A stretch of 64,000 bases of DNA from Tepidisphaeraceae bacterium (GTDB lineage: Bacteria; Planctomycetota; Phycisphaerae; Tepidisphaerales; Tepidisphaeraceae), in contig DASYHQ010000018.1 of assembly GCA_035998445.1 (NCBI GenBank), forward strand, positions 496,001 to 560,000, written 5' to 3'. The first letter of the stretch is position 1. Every line of letters starts with the position of its first letter. A program made the position numbers and the translations under genes. The notes under the pieces are model-generated. The model was not told the origin of the DNA. It saw nothing but the letters and a program-made list of their open reading frames with translations, and ran no database searches. Below are positions 1 through 64,000 of this stretch, in pieces.

Positions 1-239
1 TGGTCGACCGTGGAGGCGATGCCCGTCAGGATCAGCACGACGCCGCTCGTCCAGACGATCGACCGGAACATCCACCGGGCTCGCCCGAACACCAGTAGTT
101 GCTGCTCGCTCTTGAGCTCGCCGATCGCCACCGGCACCACCATCTCATAAAACAGCGTTCCACCGACCAGCAGGGTGGTACAGACGATGTGCAGGTAGCG
201 GTTGATCAGGAAGAAGAGGTTGTCCCAGAGATCGAGCAT
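1..239 (-). CDS. Partial membrane protein (N-terminal part only)
   Basis: The minus strand reads from an ATG at 239 and runs off the left edge, giving 79 complete codons. The start reads MLDLWDNLFFLINRYLHIVC. A hydrophobic segment lies at about residues 14-32 and a second at about 60-76, separated by a charged loop with GELKSEQQ. That fits a small multi-pass membrane protein, and the visible part resembles uncharacterised planctomycete membrane proteins. I cannot name a family. It is divergent from tig, with about 150 bp between the two starts. The C-terminus is outside the window, so length and function stay open. Confidence 0.55.
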   Translation of the reverse strand, partial: MLDLWDNLFFLINRYLHIVCTTLLVGGTLFYEMVVPVAIGELKSEQQLLVFGRARWMFRSIVWTSGVVLILTGIASTVD

Positions 240-387
240 TAGATAATGGTGTACCACGGCAGGCGCGACGGTGGCAACCCGCGACCCTTTGCATTGAACG
301 CAGGCATCGACTAAATTACTGGACTTTCCCAGGTTCGGACGCGAGCGCGGCCCGCCGGGTTGTACATTGAAACTTGAAGGATCTGTC

Positions 388-1767
388 ATGGCCGAAGAAA
401 ACACCGCCGTCGCCGAACAGGAAACCGACGCCTACGAGTACGCGATCAAGGTCGAGGACGCCGGTCCGGCGACGAAGAAGGTCTCGGTCGAAATCCCTCG
501 TGAGCGCATCGACACCAAGCTGGCCGAGCAATACAAGGAACTGCGCACCCAGGCCGCCATCCCCGGCTTCCGCCCCGGTCGCGCCCCCGCGAAGCTGATC
601 GAGAAGAAGTTCGCCAGCGACGTGAAGGACCAGGTCCGCCGCACGTTGATCAGCGAGAGCTACCAGCAGGCCATCGAGAAGAACAACCTTCAGGTCCTCG
701 GCGAGCCCGAGATCGAAGATGCCGAGAAGCTGGAGATCACCGACGGCAACGGCCTGAACTACACGTTCAGCGTCGAGGTTCAGCCAGAGATCACGCTGCC
801 CGAACTGAAGGGCATCAAGGTCAAGAAGCCCAAGATCGAGATTAAGGACGAAAACGTCGAACAGGCCATGACCAACCTGCGCGAGCAGCAGGGCGCGCTG
901 GTGCCGGTCGAGGATCGCGGCGTACAGGCCAAGGACTACGTCACCGCCGACGTCCACGTGAAGGTGGGCGACGAGGTGATCGACCATGGCCATGATAGCC
1001 AGATCGTCGTGCGCCCCGGCCGCATCGCGGGCATCCAGATCGCCGATCTCGATAAGCAGCTGGAAGGCACCAAGGCCGGCGAGACCAAGACGATCACCGT
1101 GACCGCCCCCGACACCCACCCGAACGAGAAGATCAAGGGCAAGGAAGTGGCGATCGAGGTGATGGTCAAGGACATCAAGAAGCTGGAGGCCGCCGAGATC
1201 AACCAGGAGTTCCTGGAAGGCCTGGGCTTCGAGAACGAGCAGGAGCTGCGCGACGCGCTGCGTGAGCAGATGGTCGAGCGCATCAACTTCGACGTTCAGC
1301 AGAGCCAGCGCGAGCAGGTCAGCAAGTACCTGAGCGAGAACGTGAACTTCGAGCTGCCCGCCAAGCTGAGCGACAAGCAGGCCGACCGCGTGGTTCAACG
1401 CCGCGCGATGGACCTGATGCAGCGTGGCGTGCCGCAGGAGAAGATCATCGAAAACATCGAACAGCTCCGCGGCGGCGCCAAGGACGAAGCTGCCCGTGAA
1501 CTGAAACTGTTCTTCATCCTCCAGAAGATCGCCACCGACCAGAACGTGGACGTGGACGAGGCCGAACTGAACGGCCGCATCGCTATGCTGGCCGCCCAGC
1601 GCGGCGAGCGCCCCGAGAAGATGAAGCAGCAGATGAGCAAGGACGGCTCGCTGTCGAACCTGTACGTCACCATGCGTGAACAGAAGGCCATCGACACGAT
1701 CCTCGCCACCGCCGAGATCGAAGAGGTCGAGGTGGGCAAGGAAGAGGAAGCGGCCAAAGCCGAGTAA
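388..1767 (+). CDS. tig: Trigger factor, ribosome-associated chaperone/prolyl isomerase
   Basis: Trigger factor docks at the ribosomal exit tunnel and shields nascent chains. The protein is 459 residues, close to the family norm. The N-terminal ribosome-binding domain carries the signature loop GFRPGRAP near residue 60. A degenerate FKBP-like domain follows (about 160-245), then a long charged helical C-terminal domain ending in an acidic tail. I chose the ATG at 388 because GAAGGA sits 6 bases upstream; an in-frame TTG at 367 is a less likely start. A weak promoter-like pair (TTGCAT, 17 bp, TAAATT) lies at 289-317. In many bacteria tig precedes clpP/clpX; here hisS follows instead. Identification is secure from the motif and domain order. 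Confidence 0.95.
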   Translation: MAEENTAVAEQETDAYEYAIKVEDAGPATKKVSVEIPRERIDTKLAEQYKELRTQAAIPGFRPGRAPAKLIEKKFASDVKDQVRRTLISESYQQAIEKNNLQVLGEPEIEDAEKLEITDGNGLNYTFSVEVQPEITLPELKGIKVKKPKIEIKDENVEQAMTNLREQQGALVPVEDRGVQAKDYVTADVHVKVGDEVIDHGHDSQIVVRPGRIAGIQIADLDKQLEGTKAGETKTITVTAPDTHPNEKIKGKEVAIEVMVKDIKKLEAAEINQEFLEGLGFENEQELRDALREQMVERINFDVQQSQREQVSKYLSENVNFELPAKLSDKQADRVVQRRAMDLMQRGVPQEKIIENIEQLRGGAKDEAARELKLFFILQKIATDQNVDVDEAELNGRIAMLAAQRGERPEKMKQQMSKDGSLSNLYVTMREQKAIDTILATAEIEEVEVGKEEEAAKAE

Positions 1768-1785
1768 GCAGGCGAGCTGGCGATT

Positions 1786-1957
1786 GGATTTAGCGCCAAG
1801 ATCGCCAAGGACATCAAGAGCGCCAAGGAATACAGAGACAGAGGATAGAAGCTGGAGGATCGAGGCGCGACAGCGCCTTCTGTATCCTTCACCTTCTATC
1901 CTCTTTTCTTTCTCCCCTTGGCGTGCTTGGCAACTTGGCGGTCTTGGCGCGCAAACG
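1786..1957. repeat. Paired inverted GCCAAG-rich repeat (family H)
   Basis: The left arm has spaced GCGCCAAG/GCCAAGG words, and the right arm has the complementary CTTGGCG words up to the hisS start. Inside, AGAGGATAGAAG and CTTCTATCCTCTT form a second inverted pair. The same arrangement lies at 62633-62772 between nhaA and dxr. It fills the tig-hisS gap and shows no coding signal. Confidence 0.6.
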
Positions 1958-1965
1958 GAACTACG

Positions 1966-3246
1966 ATGAGCGCGACGAAGATTCAGGCCCCCAAAGGAAC
2001 GACCGACCTTCTCCCGCAAGACGCCCCCAGGTGGCACTTCGTCGAGCGCATCGCGCGCGAGACGGCCGCGCTGTACCACTACGGTGAGATCCGCACGCCG
2101 ATCTTCGAGTACACCGACTTGTTCCACCGCGGCGTGGGCGAGACGAGCGACGTGGTGTCGAAGGAGACCTACACCTTCACCGATCGCGATGGGTCCTCTA
2201 TCACCCTTCGCCCCGAAGGCACCGCTGGCGTCGTGCGGGCGGTGATCGAGAACGGGTTGCTGAACGATCAGGGTGCCCGCGCGAAGGTCTACTACATCGG
2301 CCCCAACTTCCGGCACGAACGGCCGCAGAAGGGCCGCTATCGCCAGCACCACCAGTTCGGGGTTGAAGCGTTCGGCGTGCCCGACCCGGAACAGGACGTC
2401 GAGTGCATTCAACTGCAGATGGAGTTCTACAGCCGCTGCGGGCTGAAGGATTTGTCGCTGCGCGTGAACAGCTTGGGTGATGCCGAGAGCAAGGCGCGGT
2501 ATCGCGAAGCACTCGTGTCCTTCATCGGCCCGAAGGCGGCGACGCTGAGTGAAGACTCGCAGCGGCGCCTGACGACGAACCCGCTGCGCATTCTTGACAG
2601 CAAGGACCCGCGCGACGTGGAGGCCGTAAAGGGCGCCCCGCCGGCGGTCGATTCGCTGTCGGAGAAGTCGCGGAAGCACTTCGATCGGGTGACCGCCCTG
2701 CTGTCGGCCATGAGTTTGCCGTACACGGTTGATGGCGCACTCGTGCGCGGGTTCGACTACTACACCGACACGCTCTGGGAAGTAACCGCCGGCGGGCTGG
2801 GGTCGCAGAATGCCGTCGGTGGTGGCGGGCGGTACGACAACCTTGTCGAACAGCTTGGCGGCCGGCCGACGCCCGGCGTGGGATTCGGCAGTGGCCTGGA
2901 ACGGTTGCTGATCGCGCTGGAAGCCCAGCAGGCCGCCCTGCCGAGCACGGATCGCCCGCTCGTCTGGCTCGCCCAGCACGGCGACGCGGCGAAGGATCAT
3001 AACCTGAAGCTGCTGGCCGAGCTGCGGGCCGCGAACGTCGCTGCGGACATGGATTTGTCTGGCCGTGGGATGAAGGGCCAGCTAAAGCTCGCCGACCGCG
3101 AGAAGGCGGCGTTCTGCGTCGTCGTTGGCGATGACGAGCTTGTTAATGGAACGGTGATGCTGAAGGACCTGAAGGCCAGTCAGCAGAGTGCAGTGGCACG
3201 CGGGGAGATTGTTTCGAAACTGCGCGAACGGTTGGGCAACGTCTGA
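1966..3246 (+). CDS. hisS: Histidyl-tRNA synthetase
   Basis: The class II aminoacyl-tRNA synthetase that charges tRNA-His. It is 426 residues, normal for bacterial HisRS. The N-terminus has the family opening KIQAPKGTTDLLP. Motif 2 is seen as TLRPEGTAGVVRA near residue 82, the histidine-binding stretch as GGGRYDNLVEQLGG near 285, and motif 3 as GFGSGLERLL near 305. The anticodon-binding domain occupies the last 100 or so residues. The ATG at 1966 is preferred over an in-frame upstream start at 1918 because the latter lies inside the GCCAAG repeat and adds a non-homologous leader. No strong Shine-Dalgarno is visible. It is followed by a family C hairpin rather than a downstream gene. Confidence 0.96.
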   Translation: MSATKIQAPKGTTDLLPQDAPRWHFVERIARETAALYHYGEIRTPIFEYTDLFHRGVGETSDVVSKETYTFTDRDGSSITLRPEGTAGVVRAVIENGLLNDQGARAKVYYIGPNFRHERPQKGRYRQHHQFGVEAFGVPDPEQDVECIQLQMEFYSRCGLKDLSLRVNSLGDAESKARYREALVSFIGPKAATLSEDSQRRLTTNPLRILDSKDPRDVEAVKGAPPAVDSLSEKSRKHFDRVTALLSAMSLPYTVDGALVRGFDYYTDTLWEVTAGGLGSQNAVGGGGRYDNLVEQLGGRPTPGVGFGSGLERLLIALEAQQAALPSTDRPLVWLAQHGDAAKDHNLKLLAELRAANVAADMDLSGRGMKGQLKLADREKAAFCVVVGDDELVNGTVMLKDLKASQQSAVARGEIVSKLRERLGNV

Positions 3247-3271
3247 TGGATCGAGCGTCTAAGAAAGCGTT

Positions 3272-3376
3272 TGTCATTTCGAAGGGAGCGGTAGCGACCT
3301 GAGGGATCTCCATTGACTGGGAGTCGCTAAGTAGCTCGAGATCCCTCGGGTCGCCAGGGCTCCCATCGGGATGACA
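3272..3376. repeat. Family C long hairpin repeat (GTCAT...ATGAC)
   Basis: About 105 bp with arms reading TGTCATTTCGAAGGGAGCGG and, inverted, CTCCCATCGGGATGACA. Inner inverted blocks are GAGGGATCTC and GAGATCCCTC. Copies lie at 9343-9444, 11609-11770 and 31551-31653. It sits just after hisS and could stabilise or end that transcript, but it has no T tract. Confidence 0.75.
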
Positions 3377-3427
3377 GCGTATTCTGCGCCCGCTATAGCG
3401 GAATCGAAAATGCTCTAGGCACGCTGC

Positions 3428-3570
3428 GCCGAGGCGTGGGCGTCTCGCCCTTGCTGGTGAGCAGGACTTGAATGCGAATCACTTGCTTGCCGCTTCGGCC
3501 GCTCCGTCCGATCCAAATCTAATCTTCTGGCCTAACTGCATGCATGGGCGGGACGCCCATGCCACGGCGG
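3428..3570. repeat. Family A REPIN-like pair, copy 1
   Basis: Two hairpin units in inverted orientation about 100 bp apart: GTGGGCGTCTCGCCC on the left (worn) and GCATGGGCGGGACGCCCATGC-like on the right, ending in GCCACGG. The spacer is related to those of other copies (GCTTGCCGCTTCGGCC region). The right unit abuts the stop codon of the minus-strand gene at 3571, so it may shape that mRNA's 3' end. Confidence 0.8.
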
Positions 3571-4668
3571 CTACTTCCGATACTGGGCGTACTGGGCCAT
3601 CACCCAATCCTTAGCTATGGCGAAGTGTTGGACGGTCCAGTCCCACGCGATCTGCCGTTCCGCGGGGAACTGCATGGCGGCGACGACGAGGCCCGCGATC
3701 AGCAGCAGGAGCGCCAGCGCGAACCATGGGAACCGCCGGGTGGACCGTTGCTCGGTCAGGAACTCGGCAACGGGCGTAAACCTCATGTGGAACGCCGCCT
3801 CGATGTCCGACGGGGACATGAGGGCGGTCGACGCGCTGCCGTTGGAGTGCGCCACGCCATTACCGTTCATGGTCGCGGGCCCGGCAGTTGAGACGTAGCT
3901 GGCGCCGTTGGTACCGCGATCTTCCACCACGCTGCTCGAGCCGTTCGAGGCGGCCCCATTCCCATTCGGGTGGCCGTTCACCTCGTACGACGTCTTTGTG
4001 GCGGCGGCGGCGGCATCGGGCTCGTCTTCCGGCTCGGCCAGTTGCGGCGTCACCTCGATGATCGGCTCGATCACCACGCGCGTCGCCTCGCGCACCGGCG
4101 CCGCGGCACGCGGTTCGTCCAGCACGACCTCGGCGTCGACCATGTCGGGCACGTTCTGCGATTCACTGGCCGCGATCGCGGTGGAACCATTCGTTCGGGC
4201 CGCCCCACCGGGCGTCGCCGCCGCTTCCAGCAGCAAATCGGGCTGGGCCGGCGGCTCCTGGATCTTGCCGCAATGCGGGCAGAGGTGCGATTCGGTCGAG
4301 ATGTCGAACCCGCAGGAGTAGCAGAGGCCGAACTCGCGCGAGAGCCCCTTCACGTGGGCGGCGTAGCGCCAGAACTGGTGCGTGGTCGGGCCGCGCACGA
4401 TCGACCGGGCGGTGACCTGACCCTTGCGGATGAAGGCCAGCAGCACGTCGAACTTCATTCCCGGGGCCGCGGGATTGCGCGACTGCATGACGTACCACGG
4501 CCCGATGCGCCCGCGCGTGACCCGGCGGGTCTGCGGGGTGTTCATCATCGTGCACTTGCCGCACGGCTCGATCGCCGAGTCGTTCAACGTCCCGCAAAAC
4601 GGACAGACATGGCGCGCCTTGGGCGTGCTGCTGGCACCAGTTCGCGGCGCATCGCTTACCCTACTCAT
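3571..4668 (-). CDS. Zinc-ribbon, GYF-like, C-terminal membrane-anchored protein
   Basis: 365 residues, function unknown. The N-terminus has a zinc ribbon (CPFCGTLN then CGKC, about 22-41). A GYF/DUF4339-like stretch begins at GPWYVMQ (about 56-105). A second zinc ribbon follows (CYSCGFD ... CPHCGK, about 117-138). A long low-complexity Ala/Asn/Gly/Pro linker leads to one C-terminal membrane segment (about 318-337) and a short charged tail. This build suggests a tail-anchored protein with a cytoplasmic zinc-binding head. Such zinc-ribbon membrane proteins are common in Planctomycetota. It stands alone between two repeats. The ATG at 4668 precedes the conserved CPFCG ribbon by a plausible 21 residues. 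Confidence 0.75.
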   Translation of the reverse strand: MSRVSDAPRTGASSTPKARHVCPFCGTLNDSAIEPCGKCTMMNTPQTRRVTRGRIGPWYVMQSRNPAAPGMKFDVLLAFIRKGQVTARSIVRGPTTHQFWRYAAHVKGLSREFGLCYSCGFDISTESHLCPHCGKIQEPPAQPDLLLEAAATPGGAARTNGSTAIAASESQNVPDMVDAEVVLDEPRAAAPVREATRVVIEPIIEVTPQLAEPEDEPDAAAAATKTSYEVNGHPNGNGAASNGSSSVVEDRGTNGASYVSTAGPATMNGNGVAHSNGSASTALMSPSDIEAAFHMRFTPVAEFLTEQRSTRRFPWFALALLLLIAGLVVAAMQFPAERQIAWDWTVQHFAIAKDWVMAQYAQYRK

Positions 4669-4954
4669 TTACACTGTTCCTTGGATGAACCTGAGGTCGT
4701 CAATCGTCTAATGATCATCTATCGCTTTATGCCCGTGGCTCCCCGACGTATATGCCAGCGGTAGTGGCAGGTTATCGCCCCGCCACGATAGGGTCCATCG
4801 TTATCTCCTCCCTTAGAATTAAAATTTATTGGAGTTAGTGGACACCATACGCCGACAACAGGTTATCGGACGCTATTCTGGCAGGTTCTGCGCTACGGTT
4901 GGCGATTGGGGTGGTTTGCCGCGGGCAGACCAGCGGGGTACGATTCCCAGCCCG

Positions 4955-6271
4955 ATGTCTTCCGCGACTCTTCCGATCCTGCTGTCCGAAAAGGCTCGCC
5001 GTACGCGCGAGCAGCCGATCAGCTACCTGATTACCACAGCGCTGCGGAACCCCCATTTGATCAATTTTGCGGCTGGGCTCGTTGATGCCTCTACGTTACC
5101 GGTTGCCGAGACCCGCGCCATCACCGGGCGCATTCTGTCCGACACCACACGCGGCCGTAGCGCCCTGCAGTACGACACCACCGCAGGCCTGTCCACCCTG
5201 CGGGCCGCGGCCCTCGAACACATGGCCGCCATGGAAGGCAAGGCCGCCAGCGCAATGGGTCTGACGAGCGACGATCTGCTGGTAACGACCGGGTCGCAGC
5301 AGGCGTTATACCTCGTGGGCGATGCCCTAATTGACCTCGGCGATATCGTAATTGCCGCTAATCCGAGCTATTTCGTCTACAGCGGCACGCTATCGTCGCT
5401 TGGCGCGAAGGTGATGACGGTCCCGATGGACGCCGACGGCATGAACGTCGACGCCGTCGAGGCTTTGCTGACGCGCCTGGAAGCCGATGGCCGAATTGCC
5501 AAGGTCAAGCTGATTTACTGCACCAGCTACTTTCAGAACCCCACCGGTCTCACCCTGTCGGCGGAGCGTCGGCCCCGGTTGTACGAGTTGGCCAAACGGT
5601 TCAGCAAGCGGCATCGGATTCTGATTCTAGAAGACGCCGCCTATCGCGAATTGGTTTATGACGGCGACGCCCTGCCGTCGATCAAGTCGTATGACACGGA
5701 CAACCGGCACGTGGTGATCAGCCACACGTTCAGCAAGCCGTTTGCGCCGGGGCTGAAGCTCGGCTACAGCGCGATGCCGCACGACCTGCTGCACGCCGTC
5801 GCCCAGCAGAAGGGCAACCACGACTTCGGCTCGGCCAACCTCACGCAGCACATCGCGCTCGAATCGCTGCGCGACGGCAGCTACCTGGCCCACGGTCACA
5901 CGCTGCGCGACGCCTACCGCAAGAAGCGCGACGCCATGACCGGCGCCCTCGACCGCTACCTGCCCAAGGCCGCCGGCCTGCATCGCACGCACCCGCACGG
6001 TGGGCTGTACGTCTGGCTGACGCTACCCGTTGGCATCAACACCAGCCGCGACAGCGACTTCTTCAGAACCGCCGTCGAGCGCGGCGTGCTGTACGTGCCC
6101 GGCGACTATTGCTTCCAACCCGACGAGGCCGGCCACACCCCCACCAACCACCTTCGCCTTAGCTTCGGCCAAGTGCCGATCGACCAGATCGATCCCGGCA
6201 TCAAGATCCTGGCGGACGTGATCGCAGGCGCACTGTCTTCCAATCCGCAGTCGGCGGAGCCGTCCCGATGA
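4955..6271 (+). CDS. PLP-dependent aminotransferase, class I/II (LysN/MocR-C-terminal type)
   Basis: 438 residues. A fold-type I aminotransferase of the group that includes 2-aminoadipate transaminase and the catalytic half of MocR regulators, but without an N-terminal helix-turn-helix. Visible features are the substrate loop NFAAGLVD near 34, the cofactor pocket TTGSQQALYLV near 107, YFQNPTGLT near 187, and the Schiff-base lysine in SHTFSKPFAPGLKLGY near 255. The substrate cannot be read from sequence. The ATG at 4955 is preferred; an in-frame TTG at 4829 adds 42 residues unlike the family. Its stop overlaps the next gene's start (ATGA at 6268), so it is co-transcribed with lptF. Confidence 0.88.
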   Translation: MSSATLPILLSEKARRTREQPISYLITTALRNPHLINFAAGLVDASTLPVAETRAITGRILSDTTRGRSALQYDTTAGLSTLRAAALEHMAAMEGKAASAMGLTSDDLLVTTGSQQALYLVGDALIDLGDIVIAANPSYFVYSGTLSSLGAKVMTVPMDADGMNVDAVEALLTRLEADGRIAKVKLIYCTSYFQNPTGLTLSAERRPRLYELAKRFSKRHRILILEDAAYRELVYDGDALPSIKSYDTDNRHVVISHTFSKPFAPGLKLGYSAMPHDLLHAVAQQKGNHDFGSANLTQHIALESLRDGSYLAHGHTLRDAYRKKRDAMTGALDRYLPKAAGLHRTHPHGGLYVWLTLPVGINTSRDSDFFRTAVERGVLYVPGDYCFQPDEAGHTPTNHLRLSFGQVPIDQIDPGIKILADVIAGALSSNPQSAEPSR

Positions 6272-7935
6272 GCCGTACCCTCTTCTGGTACATCTTTGCC
6301 GACCTGTTCAAAGTCTTCATGATGACCAGCGGCGCGCTGGCGGGCATCATGAGCTTTGGCGGCATGCTGCGCCCGCTGATGCAGGGTGGGCTGGACGCGG
6401 CGCAGGTCGTCACCATCCTGGGCTACCTAAGCCCCGCGATGACCGCCTACAGCTTTCCGATCGCGGCGCTCTTCGCCTGCACGGTGGTCTACGGCCGGTT
6501 GAGCGCCGACAACGAAGTGGTCGCCGCCCGCGCCGGCGGCGTCAGCCACGGTGCGCTGGCGGTGCCGGCAATCGTGCTGGGGCTGGTGGTGGCGATCACC
6601 AGTCTGCTCTTCCTCTACTTCCTCGTGCCGAACTTCACGCTGAAGGTCGAGCGGGTGATCAAGTCGAACATCGCGCAGATCGTCGCCAGCCAGATCGAGC
6701 GCAACCACCAGTTGGAGGTCTCCAAGGACGTCGCCGTCTACGCGCAGGAAGCAATCGTGCTGCCGCAGGCCGACGAGGGACGCGAGCAGCGCTTGCGGCT
6801 GATCGGCCCGATGATCGTGCGCTACGGCATCGCCCCGCACGACCCGAAGCTGCGCGTGCCCATCGAGTTCTTCACGGCCAAGCAGGCGACCGTGTACATC
6901 AAGCAGTTCGAGGACGACGACCAGGTGCAGTTCAGCTTTACGCTCGACGAGGGCATGCGCCTGCCGCGCGTGGCCGCGGGGCAGGTGCTGGCGGGCATTG
7001 GCGCGACGCAGTTCGGGCCGATCATTCAGCCCCCCATGATCAAGGAGAACACGAAGTTCATGGTGCTGGAGGACCTGAAGCGCCAGTACGAGAAGCCCTG
7101 GACGAGCCGGCGGGTGCGCGAGACGCTCAATGGTTTCATCAGCGAAGATCAACAGATCGCGATGGCCAAACTGATCGAGACGCAGCTCAGCGCGACCGGC
7201 CGTGTGGCGTTCAACGGTGAGACCGAGTCGTACGAGCTGGCCGGCATGAACGGCACCGTCGTCATCAACCGCGGGGCGGATCTGGTCCTCTCCTCGCCGC
7301 CCGACCAGTCGGCGATCACGCTGCGGCAGACCAGCGGTGCCCCCGAACCCTTGTCGGCGACGGCCCGGTCCCTCCGCGTGCGGTCGTGGCCGTTGTCGGA
7401 CGGGAAGTCGATGCTGATCGACATGCGCCTCAGCGATCTATCGCTCACGATTGGCAACGACACGTCGCCCGGCAACGAGCTGTCGCGCACCGTGGTCGTA
7501 CCGATGCCGGCAGAGGTGAAGGCGATCGAACAGAACCGCTCGCGCCCCGACCTGTACGCCGGTCAGGATGCGGCCGCGACGCGCAATCAAAAGATCCTCG
7601 GCCGCAGCCTCGTCGTGTTGCGCCACGACATCATCGCGGAGCTGAACAGCCGGGCCGCCTTTGCGGTAAGCTGCCTCGTGCTGGTGATCGTCGGCTGCGC
7701 GATGGGCATGATCTTCAAGAGCGGCAACTTCCTAACCGCCTTCGCGATCAGCTTCATCCCGGCGTTGCTCTGCATCACGCTCATCATCGCCGGCCAGCGC
7801 ACCGCCGGTAACGTCTCGTGGACGTTCTGGGAAGCGGGCGAGTCGCTCCGCACCGGCATCATCCTGATCTGGACCGGCGTCAGCCTCACCTTCCTGCTCG
7901 GTGCGGGCATGTTGTGGAGATTGCAGCGAACTTGA
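6268..7935 (+). CDS. lptF: LptF/LptG-family permease (LptF position), enlarged periplasmic domain
   Basis: An inner-membrane permease of the YjgP/YjgQ family. With LptB and LptG it is expected to extract lipopolysaccharide-type lipid from the inner membrane. It is 555 residues, well above the usual 360-400. Membrane segments cluster at the N-terminus (about 10-35, 50-75, 95-120) and C-terminus (about 460-485, 495-515, 525-545). The extra length is in the middle periplasmic part. The start overlaps the aminotransferase stop by 4 bases, and lptG follows after 172 bp. The assignment as F rather than G rests on position and on the stronger LptG look of the next gene. Confidence 0.85.
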   Translation: MSRTLFWYIFADLFKVFMMTSGALAGIMSFGGMLRPLMQGGLDAAQVVTILGYLSPAMTAYSFPIAALFACTVVYGRLSADNEVVAARAGGVSHGALAVPAIVLGLVVAITSLLFLYFLVPNFTLKVERVIKSNIAQIVASQIERNHQLEVSKDVAVYAQEAIVLPQADEGREQRLRLIGPMIVRYGIAPHDPKLRVPIEFFTAKQATVYIKQFEDDDQVQFSFTLDEGMRLPRVAAGQVLAGIGATQFGPIIQPPMIKENTKFMVLEDLKRQYEKPWTSRRVRETLNGFISEDQQIAMAKLIETQLSATGRVAFNGETESYELAGMNGTVVINRGADLVLSSPPDQSAITLRQTSGAPEPLSATARSLRVRSWPLSDGKSMLIDMRLSDLSLTIGNDTSPGNELSRTVVVPMPAEVKAIEQNRSRPDLYAGQDAAATRNQKILGRSLVVLRHDIIAELNSRAAFAVSCLVLVIVGCAMGMIFKSGNFLTAFAISFIPALLCITLIIAGQRTAGNVSWTFWEAGESLRTGIILIWTGVSLTFLLGAGMLWRLQRT

Positions 7936-8000
7936 AGAAATGCCGAATGCCCATTGCCGAATTCCGAAATGGAAGACGAGATGGCAGCGGCATAGACAAG

Positions 8001-8102
8001 CATTCGGCATTCGGCATTCGGCATTCGGCATTCGGCATTCGGCATTCGGCATTCGGCATTCGGCATTCGGCATTCGGCATTCGGCATTCGGCATTCGGCA
8101 TT
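8001..8102. repeat. 7-bp tandem repeat GGCATTC, about 14 copies
   Basis: 102 bp of uninterrupted GGCATTC units (13 complete plus flanking partials) ending 5 bases before the lptG ATG at 8108. Inverted partial copies (GAATGCC, ATGCCGAATGC) lie just upstream at about 7938-7967, so the array can fold back on them. No frame through the array contains a stop, and 7 is not a multiple of 3, so copy number changes the reading frame. It occupies the space where the lptG ribosome-binding site should be. Confidence 0.97.
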
Positions 8103-8107
8103 GCTCT

Positions 8108-9253
8108 ATGAAGCTCCTCGACCGATACGTCATCTCCTCGTTCCTGAAGAACTACGCGATCGCGCTGATCGTGCTGATCGGGCTGTACATCGTGCTGGAC
8201 ATGGTGTTCAACCTCGACGTGCTGACGAACGTGAAGACCGACGACGCCGCCGGTGGCGTGCAGTCGCTGTTCGCTGTGCTAAGCGAGATCGGGTCGTTCT
8301 ACTTCCACAAGGCGTTCGTCTTCTTCGTGCAGCTGTCGGGCGTCATCCCCGTGGTGGCGGCGGCGTTCACGCTGATGCGGTTGGCGCGCTTCAACGAGCT
8401 GACGGCCGTCATGGCGGCGGGCATGCCGTTGCAGCGCATCGCGCTGCCGGTCGTGTTGATCGGGGTCGTCGTGAACATCGTCGTGCTGCCGATCAACCAG
8501 GAACTGGTCATCCCGCGCATGATCCCCCAGCTGATGCGCGACGTCGACGATCTGTCGAAGTCGACCCGCGGCTCGTTCACGGTGACCGGCATCAAGGACG
8601 ACGACGCCCGCGTGCTGAACATCGGCCGGTACACGCCCGGCTCGCCCGGCACGCCACCGCGGATGGAGTACGTGTCGGTGCTGGAGTACGACGCGCAGCT
8701 GCGCGTCGTCGCCCACCTCGCCGCCGACGAGGCCGTGTGGGACGAGCGAACGCAGGAATGGTCGCTGATCAACGGCCGGCGGTTGAGCGGCATTCGCCCG
8801 GAGGACAACGACCCGGTCGAACAGCTGATCGACACGTACAAGGGCAGCGTCACCCCGCAGGAACTGGCGATGTACCGCCGCGGCGGCTACATCGATCTGC
8901 TGTCGACGTCGCAGATCAACGAGATGCTGCAGCGGCCCAACAGCTTCGGCGCCGCCAGCTTGCAGCGCGTGCGGCACATGCGGTTTACGCAGCCCTTAAC
9001 GAACATCATCCTGCTGCTGCTGGCGATCCCCTGCATCCTCACCCGCGAGCCCGGCCGCCTGAAGCACGCCGCGGGGCTCTGCTTGGCGATGACCGGCCTG
9101 TGCATGGGCAGCGTCTTCCTGTTCCAACAGCTGGCGAACCAAAACCTGCTCGGCCCCGACTGGACCGACAAGTGGCCGGCGTTAATGGCTTGGCTACCCA
9201 TCCTCATCTGGGGCCCGATCGCGGTGTGGTTACTGGATCGTGTGAAGACGTAG
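8108..9253 (+). CDS. lptG: LptF/LptG-family permease (LptG)
   Basis: 381 residues. The N-terminus MKLLDRYVISSFLKNYAIAL matches the LptG pattern of a short LDRY leader and a first membrane helix. Three N-terminal and three C-terminal membrane segments enclose a periplasmic beta domain (about 95-280). It partners the upstream permease in the lipid-export complex. The ATG at 8108 fits the family. The same frame stays open to 7901 through the heptamer array, which would add a 69-residue leader with HSAFGIR repeats; I regard that leader as accidental. No Shine-Dalgarno is visible, because the heptamer array fills the position. Confidence 0.9.
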   Translation: MKLLDRYVISSFLKNYAIALIVLIGLYIVLDMVFNLDVLTNVKTDDAAGGVQSLFAVLSEIGSFYFHKAFVFFVQLSGVIPVVAAAFTLMRLARFNELTAVMAAGMPLQRIALPVVLIGVVVNIVVLPINQELVIPRMIPQLMRDVDDLSKSTRGSFTVTGIKDDDARVLNIGRYTPGSPGTPPRMEYVSVLEYDAQLRVVAHLAADEAVWDERTQEWSLINGRRLSGIRPEDNDPVEQLIDTYKGSVTPQELAMYRRGGYIDLLSTSQINEMLQRPNSFGAASLQRVRHMRFTQPLTNIILLLLAIPCILTREPGRLKHAAGLCLAMTGLCMGSVFLFQQLANQNLLGPDWTDKWPALMAWLPILIWGPIAVWLLDRVKT

Positions 9254-9342
9254 GGGAAGTGCGGAATGTTGGAGTTCCCTCTCCCGGTGCGGCGGAAGAG
9301 CGTGAGTCGACGTTTGACGGATCCCGCGCCAAGGTCGAAGGA

Positions 9343-9444
9343 TGTCATCCCGAAGGGAGTGGAAGCGACCTGAGGGATCTCGATGGGCAAGAACCGTCCC
9401 CTGTGCCGATCCCTCGGGTCGCTTCCGCTCCCCTCGGGATGACA
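9343..9444. repeat. Family C hairpin, copy 2
   Basis: Arms GTCATCCCGAAGGGAGTGG and, inverted, TCCCCTCGGGATGAC, with inner GAGGGATCTCGAT and ATCCCTCGGGTCGC. It lies 90 bp after the lptG stop. The orientation and spacing match the copy at 3272. No coding potential is seen. Confidence 0.8.
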
Positions 9445-9535
9445 GGTTGGCCCCTCCCGAAGTACCCGGAGAGGGGCAGAAACAGAATCCGTCTTTCTCA
9501 TTTGGCATTTCCCACGATCGAATCGTAAATCATTC

Positions 9536-9693
9536 CTGTCAGGTTAAACGCATCCGACCGAACGCGTCTTGTAGGGACACGCGGCGGAAAGCCTGACGCG
9601 GAAGCCGCTTCTAGACACGGCGACTTTCGTGACGCTCCCCTTCCATTTTCTGGCGATGCCGGCCGGGCCCCAAAGCCCGGCCGGCATTTTTTT
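9536..9693 (+). ncRNA. Candidate structured small RNA ending in a terminator
   Basis: An orphan intrinsic terminator (9656-9693) closes about 120 bp of non-coding sequence with pairing potential. GTCAGG (about 9538) pairs with CCTGAC (about 9592) around an inner ACGC/GCGT stem. Then come GAAG-CCG-CTTC and CACG/CGTG hairpins. It matches no riboswitch or RNA family that I can recognise with confidence. The nearest upstream gene ends at 9253, behind another hairpin, which makes a separate transcript plausible. A weak call, based on hand-found pairing only. Confidence 0.25.
9656..9693 (+). terminator. Intrinsic terminator
   Basis: A 12-bp perfect stem (ATGCCGGCCGGG with CCCGGCCGGCAT), an 8-base loop, and a run of seven T. 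A strong rho-independent terminator on the plus strand. It ends either lptFG read-through or a small RNA starting near 9536. Confidence 0.88.
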
Positions 9694-9782
9694 CGCGTCA
9701 ACCTTTTGGCGTTGGCGGCGTCTAACTGGGAGTGAACGAGGATTGAACCACCGAAGGACCGCCCAGTGACGAAGTCGTCGCT

Positions 9783-9903
9783 CCGGTCCCTCTCCCGGTA
9801 CTCCGGGAGAGGCTAGGTGAGGGTGATTTGTTCTCGCGAGAGTTGTCAGCAGTTCGAAATCACCCTCACCCTAACACTCTCCCGGCGTACCGGGAGAGGG
9901 GAC
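9783..9903. repeat. Family D hairpin pair (CCCTCTCCCGG)
   Basis: Two hairpins of the form CCCTCTCCCGGTAC-TCCGGGAGAGG, joined by inverted GAGGGTGATTT and AAATCACCCTC blocks. Related copies lie at 11794-11836, 14101-14133, 44898-45112 and 45902-46025. The similarity is intergenic only; it fills the gap before the DUF4139 gene. Confidence 0.75.
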
Positions 9904-9980
9904 AAGGCTCGCCAGCTTCTCTCTTGGCGTCCCTGGCGGGTAAACTCGTTCAACCAGACATTCAAAAGCCGGAGACCTTC

Positions 9981-11564
9981 ATGAATCGCATCGCGCTTGC
10001 CTTGGCCGTGTCGCTCGCCGTCCCGATGTTCACCTTTGCTCAGCAGGAGCAGCCCGCCCCGGCCGCTACCAACAACGCTGCGGACGATGGCGTTGCCGAC
10101 ACCGGCTTCGCCCTCACCATCTACAGCAGCGCCGACCCCGCGACGTTCGATCCGCAGGAACTGGCCCGCCAGCAGGTGCAGAACCCGTACGGCAACTTCC
10201 CCAACCAACTGCCCGGCTACGGCGTGGTGCGCGAGGTGCGCAAGGTCAACATCGACAAGGACGGCACCATCCGCTTCAGCGACGTCGCCAGTGGCATCGA
10301 CCCCACCACCGTTACCTTCGAATCACTCACCGATCCGAACGGCACCAGCGTGCTCGAACAGAACTACGAGTACGATGTCGTCAGCGGGAACAAGCTGATG
10401 GAGAAGTACCTGGGGAAAGAGGTGACGATCGTCAAGCGCGCCAGCGGCAACGAGGGCGTCACCACCGTCACCGGCAGGCTGCTGTCATCCGACGGGGCCA
10501 CGGTCGTCCTGCAGAGCGCAGAAGGCGTGCAGGTCATCAGCCGCAGCGACATCACCACCGTCACGCTCGCCGACGCCGCCAACCTTATCACCAAGCCAAC
10601 GCTCGTCTGGAAGCTGGACGCCGACAAGGGCGGTGAACACTTGGCAAAGGTGACGTACCAGACCGACGGCATCACCTGGCGAGCCGACTACAGCATCATC
10701 ATGAACGCCAACGACACCGCCGCCGACGTGGGGGCGTGGGTGACGATTCTGAACCAGTCGGGCGCCAACTATCCCGACGCGAAGCTGAAACTGGTCGCCG
10801 GTGACGTGCAGCGCGTGCAGCCGCAGCAGGAGCTTTACGGCGGCATGCCGCGTGCGATGGCGATGGCCGATGCGAAGCGTGCGGATATGGGCTTCCAAGA
10901 AAAATCCTTCTTCGAATACCACCTGTACACGCTCGGCCGCCCGACGTCGCTCGGAAACAACTCGACCAAGCAGATCGAGCTGTTCCCATCAAAGAAGAAC
11001 GTGCCGGTGAACAAGACGTTCGTCTACTACGGCCTGCCCGAGCAGATGCGCTACTGGATCAGCCCCGAGCCCAACCGCGACCGCAACCTGGGCACGCAGA
11101 CGAACAAGAAGGTCGACGTCTACCTTCAGACGACCAACAGCGAGCAGAACGGCATGGGCATTCCCCTGCCCGCCGGCCGGATTCGCGTCTACAAGGCCGA
11201 CGACGCCGACGGCAGCATGGAGTTCGTTGGTGAGGACGTCATCCAGCACACACCCAAGGACGAAAAGGTCCTCGTAAAGCTCGGCAGCGCCTTCGACATC
11301 GTTGGCGAGCGTAAGCAGACCGACTTCCAGGTCGACCGGAACGACCACTGGATCGAAGAGGAATTCGAGATCACGCTGCGCAACCACAAGAAGGAACCGG
11401 TTGACGTGATCGTGAAGGAGAACCTCTTCCGCTGGGCGACGTGGGAGATCATCAAGAACAGCGACGACTTCGAGAAGCAGGACAGCCGCACGGTTCACTT
11501 CCCGGTACGCGTCGAACCGGACGGCGAGAAGAAGGTGACGTATCGGGTTCGGTATACGTGGTAG
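9981..11564 (+). CDS. DUF4139-type secreted protein
   Basis: 527 residues. An N-terminal signal peptide (MNRIALALAVSLAVPMFTFA, cut near 20) is followed by an extracytoplasmic domain. The middle and C-terminal halves look like the DUF4139 family, for example SGNKLMEKYLGKEVTIV near 132 and the stretch about 200-520 ending in KKVTYRVRYTW. The family's function is not established. The ATG at 9981, with GGAGA about 7 bases upstream, gives a clean signal peptide; upstream in-frame codons lie in a family D repeat. It appears to be a single-gene unit. The family name is my recognition and was not checked by search. Confidence 0.7.
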   Translation: MNRIALALAVSLAVPMFTFAQQEQPAPAATNNAADDGVADTGFALTIYSSADPATFDPQELARQQVQNPYGNFPNQLPGYGVVREVRKVNIDKDGTIRFSDVASGIDPTTVTFESLTDPNGTSVLEQNYEYDVVSGNKLMEKYLGKEVTIVKRASGNEGVTTVTGRLLSSDGATVVLQSAEGVQVISRSDITTVTLADAANLITKPTLVWKLDADKGGEHLAKVTYQTDGITWRADYSIIMNANDTAADVGAWVTILNQSGANYPDAKLKLVAGDVQRVQPQQELYGGMPRAMAMADAKRADMGFQEKSFFEYHLYTLGRPTSLGNNSTKQIELFPSKKNVPVNKTFVYYGLPEQMRYWISPEPNRDRNLGTQTNKKVDVYLQTTNSEQNGMGIPLPAGRIRVYKADDADGSMEFVGEDVIQHTPKDEKVLVKLGSAFDIVGERKQTDFQVDRNDHWIEEEFEITLRNHKKEPVDVIVKENLFRWATWEIIKNSDDFEKQDSRTVHFPVRVEPDGEKKVTYRVRYTW

Positions 11565-11608
11565 GACCGAGGGAGGCACGAAGACGCGAAGGAGAACGGC
11601 ACACAATT

Positions 11609-11836
11609 GTCATCCCGAGCGGAGCCTAGAGATGAGCGGACAAAGCCCTGTCGCCTCGCGCACTTGTCATCCCGATCGGAGCCTAAGGCGACTGAGGGAT
11701 CTCGAAACCCGGGCGATTCTCGGTTTGGGAGATCCCTCAGGTCGGCAAGCCTCCCATCGGGATGACAATTGGTACGGTGCAGATTCCGGAAATCGCCCTC
11801 ACCTAACCTCTCCCGGCACCTGCGGGAGAGAGACCG
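11609..11836. repeat. Family C copy 3 with an extra half unit, then a family D unit
   Basis: A half unit GTCATCCCGAGCGGAGCCTA is followed by a full family C hairpin (GTCATCCCGATCGGAGCC to CTCCCATCGGGATGAC, 11665-11770). A worn family D unit follows (CCTCTCCCGGCACCTGCGGG, 11794-11836). TTCGCG-rich text continues to 11912. The gap between DUF4139 and the prepilin gene holds nothing else that I can see. Confidence 0.65.
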
Positions 11837-12007
11837 GAACCACGGCCCGAAGATGGCCGTCTTCTTCGCGGTCCTTCGCGTCCGCCCTTCGCGACCTTCG
11901 CGTGCTCTTTCCTTAGCCCAATTCATGCAACGGCATCCGTCGACGCCTCAGATTACCCATCTTGCCACCATCTCAACGTTGAGCTCGGCTTATATGGCGA
12001 AAGCGAA

Positions 12008-12862
12008 ATGGATTACTCAACAACCCGCTCATTTTCCCGTATACTCTCGACCGTGAACCATCCTGAACTTCGTCCTTCTCGCGGCAGATCGCGGGGCGCT
12101 TCGCTCGTCGAGGTGACCGTCGTCGTCGGCATCATTGCGCTCCTCATCGGCATCCTTATCCCCACGGCCCAGGCGGTACGGCATCAGTCGTTCATCACGC
12201 AATGCGCGTCGCACCTGCAGCAGCTGGGTGGCGCGATGACGATGTACATCAACGAGAACCGCTCGCTGCCGCGCACGACCTATTCGCAGGGCATGCCGCT
12301 AACGGCCGGCACCGGCATTGAATCGACTGACCCGTTCGGTGTGGACGGCCCGCGCCCCAACGACGTGACGGCGTCCATCCACCTGCTTCGCCGGACGCAG
12401 AAGCTGCCCGCGACCATCTTCGTCTGCCCGTTCAGCGACGCCGAGCGCGCGATCCCGGACAAAATCGACGCACGGTTGCAATCGAACTTCAGCAACTACC
12501 GCCAGAACCTGGGCTACAGCTTCGCCGTCCCCTATCCGGACCACGGCCCGTCGCCCCGGCCGTCGCGGTTGCTGACCAAGAGCTACATCCTCGCCGCCGA
12601 CATCAACCCCGGCTTCGCGGGCGCCGACGACAACGCGGCGCTGGCGACGATCGAATCGCCCGCCCGCATTGCCACGATGGCCAACAGCGCCAACCACGCC
12701 AAGGACGGCCAGAACGTCCTCTACGGCGACGGTCACGTCGACTGGGTCACCACCGCCTTTGCCGGCCCGCTGGAAGACAACATCTTCACCAACCGCCGGA
12801 ACGAAACGTGGTCGGGCCCGATCGATGACCTCGACGTGATGCTGCTGCCGACGGACGATTAG
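12008..12862 (+). CDS. Prepilin-type N-terminal methylation protein with H-X9-DG C-terminus
   Basis: 284 residues. A basic leader is followed by a type IV pilin-like cleavage and methylation motif, RGASLVEVTVVVGIIALLIG, with the Glu at the fifth mature position. The C-terminal region has NHAKDGQNVLYGDGHVDW, the H-X9-DG pattern of planctomycete pseudopilin-like proteins. These are usually abundant paralogues at the membrane or cell surface; their role is not settled. The start is uncertain: a GTG at 12053 gives a 17-residue leader and has TATACT 12 bases upstream, while the ATG at 12008 gives a longer leader. No pilus assembly gene is nearby. Confidence 0.85.
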   Translation: MDYSTTRSFSRILSTVNHPELRPSRGRSRGASLVEVTVVVGIIALLIGILIPTAQAVRHQSFITQCASHLQQLGGAMTMYINENRSLPRTTYSQGMPLTAGTGIESTDPFGVDGPRPNDVTASIHLLRRTQKLPATIFVCPFSDAERAIPDKIDARLQSNFSNYRQNLGYSFAVPYPDHGPSPRPSRLLTKSYILAADINPGFAGADDNAALATIESPARIATMANSANHAKDGQNVLYGDGHVDWVTTAFAGPLEDNIFTNRRNETWSGPIDDLDVMLLPTDD

Positions 12863-12865
12863 GGG

Positions 12866-12970
12866 AATTGCCGATTTTCGATTTGCGATTTGCGATTCGC
12901 GATTGAAGGCGTTGGTCGATCGCACTCCGCCGCGTTTTCAATCGCAAATTGGCAATCGAAAATCGCAGAT
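12866..12970. repeat. Paired inverted GATTTGCGATT repeat (family E)
   Basis: The left arm is GATTTTCGATTTGCGATTTG and the right arm is CAAATTGGCAATCGAAAATC, with about 50 bp between. The words are near-palindromic 7-mers like those of the heptamer array at 8001. It sits just before trpD, whose ATG follows the right arm by a few bases. Confidence 0.75.
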
Positions 12971-12972
12971 CC

Positions 12973-13998
12973 ATGAAAGACCTTCTCCTCAAACTTTGCC
13001 GCCGCGAGGACCTGACGCGTGACGAGGCGCGGAACGCGTTCCTTCACCTGATGTCGGGCGAGGCGACGGAGGCCCAGATCGGTGGCATGCTGATCGGGCT
13101 GGCGGCCAAGGGGACGACGGTCGATGAACTCGTCGGCGCGGCGACGGTGATGCGCGAAAAGTCGGTGCCGATCGATTGCGCGACCGGTGACGTCATCCTG
13201 GACACCTGCGGCACCGGTGGGTCGAAGCTGCGGGCGACCGGGCTGTTCAACATCTCCACCACCGCCGCCCTCATCGCGGCGGCGGCGGGGGTGAAGGTTG
13301 TGAAGCACGGGAACCGATCGGCGAGTTCCAAGTCCGGGTCGGCGGACGTGCTGGAGAAGCTGGGCGTCGTGCTGGAACGCACGCCGGGCCAATTGGCGAC
13401 CTGCCTGGAGAAAGCCAACATCTGCTTCGCGTTCGCCCGCAGTCATCATCCGGCCATGAAGCACGTCGCCGGCGCCCGCACCAGCCTTGGCGTGCCGACG
13501 ATCTTCAACATGCTTGGGCCGCTCTCGAACCCCGCCAAGGCGCGCCATCAGCTGCTTGGTGTGTTCTCTCCAGAACTGACCGACCGCTTCGCGCAGGTAT
13601 TGCGCGAGCTGGGCAGCGACCGGGCCTGGGTCGTTCACGCCGAAGACGGGCTGGACGAGCTATCGACGCTCGGTCCGACGCGCGTCGCGGAGCTGCGCGA
13701 CGGCCAGGTGAAGAGTTGGACGCTCGACCCGGCAGCGGTCGGTTTGCCCTACGGCCGACTGTCCGACCTTCAGGTTAACGGCGTCGACGAGTCCGCCGAT
13801 GCCATCCGCCGGATCTTGGACGGTGAGACCGGCCCCCGACGCGACATCGCCCTACTGAACGCCGGCGCCGCCTTGGTGGTCGCCGGGAAAGCCACCGACA
13901 TCCGCGCGGGGATCGCCACCGCGGGGATCGCCATCGATTCCGGTCGCGCCCGCGCCACGTTGGACGCCTTGGTCGGCGCGTCCAACGATCAACTTTAG
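12973..13998 (+). CDS. trpD: Anthranilate phosphoribosyltransferase
   Basis: Second step of tryptophan synthesis, joining anthranilate and PRPP. It is 341 residues, the usual length. The PRPP-binding loop DTCGTGGSK is near 76, the KHGNRSASSKSGSADVLE anthranilate/PRPP site near 106, and GPLSNPAKARHQLLGV near 171. The ATG at 12973 gives the standard start MKDLLLKLC; the upstream in-frame ATG at 12949 falls in the family E repeat. No other trp gene is adjacent, so the pathway is dispersed in this genome. Confidence 0.96.
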   Translation: MKDLLLKLCRREDLTRDEARNAFLHLMSGEATEAQIGGMLIGLAAKGTTVDELVGAATVMREKSVPIDCATGDVILDTCGTGGSKLRATGLFNISTTAALIAAAAGVKVVKHGNRSASSKSGSADVLEKLGVVLERTPGQLATCLEKANICFAFARSHHPAMKHVAGARTSLGVPTIFNMLGPLSNPAKARHQLLGVFSPELTDRFAQVLRELGSDRAWVVHAEDGLDELSTLGPTRVAELRDGQVKSWTLDPAAVGLPYGRLSDLQVNGVDESADAIRRILDGETGPRRDIALLNAGAALVVAGKATDIRAGIATAGIAIDSGRARATLDALVGASNDQL

Positions 13999-14029
13999 AA
14001 AATGACGGACCTTCCCGTCACCCCGTTTA

Positions 14030-14133
14030 GCCGCGAGCTTGCTCGCGATGGGTTCGTCACCAATCGCGAGCAAGCTCGCGGCTAGAGCGTTGAACGTCTG
14101 GTCCCCTCTCCCGGTACGCCGGGAGAGGGGACC
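14030..14133. repeat. GCTTGCTCGCG inverted pair plus a family D hairpin
   Basis: AGCCGCGAGCTTGCTCGCGA and its inverse TCGCGAGCAAGCTCGCGGCT are separated by about 20 bp (14030-14090). A perfect CCCCTCTCCCGG/CCGGGAGAGGGG hairpin follows (14101-14133). Both lie downstream of trpD and may end its transcript, though no T tract follows either. Confidence 0.7.
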
Positions 14134-14292
14134 AGACAGGCTTCACTCGGGTCGTTCAACTGTTAGACATCCGGGACGTTTTCGTTCTTGCCCCCAAGTG
14201 TTCTGGAGAAGCGGTCTCCAAACCCAAACGCTTCGCTTATCCGTCGCAAATCGAAGGTCGGTTGGATCGGGGCGCCACGCTAGGGGTGGTGT

Positions 14293-14338
14293 GTTACCGA
14301 AAAATTTGCCATATCGCTGGACGCCGCGATACGGTAAC
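14293..14338 (+). other. Nested hairpin in the leader of the PHP/glycosyltransferase gene
   Basis: GTTACCG (14293) pairs with CGGTAAC (14332), and inside it ATATCGC pairs with GCGATA. It lies about 50 bases before the start codon at 14387. It could be a 5' leader structure or a binding site; nothing further can be said from one copy. Confidence 0.35.
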
Positions 14339-14386
14339 AAGTGGAATGTCGGGCGCTCGGTTCCCGTGCTCGCGAAAGGTACGCAG

Positions 14387-17026
14387 ATGCAAAACAACTC
14401 CTCGCCAGTCAGCAGCAGCGCCACCCGGCGGGTCGATCTGCACTGCCATTCCAGCGCCAGCAACAAGCCCGCGGAAGCCATGCTCGGGGCCATTAAGTGC
14501 CCCGAATGCTATAGCTCGCCCGTCGAGGTCCACAACCAGGCCAAGGCGCGCGGCATGCACTTCGTCGCCCTCACCGATCACGATTCCCTCGACGGCGTAC
14601 AGCAGATCGTCCACCTCGGTGACGTGCTCATGGGCGAGGAGATGACCACCTGGTTCCCCGAGGACAACTGCAAGCTCCACCTGCTCGTCTACGGCATCGG
14701 CCCGGCCCAGCACGAAGCGCTTCAGGCGATGGCGAGGAACATCTACGACGTCGCGACCTATATCGAAGCCAATCAGATCGCCCATTCGGTCGCGCACCCT
14801 CTGTACCGCCAAAACGATCGGCTGGAACGCTGGCACCTCGAACGGCTGCTGTTGCTGTTCAAGGGTTTCGAATGCCTGAACGGCGCCCACAGTTCGCTGC
14901 ACCGGGAGGCGTTCGAGCCGGTGCTGGACAGCCTGACCGAAGCGCACATCCAGCGACTGGCCGACAAACACAACTTGCCGGCAAAGTGGCCCCAGCCGTG
15001 GGTGAAGTCGCGCACGGCCGGCAGCGACGATCACGGCCTGCTGAACATCGGCCGGGCCTGGACCGAGTTCCCCGAGGGCACGCAAACCGTCGCCGACGTG
15101 CTGCAGTGCCTGCGCGAGGGCCGCTGCGCCCCCGGTGGTGAGGCGGGCAGCAGTCCGAAGCTCGCCCACACGTTCTACAGCGTGGCCGTGCGGTACTACG
15201 GGCGCTCGCTGCTCGAGCCCAGCGGTGGCACACCAAACCTGGCGGCGTCGCTATTGCAGACCTTCGCCGGTGAACGCCGCATGCCCGGCAAGGCCGAGAT
15301 GGCCTCGCTGGTGATGCGCGGCAAGATCAAAAAGTGGAAAGGCGACCTCGCCAACCGCCTGCGGTTGAACCGGCCGGAAGTCGCCCAGCCTGCCCCCGCG
15401 CCGATTGTGCAGGACGCGAACGCGATTCAGCCGTCCGTCGGGCCGTCTTCCACGCCCGCGACCACCGACCCCAACAGCAGCACGAAGCTGCTTCAACGCC
15501 TGTTCCTCAACAGCGCCCGCGAGCGTCTGAGCGATCATCCCGACCTGCGCGACGCCTTGGCCAAGGGCCTGCCACCGCTCGGCGAGCACGTGCCGATGTT
15601 CGACTTCGTGAACGCCGTCAATCGCGACGTGTCGCGCGGCATTGCCGACTACATCAGCACGTCGCTCGACAAGGCGAGCTTCTCCGGGCTGTTCGAGGGC
15701 ATCGGCGCGATCGCGGCGCAGCAGTTCGTGTTGTCGCCGTACTACTTCGCGCTGTTCCACCAGAACAAGGAACGGCACCTGCTGCGCGAGATCACCGGCC
15801 GCACCGCGTGCAAGTCGGCCGACCAACTGAAGATCGGCCTGTTCACCGACACGCTCGACGAGACCAACGGCGTCGCCCGCTTCATCCGCGACATGGCCGC
15901 CAAGGCACAAGCCCGCGGCCTGCAACTGCACGTTCACACGAGCGCCAACGACACCCACTACCACGTGCCCGGCCGGCGCAACTTCAAGCCGTTGCTGTCG
16001 CGACCCATGCCCTGTTACGAGTCGCTATCGCTCAACCTGCCGCCCTTCCTGGAAGTGATGGAATGGGCCGACCGCCAGCAGTTCGACGCGATCCACGTCT
16101 CCACGCCGGGCCCGATGGGCCTCTGCGGCTGGATCGTCGCCAAGATGCTGCGCGTGCCGTTGCTCGGGACCTACCACACCGACTTCCCCGCGTACGTCGA
16201 ACGCCTGACCGGCGACCACCGTGTGACCGAGGGGGCGACCACCTACATGCAGTGGATGTACCGAAGCATGGCCGGCGTGTTCACGCGATCGAAGGCCTAC
16301 CGCTTCAAGCTGCAGGACCTGGGCATTGCCGACGACAAAGTGCTGGCGTTGCCCGCGGCCATCAACACCGACACGTTCAACCCCGCCGGGCGCGACATCA
16401 ACGTCTGGGCCGACCTGAACGTCACGCAACCGAAGCAACTGCTGTACGTCGGCCGGATCAGCAAGGAGAAGAACCTGCCGCTGCTGGCCGAGGCGTTCAA
16501 GCGTCTCTGCGCCACCCGCAACGACACGGCCCTGGTGATTGCCGGCGACGGACCGTATCTGGACGAGATGAAGCAGGAACTGATCGGCCTGCCCGTGCGG
16601 TTCCTCGGCAGCTGCGACGACGCCAAGCTCGTGCCGCTTTACTCGTCGGCCGATCTGTTCATCTTCCCCTCCCGCACCGACACGCTCGGCCAGGTGGTGA
16701 TGGAAGCCCAGGCCTGCGGCCTGCCGACGATCGTCAGCAATGAAGGCGGCCCGAAGGAATCGATCGAGGACGGCGTGACGGGTGTTGTGGTTGCCAGCGA
16801 CGACGCGAACCGTTGGTGCCAGACGATCGACGAATTGCTGACCGACGACGCCCGCCGCTCGCGCATGGCCCGGGCGACGGTTGCCCGCACGAACCGCTTC
16901 TCGCTCGACACGACGCTGGACGCCTTCTGGGCCGCCCATGCGACGGCCGTCAGCAACTGCGCCAGCCATCCCGATGTCGCCCACGACTTGCCGCACGTCG
17001 GCGGTACCTTGGCAACGGGACTGTAA
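14387..17026 (+). CDS. PHP-domain / GT4 glycosyltransferase fusion protein
   Basis: 879 residues with two enzyme modules. The N-terminal PHP phosphoesterase-type domain (about 13-245) keeps its metal ligands: DLHCHSS, LTDHDS, VAHPLY and GSDDHGLLNIG. A linker of about 200 residues follows, with a Pro/Ala-rich part near 340-370. The C-terminal half (about 475-850) is a GT4 transferase of the sulfolipid/galactolipid type: FTDTLDETNGVARFIRDM, GTYHTDFPAYVERLTGD, VGRISKEKNLPLLAEAF, and the nucleotide-sugar EX7E region FIFPSRTDTLGQVVMEAQA. GAAAGGT lies 6 bases before the ATG at 14387; the longer open frame upstream is repeat DNA. The acceptor and any PHP substrate are unknown. A cytoplasmic or membrane-face glycolipid role is inference. 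Confidence 0.85.
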   Translation: MQNNSSPVSSSATRRVDLHCHSSASNKPAEAMLGAIKCPECYSSPVEVHNQAKARGMHFVALTDHDSLDGVQQIVHLGDVLMGEEMTTWFPEDNCKLHLLVYGIGPAQHEALQAMARNIYDVATYIEANQIAHSVAHPLYRQNDRLERWHLERLLLLFKGFECLNGAHSSLHREAFEPVLDSLTEAHIQRLADKHNLPAKWPQPWVKSRTAGSDDHGLLNIGRAWTEFPEGTQTVADVLQCLREGRCAPGGEAGSSPKLAHTFYSVAVRYYGRSLLEPSGGTPNLAASLLQTFAGERRMPGKAEMASLVMRGKIKKWKGDLANRLRLNRPEVAQPAPAPIVQDANAIQPSVGPSSTPATTDPNSSTKLLQRLFLNSARERLSDHPDLRDALAKGLPPLGEHVPMFDFVNAVNRDVSRGIADYISTSLDKASFSGLFEGIGAIAAQQFVLSPYYFALFHQNKERHLLREITGRTACKSADQLKIGLFTDTLDETNGVARFIRDMAAKAQARGLQLHVHTSANDTHYHVPGRRNFKPLLSRPMPCYESLSLNLPPFLEVMEWADRQQFDAIHVSTPGPMGLCGWIVAKMLRVPLLGTYHTDFPAYVERLTGDHRVTEGATTYMQWMYRSMAGVFTRSKAYRFKLQDLGIADDKVLALPAAINTDTFNPAGRDINVWADLNVTQPKQLLYVGRISKEKNLPLLAEAFKRLCATRNDTALVIAGDGPYLDEMKQELIGLPVRFLGSCDDAKLVPLYSSADLFIFPSRTDTLGQVVMEAQACGLPTIVSNEGGPKESIEDGVTGVVVASDDANRWCQTIDELLTDDARRSRMARATVARTNRFSLDTTLDAFWAAHATAVSNCASHPDVAHDLPHVGGTLATGL

Positions 17027-17090
17027 GACTGTTGAGACGACAGACACCGGCACCGGCGACCACCCCTGACCGCGGTGCCGCCCGACGCGG

Positions 17091-26020: not shown

Positions 26021-26341
26021 TTATTCAGGTTGCCGCGGCTCACCGTCCATGTCGACCTGGCCCTCGTCTTCCACCTCGATATGCATCAGGCTATCGGCGG
26101 CGGCGTCGGGGTCGTCGTTGAAGTCGGGTTGGACCTCGTCGTCGATCACGTTCAGATCGGGCTCGCCGGTGGCATCAGCATCGGTCGCGGCAATGGATTC
26201 GGCGTTCTCCTCAGCTTCCACGTTGCCGTCGACGAGGCTGGGGGGCACCTTCGATTTGTCGATGCCCTGGTCGCCGAGATAGCGGTTGCCGGCGCCGCGC
26301 ATCACGTTCTCGCTGTTGGGGTCGAATAGGCCTTGCGTCAT
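26021..26341 (-). CDS. Small acidic protein of unknown function
   Basis: 106 residues, strongly acidic, with no cysteine. The first 45 residues look folded (MTQGLFDPNSENVMRG, GNRYLGDQGIDKSKVPPSLV); the rest is a Glu/Asp/Ala-rich probably disordered tail. GGGAGA lies 6 bases before the ATG at 26341, which decides the start against longer in-frame options. It is divergent from the SpoIIE-type phosphatase with 111 bp between the starts, so the two may share a control region. I recognise no family. Confidence 0.65.
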   Translation of the reverse strand: MTQGLFDPNSENVMRGAGNRYLGDQGIDKSKVPPSLVDGNVEAEENAESIAATDADATGEPDLNVIDDEVQPDFNDDPDAAADSLMHIEVEDEGQVDMDGEPRQPE

Positions 26342-26452
26342 GACGTCTCCCAATCCTGAAAGAGTGAAGGAAATGCGCTGGCCGTCCGCTTCGTGATCGG
26401 TGCCATCGCACGTACAATCGTGGCCGGCCAACACGTGCAATCTTAGCCGCTT

Positions 26453-27748
26453 ATGACCGATCTCACCACGTTCTTTTCCGGCAAGCACACCTCTCCCTGG
26501 CAGGAGCGGCTGGCGTTCGTCATCAGCATGATGAAGGACATCAGCAGCCAAGCGGACGCCAAATCGCTAGTGGCCGCCTACAGCCGCTATATGAACCAGG
26601 TGATGCCGATCGACCGCCGGCTATCGCTGTCGCGCCGCGGCTTGCCGCACGGTTCGGTGCGCATCACGCGATCGAGCACGTGGACCGACGAGATCGACCC
26701 CTGGGGCAGTGACGCGCGGCTGCCGATATTCACGTCCGGCCTGCTCAGCGAGATGATCTACCGCGACGGCCCGACCGTCATTAACGACCTTCAACTGGAC
26801 CCGAACGATCCGGCGTGCGAATACCTGGAAGGCATGGGCTCGCTGACGGCGTTGCCGTTGTACGACCAGGGCGAGGCGCTGAACATGGTGGTGTCGCTGC
26901 GCCGGGCGCGCGACACGTTTACGCCCGACACGCTGCCCGAATACGTGTGGACCGCCAACCTGTTTGGCCGGGCCACGCACAACCTGGTGCTGGGCGACGA
27001 GGTGCGCAAGGCGTACGACGCCATCGACCGCGAACTGCAAACGGTGGCGGCCGTGCAGCACTCGCTGTTGCCACAGGAACTGCCCAAGCTGGCGACGCTG
27101 GAGATCGCCGCCCACTACGTCACCAGCCGCTGGGCGGGTGGCGACTACTACGACTTCTTCCCGATCGACGCGCACCGCTGTGGCATTTTAATCGCCGATG
27201 TCAGTGGTCATCGCACCCCGGCGGCGGTGTTCATGGCGGTCACGCACTCGCTCGCGCACACCGCGCCCGACCCCGCCGACCCCGACGCGTTCCTGCGGCA
27301 CATCAACCGCGGCTTGTGCCGGCACTACACGCGCGAGACCGGCCGGTTCGTCACCGCGTTCTACGGCGTGTACGACGACGACGCCCGCACGATCACCTTC
27401 GCCAACGCCGGTCACCCCCCGCCGCACGTGCGGCGGTCGAGCGCCAACGTCTTCGAACTCGATGGCAACAGCGGCATCCCACTCGGCATCCTGGACGACG
27501 AGACCTATGCCGTCGACACCGTCCACCTCTGCGAAGGCGACCTCGTCGTGCTCTACACCGACGGCGTCACCGAGACCCGCAACGGCGCCGACGAACTCTT
27601 CGGCACCGAACGCCTCGACGTCGCCATGATGCAGGCCGAGTCCACCCCCCCGCTGATGCTGGCCGCCGTGCTGGGCGCGATGGACGCCTTCCGGGCTGGC
27701 GTAACGCACATGGACGACGTCACCCTGCTCGCCGCCCGCGTGCGGTAG
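26453..27748 (+). CDS. GAF-linked PP2C/SpoIIE-type serine phosphatase
   Basis: 431 residues. The N-terminal half (about 10-180) looks like a GAF-type sensor, and a short helical linker leads to a PP2C-like SpoIIE/RsbU phosphatase (about 195-430). Metal-binding aspartates are in WAGGDYYDFF near 226 and IADVSGH near 246, and the C-terminal acidic motif is in VLYTDGVTETRN near 363 and HMDDVTLLAAR near 420. Family members dephosphorylate anti-sigma-factor antagonists in partner-switching. No RsbW or RsbV homologue is in the window, so its partner is elsewhere. No membrane segment, so cytoplasmic. Confidence 0.9.
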   Translation: MTDLTTFFSGKHTSPWQERLAFVISMMKDISSQADAKSLVAAYSRYMNQVMPIDRRLSLSRRGLPHGSVRITRSSTWTDEIDPWGSDARLPIFTSGLLSEMIYRDGPTVINDLQLDPNDPACEYLEGMGSLTALPLYDQGEALNMVVSLRRARDTFTPDTLPEYVWTANLFGRATHNLVLGDEVRKAYDAIDRELQTVAAVQHSLLPQELPKLATLEIAAHYVTSRWAGGDYYDFFPIDAHRCGILIADVSGHRTPAAVFMAVTHSLAHTAPDPADPDAFLRHINRGLCRHYTRETGRFVTAFYGVYDDDARTITFANAGHPPPHVRRSSANVFELDGNSGIPLGILDDETYAVDTVHLCEGDLVVLYTDGVTETRNGADELFGTERLDVAMMQAESTPPLMLAAVLGAMDAFRAGVTHMDDVTLLAARVR

Positions 27749-27772
27749 AGCGCGAGGGACCGGCTCCTCTTT

Positions 27773-28247
27773 CTTCTGTAGGACAGACATTCCTGTCTGT
27801 GTCTCTTTACTCTTCCTCCTGGTGGGACGGATATTCTTGTCTGTCTCGATCTTTCTGCGCAACAAATGCGAACACGAAGGTCACGAAGGGAGAGCACGAA
27901 GACCACGAAGAAGACCGGTGACCCTTACCTGCGGCGGTCTGGGTAAGGCAACACGCGAATCCATGCACCATTTTGCACCATTGTGCACCATCGGTTGATG
28001 GCGAACGGACTTAGACTGGCTCGCGCGTCGTCTATTCGGTTGTCAAAGAGCTCACTATCCATCTCTACGCCCGCGCTGCGCGGAAGAGATGGTGTCGGCG
28101 CAACGCGCTTCGGATTCTTCGTGTCCTCCTTCATACCTTCGCGCCTTCGTGGCTCCCCTCTTTGATCGCGGCTAGCACCACGTGGCAGACAAGAATGTCC
28201 GTCCCACAGGGAGAGACAGGCCCGAATGCCTGTCCTACAGCAGACGC
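27773..28247. repeat. Family B composite element, copy 2 (about 475 bp)
   Basis: The left end is TCTTCTGTAGGACAGACATT with two hairpins; the right end, inverted, has two hairpins and closes with TGTCCTACAG. The core repeats the three TGCACCAT words at 10-bp spacing (about 27962-27991), then TTGTCAAAGAGCTC and ATCTCTACGCCCGCGCTGCG. The arms are shorter than in copy 1 (two hairpins instead of three). No protein-like ORF is seen. Confidence 0.85.
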
Positions 28248-28268
28248 CCCCCGGCGGCGGCGGCGCGG

Positions 28269-30758
28269 TTACTGGTCTTTTAGGATCACGGCCTGCATTA
28301 CCAGTTGGATGAACTCGCCGCGGTAGCCGTTCTTGTCCTCGCCCTTGGCGCTCGTGGCGATCTTCAGCACATGGCCGAGCGTGGCGTCGCCCTTGTGCGG
28401 CGAGTCGCGCAGAACCATCCCGAACGCCGCCACCGCGGTGGCGAACTTGAAGTCGGTCGACGCCGTGGCGAACGCGTGGCCGGCGTCGGTTACCGGGAAC
28501 TGCAGCAGCTTGCTCGTGCCCTGCTCCAGCGGCGCATCGGGGGCCTTGTAACGCAGCTTCAGTGTCAGCAACTCATCACCCCCCGCGACCGGCTTGGACG
28601 CGTCCACCTGCGGTTGATACTTCAGCGGATCGACCCCCGGCAGCGTCGTCGGTGGCTTCACGCCGACCGGTACCACCTCGTACAGCGCCGTCACCGTATG
28701 ACCCGCGCCGATCTCGCCGGCGTCCTTCTTGTCGTCGTTGAAATCCTCCTTGGCCAGCATGCGGTTCTCGTAGCCAATCAAGCGGTACGAATCCACCTTC
28801 GCCGGGTTGAACTCGACCTGGATCTTCACGTCCTTGGCGATGGTGACGAGCGTGCCGTTCATCTGCTCGACGAGCGTCTTCTTCGCCTCGGCCAGCGTGT
28901 CGATGTAGGCGTAGTTGCCATTGCCCTTGTCGGCCAGCTTCTCCATCGTCGAATCCTTCACGTTCCCCATGCCGTACCCGAGCACGGAGAGGAAGACGCC
29001 AGATTTCGCCTTCTCCTCGATCATGCGAGTAAGGTCGCCCTCGTTGGTGACGCCAACGTTGAAGTCACCATCGGTGCAGAGGATGACGCGGTTGACGCCG
29101 TTCTTGATGAACGCGCTGGCCGCCTGCTCGTACGCCAGCGTGATGCCCGCGGCCCCGTTGGTGCTGCCGCCGGCCTCCAGGCGATCGATGGCGGCGAGGA
29201 TGGCGTCACGGCCGGCAGACGCCTCGGCCGGCAACCGTTTCACTTCGTCAAGAAAGTCCGATTCGACCTGCTTCTGGTTCGCAGGTTGGCCGTTGATAGT
29301 GACGATCTTCGGCTGGTATTTCTCGTTCCACAACCGATTCGCGCGGTCGATAACCGATCCGTCAGTCTTCGTCCCCACCGTCGTCGGTGGCAACACCAAC
29401 CCACTGCTGCCCGCGTACACCGCGATCGTCACCTTGTCCTGTGCGTTCAGTTCGCGAACGAGCATCTTCATGCTCTCCTTCAGCAACGGCAGCTTGTTTT
29501 GCGATTGCATCGAGCCCGAGACGTCGATCAGAAAGACAAGGTTCTTCGGCGTCTCCTTGATGGCCTTGTCCTGCGACGCATCCTTGCCGCGCAGCGCCAC
29601 CCGGACGAGCCGATGGGCCGGGTTCCACGGCGTCGCTGCGATTTCGACGTTCGCCGCGAACGGTGCATCGCCGTCGGGCTGCGGGTAGTCGTACGGGAAG
29701 TAGTTCACCAACTCCTCAATCCGCACCGCATCCGCCGGCGGCAGTTGCCCGTCGTTCAGGAACCGCCTGACGTTCGAGTACGACGCGGTGTCGACGTCGA
29801 TCGAAAACGTCGATAGCGGGTTCTGCGCCGCGGCTAAGAACGGGTGGTCGTGAATGCGGGCGTAGGACTCGGTGTTGAACGAGCCATCATGGCGAACTGT
29901 CTCTTTCAGCCCATCTGCAATCCATCCGTTCGGTGGGCTCTCTAGCCGAAACATCTCGTCCGCTGCAATTGCCATTCTCGGATGCTGGTTTACGCTGAAT
30001 TTGCTATCCGAGGGATTGGGTCGACCCGCGGCCAGCGCCGGTGGCGGACCTGCAGAGGCCAGCGACGGACGCCACGCAAGCTGCTGCGGCTGCTGCTGCC
30101 CGCTATTCCCCGGATTCGGGATGCCGCCTACTTCCGCACCTTCGACAACTCCAGCCAGAGTTTGACCACCCAACAAAAGCGTCGAGTCATCCGACACGTT
30201 CGCTTGAGTTTGCACATCGGTTCGCACGCCCCGCTGCGGAGGGGGGGCACCTACCGCCATGCCAGTGTTCGGCACCGCGCCTGGCTCTCGGGCCGCAGGG
30301 GCGGCGGCGATCTCCCCCTCCCGTGTGATAACCATGTTGCTAGGTGGAGCGCCGAGTGAATACGCAGGCTGCTGATGCGCCAGATACGAATGTCCGTTGG
30401 GGGCACGCTGTTCGTTGTACGTCATCACCGAAACCGCCACCGTCGCCGCCAGGACGATGCTGGCGGCGGCGGCGATTGTGGTGGGCCGGCGGTAGAAGGC
30501 GGGCCGCCCCTTGTTGGCCCCGCCCGTTACCGTCGTGGTTGCATTCAGGATCGCCGCCCGTTGCGGGAGCGTGAGGGAGGTCGCGGGCTCGACGGCCAAC
30601 GCGGCCTGCAGTTCCACGGCGGTGGCGCGGATGGCGGTGACGGTGTCACGGGCGGCCGGGTTGGATTCCAGGTACGCCTCGACCTTCGCGGTGGCTTCGG
30701 GCGAGAGCTCGCCAAGGGCGTAGGCGGTCAGGGTGGCGTCGTCGATTTCGTGTGACAT
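28269..30758 (-). CDS. VWA-domain (YfbK-type) protein with anti-sigma-like N-terminus
   Basis: 829 residues. The N-terminus (about 1-60) resembles the helical anti-sigma/zf-HC2 fold (MSHEIDDATLTAYALGELSP) but lacks Cys/His zinc ligands. One membrane helix follows (about 97-115). A low-complexity Pro/Ala/Gln stretch (about 120-260) leads to a YfbK-type region (about 300-370, with FSIDVDTASYSNVRRFL). Then comes a von Willebrand A domain with an intact MIDAS (FLIDVSGSMQSQ near 420; GGSTNGAAG; CTDGDFNVG) and a conserved C-terminal domain to LQFPVTDAG and beyond. It lies after the ECF sigma gene at 30921, with only a family A repeat between. The ATG at 30758 is preferred; the longer frame enters that repeat. 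Confidence 0.85.
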   Translation of the reverse strand: MSHEIDDATLTAYALGELSPEATAKVEAYLESNPAARDTVTAIRATAVELQAALAVEPATSLTLPQRAAILNATTTVTGGANKGRPAFYRRPTTIAAAASIVLAATVAVSVMTYNEQRAPNGHSYLAHQQPAYSLGAPPSNMVITREGEIAAAPAAREPGAVPNTGMAVGAPPPQRGVRTDVQTQANVSDDSTLLLGGQTLAGVVEGAEVGGIPNPGNSGQQQPQQLAWRPSLASAGPPPALAAGRPNPSDSKFSVNQHPRMAIAADEMFRLESPPNGWIADGLKETVRHDGSFNTESYARIHDHPFLAAAQNPLSTFSIDVDTASYSNVRRFLNDGQLPPADAVRIEELVNYFPYDYPQPDGDAPFAANVEIAATPWNPAHRLVRVALRGKDASQDKAIKETPKNLVFLIDVSGSMQSQNKLPLLKESMKMLVRELNAQDKVTIAVYAGSSGLVLPPTTVGTKTDGSVIDRANRLWNEKYQPKIVTINGQPANQKQVESDFLDEVKRLPAEASAGRDAILAAIDRLEAGGSTNGAAGITLAYEQAASAFIKNGVNRVILCTDGDFNVGVTNEGDLTRMIEEKAKSGVFLSVLGYGMGNVKDSTMEKLADKGNGNYAYIDTLAEAKKTLVEQMNGTLVTIAKDVKIQVEFNPAKVDSYRLIGYENRMLAKEDFNDDKKDAGEIGAGHTVTALYEVVPVGVKPPTTLPGVDPLKYQPQVDASKPVAGGDELLTLKLRYKAPDAPLEQGTSKLLQFPVTDAGHAFATASTDFKFATAVAAFGMVLRDSPHKGDATLGHVLKIATSAKGEDKNGYRGEFIQLVMQAVILKDQ

Positions 30759-30777
30759 GGGGATGTCCTTGTTCTTC

Positions 30778-30917
30778 CGTGGCATGGGCGTCTCGCCAAT
30801 GCGTGCGGTAAGGCGGATAGTTCCGTTTCTAAGTGCCGCTGGGTCATCGTGGTTCGGCACCAATCAAGTCTCTCGTTCCAATCCAAAAGCATGGGCGAGA
30901 CGCCCATGCCACGGTTG
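30778..30917. repeat. Family A REPIN-like pair, copy 3
   Basis: Units CATGGGCGTCTCGCCAATG and CATGGGCGAGACGCCCATG in inverted orientation, flanked by CCGTGG and CCACGG. It lies exactly between the ECF sigma stop (30921) and the VWA gene start (30758), so it sits inside a probable two-gene transcript. Confidence 0.88.
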
Positions 30918-30920
30918 GAC

Positions 30921-31430
30921 CTAAGTCACGCACTTCTCGCGGATCGTTTTCAAACCGGTGCTGATCAGAAAACCGACGTTCGATTCGCTGAGCTGCGTGA
31001 CCGCGGCGATCTCGCGGTAGCTGAGGCCGTGCTGGAACTTTAAGCGGATCGCTTCCTGCTGGTTCGGTGGCAGCGTCGCCAGCAGTCGAACGATGCCGGC
31101 GGTCGATTCGGACCGTTCGGCCGACTCGGGGGGCTCCGGCACGGTGCTCGTGAACTCGGCGACCGCGGCGTCATCCAGTTGCGTCATCCGACCCTCCTTG
31201 CGTTTGGCGTCCAATGCCTTGTTGCGGCAGACGGTGTAGAGCCACGCCTGCAAATTGCCGTTGAGCTCGTGCGGGCGGCTGCGGCACAGCTGCAGGAACG
31301 TCTCCTGCACCACCTCGCGGGCATTCTCGACCCGCCCGACGATCCGCAGGGCGTACGCGATCAGCGGCCGCTCGTAGCGGTCGATTGTGTCGCGCAGGCC
31401 GGGGGCGTCGTCGGGTGGGGTTGGTGTCAT
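30921..31430 (-). CDS. ECF RNA polymerase sigma factor
   Basis: 169 residues. The sigma-70 region 2 helix lies at about 18-85 (ENAREVVQETFLQLCRSRP, LQAWLYTVCRNKALD). Region 4 lies at about 115-165 (LATLPPNQQEAIRLKF, LSYREIAAVTQLSESNV). Length and lack of region 3 fit the extracytoplasmic-function group. The downstream VWA protein has an anti-sigma-like cytoplasmic head, so the two probably form a transmembrane signalling pair. The start at 31430 is chosen because region 2 begins soon after; no strong Shine-Dalgarno is seen. Confidence 0.9.
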   Translation of the reverse strand: MTPTPPDDAPGLRDTIDRYERPLIAYALRIVGRVENAREVVQETFLQLCRSRPHELNGNLQAWLYTVCRNKALDAKRKEGRMTQLDDAAVAEFTSTVPEPPESAERSESTAGIVRLLATLPPNQQEAIRLKFQHGLSYREIAAVTQLSESNVGFLISTGLKTIREKCVT

Positions 31431-31550
31431 TGCATGGGCTCGCCGGTTGCGTCTGCAGGTATAACGGACGAGCGTGGGATTCCTTAGTTTCGAATTATTT
31501 CACTGTAGAGGCGCGCGTGTGGTGGGTTCATCCGTGCGGCAGGCAAACGC

Positions 31551-31653
31551 ATGTCATCCCGAAGGCAGCGGTAGCGACCTGAGAGGTCTCAAACGACGGA
31601 AGCTCCAGTTCGTGGGAGATCCCTCGGGTCGCTACAGCTCCCCTCCGGATGAC
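31551..31653. repeat. Family C hairpin, copy 4
   Basis: Arms TGTCATCCCGAAGGCAGCGG and, inverted, CTCCCCTCCGGATGAC, with inner GAGAGGTCTC and GAGATCCCTC. It lies in the divergent gap between the sigma gene and the leuC-like gene. A TATACT -10-like word follows at about 31723, 48 bases before the leuC-like start. Confidence 0.75.
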
Positions 31654-31770
31654 TACAGCGCGCAGTTGCATCCTCGAGCCGACGAGCCACTGCAGCACAT
31701 AGAAGCCAGTTGACGGGCATGCTATACTCTGCCACTTACGTTATTTCAGACGTTGACAGGAGCTTGCTAC

Positions 31771-33174
31771 ATGCCCGGTATGACGATGACGGAAAAGATC
31801 CTCGCGAAGCACGCGGGGAAAGGCCATGTGACCCCCGGTGACAACATCTGGGTAGACGTGGACGTGCTGATGACCCACGACGTCTGCGGGCCGGGCACCA
31901 TCGGCATTTTCCACGAGAAGTTCGGCCGTGAGGCGAAGGTTTGGGACAAGGACCGCGTGGTGGTCATCCCCGATCACTACATCTTCACCGCCGACCAGAA
32001 GTGCCATCGTAACATCCAGATCCTTCGCGACTTCACGAAGGAACAGGGTCTGAAATACTACTACGACCCCGAGTTCGTGAAGGCCGAGGGCATGCCCACG
32101 CCCTACCGCGACCCGACCAAAACGAGCTACAAGGGCGTCTGCCACAAGGCCCTGCCGGAAGAGGGCCACGTGCGCCCCGGTGAGATCATGCTGGGCACCG
32201 ACAGCCACACCTGCACCGCCGGGGCGTTCGGCATGTTCGCGTCGGGTGTCGGTAATACCGATGCTGCGTTCACGCTTGGCACCGGAAAGACCTGGCTGAA
32301 GGTGCCGCCGACGATGAAGTTCACCTTCAACGGGCAGATCCCCCCCTACCTGACGGCCAAGGACCTCATCCTGGCGGTGATCGGGCAGATCGGGGTCGAC
32401 GGCGCCACCTACCGCACGATGTACTTCGCCGGCGACGGCATCAGCAGCCTGACGCTCGAAGACCGCATGACGCTGACCAACATGGCCATCGAGGCCGGTG
32501 GCAAGAACGGCGTGTGCGACGTCGACGAGAAGACGCTGCGCTATGTTCGCGCCCGGTCGAACCGCCCGAACTGGGAAGTGTTCACCGACGACAAGGATGC
32601 CAGTTACTTCGCCGAGTACGAATGGGACCTGAGCACCATGGAACCCATGGTCGCCAAGCCCCACAGCCCCGACAACAAGGACACGGCCTACAACTGCCGT
32701 TCGGTGAAGCTGGACCGCGCCTACATCGGCAGCTGCACCGGTGGCAAGATCACCGACATGATCTTCGCGGCCAACCTGCTGAAGGGGCACACCGTCAAGA
32801 TCCCGACGTTCGTCGTCCCCGGCAGCACCGAGGTGCACGCCGACATGCAGCGCCTGAACCTGCGCGGCGTGCCGAAGGACACCAACGAAAAGAGCATCGA
32901 GGACGTCCTGAACGACGCCAACTGCCTGATCGGCCCCAGCGGTTGCGCCGCCTGCCTTGGCGGGCCCAGCGACACGTTCGGGCGATTGAACCAGGCCGAG
33001 GTCTGCATCAGCACGACCAACCGCAATTTCCCCGGCCGCATGGGCAGCACGAAGAGCGCGGTCTACCTGGCGTCGCCACTGACGGTGGCCGCGAGTGCAT
33101 TGACGGGCTACGTCACCGATCCGCGCGAGTACGTGAGCGCCCCGATCGAGACCGGCATGGCTGGCGTGATGTAG
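31771..33174 (+). CDS. leuC: 3-isopropylmalate dehydratase large subunit / homoaconitase-type (LeuC-like)
   Basis: 467 residues, the usual LeuC length. An aconitase-superfamily hydro-lyase with a [4Fe-4S] cluster; the leucine-pathway reaction swaps 2- and 3-isopropylmalate. Cluster cysteines are visible as IGSCTGGKITD near 318 and SGCAACLGG near 391. LGTDSHTCTAGAFGMFASG near 146 is the substrate-binding signature. AGGAG sits 9 bases before the ATG at 31771, which decides the start. The small subunit (leuD) is not adjacent: a terminator and galK follow. Homoaconitase or a citramalate-pathway enzyme remains possible. Confidence 0.85.
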   Translation: MPGMTMTEKILAKHAGKGHVTPGDNIWVDVDVLMTHDVCGPGTIGIFHEKFGREAKVWDKDRVVVIPDHYIFTADQKCHRNIQILRDFTKEQGLKYYYDPEFVKAEGMPTPYRDPTKTSYKGVCHKALPEEGHVRPGEIMLGTDSHTCTAGAFGMFASGVGNTDAAFTLGTGKTWLKVPPTMKFTFNGQIPPYLTAKDLILAVIGQIGVDGATYRTMYFAGDGISSLTLEDRMTLTNMAIEAGGKNGVCDVDEKTLRYVRARSNRPNWEVFTDDKDASYFAEYEWDLSTMEPMVAKPHSPDNKDTAYNCRSVKLDRAYIGSCTGGKITDMIFAANLLKGHTVKIPTFVVPGSTEVHADMQRLNLRGVPKDTNEKSIEDVLNDANCLIGPSGCAACLGGPSDTFGRLNQAEVCISTTNRNFPGRMGSTKSAVYLASPLTVAASALTGYVTDPREYVSAPIETGMAGVM

Positions 33175-33196
33175 ATCGCACCGGCATTTGAAACAG

Positions 33197-33239
33197 ACGC
33201 CTGCGGTTCCGCTGAAGAGCTGGGCCGCAGGCGTTTTTC
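33197..33239 (+). terminator. Intrinsic terminator after the leuC-like gene
   Basis: A 10-bp perfect stem ACGCCTGCGG/CCGCAGGCGT with an 18-base loop and a TTTTT tract, 22 bases after the stop codon. It separates leuC from galK. Confidence 0.88.
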
Positions 33240-33314
33240 TTGCGCGGCACGTCACGGCCGCGCCCGCGTTGCTCGCTTGCGGCTTGGCTTTCCCGCACGT
33301 ACCTTCCCCGCACC

Positions 33315-34487
33315 ATGCAGATCGACACCAGCGACATCAAGCAACAGTTCACGAAAGCCTTCGGCACCGAAGGCGGACGCGTCCACGTCTTACGCTCCCC
33401 CGGTCGGGTCAACCTGATCGGCGAGCACACCGACTACAACGATGGCTTCGTCTTCCCGATGGCGATCGAGCCGCACGTGTTGTTCGCGTTTCGGGCGCGT
33501 ACGGATGGGCTGGTCCGCATGGTCAGCACCGTCTACCCCGACCAGTTCGTCGAGTTCTCGGTGAACGAGCCAATCGAGCGCGGCGAACCCAAGTGGTCGA
33601 ACTACCTCCGTGGCGCCGCGGCCGAGCTGGTGAAGGCGGGCATTCCGCTGGTCGGCATGGATCTGCTGCTCGACAACACCCTGCCCATGGGTGGCGGGCT
33701 CTCCAGCAGCGCTGCCTTGGAAGTCGGCACGGCCCGTGCCCTGCTGGCGCTTGCGGGGCTGGAGATGGACGAGACGCGCATCGCGCTGCTGGCCCAAAAG
33801 GCCGAACACGAGTTTGCGCTCGTGCCCTGCGGCATTATGGACCAGACGATCGTCACCAGCGGCCGGGCGGGCCACGCGATGCTGCTGGACTGCCGCGACA
33901 ACTCCAAGACGTTCATCCCGCTGGACTCGAACGAGCTGCGCGTCGTCATCGTCAACAGCATGGTCAAGCACGAGCTGTCCGGCGGTGAATACGCCGAGCG
34001 CCGCCATCAGTGCGAGGAGGGCGTCGCGTTCTTCCAGAAGATCGACCCGAACGTGAAGGCGCTTCGCGACGTGACGATGAAGCAGGTCGAGGACGCCAAG
34101 GGCCAGCTGCGCGACGTCGTCTTCCGCCGATGCCGGCACGTGGTGGGTGAGAACGCCCGCGCGACCCGCTACGCGACGCTGCTGTCGACCAAGGGATACG
34201 AACAGGCCGGCGAGCTGATGGTGCAGAGCCACAACTCGCTGCGCGACGACTACAACGTATCGACGCCGGAACTGGACCTGCTGGTGGTGGAATCGATGAA
34301 GGTCAAGGGCGTCTACGGCGCCCGCATGACCGGTGGTGGCTTCGGTGGCTGCATCGTCGCGCTCGTTCAGCCGCGGGCCGTGCAGGCGTTGACCGACCAC
34401 CTGAACAAGGTCTACCCCGAGAAGGTCGGCGAGCAACCCGGCATCTACGTCACCACCGCGACCAACGGCACCGAGTTGATCGAGTAG
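33315..34487 (+). CDS. galK: Galactokinase
   Basis: 390 residues, normal for GalK. Phosphorylates galactose in the Leloir pathway. The three GHMP-kinase motifs are present: GRVNLIGEHTDYNDGFVFP near 29, PMGGGLSSSAALEVG near 124, and GARMTGGGFGGCIVAL near 335. The catalytic aspartate lies in CGIMDQTIV. The ATG at 33315 gives the usual start; the upstream frame overlaps the leuC terminator. No galT or galE is in the window, so the pathway is scattered. A clear Shine-Dalgarno is missing. Confidence 0.95.
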   Translation: MQIDTSDIKQQFTKAFGTEGGRVHVLRSPGRVNLIGEHTDYNDGFVFPMAIEPHVLFAFRARTDGLVRMVSTVYPDQFVEFSVNEPIERGEPKWSNYLRGAAAELVKAGIPLVGMDLLLDNTLPMGGGLSSSAALEVGTARALLALAGLEMDETRIALLAQKAEHEFALVPCGIMDQTIVTSGRAGHAMLLDCRDNSKTFIPLDSNELRVVIVNSMVKHELSGGEYAERRHQCEEGVAFFQKIDPNVKALRDVTMKQVEDAKGQLRDVVFRRCRHVVGENARATRYATLLSTKGYEQAGELMVQSHNSLRDDYNVSTPELDLLVVESMKVKGVYGARMTGGGFGGCIVALVQPRAVQALTDHLNKVYPEKVGEQPGIYVTTATNGTELIE

Positions 34488-34563
34488 CATCGATCTCCAC
34501 CTGTTACACTTCCATTGTCCGTGAACGAAAACCGTCACCCATCCAAAGAAGGGGAACGCACTC

Positions 34564-35160
34564 ATGGCCCAACCGCAAACCGACCGCTTCTCGCACGACC
34601 GCTACCTCATCCGCCAGAAGGTCTTCAAACTCTTCGGCGAGGCATTTCACGTCTACGACGCGGCCGACAACGTCGTGCTGTACTCGAAGATGAAGGCCTT
34701 CAAGCTAAAGGAGGATCTGCGCCTCTACACGAACGAGGACATGAAGACCGAGGTGCTGCGCATACAGGCCAAGTCGATCATCGACTTCCGCGCCGGCTAC
34801 GAGGTGTACGACTCGCTCGCCGGCCAGCGGGTGGGCTCGCTGCGCCGTCACGGGTTCAAGAGCATGATTCGCGACGAGTGGTCGGTGATGGACGCGAACG
34901 AAAACGTGATCGCGACCGTTCGCGAGGACAGCCAGATCCTGGCGCTGATCCGCCGGTTCATCGAGGCGGCCTCGATGTTCCTGCCGCAGAAGTACCACAT
35001 GGAGATGAACGGCCAGACCGTCGTCACCTACCATCAAAACTTCAACCCGTTCGTGAAGAAGCTCGAGGTGCACGTGATCGACCCGCAGTGCAAGCTGGAC
35101 CGCCGGCTGGCGCTGGCGACCGGCATCCTGCTGAGCGCGATCGAGGGGCGCGAGGGGTAA
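34564..35160 (+). CDS. LURP-one/tubby-like family protein
   Basis: 198 residues. The pattern of short beta strands (FKLFGEAFHVYDAADN, LYSKMKAFKLKEDLRLY, EVLRIQAKSIIDFRAGYEVYD, MEMNGQTVVTYHQN) matches the LURP-one-related/DUF567 fold, a tubby-like barrel whose bacterial role is unclear (lipid binding or membrane tethering in relatives). GGGGAA lies 8 bases before the ATG. It follows galK by 77 bp and precedes the hydrolase by 18 bp, so the two are probably co-transcribed. The family call is by eye. Confidence 0.72.
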   Translation: MAQPQTDRFSHDRYLIRQKVFKLFGEAFHVYDAADNVVLYSKMKAFKLKEDLRLYTNEDMKTEVLRIQAKSIIDFRAGYEVYDSLAGQRVGSLRRHGFKSMIRDEWSVMDANENVIATVREDSQILALIRRFIEAASMFLPQKYHMEMNGQTVVTYHQNFNPFVKKLEVHVIDPQCKLDRRLALATGILLSAIEGREG

Positions 35161-35178
35161 CAGCGGAGCGCCTGACCC

Positions 35179-36075
35179 ATGCACACCCCATCCGCCGAGC
35201 GATTCGCGGAGCAACAAGGATGGCGGCGGCGGTTCGTGCGGACGAACGCGGTAGCGCTGCACTGCGTGGAGGCGGGCGACCCGATTGCGCAGCGCGTCGT
35301 GGTGCTGCTGCATGGATTTCCCGAGTTCTGGTACGCCTGGCGGCGGCAAATCCAACCACTGGCGGACGCTGGGCTGCGGGTGCTTGCCCCAGACCTCCGC
35401 GGCTACAACCTGTCCGACAAGCCACCCCGTGTGCGGGACTATACGATCGCGCAGCTGGTCGGCGACATCGCCGGACTGATCCGTAACACCGGCGGTTCGC
35501 GCGTCACCCTCGTCGGCCACGACTGGGGCGGCATCATCGCCTGGCACGTCGCGATGCGGCACCCGCAGTTGCTGCATCGACTCGCGATCCTGAACGCCCC
35601 CCACCCTACCGCCTTCCAACGGGAACTGCGCCAGCGGCCGAGCCAGTGGCTGCGGTCGGCGTACGTGCTGTTCTTTCAACTGCCATGGCTGCCGGAGGCG
35701 CTGCTGCGCGCCGGTGACTGGCACGTGCTCCGCCGAATGCTGCGGGTTGATCCAGTCGTGCCTTATGCCTTCCGCCGGCAGGATGTGACCCGCTACGTCA
35801 CCGCCTTCGCCCGGCCGCGGGCACTGGCATCGACGCTGAACTACTACCGTGCCCTGTCGCGCAAGCCCGATGAAATGTTTCGCGCCCAGCGAATCGACGT
35901 GCCCACTCTGGTGCTATGGGGCGAGCAGGATCGGTATTTGAATTCGTCGCTGACGGACGACCTGTATCTATGGGTCCCCAGCGTTCGCATGGAACGGCTG
36001 CCCGACGCCTCGCACTGGCTTCACCACGAACGGCCAGCCCGTGTGACGGCGCGGCTGCTTGAATGGATGCAGTAA
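35179..36075 (+). CDS. Alpha/beta hydrolase, epoxide-hydrolase-like
   Basis: 298 residues. The oxyanion motif HGFPEFWYAW near 44, the nucleophile elbow GHDWGGIIA with Asp near 114, and a C-terminal catalytic His in ASHWLHHE near 280 are typical of epoxide hydrolases and dehalogenases. An acid residue near LWGEQDRYL completes the triad. The cap helix region spans about 145-220. No signal peptide. The substrate is unknown. The ATG at 35179 is 18 bp after the LURP-one gene, so co-transcription is likely. Confidence 0.88.
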   Translation: MHTPSAERFAEQQGWRRRFVRTNAVALHCVEAGDPIAQRVVVLLHGFPEFWYAWRRQIQPLADAGLRVLAPDLRGYNLSDKPPRVRDYTIAQLVGDIAGLIRNTGGSRVTLVGHDWGGIIAWHVAMRHPQLLHRLAILNAPHPTAFQRELRQRPSQWLRSAYVLFFQLPWLPEALLRAGDWHVLRRMLRVDPVVPYAFRRQDVTRYVTAFARPRALASTLNYYRALSRKPDEMFRAQRIDVPTLVLWGEQDRYLNSSLTDDLYLWVPSVRMERLPDASHWLHHERPARVTARLLEWMQ

Positions 36076-36117
36076 GGCGCACAAGCTGCGCCACCGACGC
36101 GTCGCGGCGTCGATCCG

Positions 36118-36258
36118 ACCGTGGCATGGGCGTCCCGCCCATGCCTGTGGATTGGAATGCAAGATTGAATTACGGCCGGGCTGCGCCGACCAGGCGGCAG
36201 CCACCAATTCTAGCTTTTGACCTTACCGCATGCATGGGCGAGACGCCCATGCCACGGT
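36118..36258. repeat. Family A REPIN-like pair, copy 4
   Basis: Units CATGGGCGTCCCGCCCATG and CATGGGCGAGACGCCCATG, inverted, flanked by CCGTGG and CCACGG. The outer right flank reads GGAGCGGACGCGGCACTGG and then CTTCAACACCTTCTCAGG, the outer arm shared with copies 7 and 12. Confidence 0.9.
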
Positions 36259-36411
36259 AGGAGCGGACGCGGCACTGGTCTTCAACACCTTCTCAGGTAC
36301 TCCGGAAGATCTCTTCTGTCCCGAAGCGGAATACTGGGGGAGATCCTTCCGAGTACCTCAGGATGACGAGGCTAGAAGCTGTTGCGCTGAAGTACATCGT
36401 CCCGGAAAAGA

Positions 36412-36446
36412 AAGTAGGGCAGGCACGGAGGCCTGCCCCTACAGAA
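36412..36446. repeat. Single family-B-like hairpin
   Basis: GTAGGGCAGGC and GCCTGCCCCTAC flank a short loop, and CAGAAG follows, the same terminus as the composite elements. It lies just beyond the purA stop on that gene's 3' side, and could serve as its transcript end. Confidence 0.6.
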
Positions 36447-36467
36447 GCTATTGGAAGTCGAGAATGT

Positions 36468-37763
36468 TTACCGCATGATCGTCGCCGAGCGCTCGGCGCC
36501 GACGCTGACCATCTTGATCGGCGCCCCCACGAGCGTCTCCAACCGCTTCACATACGTCTGGGCCTCAGGCGGCAGTTCCTCCCACCGGCGGCAGCCGCTG
36601 ATGTTGCCGCGCCAGCCGGGCAGGGTTTCGTAGATCGGTTCGACTTCCGCCAGCGTGTCCATGTCGGCGCGGAAGTAGTCCAACCGCTGGCCGCGGCACT
36701 TGTAGCCGGTGCAGATTTGCAGGTGATCGAGGCCGCTGAGCACGTCCAACAGCGTTAACGCGATGTGCGTGACGCCGCAGAGGTCGACGCTGTACTTCAC
36801 CGCCATCGCGTCGAACCAACCGCAACGCCGCGGGCGGCGGGTGGTCGTGCCGTACTCGTTGCCGCGCTCGCGGATGTAGTTGCCTGTGTCATTGGCCTGT
36901 TCCGTCGGGAACGGCCCGCCACCCACACGCGTGCTGTAGGCCTTCATGATGCCGTAGAAGTTCTGCACGGTCTTCGGTGGCGCGCCGCTGCCGGTGTACA
37001 GGCCCAGCGCACTGCACGAACTGCTGGTAACGTACGGGTACGTACCGTGATCGATGTCCAGCAGCACGGCGTGGGCGCCTTCGAACACGATGCGCTTGCC
37101 CGCCTTGGCGTACTGTTGCAGCAGGTGACCGACGTCGTCCACGTACGGCAGCAACCGCCGGCCGTAGTCGCGGTAGGTCTCGAAGATTTCCTGCCACTTC
37201 AACGGTGGCGCGTCGTACAGCACCTTGAGCACCTTGTTGCGCTCGTCGACGACGCGGTTCACCCGCTCCTTCAGCTGTTCCTCATGCTGAAGATCAGCCA
37301 CGCGGATCGCGGTAGCACGTTGCATTTTGTCGGCGTAGGTCGGGCCAATGCCGCGCTTTGTGGTGCCAATGCCCTTGTCCCCGGCGGCGCCTTCGCGGGC
37401 AGCGTCCTCGGCCATGTGGTAGGGCATGACCAGGTGCGCCTTGTAGCTGATCTTCAGCGTGTCGGGCGTGATGACGATGCCGCGGCCGGTGAACTCGTCG
37501 ATCTCGCGCAGCAGCACCGCGGGGTCCAAAACCACACCGTTACCGACGAGGTTGATCACGCCCGGACGGAAGATGCCGACCGGCAGCAGGTGGGTGGCGT
37601 ACTTCTCGTTGCCGATGCGCACGGTGTGCCCGGCGTTGGCCCCGCCGCAATAGCGGACGACGACCTCGGCGTTCTCGGTGAGGAAATCGACGATCTTCCC
37701 CTTGCCCTCGTCGCCCCACTGCAAGCCGACGACGCAGGTATTGCCTTCCAATTGCGGTGTCAC
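36468..37763 (-). CDS. purA: Adenylosuccinate synthetase
   Basis: 431 residues, normal length. The GTP-dependent first step from IMP to AMP. GLQWGDEGKGKIVDFL near 13 (P-loop and catalytic Asp), NAGHTV near 43, KRGIGPTYADK near 142, and the C-terminal GTP-binding LTLLDVLSGLDHLQICTGY are present. The start is a GTG at 37763 (VTPQLEGNTCVVG), with AAAGGCAG 6 bases before it; no ATG nearby gives the family N-terminus. Upstream in-frame codons are unlike PurA. It is divergent from the 102-residue gene at 38002. Confidence 0.95.
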   Translation of the reverse strand: MTPQLEGNTCVVGLQWGDEGKGKIVDFLTENAEVVVRYCGGANAGHTVRIGNEKYATHLLPVGIFRPGVINLVGNGVVLDPAVLLREIDEFTGRGIVITPDTLKISYKAHLVMPYHMAEDAAREGAAGDKGIGTTKRGIGPTYADKMQRATAIRVADLQHEEQLKERVNRVVDERNKVLKVLYDAPPLKWQEIFETYRDYGRRLLPYVDDVGHLLQQYAKAGKRIVFEGAHAVLLDIDHGTYPYVTSSSCSALGLYTGSGAPPKTVQNFYGIMKAYSTRVGGGPFPTEQANDTGNYIRERGNEYGTTTRRPRRCGWFDAMAVKYSVDLCGVTHIALTLLDVLSGLDHLQICTGYKCRGQRLDYFRADMDTLAEVEPIYETLPGWRGNISGCRRWEELPPEAQTYVKRLETLVGAPIKMVSVGAERSATIMR

Positions 37764-38001
37764 GGAGCTGCCTTTCAGGTGTGTGCGGGTCAAAGGGTGG
37801 AGCGTATTTTGATGCCGCAAGGGTGTCAAGAAGGGGGAAGGAAAGTGGTTAGCCGCCCGTGGGCAGTCGGTAGTGGAACGGGCACACCGTTCCCGTCCTA
37901 ACGGCCCCCTCTCCACTGTCCACAGCCCACTCCTCCCTGCCCTTGCTGTTTTTCGCTGCGTCGCTATACTTTCCCCTCCCTTTGATCGACGGAGTAAGTT
38001 T

Positions 38002-38310
38002 ATGGCAATCGAAGCAACCCCCGGCCAGACGGTTCGGGTAACCATCAGCAAGCACGTGAAGCGCGACGCGGCCCGCAAGACGCTCGAGCGCCTGTTCATG
38101 CAGGACCGCGCCGTGGCCCGCCCCCTGGAAGTGCGCAGCAAGAACTTCAAGGAACTGCCGAAGCGTCGCGGTGGCCAGATCTGGACGAAGCGTCCGAACA
38201 AGATCCACCCGATCCTCAGCCAAGGCGCCGCCGCCACGATCCTCGCGACCCCGCAGAGCATCAAGGACCTGGGCAGCGTTGAGGACTTCGTCCAAGTGAC
38301 GTCGGCCTAA
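38002..38310 (+). CDS. Small conserved-looking basic protein of unknown function
   Basis: 102 residues, with many Lys/Arg, starting MAIEATPGQTVRVTISKHVK. GGAG lies 7 bases before the ATG at 38002. No membrane segment or cysteine. The central part (KNFKELPKRRGGQIWTKRPN) is very basic, which suggests nucleic-acid or ribosome contact, but that is inference. It stands as a single gene with its own hairpin terminator, a sign of good expression. I do not recognise the family. Confidence 0.8.
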   Translation: MAIEATPGQTVRVTISKHVKRDAARKTLERLFMQDRAVARPLEVRSKNFKELPKRRGGQIWTKRPNKIHPILSQGAAATILATPQSIKDLGSVEDFVQVTSA

Positions 38311-38345
38311 GTTCTGGCCAGCTAGTCATTTAAAACGATTCAACC

Positions 38346-38379
38346 GGGGACGTAAGCCATTGGCTTGCGTCCCCGCTTT
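38346..38379 (+). terminator. Terminator-like hairpin
   Basis: A 13-bp stem (GGGGACGTAAGCC with GGCTTGCGTCCCC, one G-T pair) and a 3-base loop, followed only by GCTTTG. Strong stem, weak T tract. It separates the small basic protein from argJ. Confidence 0.65.
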
Positions 38380-38409
38380 GCATGGTTCACCCGCCTCGGA
38401 GATTCGATC

Positions 38410-39684
38410 ATGGCCGACCTTCACCTTCTGTCACCGAAGGGCTTTCGGGCCGCCGGTGTGTACGCGGGAATTAAGCGGAAGCAGACGCCGGACGTCGGCC
38501 TGCTGATCGCCGATGCCCCAGCGGCCGCGGCGGCGGTCTTCACCACCAATAAGGTCTTTGCCGCCCCGGTGAAGATCGGGCGCCAGCACGTGGCCGGGGG
38601 TCGCTTGCGCGGCGTGGTCATCAACAGTGGCAACGCCAACGCTTGCACGGGTCGACAAGGGGAGCGGGATGCGCTGGCGATGTGTCGGCAGGCGGCAGCA
38701 TTAGTCGGGTGCGAACCGACCGAACTGCTGCCGTCGTCCACCGGCATCATCGGTCACATGCTGCCGATGGAGAAGGTGTCGGCGGGCATCGCCGACGTGG
38801 CAACCAAGCTCGGCGATAGCCAGCAGCATGCGCTCGATTTCGCCGCAGCCATTTTGACTACCGATACCAAGCGCAAGGCTGCGGCTACGACTGTGAAGAT
38901 CGGCCGGCAGACGATCACCCTTGCGGGCGTCTGCAAGGGGGCCGGAATGATCGGCCCACGCATGGCGCCGGCCACGGCAGCGGAGATGCGCGGCAACAGC
39001 CCGCTCGGCCCGACGCGCACGCGCAACCTGAAGGGCCGGCACGCGACGATGCTCGCCTATCTCACGACCGATGCGAAAATCGCGCCGCGGCTGCTGCAAA
39101 CGCTGATGACCGGTGCCAGCGACGTTAGCTTTAACGCCGTCACGATCGACGACCACACCAGCACTAACGACACTGCCCTGCTGCTCGCCAGCGGTGCCAG
39201 TGGCACATCGATCGCGTCGCCCGCGGACGTGAAGAAGTTCCAAGCCGCGCTGCTGGAGGTGACGCAGTCGCTCGCTTACCAGATCGCCGCGGATGGTGAG
39301 GGCGCGACGAAGGTGGTCGTCATCCGCATCAGCAAGGCTGCGAACGAAGCCGCCGCCAAGACGATCGCCCGCGCGATCGCCAACAGCCCGCTGGTGAAGT
39401 GCGCGATGCACGGCAACGACCCCAACTGGGGCCGCATCGTCAGCGCCGCCGGTTTGTGCGGCGCGCCGTTCGACCCGGACAAGAGCCTGCTGAAGCTGCA
39501 GGGCACGACGGTCTTCAAGGGCGGCCGCCCCATCCCATTCAACGACGCCGCCGTTAGCAAATCCTTGGCAGTCGCAGAGGTGACGATCGACCTCTCCTGC
39601 GGCCTGGGCACCGCCGAGACGACGCTGTGGACGTGCGATCTGTCGAAGGAATACGTGACGATCAACGCCGACTATCACACGTGA
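38410..39684 (+). CDS. argJ: Bifunctional ornithine acetyltransferase / N-acetylglutamate synthase, with an insertion
   Basis: 424 residues, against a usual 390-410. Arginine pathway; recycles or makes the acetyl group. The precursor self-cleaves before Thr in an A-TML motif. Here the conserved KGxGMIxPxMATML block is split: KGAGMIGPRMA, then 26 extra residues (about 188-213), then TMLAYLTTDA. All flanking motifs (STGIIG, DDHTSTNDTALLLASG, HGNDPNWGRI) are intact. The ATG at 38410 gives the family start; no strong Shine-Dalgarno. argC lies 13 kb away. Confidence 0.93.
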   Translation: MADLHLLSPKGFRAAGVYAGIKRKQTPDVGLLIADAPAAAAAVFTTNKVFAAPVKIGRQHVAGGRLRGVVINSGNANACTGRQGERDALAMCRQAAALVGCEPTELLPSSTGIIGHMLPMEKVSAGIADVATKLGDSQQHALDFAAAILTTDTKRKAAATTVKIGRQTITLAGVCKGAGMIGPRMAPATAAEMRGNSPLGPTRTRNLKGRHATMLAYLTTDAKIAPRLLQTLMTGASDVSFNAVTIDDHTSTNDTALLLASGASGTSIASPADVKKFQAALLEVTQSLAYQIAADGEGATKVVVIRISKAANEAAAKTIARAIANSPLVKCAMHGNDPNWGRIVSAAGLCGAPFDPDKSLLKLQGTTVFKGGRPIPFNDAAVSKSLAVAEVTIDLSCGLGTAETTLWTCDLSKEYVTINADYHT

Positions 39685-39696
39685 TCCCCTCCCGTA

Positions 39697-39893
39697 CCAC
39701 GGGCGGCCCGCCCGTGTTCTTCGCGTGACCGTGGCATGGGCGTCTCGCCCCTGCGTGTGGCTGGGACGAGTATATTGATTTGTGGCGGACGACTTCGACG
39801 AAAACGGTCTGCAACAAACAACATCTTCCAGCCTCACCACCGTCCTGGGCGAGACGCCCATGCGACGTGCGGACATGGGCGGGCCGCCCGTGG
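39697..39893. repeat. Family A copy 5 between two GGGCGGGCCGCCCG hairpins
   Basis: GTACCACGGGCGGCCCGCCC (39697) and its inverse GGGCGGGCCGCCCGTGGTAC (near 39875) flank a family A pair (39728-39868) whose units are CATGGGCGTCTCGCCCCTG and CTGGGCGAGACGCCCATG. A nested inverted repeat with two hairpin types. It fills the argJ gap. Confidence 0.8.
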
Positions 39894-39937
39894 TACGGCG
39901 AGCCCTCGGCCGTGCGAATCTGATACAATCCCAACCG

Positions 39938-41431
39938 ATGACGTCGCCGGAACCAACCGTGCCGTACCCGCCACCGTTCTGGTGGACGAAGCGGCTGGCG
40001 GTCGCGGCGGTCGTGATCTTGATCGCGATCGGCATCACCCGCTACTGGTGGGGCCGCGTCGCCGAGCGGCGGTTCAACGAGATGGTGGCCGCCGCCCACG
40101 CGCGCGGCGAGCCAATCTTGGTCGACGATTTCCAATTGCCCGCAGTGCCGGACGAGCGCAACGCCGCCTTCTACTTCAGGCGCGCCGCAGCGGCCACGAG
40201 TACGACGGTCGACTCGCCATCGATGAGCGCTCTCGAGTTCCCCGACTACCTCCCCTACCGCGACGTCTGGCACACGATGGCCGACAAGGCGATCGCCGCC
40301 AACGCCGCGGTTTATCCCGATTTGCGCCGCGGGCGCGAGTTGCGCGAGTTCGACTGGGGCGTGAAGTGGGCGACGCCGATGATCAATGGCGTGATGGGGT
40401 TTGGATTTAACGACAAGCGGCACTTGGCAAACCTGGCCGGCGACACGGCACTGCGGAAGCATTTCCTCGGCGATGATGCGGAGGGCCTGGAACTGGTTGC
40501 CGATACGCTCGCGTTGAGCAACGCCGTCGCGCAGCCCCCTACGCTGGTCAACTATCTGGTCGGCGTGGGCATCGAAGCGCTTGCGGTCGATCGGGTGCAG
40601 AAGATGGCTGGCGGGCTGACGGTCGCCGGGGCCGCTCACCCCTCCACTCTTCCCTCCGCGCGTCCCGCGACCCGACAGCAAGTGCAGGCGATGATCGCCG
40701 ACTTGCTGAACGATGCCGCCTCGGTTGGCACGAAGCGCAACGGCTTCATCGGTGAACGTGCGATGCAGGTCGATTCGATCCTCTTGCTCAGCAGCGAATC
40801 GATGTTGCTACGCCCAATGTATGTTCTGGATGCGGAATGGACCGGCCGGAAGAACGACCGCTATATCAAAGCCACCGCCGCGACCCATTGGACCGCGGCG
40901 AAGAACATCATGGGGATCGAGCGGCCCCGCGATCCGTTTGATCTGTCGCGCGTCGCCAGCAACATGTTCAGCGGACCGTTGGATCGCGCAGTACTGACAG
41001 GCTTTCGCGTTCTCGTCGATCGCAGGATCGCTGCAATTGCCCTGGCGATGCGTTTGTACTGGCTGGACCACGGGCGGTATCCCGACACGCTCGACGCGCT
41101 GGTACCCGCGTACCTGCCAGCGGTGCCGATCGATCCGTTTTCACCCGCAGGCGAACCGTTCCAGTACATCCTCGCGGCCAACGGCACGCGTCCGATCGCT
41201 TATAGCGTGGGCGAGAACGGCATCGACGACACGCCCGACGAATCGGTCCTGCCACCGTTCACCGCCTGGGGTTGGCAATCCACCAACCTTGCGTTCAACG
41301 CCCCGCGGAACCGGAAGCCGTTCGACCAGTACCGCGATTTGTCACGATGGATGCCCGCGACGCCTCCGCCAAACTACCTGCCACCGGCAGAATTGAAAGA
41401 CCCAGAAATGGGTATAAACGTGTCTGACTAG
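39938..41431 (+). CDS. Membrane-anchored protein with pseudopilin-like tail
   Basis: 497 residues. A single N-terminal membrane segment (about 18-38) follows a short Pro-rich leader and precedes WWGRVAERRFNE. The long middle part is not recognisable. The C-terminal stretch (about 355-440) reads like the tail of planctomycete pseudopilin-related proteins: AIALAMRLYWLDHGRYPDT, VPAYLPAVPIDPFSPAG and YSVGENGIDDT. Probably an extracytoplasmic protein held at the inner membrane; function unknown. TACAAT lies 13 bases before the ATG at 39938. The longer upstream frame is repeat DNA. Confidence 0.7.
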   Translation: MTSPEPTVPYPPPFWWTKRLAVAAVVILIAIGITRYWWGRVAERRFNEMVAAAHARGEPILVDDFQLPAVPDERNAAFYFRRAAAATSTTVDSPSMSALEFPDYLPYRDVWHTMADKAIAANAAVYPDLRRGRELREFDWGVKWATPMINGVMGFGFNDKRHLANLAGDTALRKHFLGDDAEGLELVADTLALSNAVAQPPTLVNYLVGVGIEALAVDRVQKMAGGLTVAGAAHPSTLPSARPATRQQVQAMIADLLNDAASVGTKRNGFIGERAMQVDSILLLSSESMLLRPMYVLDAEWTGRKNDRYIKATAATHWTAAKNIMGIERPRDPFDLSRVASNMFSGPLDRAVLTGFRVLVDRRIAAIALAMRLYWLDHGRYPDTLDALVPAYLPAVPIDPFSPAGEPFQYILAANGTRPIAYSVGENGIDDTPDESVLPPFTAWGWQSTNLAFNAPRNRKPFDQYRDLSRWMPATPPPNYLPPAELKDPEMGINVSD

Positions 41432-41451
41432 CGAACGCTTCGGTGCGATCG

Positions 41452-42387
41452 CTATTTCAAGCTCGCGATCACCAGCTTGAAGAATCCCACCACCGCGGGC
41501 AGGACGATTAGCGACAGCACGGCGACCACGATCCACCCGGTTGGCAGGAACAGCCCCGCCAGCAGAAGCGCGCCGCCGGTGGGCTGCGTCGCCCAGCGCA
41601 GGATTCTCAACGTACCAAGCCACCATTTAAACAGGATCGCCACCAGCATCAACGCGCCCAGAACAGTGAGGAAGCCGATGACGGCTTGGAGGTCGCTGTT
41701 GAAGCTCTGCGGATCCATTGAGATCAACAGCAGTACGATCGCGAGGACCAATACGGGGAAGAAGAGTAGCGCCAGCGGCGCCGCCGCGTAGCAACTCAAA
41801 GCGACGGCGCGGTTCTGTTGTTGGACCGACAATCGATCTGGACGAAACAAGTAGCTGGCCACTCCCGTGCAGCCGATCAGCATCACCAGCACGTAGATCG
41901 GCGCCAGCAGCCACACCAGCCACCCCGCGGCGACCGGTAGAAGCAAGTCCATCCACGGCGACAACGTCTGCGAGGACGGGTTGCCGAATAGATCGATGTC
42001 GAAATCGATCTGGAACGGCGCGGACAACCGCTCGATCGCGTCCGCACCCCACCAGACAACGCCTACCGTCGACAGCAGAATCAGCAGGACCACCACCACC
42101 GTCAACGCGCGGAAACGTACGGCGTCGGCATACAGCACGGGCTTGGCCACCTCGCGACCCACTTCGGCTGGTCGGCGGACGACCATCCACACCGTACGCA
42201 CGTAGGCCCGCACTAAACCGGTCTCACGGCGGTGCGTCCACGGAATAAGTGAGATGCCCGACGTCGTGCGGTCGATCGGTTGGCCGCATTCGGGACAGCG
42301 GTCGCTCGTGGTGCCGCGGAGGTCGTAGCCGCAATGGGGACAGAGCAGGTCGAACTGGGTCGGAACGATCGGTGGCGACGTGCTCAT
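41452..42387 (-). CDS. Zinc-ribbon multi-pass membrane protein (YIP1-like)
   Basis: 311 residues. An N-terminal zinc ribbon (CPHCGYDLRGTTSDRCPECG, about 16-35) is followed by a cytoplasmic stretch and five to six membrane segments (about 92-115, 145-180, 196-225, 235-260, 270-305). This order, zinc ribbon plus YIP1-type membrane domain, recurs in Planctomycetota; function unknown. The start at 42387 is fixed by the ribbon. It is convergent with the gene at 39938, with only 20 bp between stops. Confidence 0.72.
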   Translation of the reverse strand: MSTSPPIVPTQFDLLCPHCGYDLRGTTSDRCPECGQPIDRTTSGISLIPWTHRRETGLVRAYVRTVWMVVRRPAEVGREVAKPVLYADAVRFRALTVVVVLLILLSTVGVVWWGADAIERLSAPFQIDFDIDLFGNPSSQTLSPWMDLLLPVAAGWLVWLLAPIYVLVMLIGCTGVASYLFRPDRLSVQQQNRAVALSCYAAAPLALLFFPVLVLAIVLLLISMDPQSFNSDLQAVIGFLTVLGALMLVAILFKWWLGTLRILRWATQPTGGALLLAGLFLPTGWIVVAVLSLIVLPAVVGFFKLVIASLK

Positions 42388-42446
42388 AAAGCGGTAGTGT
42401 CGCTGCGAGGATACCCGCGACGCAAGACGGGCGCGGGAGGACGTTG

Positions 42447-42625
42447 CCGTGACATGGCCGGATCGCCCAACCTTGTGATCGAAACGAAGATTTTGTTTGC
42501 TGCGGGCTTCGTCCTGAGTCAGCTGAACAAAAACTAGCTTTCCGTCCTACTGACGTGCATGGGCTAGACGCCCATGCCACGGCCAACGCGAAGATACGGG
42601 CGGGCCGCCCGTGGTACGGCGGGCG
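42447..42625. repeat. Degenerate family A copy 6 plus a GGGCGGGCCGCCCG hairpin
   Basis: The left unit is worn (GTGACATGGCCGGATCGCCC); the right unit is better kept (GCATGGGCTAGACGCCCATG, then CCACGG). A CGGGCGGGCCGCCCGTGG hairpin follows at 42596-42625. This copy shows how the elements decay in place. Confidence 0.65.
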
Positions 42626-42746
42626 CATGAAGAACGCTTGCGGCTTGGCGTCTCCGTCCCATCTAAGGGCCGAATAGACAACCAAACCGCAAGCGTTAGT
42701 TTGAACTGCGTTGCGCGTCATCGCGATGAACGATGAAGTGCGAAAT

Positions 42747-43025
42747 TTACTTCAGCAGATCGTCCAGCAGCTTGTCGACGGCGACGTCCATCTTCTCGGG
42801 CGTCTCATAGTTGCCTGCCGCGATGGCGGCCTTCATCTCGGCGACCTTATCGACGCGGATGTCATTCTGCTTGGCGGCCTTCAGCAGGCCCGACAGGCCC
42901 GACAGCTCCAACCGGTCCGTCGCCGGCTTGGGGGCGGCGGCGTCGGTGCCGATGGTTTTGCGGATGGGGTTGTTGGTGATCTGGTTGACCGGGTTGCTAC
43001 CGCCGAGACCGTTGATGCTGCTCAT
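42747..43025 (-). CDS. flgM: FlgM-type anti-sigma-28 factor
   Basis: 92 residues. The C-terminal sigma-28-binding half is clear: IRVDKVAEMKAAIAAGNY near 55 and KMDVAVDKLLDDLL near 77. The N-terminal half is Asn/Pro-rich and disordered as in FlgM. It normally holds FliA inactive until hook completion and is then exported. GGTGGAGC lies 8 bases before the ATG at 43025. No other flagellar gene is in the window. A poorly matching sigma-28-like motif lies at about 43145-43175 on the minus strand. Confidence 0.82.
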   Translation of the reverse strand: MSSINGLGGSNPVNQITNNPIRKTIGTDAAAPKPATDRLELSGLSGLLKAAKQNDIRVDKVAEMKAAIAAGNYETPEKMDVAVDKLLDDLLK

Positions 43026-43388
43026 GATCTAATGCTCCACCGGCCCTTGGCGAGGGCCGTCACTACGACTTCCGGGCTGGCGATTCCATCGCCGCTCGCC
43101 CCACTGTCCCGGCCGCCACCAGGTCAGGTCGAACGCGCTGTTTCGACACTTTTACTATCGACGCACACTTTGCCGAATCTTGAACGACATGAATGGGGCT
43201 AAAAAATTCGTAACTGCCTCCGATTACACGTCTTGCGAGACTAGAAGCATTGAACCGCGCAAAAACTTCTCAAGTGACCGCGATTTCTGCCGACATCCAT
43301 TTACCCCATCTTACCATAATCGCACTTCGCGTCACAAAGGATTTACGTCACCGTCGGCGATCAGATTCCTATCGGACGTGTGATGTCC
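43026..43388. other. flgM/FAD-gene gap, no gene recognised
   Basis: 363 bp of lower GC than its surroundings. It should hold the flgM promoter on the minus strand. No repeat family and no credible ORF were seen. Confidence 0.5.
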
Positions 43389-44534
43389 TCAACGTACGAC
43401 ATTTCGTCCAGCCAAGATCGCTTCAACCAGACGGGCCGTCATGGCGGGGTTTCGGTAAATCATGGGCAGCAGGAAGCGCAAATTCTGCTGGGGACCCTGC
43501 AGGTAAAGCCCGAGGTTGGTCCGCCAGCAAGCACGGTAACGGTCGAGCGCATCCTGCAGCAATGGTTGGCCCAAAGCCTCTGTGAGCACCTCGGCGGCGT
43601 GGGCGGCGGACCAACAGCACGGATAGGCCTCTTCCAGGCACGCGCTGACAAATCCGCCGGCGGGGCCGATCAACAGGGTGCGGTCGGCGACGCTGTCGTG
43701 CGACAGCGCCCCGGTGACGGGCATCAAGGACGACGCGATCACCGCGGCCGCTGGATCGATGGCGTCCAGCACCTGATGGTCCGCCAGCACGCGGCTCCAT
43801 TCGTGTACGCTCGGACTCGGGCTGCGCTCGGGCGCTTCCGGCGGTTGTTCGACGATCAGGTGATACGCGTCGTCCGTCGACAGCAACCAGGCCCACTGCA
43901 GCGTGCCGTGCAAGTCGAGCGACATCGACACGATCGAACCCTCCGCATCACCGCTACTGCTACTGCCGCGCTTGCGCTTACGCGGCAGCTCGGCATAGCA
44001 CACCCGGCGTTGGACGCCCTGCTCCCAGTTGGCGGAAATGCCGAGGCATCGCTTGTCGCGCGCGGGCAGTTCGCCACCCACGACTAGCGCGCAGGCACGC
44101 TTGGCGACGCCGTCGATCGACAGTTGCACGCCCTGCGGATCCGGCCGATGCACCTCGAGCGTCGCGGGCGTCAGCAGTGTCACGCCCGCCTGCTCGGCGA
44201 GCTGGCGAACGGTCTGCGTGAGGTCGCCGATGCGCGCGACGTACGCGAGCGGTTCGTCGGCGACGTGCTGGCTCGACGTCGCCGGATCATCGCTCAGGAA
44301 CCGCATGCCGTGCACGGGCACGAGGGGTTGAGCATCGCGCCAGCGCGCTAGGGATTTATGCAGTTCAAAGAGCTTTGGATTAACGAGTACCGCGCGGTTC
44401 GGCGTGGCGTCGGTCGGAATGGTGACATGCTGCACGCGCGCGACGCCGCCCTGCTTCAACAGCAGCGCGGCGACGTAGGTGCAGGGATGGTCGCCGAGCA
44501 CCATCACGTCGCAATCGCGCGCGAGTTCCACCAT
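43389..44534 (-). CDS. FAD-dependent oxidoreductase (halogenase/geranylgeranyl-reductase-like)
   Basis: 381 residues from the ATG at 44534 (an in-frame ATG at 44561 is possible). The N-terminal Rossmann strand CDVMVLGDHPCTYVAALLL is a variant dinucleotide-binding motif (GxHxx in place of GxGxxG). The second FAD motif is well kept: LLIGPAGGFVSACLEEAYPC near 290, typical of the PHBH/halogenase-type flavoprotein fold. A Ser-rich basic insert (RKRKRGSSSSGD) lies near 195. The substrate is unknown. It stands alone and is divergent from the small lipoprotein gene. Confidence 0.75.
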   Translation of the reverse strand: MVELARDCDVMVLGDHPCTYVAALLLKQGGVARVQHVTIPTDATPNRAVLVNPKLFELHKSLARWRDAQPLVPVHGMRFLSDDPATSSQHVADEPLAYVARIGDLTQTVRQLAEQAGVTLLTPATLEVHRPDPQGVQLSIDGVAKRACALVVGGELPARDKRCLGISANWEQGVQRRVCYAELPRKRKRGSSSSGDAEGSIVSMSLDLHGTLQWAWLLSTDDAYHLIVEQPPEAPERSPSPSVHEWSRVLADHQVLDAIDPAAAVIASSLMPVTGALSHDSVADRTLLIGPAGGFVSACLEEAYPCCWSAAHAAEVLTEALGQPLLQDALDRYRACWRTNLGLYLQGPQQNLRFLLPMIYRNPAMTARLVEAILAGRNVVR

Positions 44535-44664
44535 ACCGCCCATCATACCAATCCAATGCATCGATCGCGACGCGAGAAGCGACGGAACACAACCGAACCC
44601 TGCGGCACGACAGTTGCTTTAGGAACAACATCTACAACTGCCCCTCAGGGGCAAGGAGCAAGTC

Positions 44665-44778
44665 ATGGTTCGCGCAATTTTGCTGATGGGCGTCTGTGCG
44701 TTGTTCGCGGCCGGAACGGTCGGCTGCAAGGGCGGCGTCGAGGTCGACCCGGACATGGTCTCGCACGTCGCGCTGTAA
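44665..44778 (+). CDS. 37-residue lipoprotein-like peptide
   Basis: A short ORF with a strong ribosome-binding site (AAGGAG, 6 bases before the ATG). It translates as MVRAILLMGVCALFAAGTVG, then CKGG and an acidic end. That is a hydrophobic signal followed by a lipobox-like TVGC, so the mature part would be about 17 residues. A GCCCC/GGGGC hairpin lies directly before the ribosome-binding site, and a strong terminator-like hairpin follows at 44811. Entericidin-like small lipoproteins look similar; homology is not claimed. Confidence 0.65.
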   Translation: MVRAILLMGVCALFAAGTVGCKGGVEVDPDMVSHVAL

Positions 44779-44810
44779 CGGCGAACGTGTTCGACTCTAT
44801 CTAATGTTGT

Positions 44811-44887
44811 AAAAAGACCGACGTGTCGTGGCTCCGCAAGCGCAAAGTTGTATCGCGTCTGCGGGTGCTACGGTACGTCGGCTTTTT
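44811..44887. terminator. Long bidirectional terminator-like hairpin
   Basis: AAAAAGACCGACGT pairs with ACGTCGGCTTTTT, and within it TCCGCA pairs with TGCGGG over a 20-base loop. The A run on one side and T run on the other allow it to act in both directions. It lies 33 bases after the small lipoprotein stop. Confidence 0.75.
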
Positions 44888-44897
44888 CTGTTGCGCA

Positions 44898-45112
44898 CTT
44901 GGGGAGAGTTTAGGTGAGAGTGATTTCGGACGGCAGGACCGCCCTTGAATGAGCACGAAAGGTCATAAATGGCGGAGCGAATTTGCCTCTTTTTCTTATT
45001 CGTGATTTTTCGTGCGCATTCGTGGGCGACGCCTTTACGGATAGCCCGCGCTTAGGGGCCGATCTAATCACCCTCACCTGACCTCTCCCGGAGTAACGGG
45101 AGAGGGACCGGA
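44898..45112. repeat. Family D pair, wide spacing
   Basis: The left arm is worn (GGGGAGAGTTTAGGTGAGAG) and the right is a clear CCTCTCCCGGAGTAACGGGA hairpin with AATCACCCTCACC. The 100-bp inside has TTCGTG words (ATTCGTGATTTTTCGTGCGC). It fills the gap before the HAD gene. Confidence 0.6.
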
Positions 45113-45194
45113 GGCGGTCGGTCCGACTGAATGACGCGCCGTCGAACGACGCCCGTTGTATTTCCCGTTGAACGCCGATAGCGTCCGCCGATAT

Positions 45195-45899
45195 ATGCAG
45201 CCGCCGGCGTGGCCCAGTGCGATCCTCTTCGACTTCGACGGCGTTATCGTCAACAGCGAGCCGCTGCACTTCCTTGCGCTCAACGAAGTGCTGTCGCAGC
45301 ATCGCATCGGTCTGTCCGAAGCCCAGTACTACGACGAATTGCTCGGCCTGACGGACCGCGATGCCGTACGTCGCATCTTCGAACTGCATGGCCGCCCCCT
45401 GGAGCCCAAGACGTTTCTGGCCGTGCTGGCGCGCAAGAGCCGCGCGATGATGGACCTGATCGAACAGCGGCGCTTCAGCGCGCTGCGCGGCGCCGAGCCG
45501 TTCATCCGCGGGCTGTGGCGCAACTATCCACTTGCGATCTGTTCGGGCGCGTTGCGCGACGAGATCGACGCCATGCTGCTCGGCGTGTCGCTGCGCGACT
45601 GCTTCGACGTCATCGTGTCGGCCGAGGACGTCACCGTCGGTAAGCCCGACCCTTCCGGTTACCTGCAGGCGATGGACCAGCTCGGCCAACGCCACCATCG
45701 CAAGTTCAAGCCGGCCGACTGCCTGATTGTGGAAGACGCCCCCAGCGTAGTTCGATCGGTGAAGGCCGCGGGTTTCTCCGTGCTGGCCGTCACCACCAGT
45801 TCCCCCGCAGCCAAGCTGGCGGACGCGGATTACGTCGTGCATTCCCTAGAGCCTGCGGTGGTGCTTGAGCAGTTGCCGGGACTGCGGATCACGATGTGA
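45195..45899 (+). CDS. HAD-superfamily hydrolase (beta-phosphoglucomutase-like)
   Basis: 234 residues. Motif I DFDGVIVNSEPLH near 11, motif II in ICSGAL near 116, motif III Lys in GKPDPSGYL near 153, and motif IV VEDAPS near 178 are all present, with a helical cap between motifs I and II. This subfamily includes phosphoglycolate phosphatase, beta-phosphoglucomutase and sugar-phosphate phosphatases; the substrate is open. The ATG at 45195 places motif I at the usual distance; a TTG at 45156 is an alternative. Confidence 0.88.
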   Translation: MQPPAWPSAILFDFDGVIVNSEPLHFLALNEVLSQHRIGLSEAQYYDELLGLTDRDAVRRIFELHGRPLEPKTFLAVLARKSRAMMDLIEQRRFSALRGAEPFIRGLWRNYPLAICSGALRDEIDAMLLGVSLRDCFDVIVSAEDVTVGKPDPSGYLQAMDQLGQRHHRKFKPADCLIVEDAPSVVRSVKAAGFSVLAVTTSSPAAKLADADYVVHSLEPAVVLEQLPGLRITM

Positions 45900-45901
45900 T
45901 G

Positions 45902-46025
45902 GTTCTGGTCCCTCTCCCGGTACTCCGGGAGAGGTTAGGTGAGGGTGCCTTTTGAACTGCCGACGACTTCAGCAGTTCGAAATCACCCTCACCCAGCCTC
46001 TCCCGGGGTACCGGGAGAGGGGCCG
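45902..46025. repeat. Family D pair
   Basis: CCCTCTCCCGGTACTCCGGG ... GAGGGTG on the left; inverted CACCCTC ... CTCTCCCGGGGTACCGGGAG on the right; CAGCAGTTCGAAATCACC near the centre. The pattern is nearly the same as at 9783-9903. It lies between the convergent HAD and GT-C-like genes, where it could serve both 3' ends. Confidence 0.78.
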
Positions 46026-46033
46026 GAGCACGC

Positions 46034-47584
46034 CTAACGAACCGGCGGCAATGATCCCGATGAATCCGGACTCTTGAACGCGCGCCACGTCGCCAGGCCG
46101 GTGCGATGGCCGGTCAACGGCGCGGTGGTCGGCTCGGCGGCTTCACGGGCGATGGCGTCGATGACGGCTTGCAACTCCTCGTCCGGCAACCACCCCGCAG
46201 CCAGAATGTCCGCCTCGGTCGTCACCCGGCCGCGGTCGGCGTTGTGGGTGGCGTACAAGCTGTCGAAGATCAGCCGCGTGCCCGGCGGTGGCGTGGTGAT
46301 GGTCTGCACGTTCAGGTCGCGCACGCGCGTGCCATCGATCGGGCTGACATCCAGGAAGTAGAAGATGCCCGGGTGCGACGCCATGACGAGCGGGTGCGCG
46401 CCCTCTCGGATGGCGGGCTCGTCGAGCCGTGTCGCGACGGCGCGGGCGGTGCGCCAGTTGTCGTCGAGCTTCAACGGCAGCACGGTGTAGACGAACGCGT
46501 TCATGAAGACCGGCACCAGGCACGCCACCCCTGCCCACGTGTAGACGCGGCGCATCTGCAGCCGATCGCTCGCCCACGCCCAACCGCGGGCGGATAGCAC
46601 GCCCCAGAACCCTGCCATCGTCAGCAGGTAGCGCAACTCACCGTTGCTGGCCATCAACCCGCGCCAGTAGAGCAGGCTGTGAACGATTAGGATCGACAGC
46701 GGGATCGCGGCAATCAGCAGGTCGCAGCGATGGCGATGGTCTGCGAAGAAGGCACGCAACCCGTCGCACCCGCGCAACACCACACTTCCGCACAGCACGA
46801 TGCCCGCGACCGTCGCGGGAAACAGCATGGGTGAGACGACGGCCGGCAGCGCCGCGACGAAGTGCAGCAAATAGCCCGGCGCGTACGTGCTGGCGGCGGC
46901 GTAGGGCCAATGGTCGGGCAGCCATCGCCACCACGCCTCCTGCCTTCCGAACAGTTCCCAGCCAACGTGGTTCCACAACACCATGCCCACCGGCAACAAC
47001 AGCACGGTCGCCCACCGTCGATGCAGCAGCAGTGCCGCCAGCGCCATCACCATGAAGCCGAAGCCTTCGGGCCGGCTCAGCGGCATGAAGGCGACGATCA
47101 GCGTCATCACGACGAACCGCCTGGCTTGGTACGCGAGAAACGCCGCCCCCACCAGCAGCGCGAACGGCAGTTCCGTCAGCTCCGAGAACGAATGCGTGAA
47201 GACCATCGGCTGCGCGAGCGTGAAGATCAGCGCCAGCGCCGGCCACCGATACCCCTGCCGTCGCGCGATCCCCATCGCCACGATCGCCACCGCCAGCGCC
47301 AGCACCAGGCTTGCCAGCCGTGTACCCGTGCGACCCATCAGCGCCGCCGGCAACGCGTAGTACGCCGTGCAGATCGGCCGGCCCCACACGTCCACCAACC
47401 GGTACGGCTCGGCCAATGCGAACCGCGAGTACAAGTAATGCAGGCACGCATCCGCCTCCAGGAAGGCTTCGGATGCGAAACCGGTCGCGATCGACAAGGC
47501 CGCGAAGAGCGCAATCGCTATGACGACGGGCAATCGGTCGATCACAGACGAAGTTGGCGGCGGCAGCAGGGAAGCGTCGGGCAT
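46034..47584 (-). CDS. Multi-pass membrane protein, GT-C glycosyltransferase-like
   Basis: 516 residues with 9-11 membrane segments. After the first helix comes an acidic site in EAFLEADACLHYLYSRF near 41, where GT-C glycosyltransferases carry their catalytic acid, and LSRPEGFGFM follows in a later loop near 170. The last 130 residues are a soluble domain with FYFLDVSPIDGTRVRD. It fits the GT-C fold that uses lipid-linked sugars at the outer face of the inner membrane. Specific function unknown. The family call is moderate. Confidence 0.65.
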   Translation of the reverse strand: MPDASLLPPPTSSVIDRLPVVIAIALFAALSIATGFASEAFLEADACLHYLYSRFALAEPYRLVDVWGRPICTAYYALPAALMGRTGTRLASLVLALAVAIVAMGIARRQGYRWPALALIFTLAQPMVFTHSFSELTELPFALLVGAAFLAYQARRFVVMTLIVAFMPLSRPEGFGFMVMALAALLLHRRWATVLLLPVGMVLWNHVGWELFGRQEAWWRWLPDHWPYAAASTYAPGYLLHFVAALPAVVSPMLFPATVAGIVLCGSVVLRGCDGLRAFFADHRHRCDLLIAAIPLSILIVHSLLYWRGLMASNGELRYLLTMAGFWGVLSARGWAWASDRLQMRRVYTWAGVACLVPVFMNAFVYTVLPLKLDDNWRTARAVATRLDEPAIREGAHPLVMASHPGIFYFLDVSPIDGTRVRDLNVQTITTPPPGTRLIFDSLYATHNADRGRVTTEADILAAGWLPDEELQAVIDAIAREAAEPTTAPLTGHRTGLATWRAFKSPDSSGSLPPVR

Positions 47585-47741
47585 TGGGCGGGATTATGGT
47601 TGGTTGAGATGAAAAGGAAACGGAGGGGCAGCGGAAATCCCGGGCTTCGGCGTTGAACAGAACCCAAGCCTCACGAATACGAGGGGAGATCTTTCGGAGT
47701 ACCTCAGAGTGTGTCAAAGAGCACACTCGCGTCCGCCTTTC

Positions 47742-47883
47742 ACGTGGCATGGGCGTCTCGCCCATGCGTGTGGACTGGAATAGGAAATGCCATTTGCGGG
47801 CGACTGCGCTGACCAAGCCGCAGGCTCTAAATCGAGTCTTCAGGCCTCACGACACGCATGGGCGAGACGCCCATGCCACGGTC
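47742..47883. repeat. Family A REPIN-like pair, copy 7
   Basis: Both units are intact: CATGGGCGTCTCGCCCATG and CATGGGCGAGACGCCCATG. The spacer CATTTGCGGGCGACTGCGCT matches copy 10 closely. Outer flanks read CAGAGTGTGTCAAAGAGCAC on the left and, inverted, GGCACTCTTCTTCAATACCC on the right. Confidence 0.92.
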
Positions 47884-47965
47884 GGAGTGGACGCGGCACT
47901 CTTCTTCAATACCCTCTCAGGATGACGAACCGCGCGACACGCTCGCCAAGCAACTAAACAGGTGC

Positions 47966-48061
47966 TTCGCTTCTCCGTGTCTGCCTCTGTGCTCTCTGTG
48001 TCCTCTGTGGTTCAACTTCTTCTTCGCCTCCCCTTCGCGGCTTCGCGCCTTCGCGTCTCCT
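47966..48061. repeat. Family G array (CTCTGTG / TTCGCG words)
   Basis: CTCCGTGTCTGCCTCTGTGC, TGTCCTCTGTGGTTCAAC, then CTTCTTCGCC and CTTCGCG words, ending at the rex stop. It closely matches 25910-26005, and appears inverted at 51040-51132. The same word order in three unlinked gaps points to copying, not chance. Confidence 0.75.
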
Positions 48062-48718
48062 CTACCCCTCCCCACTCCCCGGCGACACGTTCGCCTGGAA
48101 CGACAGCTGCTCCAACTGCACCGCCAAATCCACCGCGTTCAGCGCCACGGTCGGCGGGACGGTGATCGTGGCCGGGGCGAAGTTCAGGATGCCGTGGATG
48201 CCGGATTCGACCAGTTGGTCCGCCACGTCCTGCGCCACGTCGCCCGGCACGGCCAATATCGCCAGCCGGATGTTTAACCGCCCCACCGTCTCCCGCAGTT
48301 CAGATAGTGGCTGAATGATCAGATCGTCGTGCGTCTTCCCCACCTTGGCCGCATCTGCGTCGAAGATGGCGACGAGCCTAAAACCCTTGTTGTTGAACCC
48401 CCGGTACGACGCCAGCGCCCGGCCGAGGTTGCCGAAGCCCACCAGCATCACGTTCCAGGTCTTGTCCGTCCCCAGGATGTGCTTCACCTGCACGATGAGG
48501 TCGTCCACCCGATAACCAATGCCGGGATGCCCGAACTGCCCGAAGTAGGCCAGATCTTTTCGGACCTGGGCATCGGTCAGGCCCAAACTTTCCCCGAGTT
48601 GCTTGCTGGAGATGGTGCGCCGGTCCTTGCGCCCGAAGGCCTCCAGTTGGCGCAGGTACAGACTAAGCCGGCGGATGGCGGGGTTCGGGATTCCTTCCGG
48701 CGATCGGGGCGACTCCAT
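48062..48718 (-). CDS. rex: Redox-sensing transcriptional repressor Rex
   Basis: 218 residues, the usual Rex size. An N-terminal winged helix (about 10-80: AIRRLSLYLRQLEAF, TISSKQLGESLGLTDAQVRK, YFGQFGHPGIGY) precedes an NAD(H)-binding Rossmann domain (VGFGNLGRALASY near 95). Rex represses anaerobic and respiratory genes when NAD exceeds NADH. The ATG at 48718 matches the family start; the longer frame is rejected. It is divergent from the 21-bp palindrome array at 48861, about 140 bp from its start. No known Rex target gene is next to it. Confidence 0.93.
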   Translation of the reverse strand: MESPRSPEGIPNPAIRRLSLYLRQLEAFGRKDRRTISSKQLGESLGLTDAQVRKDLAYFGQFGHPGIGYRVDDLIVQVKHILGTDKTWNVMLVGFGNLGRALASYRGFNNKGFRLVAIFDADAAKVGKTHDDLIIQPLSELRETVGRLNIRLAILAVPGDVAQDVADQLVESGIHGILNFAPATITVPPTVALNAVDLAVQLEQLSFQANVSPGSGEG

Positions 48719-48860
48719 GCAGCTCCTATATATAGTGGCGGTCGGTCCGATTATTTCCGCATTACCCGTCCGGAACAAGGCGCACGCCACGACACTTTTA
48801 CGCGGCGAGCCCTGCGCACGGAAGGCTTTTAACGCGAGATCAGTCAAGAAACGTGCCTCT

Positions 48861-49154
48861 ATGAGCACTGCGGAAGCTTCTGCGCATCGTTTGGAAGCTT
48901 CTGCACGCCGTTTGGACGCGTCCGCGCGGGGTTTGGACGCGTCCGCGCGAGGTTTGGACGCGTCCGCGCGCAGTTCGGACGCGTCCGCAGGCCGTTTCGA
49001 AGCTTCGGCGCACCCCGCGGAAGCTTCCGCCCGCCGTGCCGAACCTCTGGCGGCACCCGCCGAAGCTCTGGCAGCCCGCGCCGAAGGTTATTCAGATCGT
49101 GGGGAAGCGCCCTCAGGCCGTGAGGATATTGCTGCCGATCTCAGAGGGTGTTAA
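48861..49154 (+). CDS. ORF of degenerate heptads (xxLDASA), uncertain protein
   Basis: 97 codons from the ATG at 48861 that divide into about 13 seven-residue units: STAEASA, HRLEASA, RRLDASA, RGLDASA (twice), RSSDASA, GRFEASA, HPAEASA, RRAEPLA and weaker ones to the end. No signal peptide or membrane segment. As a protein it would be an Ala/Arg-rich helix with acidic residues at fixed positions. There is no clear Shine-Dalgarno. The DNA under it is an array of 21-bp units with 8-bp palindromes, so the reading frame may be a by-product of a DNA-level array. Coding status is open. Confidence 0.4.
   Translation: MSTAEASAHRLEASARRLDASARGLDASARGLDASARSSDASAGRFEASAHPAEASARRAEPLAAPAEALAARAEGYSDRGEAPSGREDIAADLRGC
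48873..49027. repeat. Eight 8-bp palindromes at exact 21-bp pitch
   Basis: GAAGCTTC at 48873, 48894, 48999 and 49020, and GACGCGTC at 48915, 48936, 48957 and 48978, each start 21 bp after the last. The linkers are GC-rich and similar (TGCGCATCGTTTG, CGCGCGAGGTTTG). The two palindrome forms differ at two mirror positions at once, so symmetry is kept. 21 bp is two helical turns, so all sites face one side of the helix. It lies upstream of rex on the divergent side. Confidence 0.95.
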
Positions 49155-49410
49155 AGAACGACGCCGAGCTCGGTTTTCACCGTAGCATGGGCGGCTCGCC
49201 CATGGCGTCGGTACGCCGACGCGTCGGATGGTCCGCCATCCGAATCAGCCATCGCGCCAGCGAAGGAACGGCCTGAACTCTCTCAAGAGCGGATCGCTTG
49301 CGCTCGTTACTTCGGGCCGAGTACGGCCCGACACCGCGGGGTACCGCGGCTCCACGGGCGGGCCGCCCGTGCCACGTGGAGCGAACACGAGCAGGTTCTT
49401 TAACACCCTC
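49144..49410. repeat. Nested inverted repeat related to family A, copy 12
   Basis: The outer arms AGAGGGTGTTAAAGAAC (49144) and GTTCTTTAACACCCTCT (about 49393) are a 17-bp perfect inverted pair. Inside lie CATGGGCGGCTCGCCCATG near 49186 and CACGGGCGGGCCGCCCGTG near 49354. Between them, CGGATGGTCCGCCATCCG is another palindrome. The rest of the gap to 49679 shows no gene. Confidence 0.75.
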
Positions 49411-49679
49411 TCACGAATGCCTCCTCAGTCGCCGCCGCCGGGGGAAGCGATCGCGCGCAAACGTGCGGGGGCGACCGCCCCAAGCGGTCGGCGCGATGTC
49501 GTGCAGCTATCGGACCTTAGCGAACATAAACCCCGTCGGTGGGCCGAGGAAATCTTGACACCCTGCGCCCCCACGGTTACGGTGCCGAATGACACTTAGA
49601 TAGCGGCGGACAATAGTCGGTAGGGCCGGCTGCACGAGGCTGGCGGCAACGCATCCATCACACCCCGGAGATACGCCTG

Positions 49680-50822
49680 ATGAAAGCGCGCCTGGTAGCA
49701 TTGGTTCTGACGGGCGCGATGACATCGGCTTCAATTACGCTGGCGCAACCCGCGCCCGCCCCCGGTGGCGCCGCCGCCGCCGCTGCGGTGTCGATTCCCC
49801 GCGCTGCCCGCGGCGCCGAGTCCGCCGCCGGGGTGTCGCAACACAATGCCGCCATCAACGCGTTCATCGCCGCCAACGTGAAGGCGTTGATGGGCGACGA
49901 CGCCAAGGCCCGGTCCGATGCGCGCGACGCGATTATCGCCGAGGCCCCCACCAATGGCGCGACTCCGATCTACCTGCGCACGTACGCCGGCGCGCTCGAA
50001 GCCGCGCTGCTGCCAACCCTGGCCAACGCATCACCCGTGGCGAAGCTGAACCTGGCGATCACCGTCGCCCGCGTCGCCGAGCGCGCCAACAACACGCAAC
50101 TGGCGGGCATCACGCGGCAGCTATTGAAGGACCCATCCGACGCGATCGTGCTTTGGGGCATGAAGGCCGCCCAGTCGATCGTGCCGGTGCTGGCCGCCAC
50201 GCCGCTGGACACGAACCTGCCGTTGATCGGCGAGGTGGTGGCGTCGGCCAAGGCGCACAACACGTCGTACATCATCGATGAAGCCTACATGGCGGTGAAC
50301 CTGTCGAAGAGCGGCAACACGACGAAGGCGATGGTCACTGCCGTCCTGCCGCACATGCAGGACCTGTTGGCGCACCGCGTCGGGCTGTACGCCAACGGCG
50401 TGCCCCCCCTGCCCGCTGCCGAGAACCGCGCAACGGCGTTCCTCGTCCATAGTAGCGTTTGGTCGCAGATGGATGAGGCCCAGAAGCTGACGGCGCTGCA
50501 GACCATGGTCGACCTGCTGAATGCTGCGTCGCGGCAGTACGCTGCCCAGCAGCAGGCGCGTGGCGAGCTGTCGCCATTGCTCAAGCTGACCGGTAGCGCG
50601 TTTCAGGTGGTGGCGTCGAACGTCGGGAACGAACCCATGCGCCGCGCGGCCCAAGCGGTATCGAGCATCAACCCGTCCAACGCGCCAACGCAGGTGAACG
50701 CCGCCGTCTCCGAACTGCTTACCGCTACCACCGCCGTCCCCGCCTTCAACAAGCTGAAGATCAGCGGCAGCGCCAACGCCGCCACCCAGCCCGCCGCGAC
50801 GGCGCTGAGCGGGAACGAGTAA
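49680..50822 (+). CDS. Secreted protein of unknown function
   Basis: 380 residues. A signal peptide (about 1-22, MKARLVALVLTGAMTSASIT) is followed by a Pro/Ala-rich mature N-terminus and then an all-helical-looking body. The C-terminus is Ala/Ser/Thr-rich. GGAGA lies 8 bases before the ATG. No catalytic motif or cysteine pair is visible, and no family is recognised. It is a single gene bounded by repeat-rich gaps on both sides. Confidence 0.75.
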   Translation: MKARLVALVLTGAMTSASITLAQPAPAPGGAAAAAAVSIPRAARGAESAAGVSQHNAAINAFIAANVKALMGDDAKARSDARDAIIAEAPTNGATPIYLRTYAGALEAALLPTLANASPVAKLNLAITVARVAERANNTQLAGITRQLLKDPSDAIVLWGMKAAQSIVPVLAATPLDTNLPLIGEVVASAKAHNTSYIIDEAYMAVNLSKSGNTTKAMVTAVLPHMQDLLAHRVGLYANGVPPLPAAENRATAFLVHSSVWSQMDEAQKLTALQTMVDLLNAASRQYAAQQQARGELSPLLKLTGSAFQVVASNVGNEPMRRAAQAVSSINPSNAPTQVNAAVSELLTATTAVPAFNKLKISGSANAATQPAATALSGNE

Positions 50823-50860
50823 GCTACGCGGGCTCACCAATCGCGCAGGGTTGGCCTTCT

Positions 50861-51180
50861 CTTCTGTAGGACAGGCATTCCTGCCTGTCTCTCCCCCGTC
50901 TGCATCTCTCCCCGTATTTCTTCTTCTGTCTTCTGTGGCACAGGCATTCTTGCCAGTGTCTCTTCGTCTTTGCCTTCTCGGGCGGGGCGGGACATTCTTG
51001 TCTGCCACGCGGCGCTAGCCACGATCGACTAGCGGAAGAGACGCGAAGGCGCGAAGGGGAACGCGAAGAAGAGGTTGAACCACAGAGGACACCGAGAGCA
51101 CAGAGGCAGGCGCAGAGCAGAAATTCTCCGGCTTGACTGAGATTTGGTGCTTGGTTGCTTGTTTGGCATTGGGGCTTGGG
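50861..51180. repeat. Family B half element plus inverted families G and F
   Basis: A single family B arm (50861-51012: TCTTCTGTAGGACAGGCATT, CACAGGCATTCTTGCCAGTG, GGGACATTCTTGTCTG) has no matching right arm. It is followed by inverted family G (51040-51132, CACAGAGGACACCGAGAGCA) and family F words (51135-51180, TTTGGTGCTTGG). It fills the gap before argC. Confidence 0.8.
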
Positions 51181-51298
51181 ATTTCGCTCTCACGAGTTCC
51201 AAGGACCCACCCCCACACCGCGGTTGCTTTCCCACGCGTACCCCCGATAATTCGCCCTTCCCCCGCGGGCCGCACTGCGGGGACTGGAGAGCACACGC

Positions 51299-52264
51299 AT
51301 GATCCGAGTCGGCATTGTTGGCGTCAGTGGGTACGGCGGCGGCGAGGTGCTGCGTCTGGCGCTGACGCACCCGCAGTTCGAGGTCGTCTACGTCGCCGGC
51401 GAGGGCAGCGCGGGCTCGCGGCTAGTCGAGAAGTTTCCCGGCATCGGCAAACTCGGCGACCTGGTGATTCAGAAGTGGGACCCCGCCGCCCTACCACCGC
51501 TGAACGTGCTGTTCGCGTCGCTGCCATCGGGTGAAAGCTCCGCGGCGTTGGCGGCGGTGCCGGCGGGCGTGAAGATCGTCGACATTGGCGGCGACCATCG
51601 CTTCCTGGACGGCTGGACCTACGGCCTGGCCGACGTGTGGCCCGACCAGATCCGCAACGCCACCCGCGTCGCCAACCCCGGTTGCTATCCCGCGGCGTCG
51701 CTGGCGGCGCTGTCGCCGTTGGTCGCAAATGGGCTCATCGACCCCGCGAGCATCATCATCGACGCCAAGACCGGTGTGAGCGGCGCCGGCCGGGGTGGTG
51801 GCAGCACGTTCGGTTACGCCGAGGTGAACGAGGACGTCTCCCCGTACGGCCTGCTGAAGCACGTGCACGTGCCCGAGATGACCAAGGCCCTTACGCAGAT
51901 CGGCAACGCCGCCGCGACGCTCGTCTTCACGCCCCACCTGCTCCCCATGACGCGCGGCATCCTGGCCACCTGCTACGGGCGCGGCACCGCGACCACCGAG
52001 CAGTGCCTCGACGCGGCCCGCAAGTTCTACGAGGGCCGGCCCTTCGTGCGGGTGATCGACCGGGCGCCGCACTCGAAGTGGGCGACGGGCTCGAACCTGG
52101 CCTACGTTTCGTACGCCGCCGATCCGGCGCGCAACATCGTCATTGCGATGGCGGCGATCGACAACCTCGGTAAGGGCGCCGCGGGTCAGGCCGTGCAGAA
52201 CGCCAACCTGATGATGGGGTTGCCCGAGACGGCTGGCCTTGAGAGCGCGCCGTTGTGGCCATAG
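51299..52264 (+). CDS. argC: N-acetyl-gamma-glutamyl-phosphate reductase
   Basis: 321 residues (type 1 members are about 310-350). Third step of arginine synthesis. The NADP motif is GIVGVSGYGGGEVLRL near 5, the catalytic cysteine is in NPGCYPAA near 125, and the C-terminal DNLGKGAAGQAVQNANLMMG near 285 is the family signature. GGAGAG lies about 10 bases before the ATG at 51299. No other arg gene is adjacent; argJ is 13 kb upstream. Confidence 0.95.
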   Translation: MIRVGIVGVSGYGGGEVLRLALTHPQFEVVYVAGEGSAGSRLVEKFPGIGKLGDLVIQKWDPAALPPLNVLFASLPSGESSAALAAVPAGVKIVDIGGDHRFLDGWTYGLADVWPDQIRNATRVANPGCYPAASLAALSPLVANGLIDPASIIIDAKTGVSGAGRGGGSTFGYAEVNEDVSPYGLLKHVHVPEMTKALTQIGNAAATLVFTPHLLPMTRGILATCYGRGTATTEQCLDAARKFYEGRPFVRVIDRAPHSKWATGSNLAYVSYAADPARNIVIAMAAIDNLGKGAAGQAVQNANLMMGLPETAGLESAPLWP

Positions 52265-52373
52265 GGATTGTTGAGCAGGTTGGAAGAGCAACTGGCCTCT
52301 GAAGTGGCCAGTCCGGCGATGGAATAGTGCGTCGCTAGCCGTTCATGAAGTTGAACACGTGTGGAGCAACGGA

Positions 52374-53189
52374 ATGCAGTCGTCCCCTCAATCGATCATG
52401 GAAGCACTCGAGCCGCGCCGTCTGATGGCGGCCACGGTTGAGGGGCTGCGCGTGCTGATCATCACCGCCGACGACACGCCGACCACGGTCGACATCAACG
52501 TCGTGAGCCGGACGACCTTTACGCTGACGATCGACGGTGGCGCGCCGGTCGACTATTCGCTGCGCCGCGTGCGCGGCGTGCGGTTCTTCGGTGGCGCCGG
52601 GGACGACGTCTTCCGCATCAATTCCCTGGCCACCGACCCCGCCAATGGCATCCGCCGCGCCGTGCTGTTCAACCGCAAGGCGGTCATCTGGGGCGGCGAC
52701 GGCAACGACACGATCTACGACGGGTACGGCAACTCGCGCATCAACGGTGGGCTCGGCAACGACACGATCTACGGGGGCGGTGGGTCGGACAACATCGTCG
52801 GCTCGGCCGGTGACGACATCATCTTCGGTGGCCCGCGCGACACCGAGCCCAGCCTGCGCGACGGCAATGACGTGATCTTCGGTGGCTCCGGCAACGATAC
52901 GATCGATGGTGGCCGTGGCAACGACGTGATGTTCGGCCAGGACGGGGACGACATCCTCATCGGCAGCACCAGCCGCGACGCGCTCTACGGCAACGCCGGC
53001 AACGACACGCTGATCGGCGGCCCCGATCGCGACATCCTCTATGCCGGTGGCCAGGACGGCGACATCCTCCAAGACGTCCAGGATCGCGACCGTGCGAACC
53101 GCGGTGAGCTGAAAGGCATGACGCTCTACCTGTCCCGCATCGTCCGCGCCTACGTGCCGGCCGCCATGCAGGCCGACGCCCGCCTGTAG
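52374..53189 (+). CDS. LEPR-XLL protein with RTX-type calcium-binding repeats
   Basis: 271 residues. The N-terminus has the LEPR-XLL signal EALEPRRLMAA (about 10-20), typical of exported planctomycete proteins. A small beta domain (about 25-85) is followed by seven or more GGxGxDxL/I-type nonapeptides (GGDGNDTIYDG, GGLGNDTIYGG, GGRGNDVMFGQ, GNAGNDTLIGG), which fold as a calcium-filled beta roll. Likely cell-surface or secreted. GGAG lies 8 bases before the ATG at 52374; a GTG at 52359 is less suitable. Confidence 0.85.
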   Translation: MQSSPQSIMEALEPRRLMAATVEGLRVLIITADDTPTTVDINVVSRTTFTLTIDGGAPVDYSLRRVRGVRFFGGAGDDVFRINSLATDPANGIRRAVLFNRKAVIWGGDGNDTIYDGYGNSRINGGLGNDTIYGGGGSDNIVGSAGDDIIFGGPRDTEPSLRDGNDVIFGGSGNDTIDGGRGNDVMFGQDGDDILIGSTSRDALYGNAGNDTLIGGPDRDILYAGGQDGDILQDVQDRDRANRGELKGMTLYLSRIVRAYVPAAMQADARL

Positions 53190-53280
53190 GCGGAGCGCTG
53201 ATCTTCGCTAGAACGACCTATCCGAGCGCGTTCATTGCCTTCCGAGGGTTTGAAAGAAGATTGAGCAGCGTCCGCTGCGA

Positions 53281-53422
53281 CCGTGGCATGGGCGTCTCGC
53301 CCATGCATGTCATAAGGCCGGAAGGCGAAATTCATTTCAGCGGTTCGGTCAGCGCGTTACCCAACAAATTGAATCTCCCATTCCCGTCCACACGCATGGG
53401 CGAGAGACGCCCATGCCACGGA
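53281..53422. repeat. Family A REPIN-like pair, copy 8
   Basis: Left unit CATGGGCGTCTCGCCCATG; right unit CATGGGCGAGAGACGCCCAT with a 2-bp GA duplication in the loop. The spacer shares CATTTCAGCGGTTCGGTCAG with the dnaE copy. The left outer flank has GAGGGTTTGAAAGAAGATTG. The gap otherwise shows nothing. Confidence 0.88.
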
Positions 53423-53509
53423 AAGACGGCCGCGAGAGTTCACAGCCCTGGTCTCTGACCTCAGTGCCGAGCGATACTTTGATTTGATCGTCGAACGTGC
53501 AGCCCGCCG

Positions 53510-55303
53510 TCACTTCGCCTTTTCATCCAGCCCGATCGATGTGGCAGCCCCGATTGCCTTTAGCGCCTCTTTCACCGGTTCCGCGGCCAGCGGCTTTTCC
53601 AACAGCGATGCGACGTTCGTCGCGCCGGTGCCGTTGGTCGGGTCGACCGAAAGCTTGGCCGTCGCCGTGGGCACGTGAAGTTTGCCATCGACAAGCGCCA
53701 CGACCCCGGCCGGCGGTTCGGGCAGCGCGGCGGTCCAGCGGTCCACGCCCGTTGCGGGGTCAAGCGCGACTAGCTTTCCACCGGTATAGATCGCGTTGTT
53801 CCCCGTGACGGCGATCAGGTTCGGTGGGTCCATCTCCGTGCGCGTCCAGAGCACCTTGCCGGTCAACGAGTCCAGCCCAAAGGTGGCCGGCGTGTCGAGC
53901 GGCGCCACCACCAGCGCATTGCCCGAGCGGCCGAGACCGGCGGCGTAGCGCTGCACCTGTAGCGGGTGCACCGGGGGCGTCGCGTACTGCCGGCTGCGCA
54001 GTTGGTTGCGAAAGCGCTGCACCTCACCGTCGTCGGCTTCGTTGACGGTGTATGGCCGCGCCCAGAGAAACCGGCCGTTGAACCGGTCGAGCGCGAAGAC
54101 GTGACCCACGCCCGGCGCGACGAACAGCGCATCGCCCGATACGAAGGGCGCACTCTGGTGCCAGTGATGCTCCAGTGGCCGACGGTTGCCGCTGCGGGCG
54201 GTATCGGTGACGTTGCCCAGTGGGGCCAGCCACAGCGAACGGCCACTGGTGATGTCGATGCAGGCGACCATCAACGTCGTGAGCATACCGTTCGTCTGCA
54301 CCCCCGGCGCGTAGACGTAGCGCCCGACGATCGTCGCCGGGCCAACGAAGCGCACGCCATCGTGGGCGCTGTCGCCGTTCGACTGCCACACCGTGCGGCC
54401 ATCACTGGCGCGAATCGCGCGCAGCATGCCGGGCAGGTCGGCGGTCGCGGGCGTGTTGACGACCATGATCTGCGCCGTGCCCATACCGCTCAGCACCGCA
54501 GGTGACAGGACCGGACCCCGGCCCGCCCCACCTGGAAGTGGCGCGCCGGCGGCGATGTCGTCGGGCTCGCCCCAGGTGTTCGTCCAGAGCACGGCGTCGC
54601 CCTTCAGCGCCACGACACCAGCAGGCCCACTGATGAACGTCGTGTCGCCGACGGTTACCGGTAGCACGCGGGCCAGTTGCAGCTTCTTCGGATCACCGAA
54701 CCAAGGCGTCGCGACCGCAACAGGCGTCGCCGTCGCCGCGGGCTGCTTGCCCGATGCGCCCGATTGGCGAGGGTCGTTGGACCAACCGGCCTGCCTGGCC
54801 ATGTCGTAGAACGCGTCGGCATTTGCCGGATCGCCCCACGCCAGCGCTCGATCTCCGACAAGCGCCAGGGCGGCGCCCATATCGGCAGTGAGCGGCACCG
54901 CGCGGATGCGGGCGTACAACTCCAACGGTGACGCCGTCCCCCCCTCGGCCGCCGCCCGAACCGCCGGCAGCACCGCGAACGATGGGCCGTCGAGGTTCCT
55001 GTTCGGATCCACCGTGCTCATCAACGCGGTCCGTTGCTCGGCCGGCAGGCCGTACAACCACCCCGCCATTGATTGCACTGACCCATCTTCCTGATGCACG
55101 ATGCCCCCACCGGAACCTGCCCAAAGGTCGTTCAGCCGGGCGACGGCCCCGGCGCTGGCGTCCTGAGCCTCCAGCGACAGCACCGCGATCTGATTCATCA
55201 GGCCCGGCGTCTCCTCGACCGGATCGAAGCCGGCAAAGGTGGAAGTGGACGCGTTGGCGCTGATGACGCTGGCAATGATGGCAAAGCGGAACGTGCGCTT
55301 CAT
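53510..55303 (-). CDS. Secreted PQQ-binding-like beta-propeller protein
   Basis: 597 residues. A signal peptide (about 1-24) is followed by a helical N-terminal part and then a propeller-type region (about 210-580) with WD/PQQ-like strands such as GDAVLWTNTWG, DGRTVWQSNGD, FNGRFLWARPY, TGKVLWTRTEM and TGVDRWTAALP. Such proteins are usually periplasmic scaffolds; those with a free active site bind PQQ. I see no PQQ-dependent alcohol-dehydrogenase catalytic motif, so a scaffold role is more likely. AAGGAAG lies about 9 bases before the ATG at 55303. Confidence 0.82.
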   Translation of the reverse strand: MKRTFRFAIIASVISANASTSTFAGFDPVEETPGLMNQIAVLSLEAQDASAGAVARLNDLWAGSGGGIVHQEDGSVQSMAGWLYGLPAEQRTALMSTVDPNRNLDGPSFAVLPAVRAAAEGGTASPLELYARIRAVPLTADMGAALALVGDRALAWGDPANADAFYDMARQAGWSNDPRQSGASGKQPAATATPVAVATPWFGDPKKLQLARVLPVTVGDTTFISGPAGVVALKGDAVLWTNTWGEPDDIAAGAPLPGGAGRGPVLSPAVLSGMGTAQIMVVNTPATADLPGMLRAIRASDGRTVWQSNGDSAHDGVRFVGPATIVGRYVYAPGVQTNGMLTTLMVACIDITSGRSLWLAPLGNVTDTARSGNRRPLEHHWHQSAPFVSGDALFVAPGVGHVFALDRFNGRFLWARPYTVNEADDGEVQRFRNQLRSRQYATPPVHPLQVQRYAAGLGRSGNALVVAPLDTPATFGLDSLTGKVLWTRTEMDPPNLIAVTGNNAIYTGGKLVALDPATGVDRWTAALPEPPAGVVALVDGKLHVPTATAKLSVDPTNGTGATNVASLLEKPLAAEPVKEALKAIGAATSIGLDEKAK

Positions 55304-55410
55304 CGGGTGCTGCTTCCTTGTTGAATGCTGATGCGAACGATCAACCAGACCTATGACAGTACCCGTTTCGTCGGCATCGGTTGAATGACGTCGATGCGCC
55401 GCGAAACAGA

Positions 55411-55439
55411 AATGCCCCGGGAGTTAGTCCCAGGGCATT
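55411..55439 (-). terminator. Terminator-like hairpin after the AraC gene
   Basis: AATGCCCCGGGA pairs with TCCCAGGGCATT (one mismatch) over a 5-base loop. On the minus strand TTTCTG follows. It lies 42 bases beyond the AraC-type stop codon; the T tract is short. Confidence 0.55.
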
Positions 55440-55480
55440 CCAGGTCAATGAATTTAACCGTCGCGCGACGCGATCAAGTC

Positions 55481-56662
55481 CTACCGCCCACGGCGACGGT
55501 CCAGCGCCATGCGGCGCCAGCGGGTGGGCGTCTGGCCCGTGGCCTGCTTGAACCGGCTGGTGAAGTGGCTCTGATGCGCAAATCCACCGTCGGCGGCGAT
55601 CGTCGCGAGGTCCTTCGACCCGGCCAGCAGTTCCTTCTTCGCGTCGGCGATCTGGCAGTCGAGCATGTAGTGCTTCGGCGTCAGGCCCAGCAAGTCGCTG
55701 AACCGGCGATGGAAGTGGAACGGGCTCAGGTGCACCGTCTTGGCGGTATCGACCAAGGTCGGGCTCTTGCGGAACTCGTTGTACATGAAGCGCAGCGCCG
55801 GGATGAGCCGAGACAACTCGGGATCGGCCACCACGTCGGCGGTGCGAAGCGAGGCCAGTTCGGTCGGTTCCGGTTGGGCAAAGAAGCCCACGAACCGCCC
55901 GCCACCCAACGCGGGATAGTTGTTATACGTAACAGCGCGATACGTCAGGGAATCACCGTCGGCGTCGGTCACCAGGATGCGATCGCCAACGATGTCGTCA
56001 GTCGTCGCCTGCGCCAACCGGTTGATGGCCAAGTGGGCCATGCGCGCCCGCGACTCCTGGTCAAACTGGGAAGGCTGGCTGAACTCCAGTGGGACCCCGT
56101 CGGCGTTAAATAGCGCAAGACGCAGGCCGTTTTCCGGAATCTCGGTCAGCTCAACCGTCGCCATCCGCTCGACGCGGGTACCGGCGGCCAACTCGTCGAG
56201 GCGGCCCGCAAACTCAGCAAGGCACTCGAGTTCCTCTTCGGTGAATGGTCCCTCTTCTGAACGGTAAATGTGCAGCGCCCCGGGATACCCCACCAGCAAC
56301 GGCGCCTGCAGCGGCAGGATCGCGACGTGGCGGAAGGCGAGTGGCGTCATGAACGCCGTGCTGAAGTCGTCGGACTCGGCCGAGCGAACGACCGTCTCAC
56401 GCGTGCGCATCGCCTGCCAAGTGTAAACGTCCACCCGCTGCCCCGCGCGGTCGTACGTCCGCTGGACGGCCTCGTTAAGGCGTTGGGGCTGAATGATTTG
56501 CAGCGTGCCGCGCAACAGCGTTGCCACGACGAACGCCTCGGTGAACGAGACGCTTCGACGCAAGTGGTCGAACAGTTGACGGTACGAAACCTGATCGGGC
56601 TTGGTCGACTCAAGGTACTGAATAGCTTGCACGGGGCGACAGCGTGTGATTAGCGAAGTCAT
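55481..56662 (-). CDS. AraC-family transcriptional regulator with a sensor-like N-terminus
   Basis: 393 residues. The C-terminal AraC helix-turn-helix domain spans about 290-385: TAKTVHLSPFHFHRRFSDLLG, split around the first HTH, and IAADGGFAHQSHFTSRFKQA around the second. The N-terminal 280 residues resemble a GAF/PAS-like ligand domain but cannot be named. Two ATG-rich AT regions lie upstream. Target genes and ligand are unknown; the PQQ-propeller gene downstream on the same strand is a candidate target by position only. Confidence 0.85.
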   Translation of the reverse strand: MTSLITRCRPVQAIQYLESTKPDQVSYRQLFDHLRRSVSFTEAFVVATLLRGTLQIIQPQRLNEAVQRTYDRAGQRVDVYTWQAMRTRETVVRSAESDDFSTAFMTPLAFRHVAILPLQAPLLVGYPGALHIYRSEEGPFTEEELECLAEFAGRLDELAAGTRVERMATVELTEIPENGLRLALFNADGVPLEFSQPSQFDQESRARMAHLAINRLAQATTDDIVGDRILVTDADGDSLTYRAVTYNNYPALGGGRFVGFFAQPEPTELASLRTADVVADPELSRLIPALRFMYNEFRKSPTLVDTAKTVHLSPFHFHRRFSDLLGLTPKHYMLDCQIADAKKELLAGSKDLATIAADGGFAHQSHFTSRFKQATGQTPTRWRRMALDRRRGR

Positions 56663-57138
56663 GATTATTGAATTACGAACCTATTCGGGCCTGAAAATGC
56701 TTTTATGCCTAACTACTTTGTAGGCACTAAGAAACTTGCATCAAGTGACGGAGACAAATTAGACAACATTACAATAAAGCCCCCGTCTTCACATCTTGAT
56801 GCACTGCACTAAATGATAGGCATGATGCAACGTACAAAGTCGCCATATATCTGAAAAAGTTAACCTATAGCTGAGCTCGCCTTCAACGCGCTCGGGCATT
56901 ACGCGAACGCCTAAGATAGATTCAAATAAAACTACGGCAATACCAAGCCTGTAGCTTTGCTGCATCATTTTTCGAGCTTGGCAGCCACGCAGTGTTGCAC
57001 GAACGCCACATGCTGAATAATCGGTTTTCTAGGGATGTTGGGAACAGGGCGAATCCACCCATGCTCGGCACATTTGGCGGTACACTTTACCGGCCAAAGC
57101 CACGGCACGTAAATTGTTACTGCCGAGCGGAGGGTTTT
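56663..57138. other. AT-rich control-like region
   Basis: The first 330 bp are far more AT-rich than the rest of the window and contain small inverted pairs (GCCTA/TAGGC near 56710; TGCATC and GATGCA words). No ORF is credible except the 29-residue one starting at 57139. It probably holds promoters for the AraC gene (minus) and the small ORF (plus). Confidence 0.5.
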
Positions 57139-57228
57139 ATGCTCAACTCAACTCTTAGCCCGCTGTTCTGGGACAAGAAGCTCCGCATCGCTGTGCTCAC
57201 GCTCGCGACCTTCGCCGCTTTGTGCTAA
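57139..57228 (+). CDS. 29-residue membrane-peptide candidate
   Basis: The ATG at 57139 has a near-perfect Shine-Dalgarno (GGAGGG, 5 bases upstream). It translates as MLNSTLSPLFWDKKLRIAVL followed by a hydrophobic stretch (TLATFAALC). One short membrane helix with a DKK anchor. It precedes the convergent fur stop by 86 bp. The strength of the ribosome-binding site is the main evidence. Confidence 0.5.
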   Translation: MLNSTLSPLFWDKKLRIAVLTLATFAALC

Positions 57229-57313
57229 GTCGCCACCCGCAGGCGCCTGTTACGCCACCCACTGGTAATGGCAAGCTGGGTCGGGACGGGCCGCGCCTTA
57301 CCCCCTGCCGGCT

Positions 57314-57841
57314 TTAGTCTTTGACAGCCCCTTTTCCCTTCTGCTCGGCCTTGCCTTCCGGACTTAACCCGAAGATATGGAACTGGTGCGACAGCGGGTC
57401 AAACCCATGTTGGGCGCAGATCTCGTCGCGCAGCGCCTTGAGCCGATCGCTGCTGAACTCGATCACTCGCCCCGTGGCGACGCAGATCAGGTAGTCGTGC
57501 GTCTGCCGACCGACGATCACCTCGTAGTAGCTCTGCTTGTTGTCGAAGAAAACCTGCTTCAGGATGCCGGCGTCCTGCAGGTGGCTGAGCGTACGGTACA
57601 CGGTCGCCCGGCTCACATCGTGGCCGAGGCCCTTTAGATCGTCGGCCAACTGATCGGCCTCGAATAGGCCGGTCCGCCGTAGGACGGTGTCGAGCATGGC
57701 GGCGCGCTCGGGGGTAAACTTGAGCTTCTGCCCGTGCAGGTATCGCCGAAAGAGCGCGCAGACCGGTTCGTACGGCAGCGCTTCCTGTCGGGGCGTCCGC
57801 ATCTTCGGAAGATTGGGCAGAATGTGGGGTGCGTTGGCCAT
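57314..57841 (-). CDS. fur: Fur-family metalloregulator with altered metal sites
   Basis: 175 residues. The N-terminal winged helix (about 30-105: RAAMLDTVLRRTGLFEADQL, HDVSRATVYRTLSHLQDAG) and the dimerisation part (HDYLICVATGRVIEF, LRDEICAQHGFDPLSHQFHI) are clear. Compared with classical Fur, HHDH is THDY, the CxxC after LIC is CVAT (one Cys only), and the C-terminal CxxxxC is gone. So the structural zinc site is probably absent and metal choice may differ. Fur, PerR, Zur or a divergent member are all possible. Confidence 0.82.
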   Translation of the reverse strand: MANAPHILPNLPKMRTPRQEALPYEPVCALFRRYLHGQKLKFTPERAAMLDTVLRRTGLFEADQLADDLKGLGHDVSRATVYRTLSHLQDAGILKQVFFDNKQSYYEVIVGRQTHDYLICVATGRVIEFSSDRLKALRDEICAQHGFDPLSHQFHIFGLSPEGKAEQKGKGAVKD

Positions 57842-57929
57842 GACGACAAAGTGTAGGCGTGCGTCGACATTGCAGCAAACCGCGCGGGATGCGGACGCGC
57901 CTGCACGACCGGGAAAGCGATTCGGTCGT

Positions 57930-58065
57930 CTCGTGGCGGGGGCGTCTCGCCATGCATGCGGGCTGAAATGAAAGATGCGTTTGGTTGGCTGCAGCGCCGA
58001 ACAGGCGACAAGTCACAAGATCAATCTTCTGGCCTCACAGCATGCGTAAGCGAGCCGCTCTCGCC
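57930..58065. repeat. Degenerate family A pair, copy 9
   Basis: The left unit is GGGGGCGTCTCGCCATGCAT and the right GCATGCGTAAGCGAGCCGCT, both worn. The spacer still matches other copies (GATGCGTTTGGTTGGCTGCA). Next to it comes the infC terminator. Confidence 0.6.
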
Positions 58066-58097
58066 AAAATCGAAGTTTCAACGCACGTCATCCCAAC

Positions 58098-58130
58098 AAA
58101 AAAGCCGTCCCTGATTTCAGGGACGGCTTT
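58098..58130 (-). terminator. Intrinsic terminator of infC
   Basis: AAAGCCGTCCCTGA pairs perfectly with TCAGGGACGGCTTT over a 2-base loop. On the minus strand a run of six T follows. It lies 27 bases after the infC stop. Confidence 0.9.
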
Positions 58131-58156
58131 CGGTTCTGTCGATCTCGATTGCTCGC

Positions 58157-58966
58157 TTACCGATTCGCCGGCTCGGGCTCCGGCCGCGGGGTCGCGGGGG
58201 CGATGGTCGGGCCGGTGGTGCCGCGCGGGGCGACCGGCAGGTTGGCGACGGGGTTAACCGACTGGCCCGGCCGGGGCGCAACGGGCAGGTTGGCAACAGG
58301 GTTGGCCGATTGCCCGGGCCGTGGGGCAACCGGGGCATTCACCTGACCCGGGCGCGGCGGCAGGTTCAACCCGCTGCCCGTGCCACTGAACCCACCACGC
58401 GCCGCCTGCGGGGCCGTGCCGGTGTTCACCACCGGGGGCTTGGCGCCGGGGGCCTTGTGGTCCGGCTGCAGCACAAGCGTCATCCGGCGCCCTTCCATCT
58501 TGGCGTCGCGCTCGATCTTGCTCACCGGCCAGAGTTCCGTCTTGATCTTCGTGAAGATGTCGCGGCCCAGGTCGATGTGCGCCATCTCGCGCCCGCGGAA
58601 CTGCAGTGTGAACTGCACCTTGTTCCCTTCCTTCAGGAACTCGCGGGCGTGGTTGATCTTGATCATCAAATCGTGGTCGCCGATCTTCACCGTCTTGAAC
58701 TTCAGCTCCTTCAGCTGACCGGCCTTCGAGCTGGCGCGCGACTTGTCTTCCTTCTTCTGCTGCTGGTAGCGCCACTTCCCGTAATCCATGATGCGGCAGA
58801 CGGGTGGACGCGCGGTCGGGGCGACCTCGACAAGGTCCAGACCCGCCTCGTTCGCCATTCGCAACGCGTCGGCGGTCGAGACGATGCCAACCTGTTCTTC
58901 TTTGTCGTTGATCAGGCGAATCGGCGAAATGCGGATCTGGTGGTTGTGTCGGAATTGGGTAGAAAT
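58157..58966 (-). CDS. infC: Translation initiation factor IF-3, AUU start, C-terminal extension
   Basis: 269 residues if the start is the ATT at 58966. The frame upstream of the first NTG (TTG at 58864) reads ISTQFRHNHQIRISPIRLIN and DKEEQVGIVSTADAL, the conserved IF-3 N-terminus. AGGAG lies 9 bases before the ATT. A TAG is five codons upstream, with no ATG, GTG or TTG between. IF-3 frees the 30S subunit and checks the start codon; an AUU start is the known basis of its self-control in Escherichia coli. The usual C-terminal domain ends near residue 200 (RMTLVLQPD). About 70 further residues are Pro/Ala/Gly-rich with repeated VANLPVAPRPGQS. rpmI and rplT do not follow. Confidence 0.93.
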   Translation of the reverse strand: MSTQFRHNHQIRISPIRLINDKEEQVGIVSTADALRMANEAGLDLVEVAPTARPPVCRIMDYGKWRYQQQKKEDKSRASSKAGQLKELKFKTVKIGDHDLMIKINHAREFLKEGNKVQFTLQFRGREMAHIDLGRDIFTKIKTELWPVSKIERDAKMEGRRMTLVLQPDHKAPGAKPPVVNTGTAPQAARGGFSGTGSGLNLPPRPGQVNAPVAPRPGQSANPVANLPVAPRPGQSVNPVANLPVAPRGTTGPTIAPATPRPEPEPANR

Positions 58967-59246
58967 GGCGAAGCTCTCCTAAGGGCAGTCAGTTTGGCCT
59001 AAAAGCGGCCCGCATGACCGAACATCGGCACACGCGACTCATTCTAGGCACAAATGCACCTAGCGGACGGCCCCGTGGGACGCCCGTGTCAAATTAAATA
59101 TGCTCCCGGGTTCGGAAAAGTTCAAGGTTAATTTCCGGTTCCTGCCGATTTGCACAAACTTTCTGCGTAAAGCGACCAGCTTCCGACCATTTTCGACGCC
59201 CTGCCGGAACGACCTTTGCACCTCGTGCGAGCCAAAGGAGTTTCCC

Positions 59247-59816
59247 ATGCATCCTGCCCAACTCAGCTATGAATTGCGGAACGAGACGAGCCCCGACTTG
59301 ACGCGTCGCCGATGGATCATCGGGCTGTCGTTGCTGGGGGTCGCGGCCGGAAAGATCGTCGGCGCCTACCAGACCGGCATCCTCAGGCGGTTGCCCGACC
59401 TGCCCTTCTGGCCGTTCGATTCCAATCGCGTGAACGCCTCCGACTACGCCTACAGCCGCGGCCAGATGCCCGACGGGTTGCCGATGATCGTGAACCTCGG
59501 CATCACCGCCTGCCTCGCCGGTGCCGGTGGGAAGTACCGCGCCGAAGATAACCCTGCGTTGCCCATCGCCACCACCGCCAAGGCAATTGCTGACCTCGCG
59601 GTCACTGCAAAGCTCGGGCAGGAGGAATGGCGTGAGAACAAGGCCCTGTGCGCCTACTGCCAAGCCGCTACTGTGGCGTCGGCCGCGGTGCTGGTGTTGT
59701 CGTTGCCGGAGACGATTCGGGCGCTGAAGTCGATCACCGGTCCGAAACCAGCGCAACCGGCGCGGCGTACGGTTCGCGCCATCGTCGGCCGCACCCGAGC
59801 TATGATGAACGCTTAA
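59247..59816 (+). CDS. VKOR-like membrane protein with CxxC
   Basis: 189 residues. After a charged N-terminus comes one hydrophobic stretch (about 23-42), then a conserved-looking loop (PFDSNRVNASDYAYSRGQMP), a second hydrophobic stretch (about 83-98), and a C-terminal helix carrying LCAYCQAATVASAAVLVLS. This pattern and the CxxC fit the vitamin-K-epoxide-reductase-like family, which passes electrons to or from membrane quinone and helps make disulfides. AAAGGAG lies 6 bases before the ATG at 59247. No DsbA-like partner is adjacent. Confidence 0.7.
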   Translation: MHPAQLSYELRNETSPDLTRRRWIIGLSLLGVAAGKIVGAYQTGILRRLPDLPFWPFDSNRVNASDYAYSRGQMPDGLPMIVNLGITACLAGAGGKYRAEDNPALPIATTAKAIADLAVTAKLGQEEWRENKALCAYCQAATVASAAVLVLSLPETIRALKSITGPKPAQPARRTVRAIVGRTRAMMNA

Positions 59817-59836
59817 CACCCCAAGATTGGCGGCAC

Positions 59837-59880
59837 GCTCTTCCCGTGGCTGGGCGTCTCGCCCATGCCACGGGAAGAGC
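59837..59880. repeat. Single family A hairpin with long outer arms
   Basis: GCTCTTCCCGTGGC and GCCACGGGAAGAGC (14-bp perfect) enclose GGGCGTCTCGCCC. The unit is alone (no partner at about 100 bp). It lies 20 bases after the VKOR-like stop, between convergent genes, and could act at both 3' ends. Confidence 0.85.
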
Positions 59881-59895
59881 CGATTTGGTCGGACC

Positions 59896-60891
59896 TCACC
59901 ATTTCTGATGCACCTGCCCGCGCACGTGGCGATCATAGATCTGCTCGATCGCCTTCATTTGTAGATCCGACAGAGCGGGTAGATCGCTCGCCGATACGTT
60001 GTCGTCGACCTGGTCCGCCCGCTTGGCGCCGGGGATCGCGCAGCTGACCGCCTCGTGCATCAGGATCCACCGCAGCGCGAACGCTGCCATCGAAACGCCG
60101 GGCGGCAGGAGCGACTTCAACTCCTCCACCGCGGCAAGGGCCGCGTCGAAGTCCTCCAGGCCGCTGAACGTTTCGCCGACGTCGAACGCCTTCCCATGGC
60201 GGTTGAAGTTGCGGTGATCGTCGCGGGCGAACTGCGTATCGCGCGTGATCTTGCCGGTCAGTAAGCCGCTGGCCAACGGCACGCGTGCCAGAATGCCCAC
60301 GTTCCGCCGTTGCGCTTCCCCGAAGAACAGTTCCACCGGCCGAAGGCGGAAGGCGTTGAAGATGATCTGCACGCTGGCGACGATGTCGTAGTTGATCGCC
60401 TTCAGCGCTTCCTCCACCTTCTCCACGCTAACGCCCCAGTGCCGCACCTTCCCCTTGCGCGTGATGTCGGCCAGCCCATCAAACAGGGCAGGATCGTAAT
60501 AGACGGCCGTCGGTGGGCAGTGCAGTTGCACGAGGTCGAGACAGTCCGTCTGCAGGTTCTGCAAGCTGCGGTCGACGAACGCCTCGATGTTCGCCGGCGT
60601 GTACCCCGCTGGCACGTGCGGGTTCAGCCGCCGACCGGCCTTGGTGGCGACCTTGAACTGGCCGGGGCGTTCCTTGGCCAGCTTGGCGATCAACCGTTCG
60701 CTATGACCGTCGCCATAGACGTCGGCGGTGTCGATGAAGTTCACGCCAAGGTCGAGCGCGCGGCGCATCGCGTTCAGCGACTCGTCGTCGTTAACGCTGC
60801 CCCACGAGCCGCCCACGGCCCAGGCGCCGAAGGAGATCGTCGAAACGGAATAACCGGTCCTGCCAAGCGTGCGATACTGCATGCGCGGCAT
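59896..60891 (-). CDS. Aldo/keto reductase
   Basis: 331 residues. A TIM-barrel NADPH-dependent oxidoreductase. The catalytic tetrad is visible: Asp in DTADVYGDG near 53, Tyr in the same block, Lys in VATKAGR near 82, and His in LVQLHCPP near 122. The C-terminal NADP-binding part is AIPGAKRADQVDDN near 290. The substrate is unknown. The ATG at 60891 is used; one at 60882 (MQYRTLGRTG) is equally likely and closer to the family start. A single gene. Confidence 0.92.
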   Translation of the reverse strand: MPRMQYRTLGRTGYSVSTISFGAWAVGGSWGSVNDDESLNAMRRALDLGVNFIDTADVYGDGHSERLIAKLAKERPGQFKVATKAGRRLNPHVPAGYTPANIEAFVDRSLQNLQTDCLDLVQLHCPPTAVYYDPALFDGLADITRKGKVRHWGVSVEKVEEALKAINYDIVASVQIIFNAFRLRPVELFFGEAQRRNVGILARVPLASGLLTGKITRDTQFARDDHRNFNRHGKAFDVGETFSGLEDFDAALAAVEELKSLLPPGVSMAAFALRWILMHEAVSCAIPGAKRADQVDDNVSASDLPALSDLQMKAIEQIYDRHVRGQVHQKW

Positions 60892-60993
60892 GGTACAGCG
60901 ATGCCGGCGGGTTGTCGTTGGCGCACTTGTTCAAGTCACGCAAGCACATCGTCATCCTGAGAGGGTTTAGGAACACGTTCGCGTTCGCCTTTC

Positions 60994-61134
60994 GCGTGGC
61001 ATGGGCGTCTCGCCCATGCCTGTGGACTGGAACGGGAAGTTCCATTTGCGGGCGACTGCGCTGACCAGGCCGCAGACGCTAATCGTGTCCTCCGCCCTCA
61101 CGACACGCATGGGCGAGACGCCCATGCCACGGTC
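60994..61134. repeat. Family A REPIN-like pair, copy 10
   Basis: Both units are intact and inverted, with a spacer CATTTGCGGGCGACTGCGCT identical over a long stretch to copy 7. Outer flanks are CTGAGAGGGTTTAGGAACAC on the left and GGCGCTGACACCGCCGTGTT on the right. It fills the gap between the aldo/keto reductase and nhaA. Confidence 0.92.
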
Positions 61135-61202
61135 GGCGCTGACACCGCCGTGTTCGCAAAGATGACGGCTTATAAGCAGTCGAGCGCTCACCTCCAAGAA
61201 TC

Positions 61203-62588
61203 CTAAACCCCCGCGCGCGGGCGACCTGTAAGTTGGTCCATGTCGACCACGCCTTGGCCGCGCTTGCCGGAGGTGGCCAGCAACAGGCCGCCCACCACCG
61301 CCGCCAGCACCGACGCCGCTAAGATTCCCACCTTTGCGGCCGTCAGTCGCTCTGCGGACGCGGGGAAGGCCAGGTTCGCCACCAGCAGTGACATCGTGAA
61401 GCCGATGCCGCACAGCACCGCGACCCCGGTCAGGTGCCGGACCGTACCACCGGTCGGCATCGACGCGATGCCCATCTTGATTGCGATCCACGACGCCACC
61501 AGCACGCCCAGCGGCTTACCCACGAACAGGCCGACCAGAATGCCCCACATCACCGGACTGCCGAACGCCGCCGTCCCACCACTACGCAAATCGACGCCGG
61601 CATTGGCCAGGGCGAACAACGGCACGATGATGAAGTTCACCGGCCTCAGCAGCGCGTGCTCGACGCGCGCCAGCGGGGTCTGCACGGCCTGCGAGGCCTC
61701 CTCCATCGCCAGCAGCGAGTGGCTCTGATCGTCGGTAATGACGTCGGGCGCGGTGTCCACCTCGCGCTCGAAGGTCGCCAGGTGTTGCCGTACGTAGTCG
61801 ACGTACGGCCGTTCTTCCGTCTGGCGCGTCGCCGGGATCGTGAAGGCCAGCAGCACACCGGCGATCGTCGCGTGGATGCCGCTGTAGAGCGTCGCCGCCC
61901 ACATGCCCAGGCCCAGCAGAATGTAAGGCAACGGTCGATGCACGCGTAGCAGATTTAGCGCCACCAGTGCCGCGAGGAACCCACCGGCAACCCCCAGCGC
62001 GCCGGTGTTGATGTCACCGGTGTAGAAGAACGCGATCACCATCACGGCCCCAAGATCGTCGACGATCGCGACGGCCAGCAGGAAGATCTTCACCGACGTG
62101 CTGACCGACTTCCCCACCAGCGCCAGCACGCCGATCGCAAACGCGATGTCGGTCGCCATCGGCACGCCCCACCCGTGCGAACCCTCCCCACCGGCGTTGA
62201 ACGCCAGGTAAAGCCCCGCCGGCACCACCATGCCCCCGATGGCCGCCACGAGCGGCAGCGTGGCGCTGCGGATGGAGGCCAGTTCGCCGATCACCAGTTC
62301 GCGTTTGATTTCCAGCCCCACCAGCAGGAAGAAGATGACCATCAGGCCGTCGTTCACCCAGTGTTCCAGCGATAGCGCGTGCTTGTAATCGCCGAACGTG
62401 ATCGCGAGCTTCGTGTGCCAGAAGTGCTGGTACCCATCGCCCCACTGCGAGTTGGCCCAGAACAGCGCCACGATCGCCCCGATGATCAGCAAGATGCCAC
62501 CGGCCGACTCGGCCGAGAGAAACCGGTCGATCGGGCGCAACAACGGGGCCAACTTCGACTTGACGATGGGGCTCTGAGGTGCTTCCAT
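61203..62588 (-). CDS. nhaA: Na+/H+ antiporter NhaA
   Basis: 461 residues, longer than the 390 of the Escherichia coli protein. About twelve membrane segments. The catalytic aspartate pair is in AVAIVDDLGAVMVIAF near 165, and other family blocks are VGLEIKRELVIGEL near 78 and GVPMATDIAFAIGVLAL near 130. A cytoplasmic loop of about 60 residues (about 265-325), Glu/Asp-rich, is longer than usual. It exports sodium in exchange for protons. The ATG at 62588 gives the conserved N-terminus. Confidence 0.95.
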   Translation of the reverse strand: MEAPQSPIVKSKLAPLLRPIDRFLSAESAGGILLIIGAIVALFWANSQWGDGYQHFWHTKLAITFGDYKHALSLEHWVNDGLMVIFFLLVGLEIKRELVIGELASIRSATLPLVAAIGGMVVPAGLYLAFNAGGEGSHGWGVPMATDIAFAIGVLALVGKSVSTSVKIFLLAVAIVDDLGAVMVIAFFYTGDINTGALGVAGGFLAALVALNLLRVHRPLPYILLGLGMWAATLYSGIHATIAGVLLAFTIPATRQTEERPYVDYVRQHLATFEREVDTAPDVITDDQSHSLLAMEEASQAVQTPLARVEHALLRPVNFIIVPLFALANAGVDLRSGGTAAFGSPVMWGILVGLFVGKPLGVLVASWIAIKMGIASMPTGGTVRHLTGVAVLCGIGFTMSLLVANLAFPASAERLTAAKVGILAASVLAAVVGGLLLATSGKRGQGVVDMDQLTGRPRAGV

Positions 62589-62632
62589 GCGGCGCAATAT
62601 ACTCGGATCGCTCGATACCGTAAGTGGCGGAA

Positions 62633-62772
62633 GATCGCGCCAAGGACGCCAAGATGCCAACTGCGCCAAGGCGATCCGCTTTCACGCAAAAACCGCTTAG
62701 CCCAATTTCCGAACCATGCCCGTCCTTCCTCGCTTGGCGCACTTGGCCACCTGGCGAACTTGGCGCGCGACA
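62633..62772. repeat. Paired inverted GCCAAG repeat (family H), copy 2
   Basis: The left arm GCGCCAAGGACGCCAAGATG is inverted against CTTGGCGCACTTGGCCACCT and CTTGGCGCGC on the right. The build is that of the tig-hisS gap (1786-1957). It lies between nhaA and dxr, which are divergent. Confidence 0.7.
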
Positions 62773-62858
62773 GATGCCGCGCCGCAAATCGCAGGCAGAA
62801 GCTCGGGCCAACGGTCCATCTCGCGACGGCGCCGGTTGCCCGGTATAGTGGCCCGCCC

Positions 62859-64000
62859 TTGCGAAAGAACGTCGCCATTCTCGGGTCTACGGGGTCGATC
62901 GGTTGCAACGCGTTGCAGGTGGTCGAACACCTTGGCTTGCCATGGCGGGCGAGCGCGATCAGTGGGCATCGGCAGCCGGAAAAACTGCTGGAACACGCGA
63001 AACGCCACCGGCCGGACGTCGTCGTTGTTACGGACGATTCGTGTCCCGCCAGTTGCCTGACGCAGTTGCGCCAGCACGCCGACGAAGTGCTGATCGGCGG
63101 CGCGGCCCTCGTGGAGGTCGTCCAGCGGCCCGACGTGGATATCGTTTTATCAGCAGTCGTCGGCGCCGCGGGATTGCCGGCGACCCTCGCGGCGGTGCGG
63201 GCGGGTAAGACGCTGGCGCTGGCGAATAAGGAATCGCTCGTGGTGGGTGGCAGCGTGGTCATCCCCGCGGCCAAAGCGTCGGGCGCGACCGTGCTGCCGG
63301 TCGACTCGGAGCACTCGGCGATCTTCCAGGCGATGCTGGCCGGTCGGGCCGGTGAAGTGAAGCGCGTCATCCTGACCGCCAGTGGTGGGCCGTTCCGCAC
63401 TGCAACAATCGATGAGTTGAAGCGTGCTACGTATGCCGACGCGCTCAACCATCCCACCTGGCGAATGGGGAACAAGGTCAGCATCGACTCGGCCACGATG
63501 TTCAACAAAGGCCTGGAGTTGATCGAGGCCTGTTGGCTGTTCGACTTGCCCGCGGAGAAGATCGAGATCGTCGTTCACCCGGAATCGATCGTGCATTCAA
63601 TGGTGGAGTTCATCGACGGCTCGACGCTCGCCCAACTGTCTCCCCCCGACATGCGCACCCCCATCCAGTACGCCTTGACCTACCCCGACCGGCGCACCGG
63701 ACTCGGCCGGCCGATGGATTTGGCGCGCCCGTTCAGCCTGAACTTCGAGCCGCCCGACCCCGTACGGTTTCCAGCCATAGGCCTGGCATACGAGGTGGCA
63801 CGGCTCGGCGGGACCGCCGGCGCGGTGTTCAACGCTGCCAATGAGGCCGCCGTTACCGCATTTGCCGCCGGTCGGATCACCTTTCCGCAGATTTCCGAAC
63901 TGGTTGGGCTTACAATTCAGTCGCACCGGGTTCAGCCGAATCCGACAATAGACGATCTGCTCGAGACGGATCGATGGGCCCGGTCCGACGTGGACGCGCG
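62859..64000 (+). CDS. dxr: 1-deoxy-D-xylulose 5-phosphate reductoisomerase (3' end cut off)
   Basis: 380 complete codons, running off the right edge. The first committed step of the MEP isoprenoid pathway. NADPH motif NVAILGSTGSIGCNALQV near 4, ALANKESLVVGGS near 122, the metal/substrate block DSEHSAIFQ near 149, TASGGPFR near 171, and NHPTWRMGNKVSIDSATMFN near 196 are all present. The start is inferred as a TTG at 62859, which gives the exact family N-terminus; no ATG or GTG fits the frame. TATAGT lies 10 bases before it, so the mRNA may be leaderless. The full enzyme is about 390-400 residues, so little is missing. Confidence 0.93.
   Translation, partial: MRKNVAILGSTGSIGCNALQVVEHLGLPWRASAISGHRQPEKLLEHAKRHRPDVVVVTDDSCPASCLTQLRQHADEVLIGGAALVEVVQRPDVDIVLSAVVGAAGLPATLAAVRAGKTLALANKESLVVGGSVVIPAAKASGATVLPVDSEHSAIFQAMLAGRAGEVKRVILTASGGPFRTATIDELKRATYADALNHPTWRMGNKVSIDSATMFNKGLELIEACWLFDLPAEKIEIVVHPESIVHSMVEFIDGSTLAQLSPPDMRTPIQYALTYPDRRTGLGRPMDLARPFSLNFEPPDPVRFPAIGLAYEVARLGGTAGAVFNAANEAAVTAFAAGRITFPQISELVGLTIQSHRVQPNPTIDDLLETDRWARSDVDA

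Follow-up and report, generated by a model that had tools for sequence, protein, structure and literature searches.

A tandem array of symmetric 21-bp units beside rex points to a genome-wide class of repeats in a Tepidisphaeraceae bacterium

A run of short palindromes lies beside the rex gene of a Tepidisphaeraceae bacterium, and an open reading frame of heptads passes through it. As 21 bp corresponds to two turns of the helix as well as to seven codons, the locus raises the question of whether its regularity belongs to the DNA, to an encoded peptide, or to the way in which repeats multiply. The window analysed is a stretch of 64,000 nucleotides of contig 18; positions without a contig prefix refer to this window. 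Eight palindromes at exactly 21-bp spacing had been reported in the first-pass annotation, and this was confirmed by the motif positions, by the autocorrelation at lag 21 (z 11.8) and by Tandem Repeats Finder, which calls the same array. From 48873 to 49027, four copies of GAAGCTTC and four of GACGCGTC follow one another, each starting exactly 21 bp after the previous one. The general form GAMGCKTC occurs 19 times in the whole window (about 10 expected), and eight of these 19 copies stand in perfect register within one 155-bp stretch. Beyond 49027 the same pitch continues more weakly until about 49125, and the last five units have no intact palindrome. The features of the locus are as follows.

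48873..48880, no strand: palindrome 1, GAAGCTTC (motif positions)
48894..48901, no strand: palindrome 2, GAAGCTTC (motif positions)
48915..48922, no strand: palindrome 3, GACGCGTC (motif positions)
48936..48943, no strand: palindrome 4, GACGCGTC (motif positions)
48957..48964, no strand: palindrome 5, GACGCGTC (motif positions)
48978..48985, no strand: palindrome 6, GACGCGTC (motif positions)
48999..49006, no strand: palindrome 7, GAAGCTTC (motif positions)
49020..49027, no strand: palindrome 8, GAAGCTTC (motif positions)
48853..49125, no strand: full array of 21-bp pitch, 13 units by its own profile (autocorrelation and profile extension)
48861..49154, plus strand: open frame of heptads, 97 codons, putative peptide (ORF, ATG to TAA)

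The bases that distinguish the two palindromes had been described as covarying. The A/C and T/G changes are indeed paired at mirror positions; the four GACGCGTC units are contiguous, so that this covariation amounts to about one block event and not to four independent ones. The proposed link to rex was not supported. The gene, on the minus strand, starts at 48718, which is 155 bp away from the first palindrome; its family was confirmed by Pfam/NCBIfam. Nothing resembling the Rex operator TTGTGA-N6-TCACAA was found in the rex region with up to three mismatches allowed, and the array is absent upstream of rex at the rex loci of relatives; regulation by Rex was therefore rejected. One relative carries a different 21-bp array downstream of its rex gene. 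The other neighbours of the array are a 380-aa ORF without a Pfam match and, further along, an argC-like gene. Straight after the array, a MITE-like stretch of 269 bp (49143-49411) has a perfect inverted repeat of 17 bp at its ends, AGAGGGTGTTAAAGAAC and GTTCTTTAACACCCTCT; the heptad ORF terminates within its left arm, and a similar end is present near 47900.

When the genome was searched with the heptad peptide, matches turned up elsewhere, several of them interrupted by stops; they proved to lie in further 21-bp arrays whose cores are quite unlike the one beside rex, such as GATGCATC on contig 5 and GGAAGTTCCGTGCAC on contig 61. Subsequently, 1.61 Mb (28%) of the 5.84-Mb genome was scanned by lag autocorrelation. 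Contig 18 was sampled solely because the window lies there, and the other contigs were chosen for having matches. In this sample, 30 regions were found at lag 21, six at lag 20, two at lag 22, two each at lags 18 and 24, and one or none at lags 19 and 23. After three coding or period-7 cases had been dropped, 28 arrays of exactly 21-bp pitch were kept; a few more have a pitch of 20, 22 or 41 bp, and other pitches are rare. Contig 18 holds 10 arrays in its 671 kb besides the one next to rex; extrapolated to the whole genome, this density gives about ninety arrays. The rex-side stretch thus points to a genome-wide class of short tandem symmetric arrays, of which it is one member.

The arrays typically comprise 7-21 units, homogeneous in the centre and degenerate at the edges. 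The core sequence is private to most of them, and only a few arrays are paralogous. Adjacent units of the 28 arrays differ at 31% of sites, and 296 of the 304 steps between units are exactly 21 bp, so that spacing is kept far better than sequence, in a set whose detection is biased toward arrays without indels. The dinucleotide TpA is depleted in the arrays (observed/expected 0.28; other intergenic DNA 0.62, genes 0.47). Two paralogous arrays of 20-bp pitch with GCGCCGGATAATATTTGGAG as their unit were found at C18:80881-81340 and C18:179114-179713, with 23 and 30 units, respectively; the former runs into a copy of a 21-bp family with a shared flank.

The second common property is symmetry. Tested against column permutation, 25 of 31 array consensuses were strand-symmetric at p<0.05 (combined p about 3e-35); of 15 controls, which had other periods or came from coding regions, three were. 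The 20-, 22- and 41-bp arrays behaved like the class (4/5 symmetric). As the whole 21-bp unit is symmetric, dyads recur every 10.5 bp. Some arrays (C61:147638, C18:611881, and C5:104243) switch strand in register midway, which a symmetric site would tolerate, and the paralogous arrays with a common flank have either GTGCAAGTGCAC or GTGGTGGACCAC as inner 12-mer, both symmetric. Within arrays the signal is modest: the excess of mirror pairs is +82 (null 1.2, sd 18.3; slid mirrors from -45 to +45), and 122 double changes are complementary against 104 expected (sd 8), a weak compensation. A search for a base code common to the dyads across arrays yielded weak AT/GC preferences and nothing stronger.

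Known domains of a CDP-alcohol phosphatidyltransferase, a lipoyl-synthase-like and a polA gene start just after an array, which suggests that the apparent ORFs running through these arrays are upstream extensions. By crude gene calls, 10 arrays lie between divergent and four between convergent genes (background 65 and 75), a weak preference. A dispersed hairpin repeat of about 80 bp lies beside arrays: the flanks of 13 of 33 arrays contain CGGGTGCC, as do 3 of 276 intergenic windows elsewhere (p 9e-12). Copies of this repeat begin with CGGGTGCCACGG (C18:132667, C18:586596, C33:9568, C61:67542, and others), and its arms covary among copies (TTTGGTACGCCAAG, GCGGTACGCCGC). Sites of CGGGTGCCAC within 300 bp of an array number 14 of 37 in the 1.61 Mb. 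Furthermore, a flank of about 100 bp is common to five paralogous arrays; no convincing copy of it was found in 60 relatives. At C18:611881-613005, a RAYT-like gene (Y1_Tnp 612437-612622) stands between a strand-flipping 21-bp array and a GACGCGTAAGCGACGG repeat spaced at 41 bp.

Judged against a thin sample of relatives, the class is concentrated in the source genome. In eight genomes of the same family (about 0.8 Mb sampled) three such arrays were found, none of them significantly symmetric. In 1.31 Mb around the rex genes of other planctomycetes and of other phyla, no 21-bp array that looked non-coding was detected.

Pitch, symmetry, multiplicity, the absence of a coding signature across the class and its concentration in one lineage are the observations to be explained. 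Our preferred reading, held tentatively and at somewhat less than an even chance, is that the arrays are phased series of symmetric DNA sites for a putative homodimeric DNA-binding protein, which would act cooperatively to mark or organise intergenic DNA. With 21 bp, at times 20 or 22, the unit spans two helical turns; it is mirror-symmetric end to end, and its dyads, 10.5 bp apart, would all lie on one face of the helix. Each unit would seat one homodimer, the fixed two-turn spacing would let neighbouring dimers stack along that face, and the stacked complex would mark or organise intergenic DNA, often near gene starts, where it may affect the genes. The binder may be a single protein that reads shape or a set of sequence-specific ones. 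A pitch better kept than sequence, together with mirror symmetry, is what is expected of symmetric dimers placed on one DNA face at two-turn spacing. Of the DNA-level reading in the first-pass annotation, the helix-phased symmetric array is supported, and a further 27 arrays of 21 bp in the sampled sequence share its pitch and mirror symmetry, mostly with a different sequence and without codon phase; the bound protein stays putative. Several results count against the preferred reading. Most cores differ between arrays, which is odd for one sequence-specific binder; in addition, compensation within arrays is modest, the orientation preference is weak, and the three arrays of the relatives are not significantly symmetric. 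A special form of it, in which the roughly ninety arrays would be read by pitch and symmetry, that is, by shape, as docking sites for a putative filament-forming or chromatin-like dimeric protein, appears rather improbable to us.

The strongest rival is that the arrays are selfish or neutral palindromic minisatellites without a selected function, a possibility that we take seriously while giving it clearly less than an even chance. In single-stranded DNA the near-palindromic 21-nt unit would fold into a hairpin with a stem of 9 bp and a loop of 3 nt; replication slippage and template switching would multiply the units, perfect the palindromes and flip segments, and mobile hairpin elements would spread the copies. 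Units with exactly this stem and loop exist (C18:657156, C5:147005), and the in-register strand flips are consistent with template switching. The homogeneous centres and degenerate edges, the weak compensation inside arrays and the concentration in one lineage agree with it as well, as do the hairpin repeat that adjoins the arrays and the shared flank of the five paralogous copies. It leaves unexplained why pitches of 17-19 or 23-25 are nearly absent next to the 21-bp one, and why so few indels occurred over about 300 junctions at the observed divergence, unless the pitch was inherited from one ancestor.

That the arrays encode small heptad-repeat proteins, helical peptides in which the palindromes arise from codon choice, is unlikely, and the class as a whole is not accounted for in this way, although two or three arrays look peptide-like. 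The heptad ORF that had been reported through the rex-side array is present and reads, for example, LDASARG; it is the only open frame of that array, has Glu/Asp in all 13 heptads, including those of the last five units, where the palindrome is lost, and varies most at third codon positions (d3 0.40; permutation p 0.07). Thus, the protein alternative retains some ground for this copy and fails for the class, which has no codon phase. Peptide-like as well are the array at C61:306060, with one open frame of EFRESFRNIKKGLK-like heptads, and that at C33:125267, which is DEIHSSR-like, runs from ATG to TAG and is not symmetric (p 0.57). Taken over all open frames, however, the third position shows no extra variation (mean d3 -0.01, se 0.02). 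Stops interrupt all six frames in two arrays, more than one frame is open in many, and heptads are incompatible with the pitches of 20, 22 and 41 bp. More open frames were counted in the arrays than in column-shuffled ones (87 versus 60, sd 5.4), but this excess tracks the general depletion of TpA; stop avoidance was rejected as a sign of coding because TpA is scarce in non-stop triplets also. The frame at 48861-49154 had no match in Pfam or NCBIfam, and no homologue in the 60 relatives apart from two weak matches, neither of which is a 21-bp array. The remaining two readings are both very improbable. A transcribed array could fold into a series of small hairpins that influence termination or the stability of the mRNA, as symmetric units are able to pair in RNA and several arrays lie just before start codons; G-T pairs at mirror positions show no excess that would correspond to G-U pairing (610 compared with 617 expected), strands flip within arrays, and the rex-side locus had no match in Rfam. 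Alternatively, phased intrinsic curvature could be functional by itself, with no bound dimer. The arrays are doubled in AAA/TTT as well as depleted in TpA, and about ten are predicted from wedge parameters to be strongly curved; predicted curvature varies widely, and for the rex-side array it ranks within the lowest few per cent of intergenic pieces. Curvature was therefore rejected as a feature common to the class. Regarding single loci, C61:306060-306332, a 21-bp array with a single frame of amphipathic heptads (EFRESFRNIKKGLKDIREGF), is the best candidate for a real heptad peptide.

Known repeat systems resemble the arrays in part. In the parC centromeres of plasmid ParMRC systems, ParR of pSK41 binds 20-bp repeats and ParR of R1 binds 11-bp repeats, and ParR dimers stack on the tandem repeats into a solenoid (PMC9426499). 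Both kinds of repeat are intergenic and tandem with a period of about one or two helical turns, here at an exact pitch of 21 bp. The pSK41 case is a precedent by analogy for the two-turn geometry of the binding that we propose here. A plasmid has a single parC beside parM/parR, whereas an estimated ninety arrays with many unrelated cores are spread over this genome, and such a number argues against a parC-type centromere. REP/BIME elements, which are associated with RAYT transposases (PMC3733652), fall into families whose members are similar sequences of 20-40 bp tagged with GTAG or CGTC. They share with the arrays that they are multi-copy, intergenic and palindromic; RAYT genes are present in the genome (eight Y1_Tnp matches, of which the one at C18:612437 has an array on either side), and many arrays have hairpin repeats next to them. 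However, no single tagged family was found here: the GAAGCTTC units carry no GTAG/CGTC tag, cores differ in most arrays, and sequence changes between arrays while the pitch is fixed and the units are head-to-tail in register. The TAACTGA heptamers of Beggiatoaceae and cyanobacteria are intergenic direct repeats without a known function there (PMC4679880). They likewise form many tandem sets, often upstream of start codons and sporadic in distribution, but use one heptamer throughout, whereas the 21-bp unit here is symmetric and different in most arrays.

CRISPR and TIGR arrays combine a conserved core and a more variable stretch at fixed pitch. The present arrays are similar in their fixed-pitch core with a variable part and in the flank of about 100 bp on one side of some of them; they differ in that cores change between arrays and the variable segments are mutually similar and symmetric. 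No description of 21-bp or two-turn palindromic arrays that matches was found in the open-access literature, which is a part of the whole literature. The arrays point to a class of repeated DNA that has so far been uncharacterised.

Repeat families are usually defined by sequence, whereas here the invariant is a geometry of two helical turns and mirror symmetry. If proteins bind, the arrays would constitute a chromosomal code of spacing and dyads in a poorly studied phylum, the Planctomycetota. If none bind, they offer a clean natural example of palindromic satellites whose unit length is quantised, something that any model of replication slippage would have to explain. In either case, an open frame through a 21-bp array should not by itself lead to annotation as a heptad protein.

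Two further repeats were noted in the window. At 8000-8102, GCATTCG is repeated 14.7 times with zero mismatches; more arrays of period 7 occur elsewhere in the genome, where they are separate from the 21-bp arrays and not symmetric. At 52699-53090, coding repeats of period 27 and 30 (GNDTIYDG-like) are possibly of the RTX calcium-binding type.
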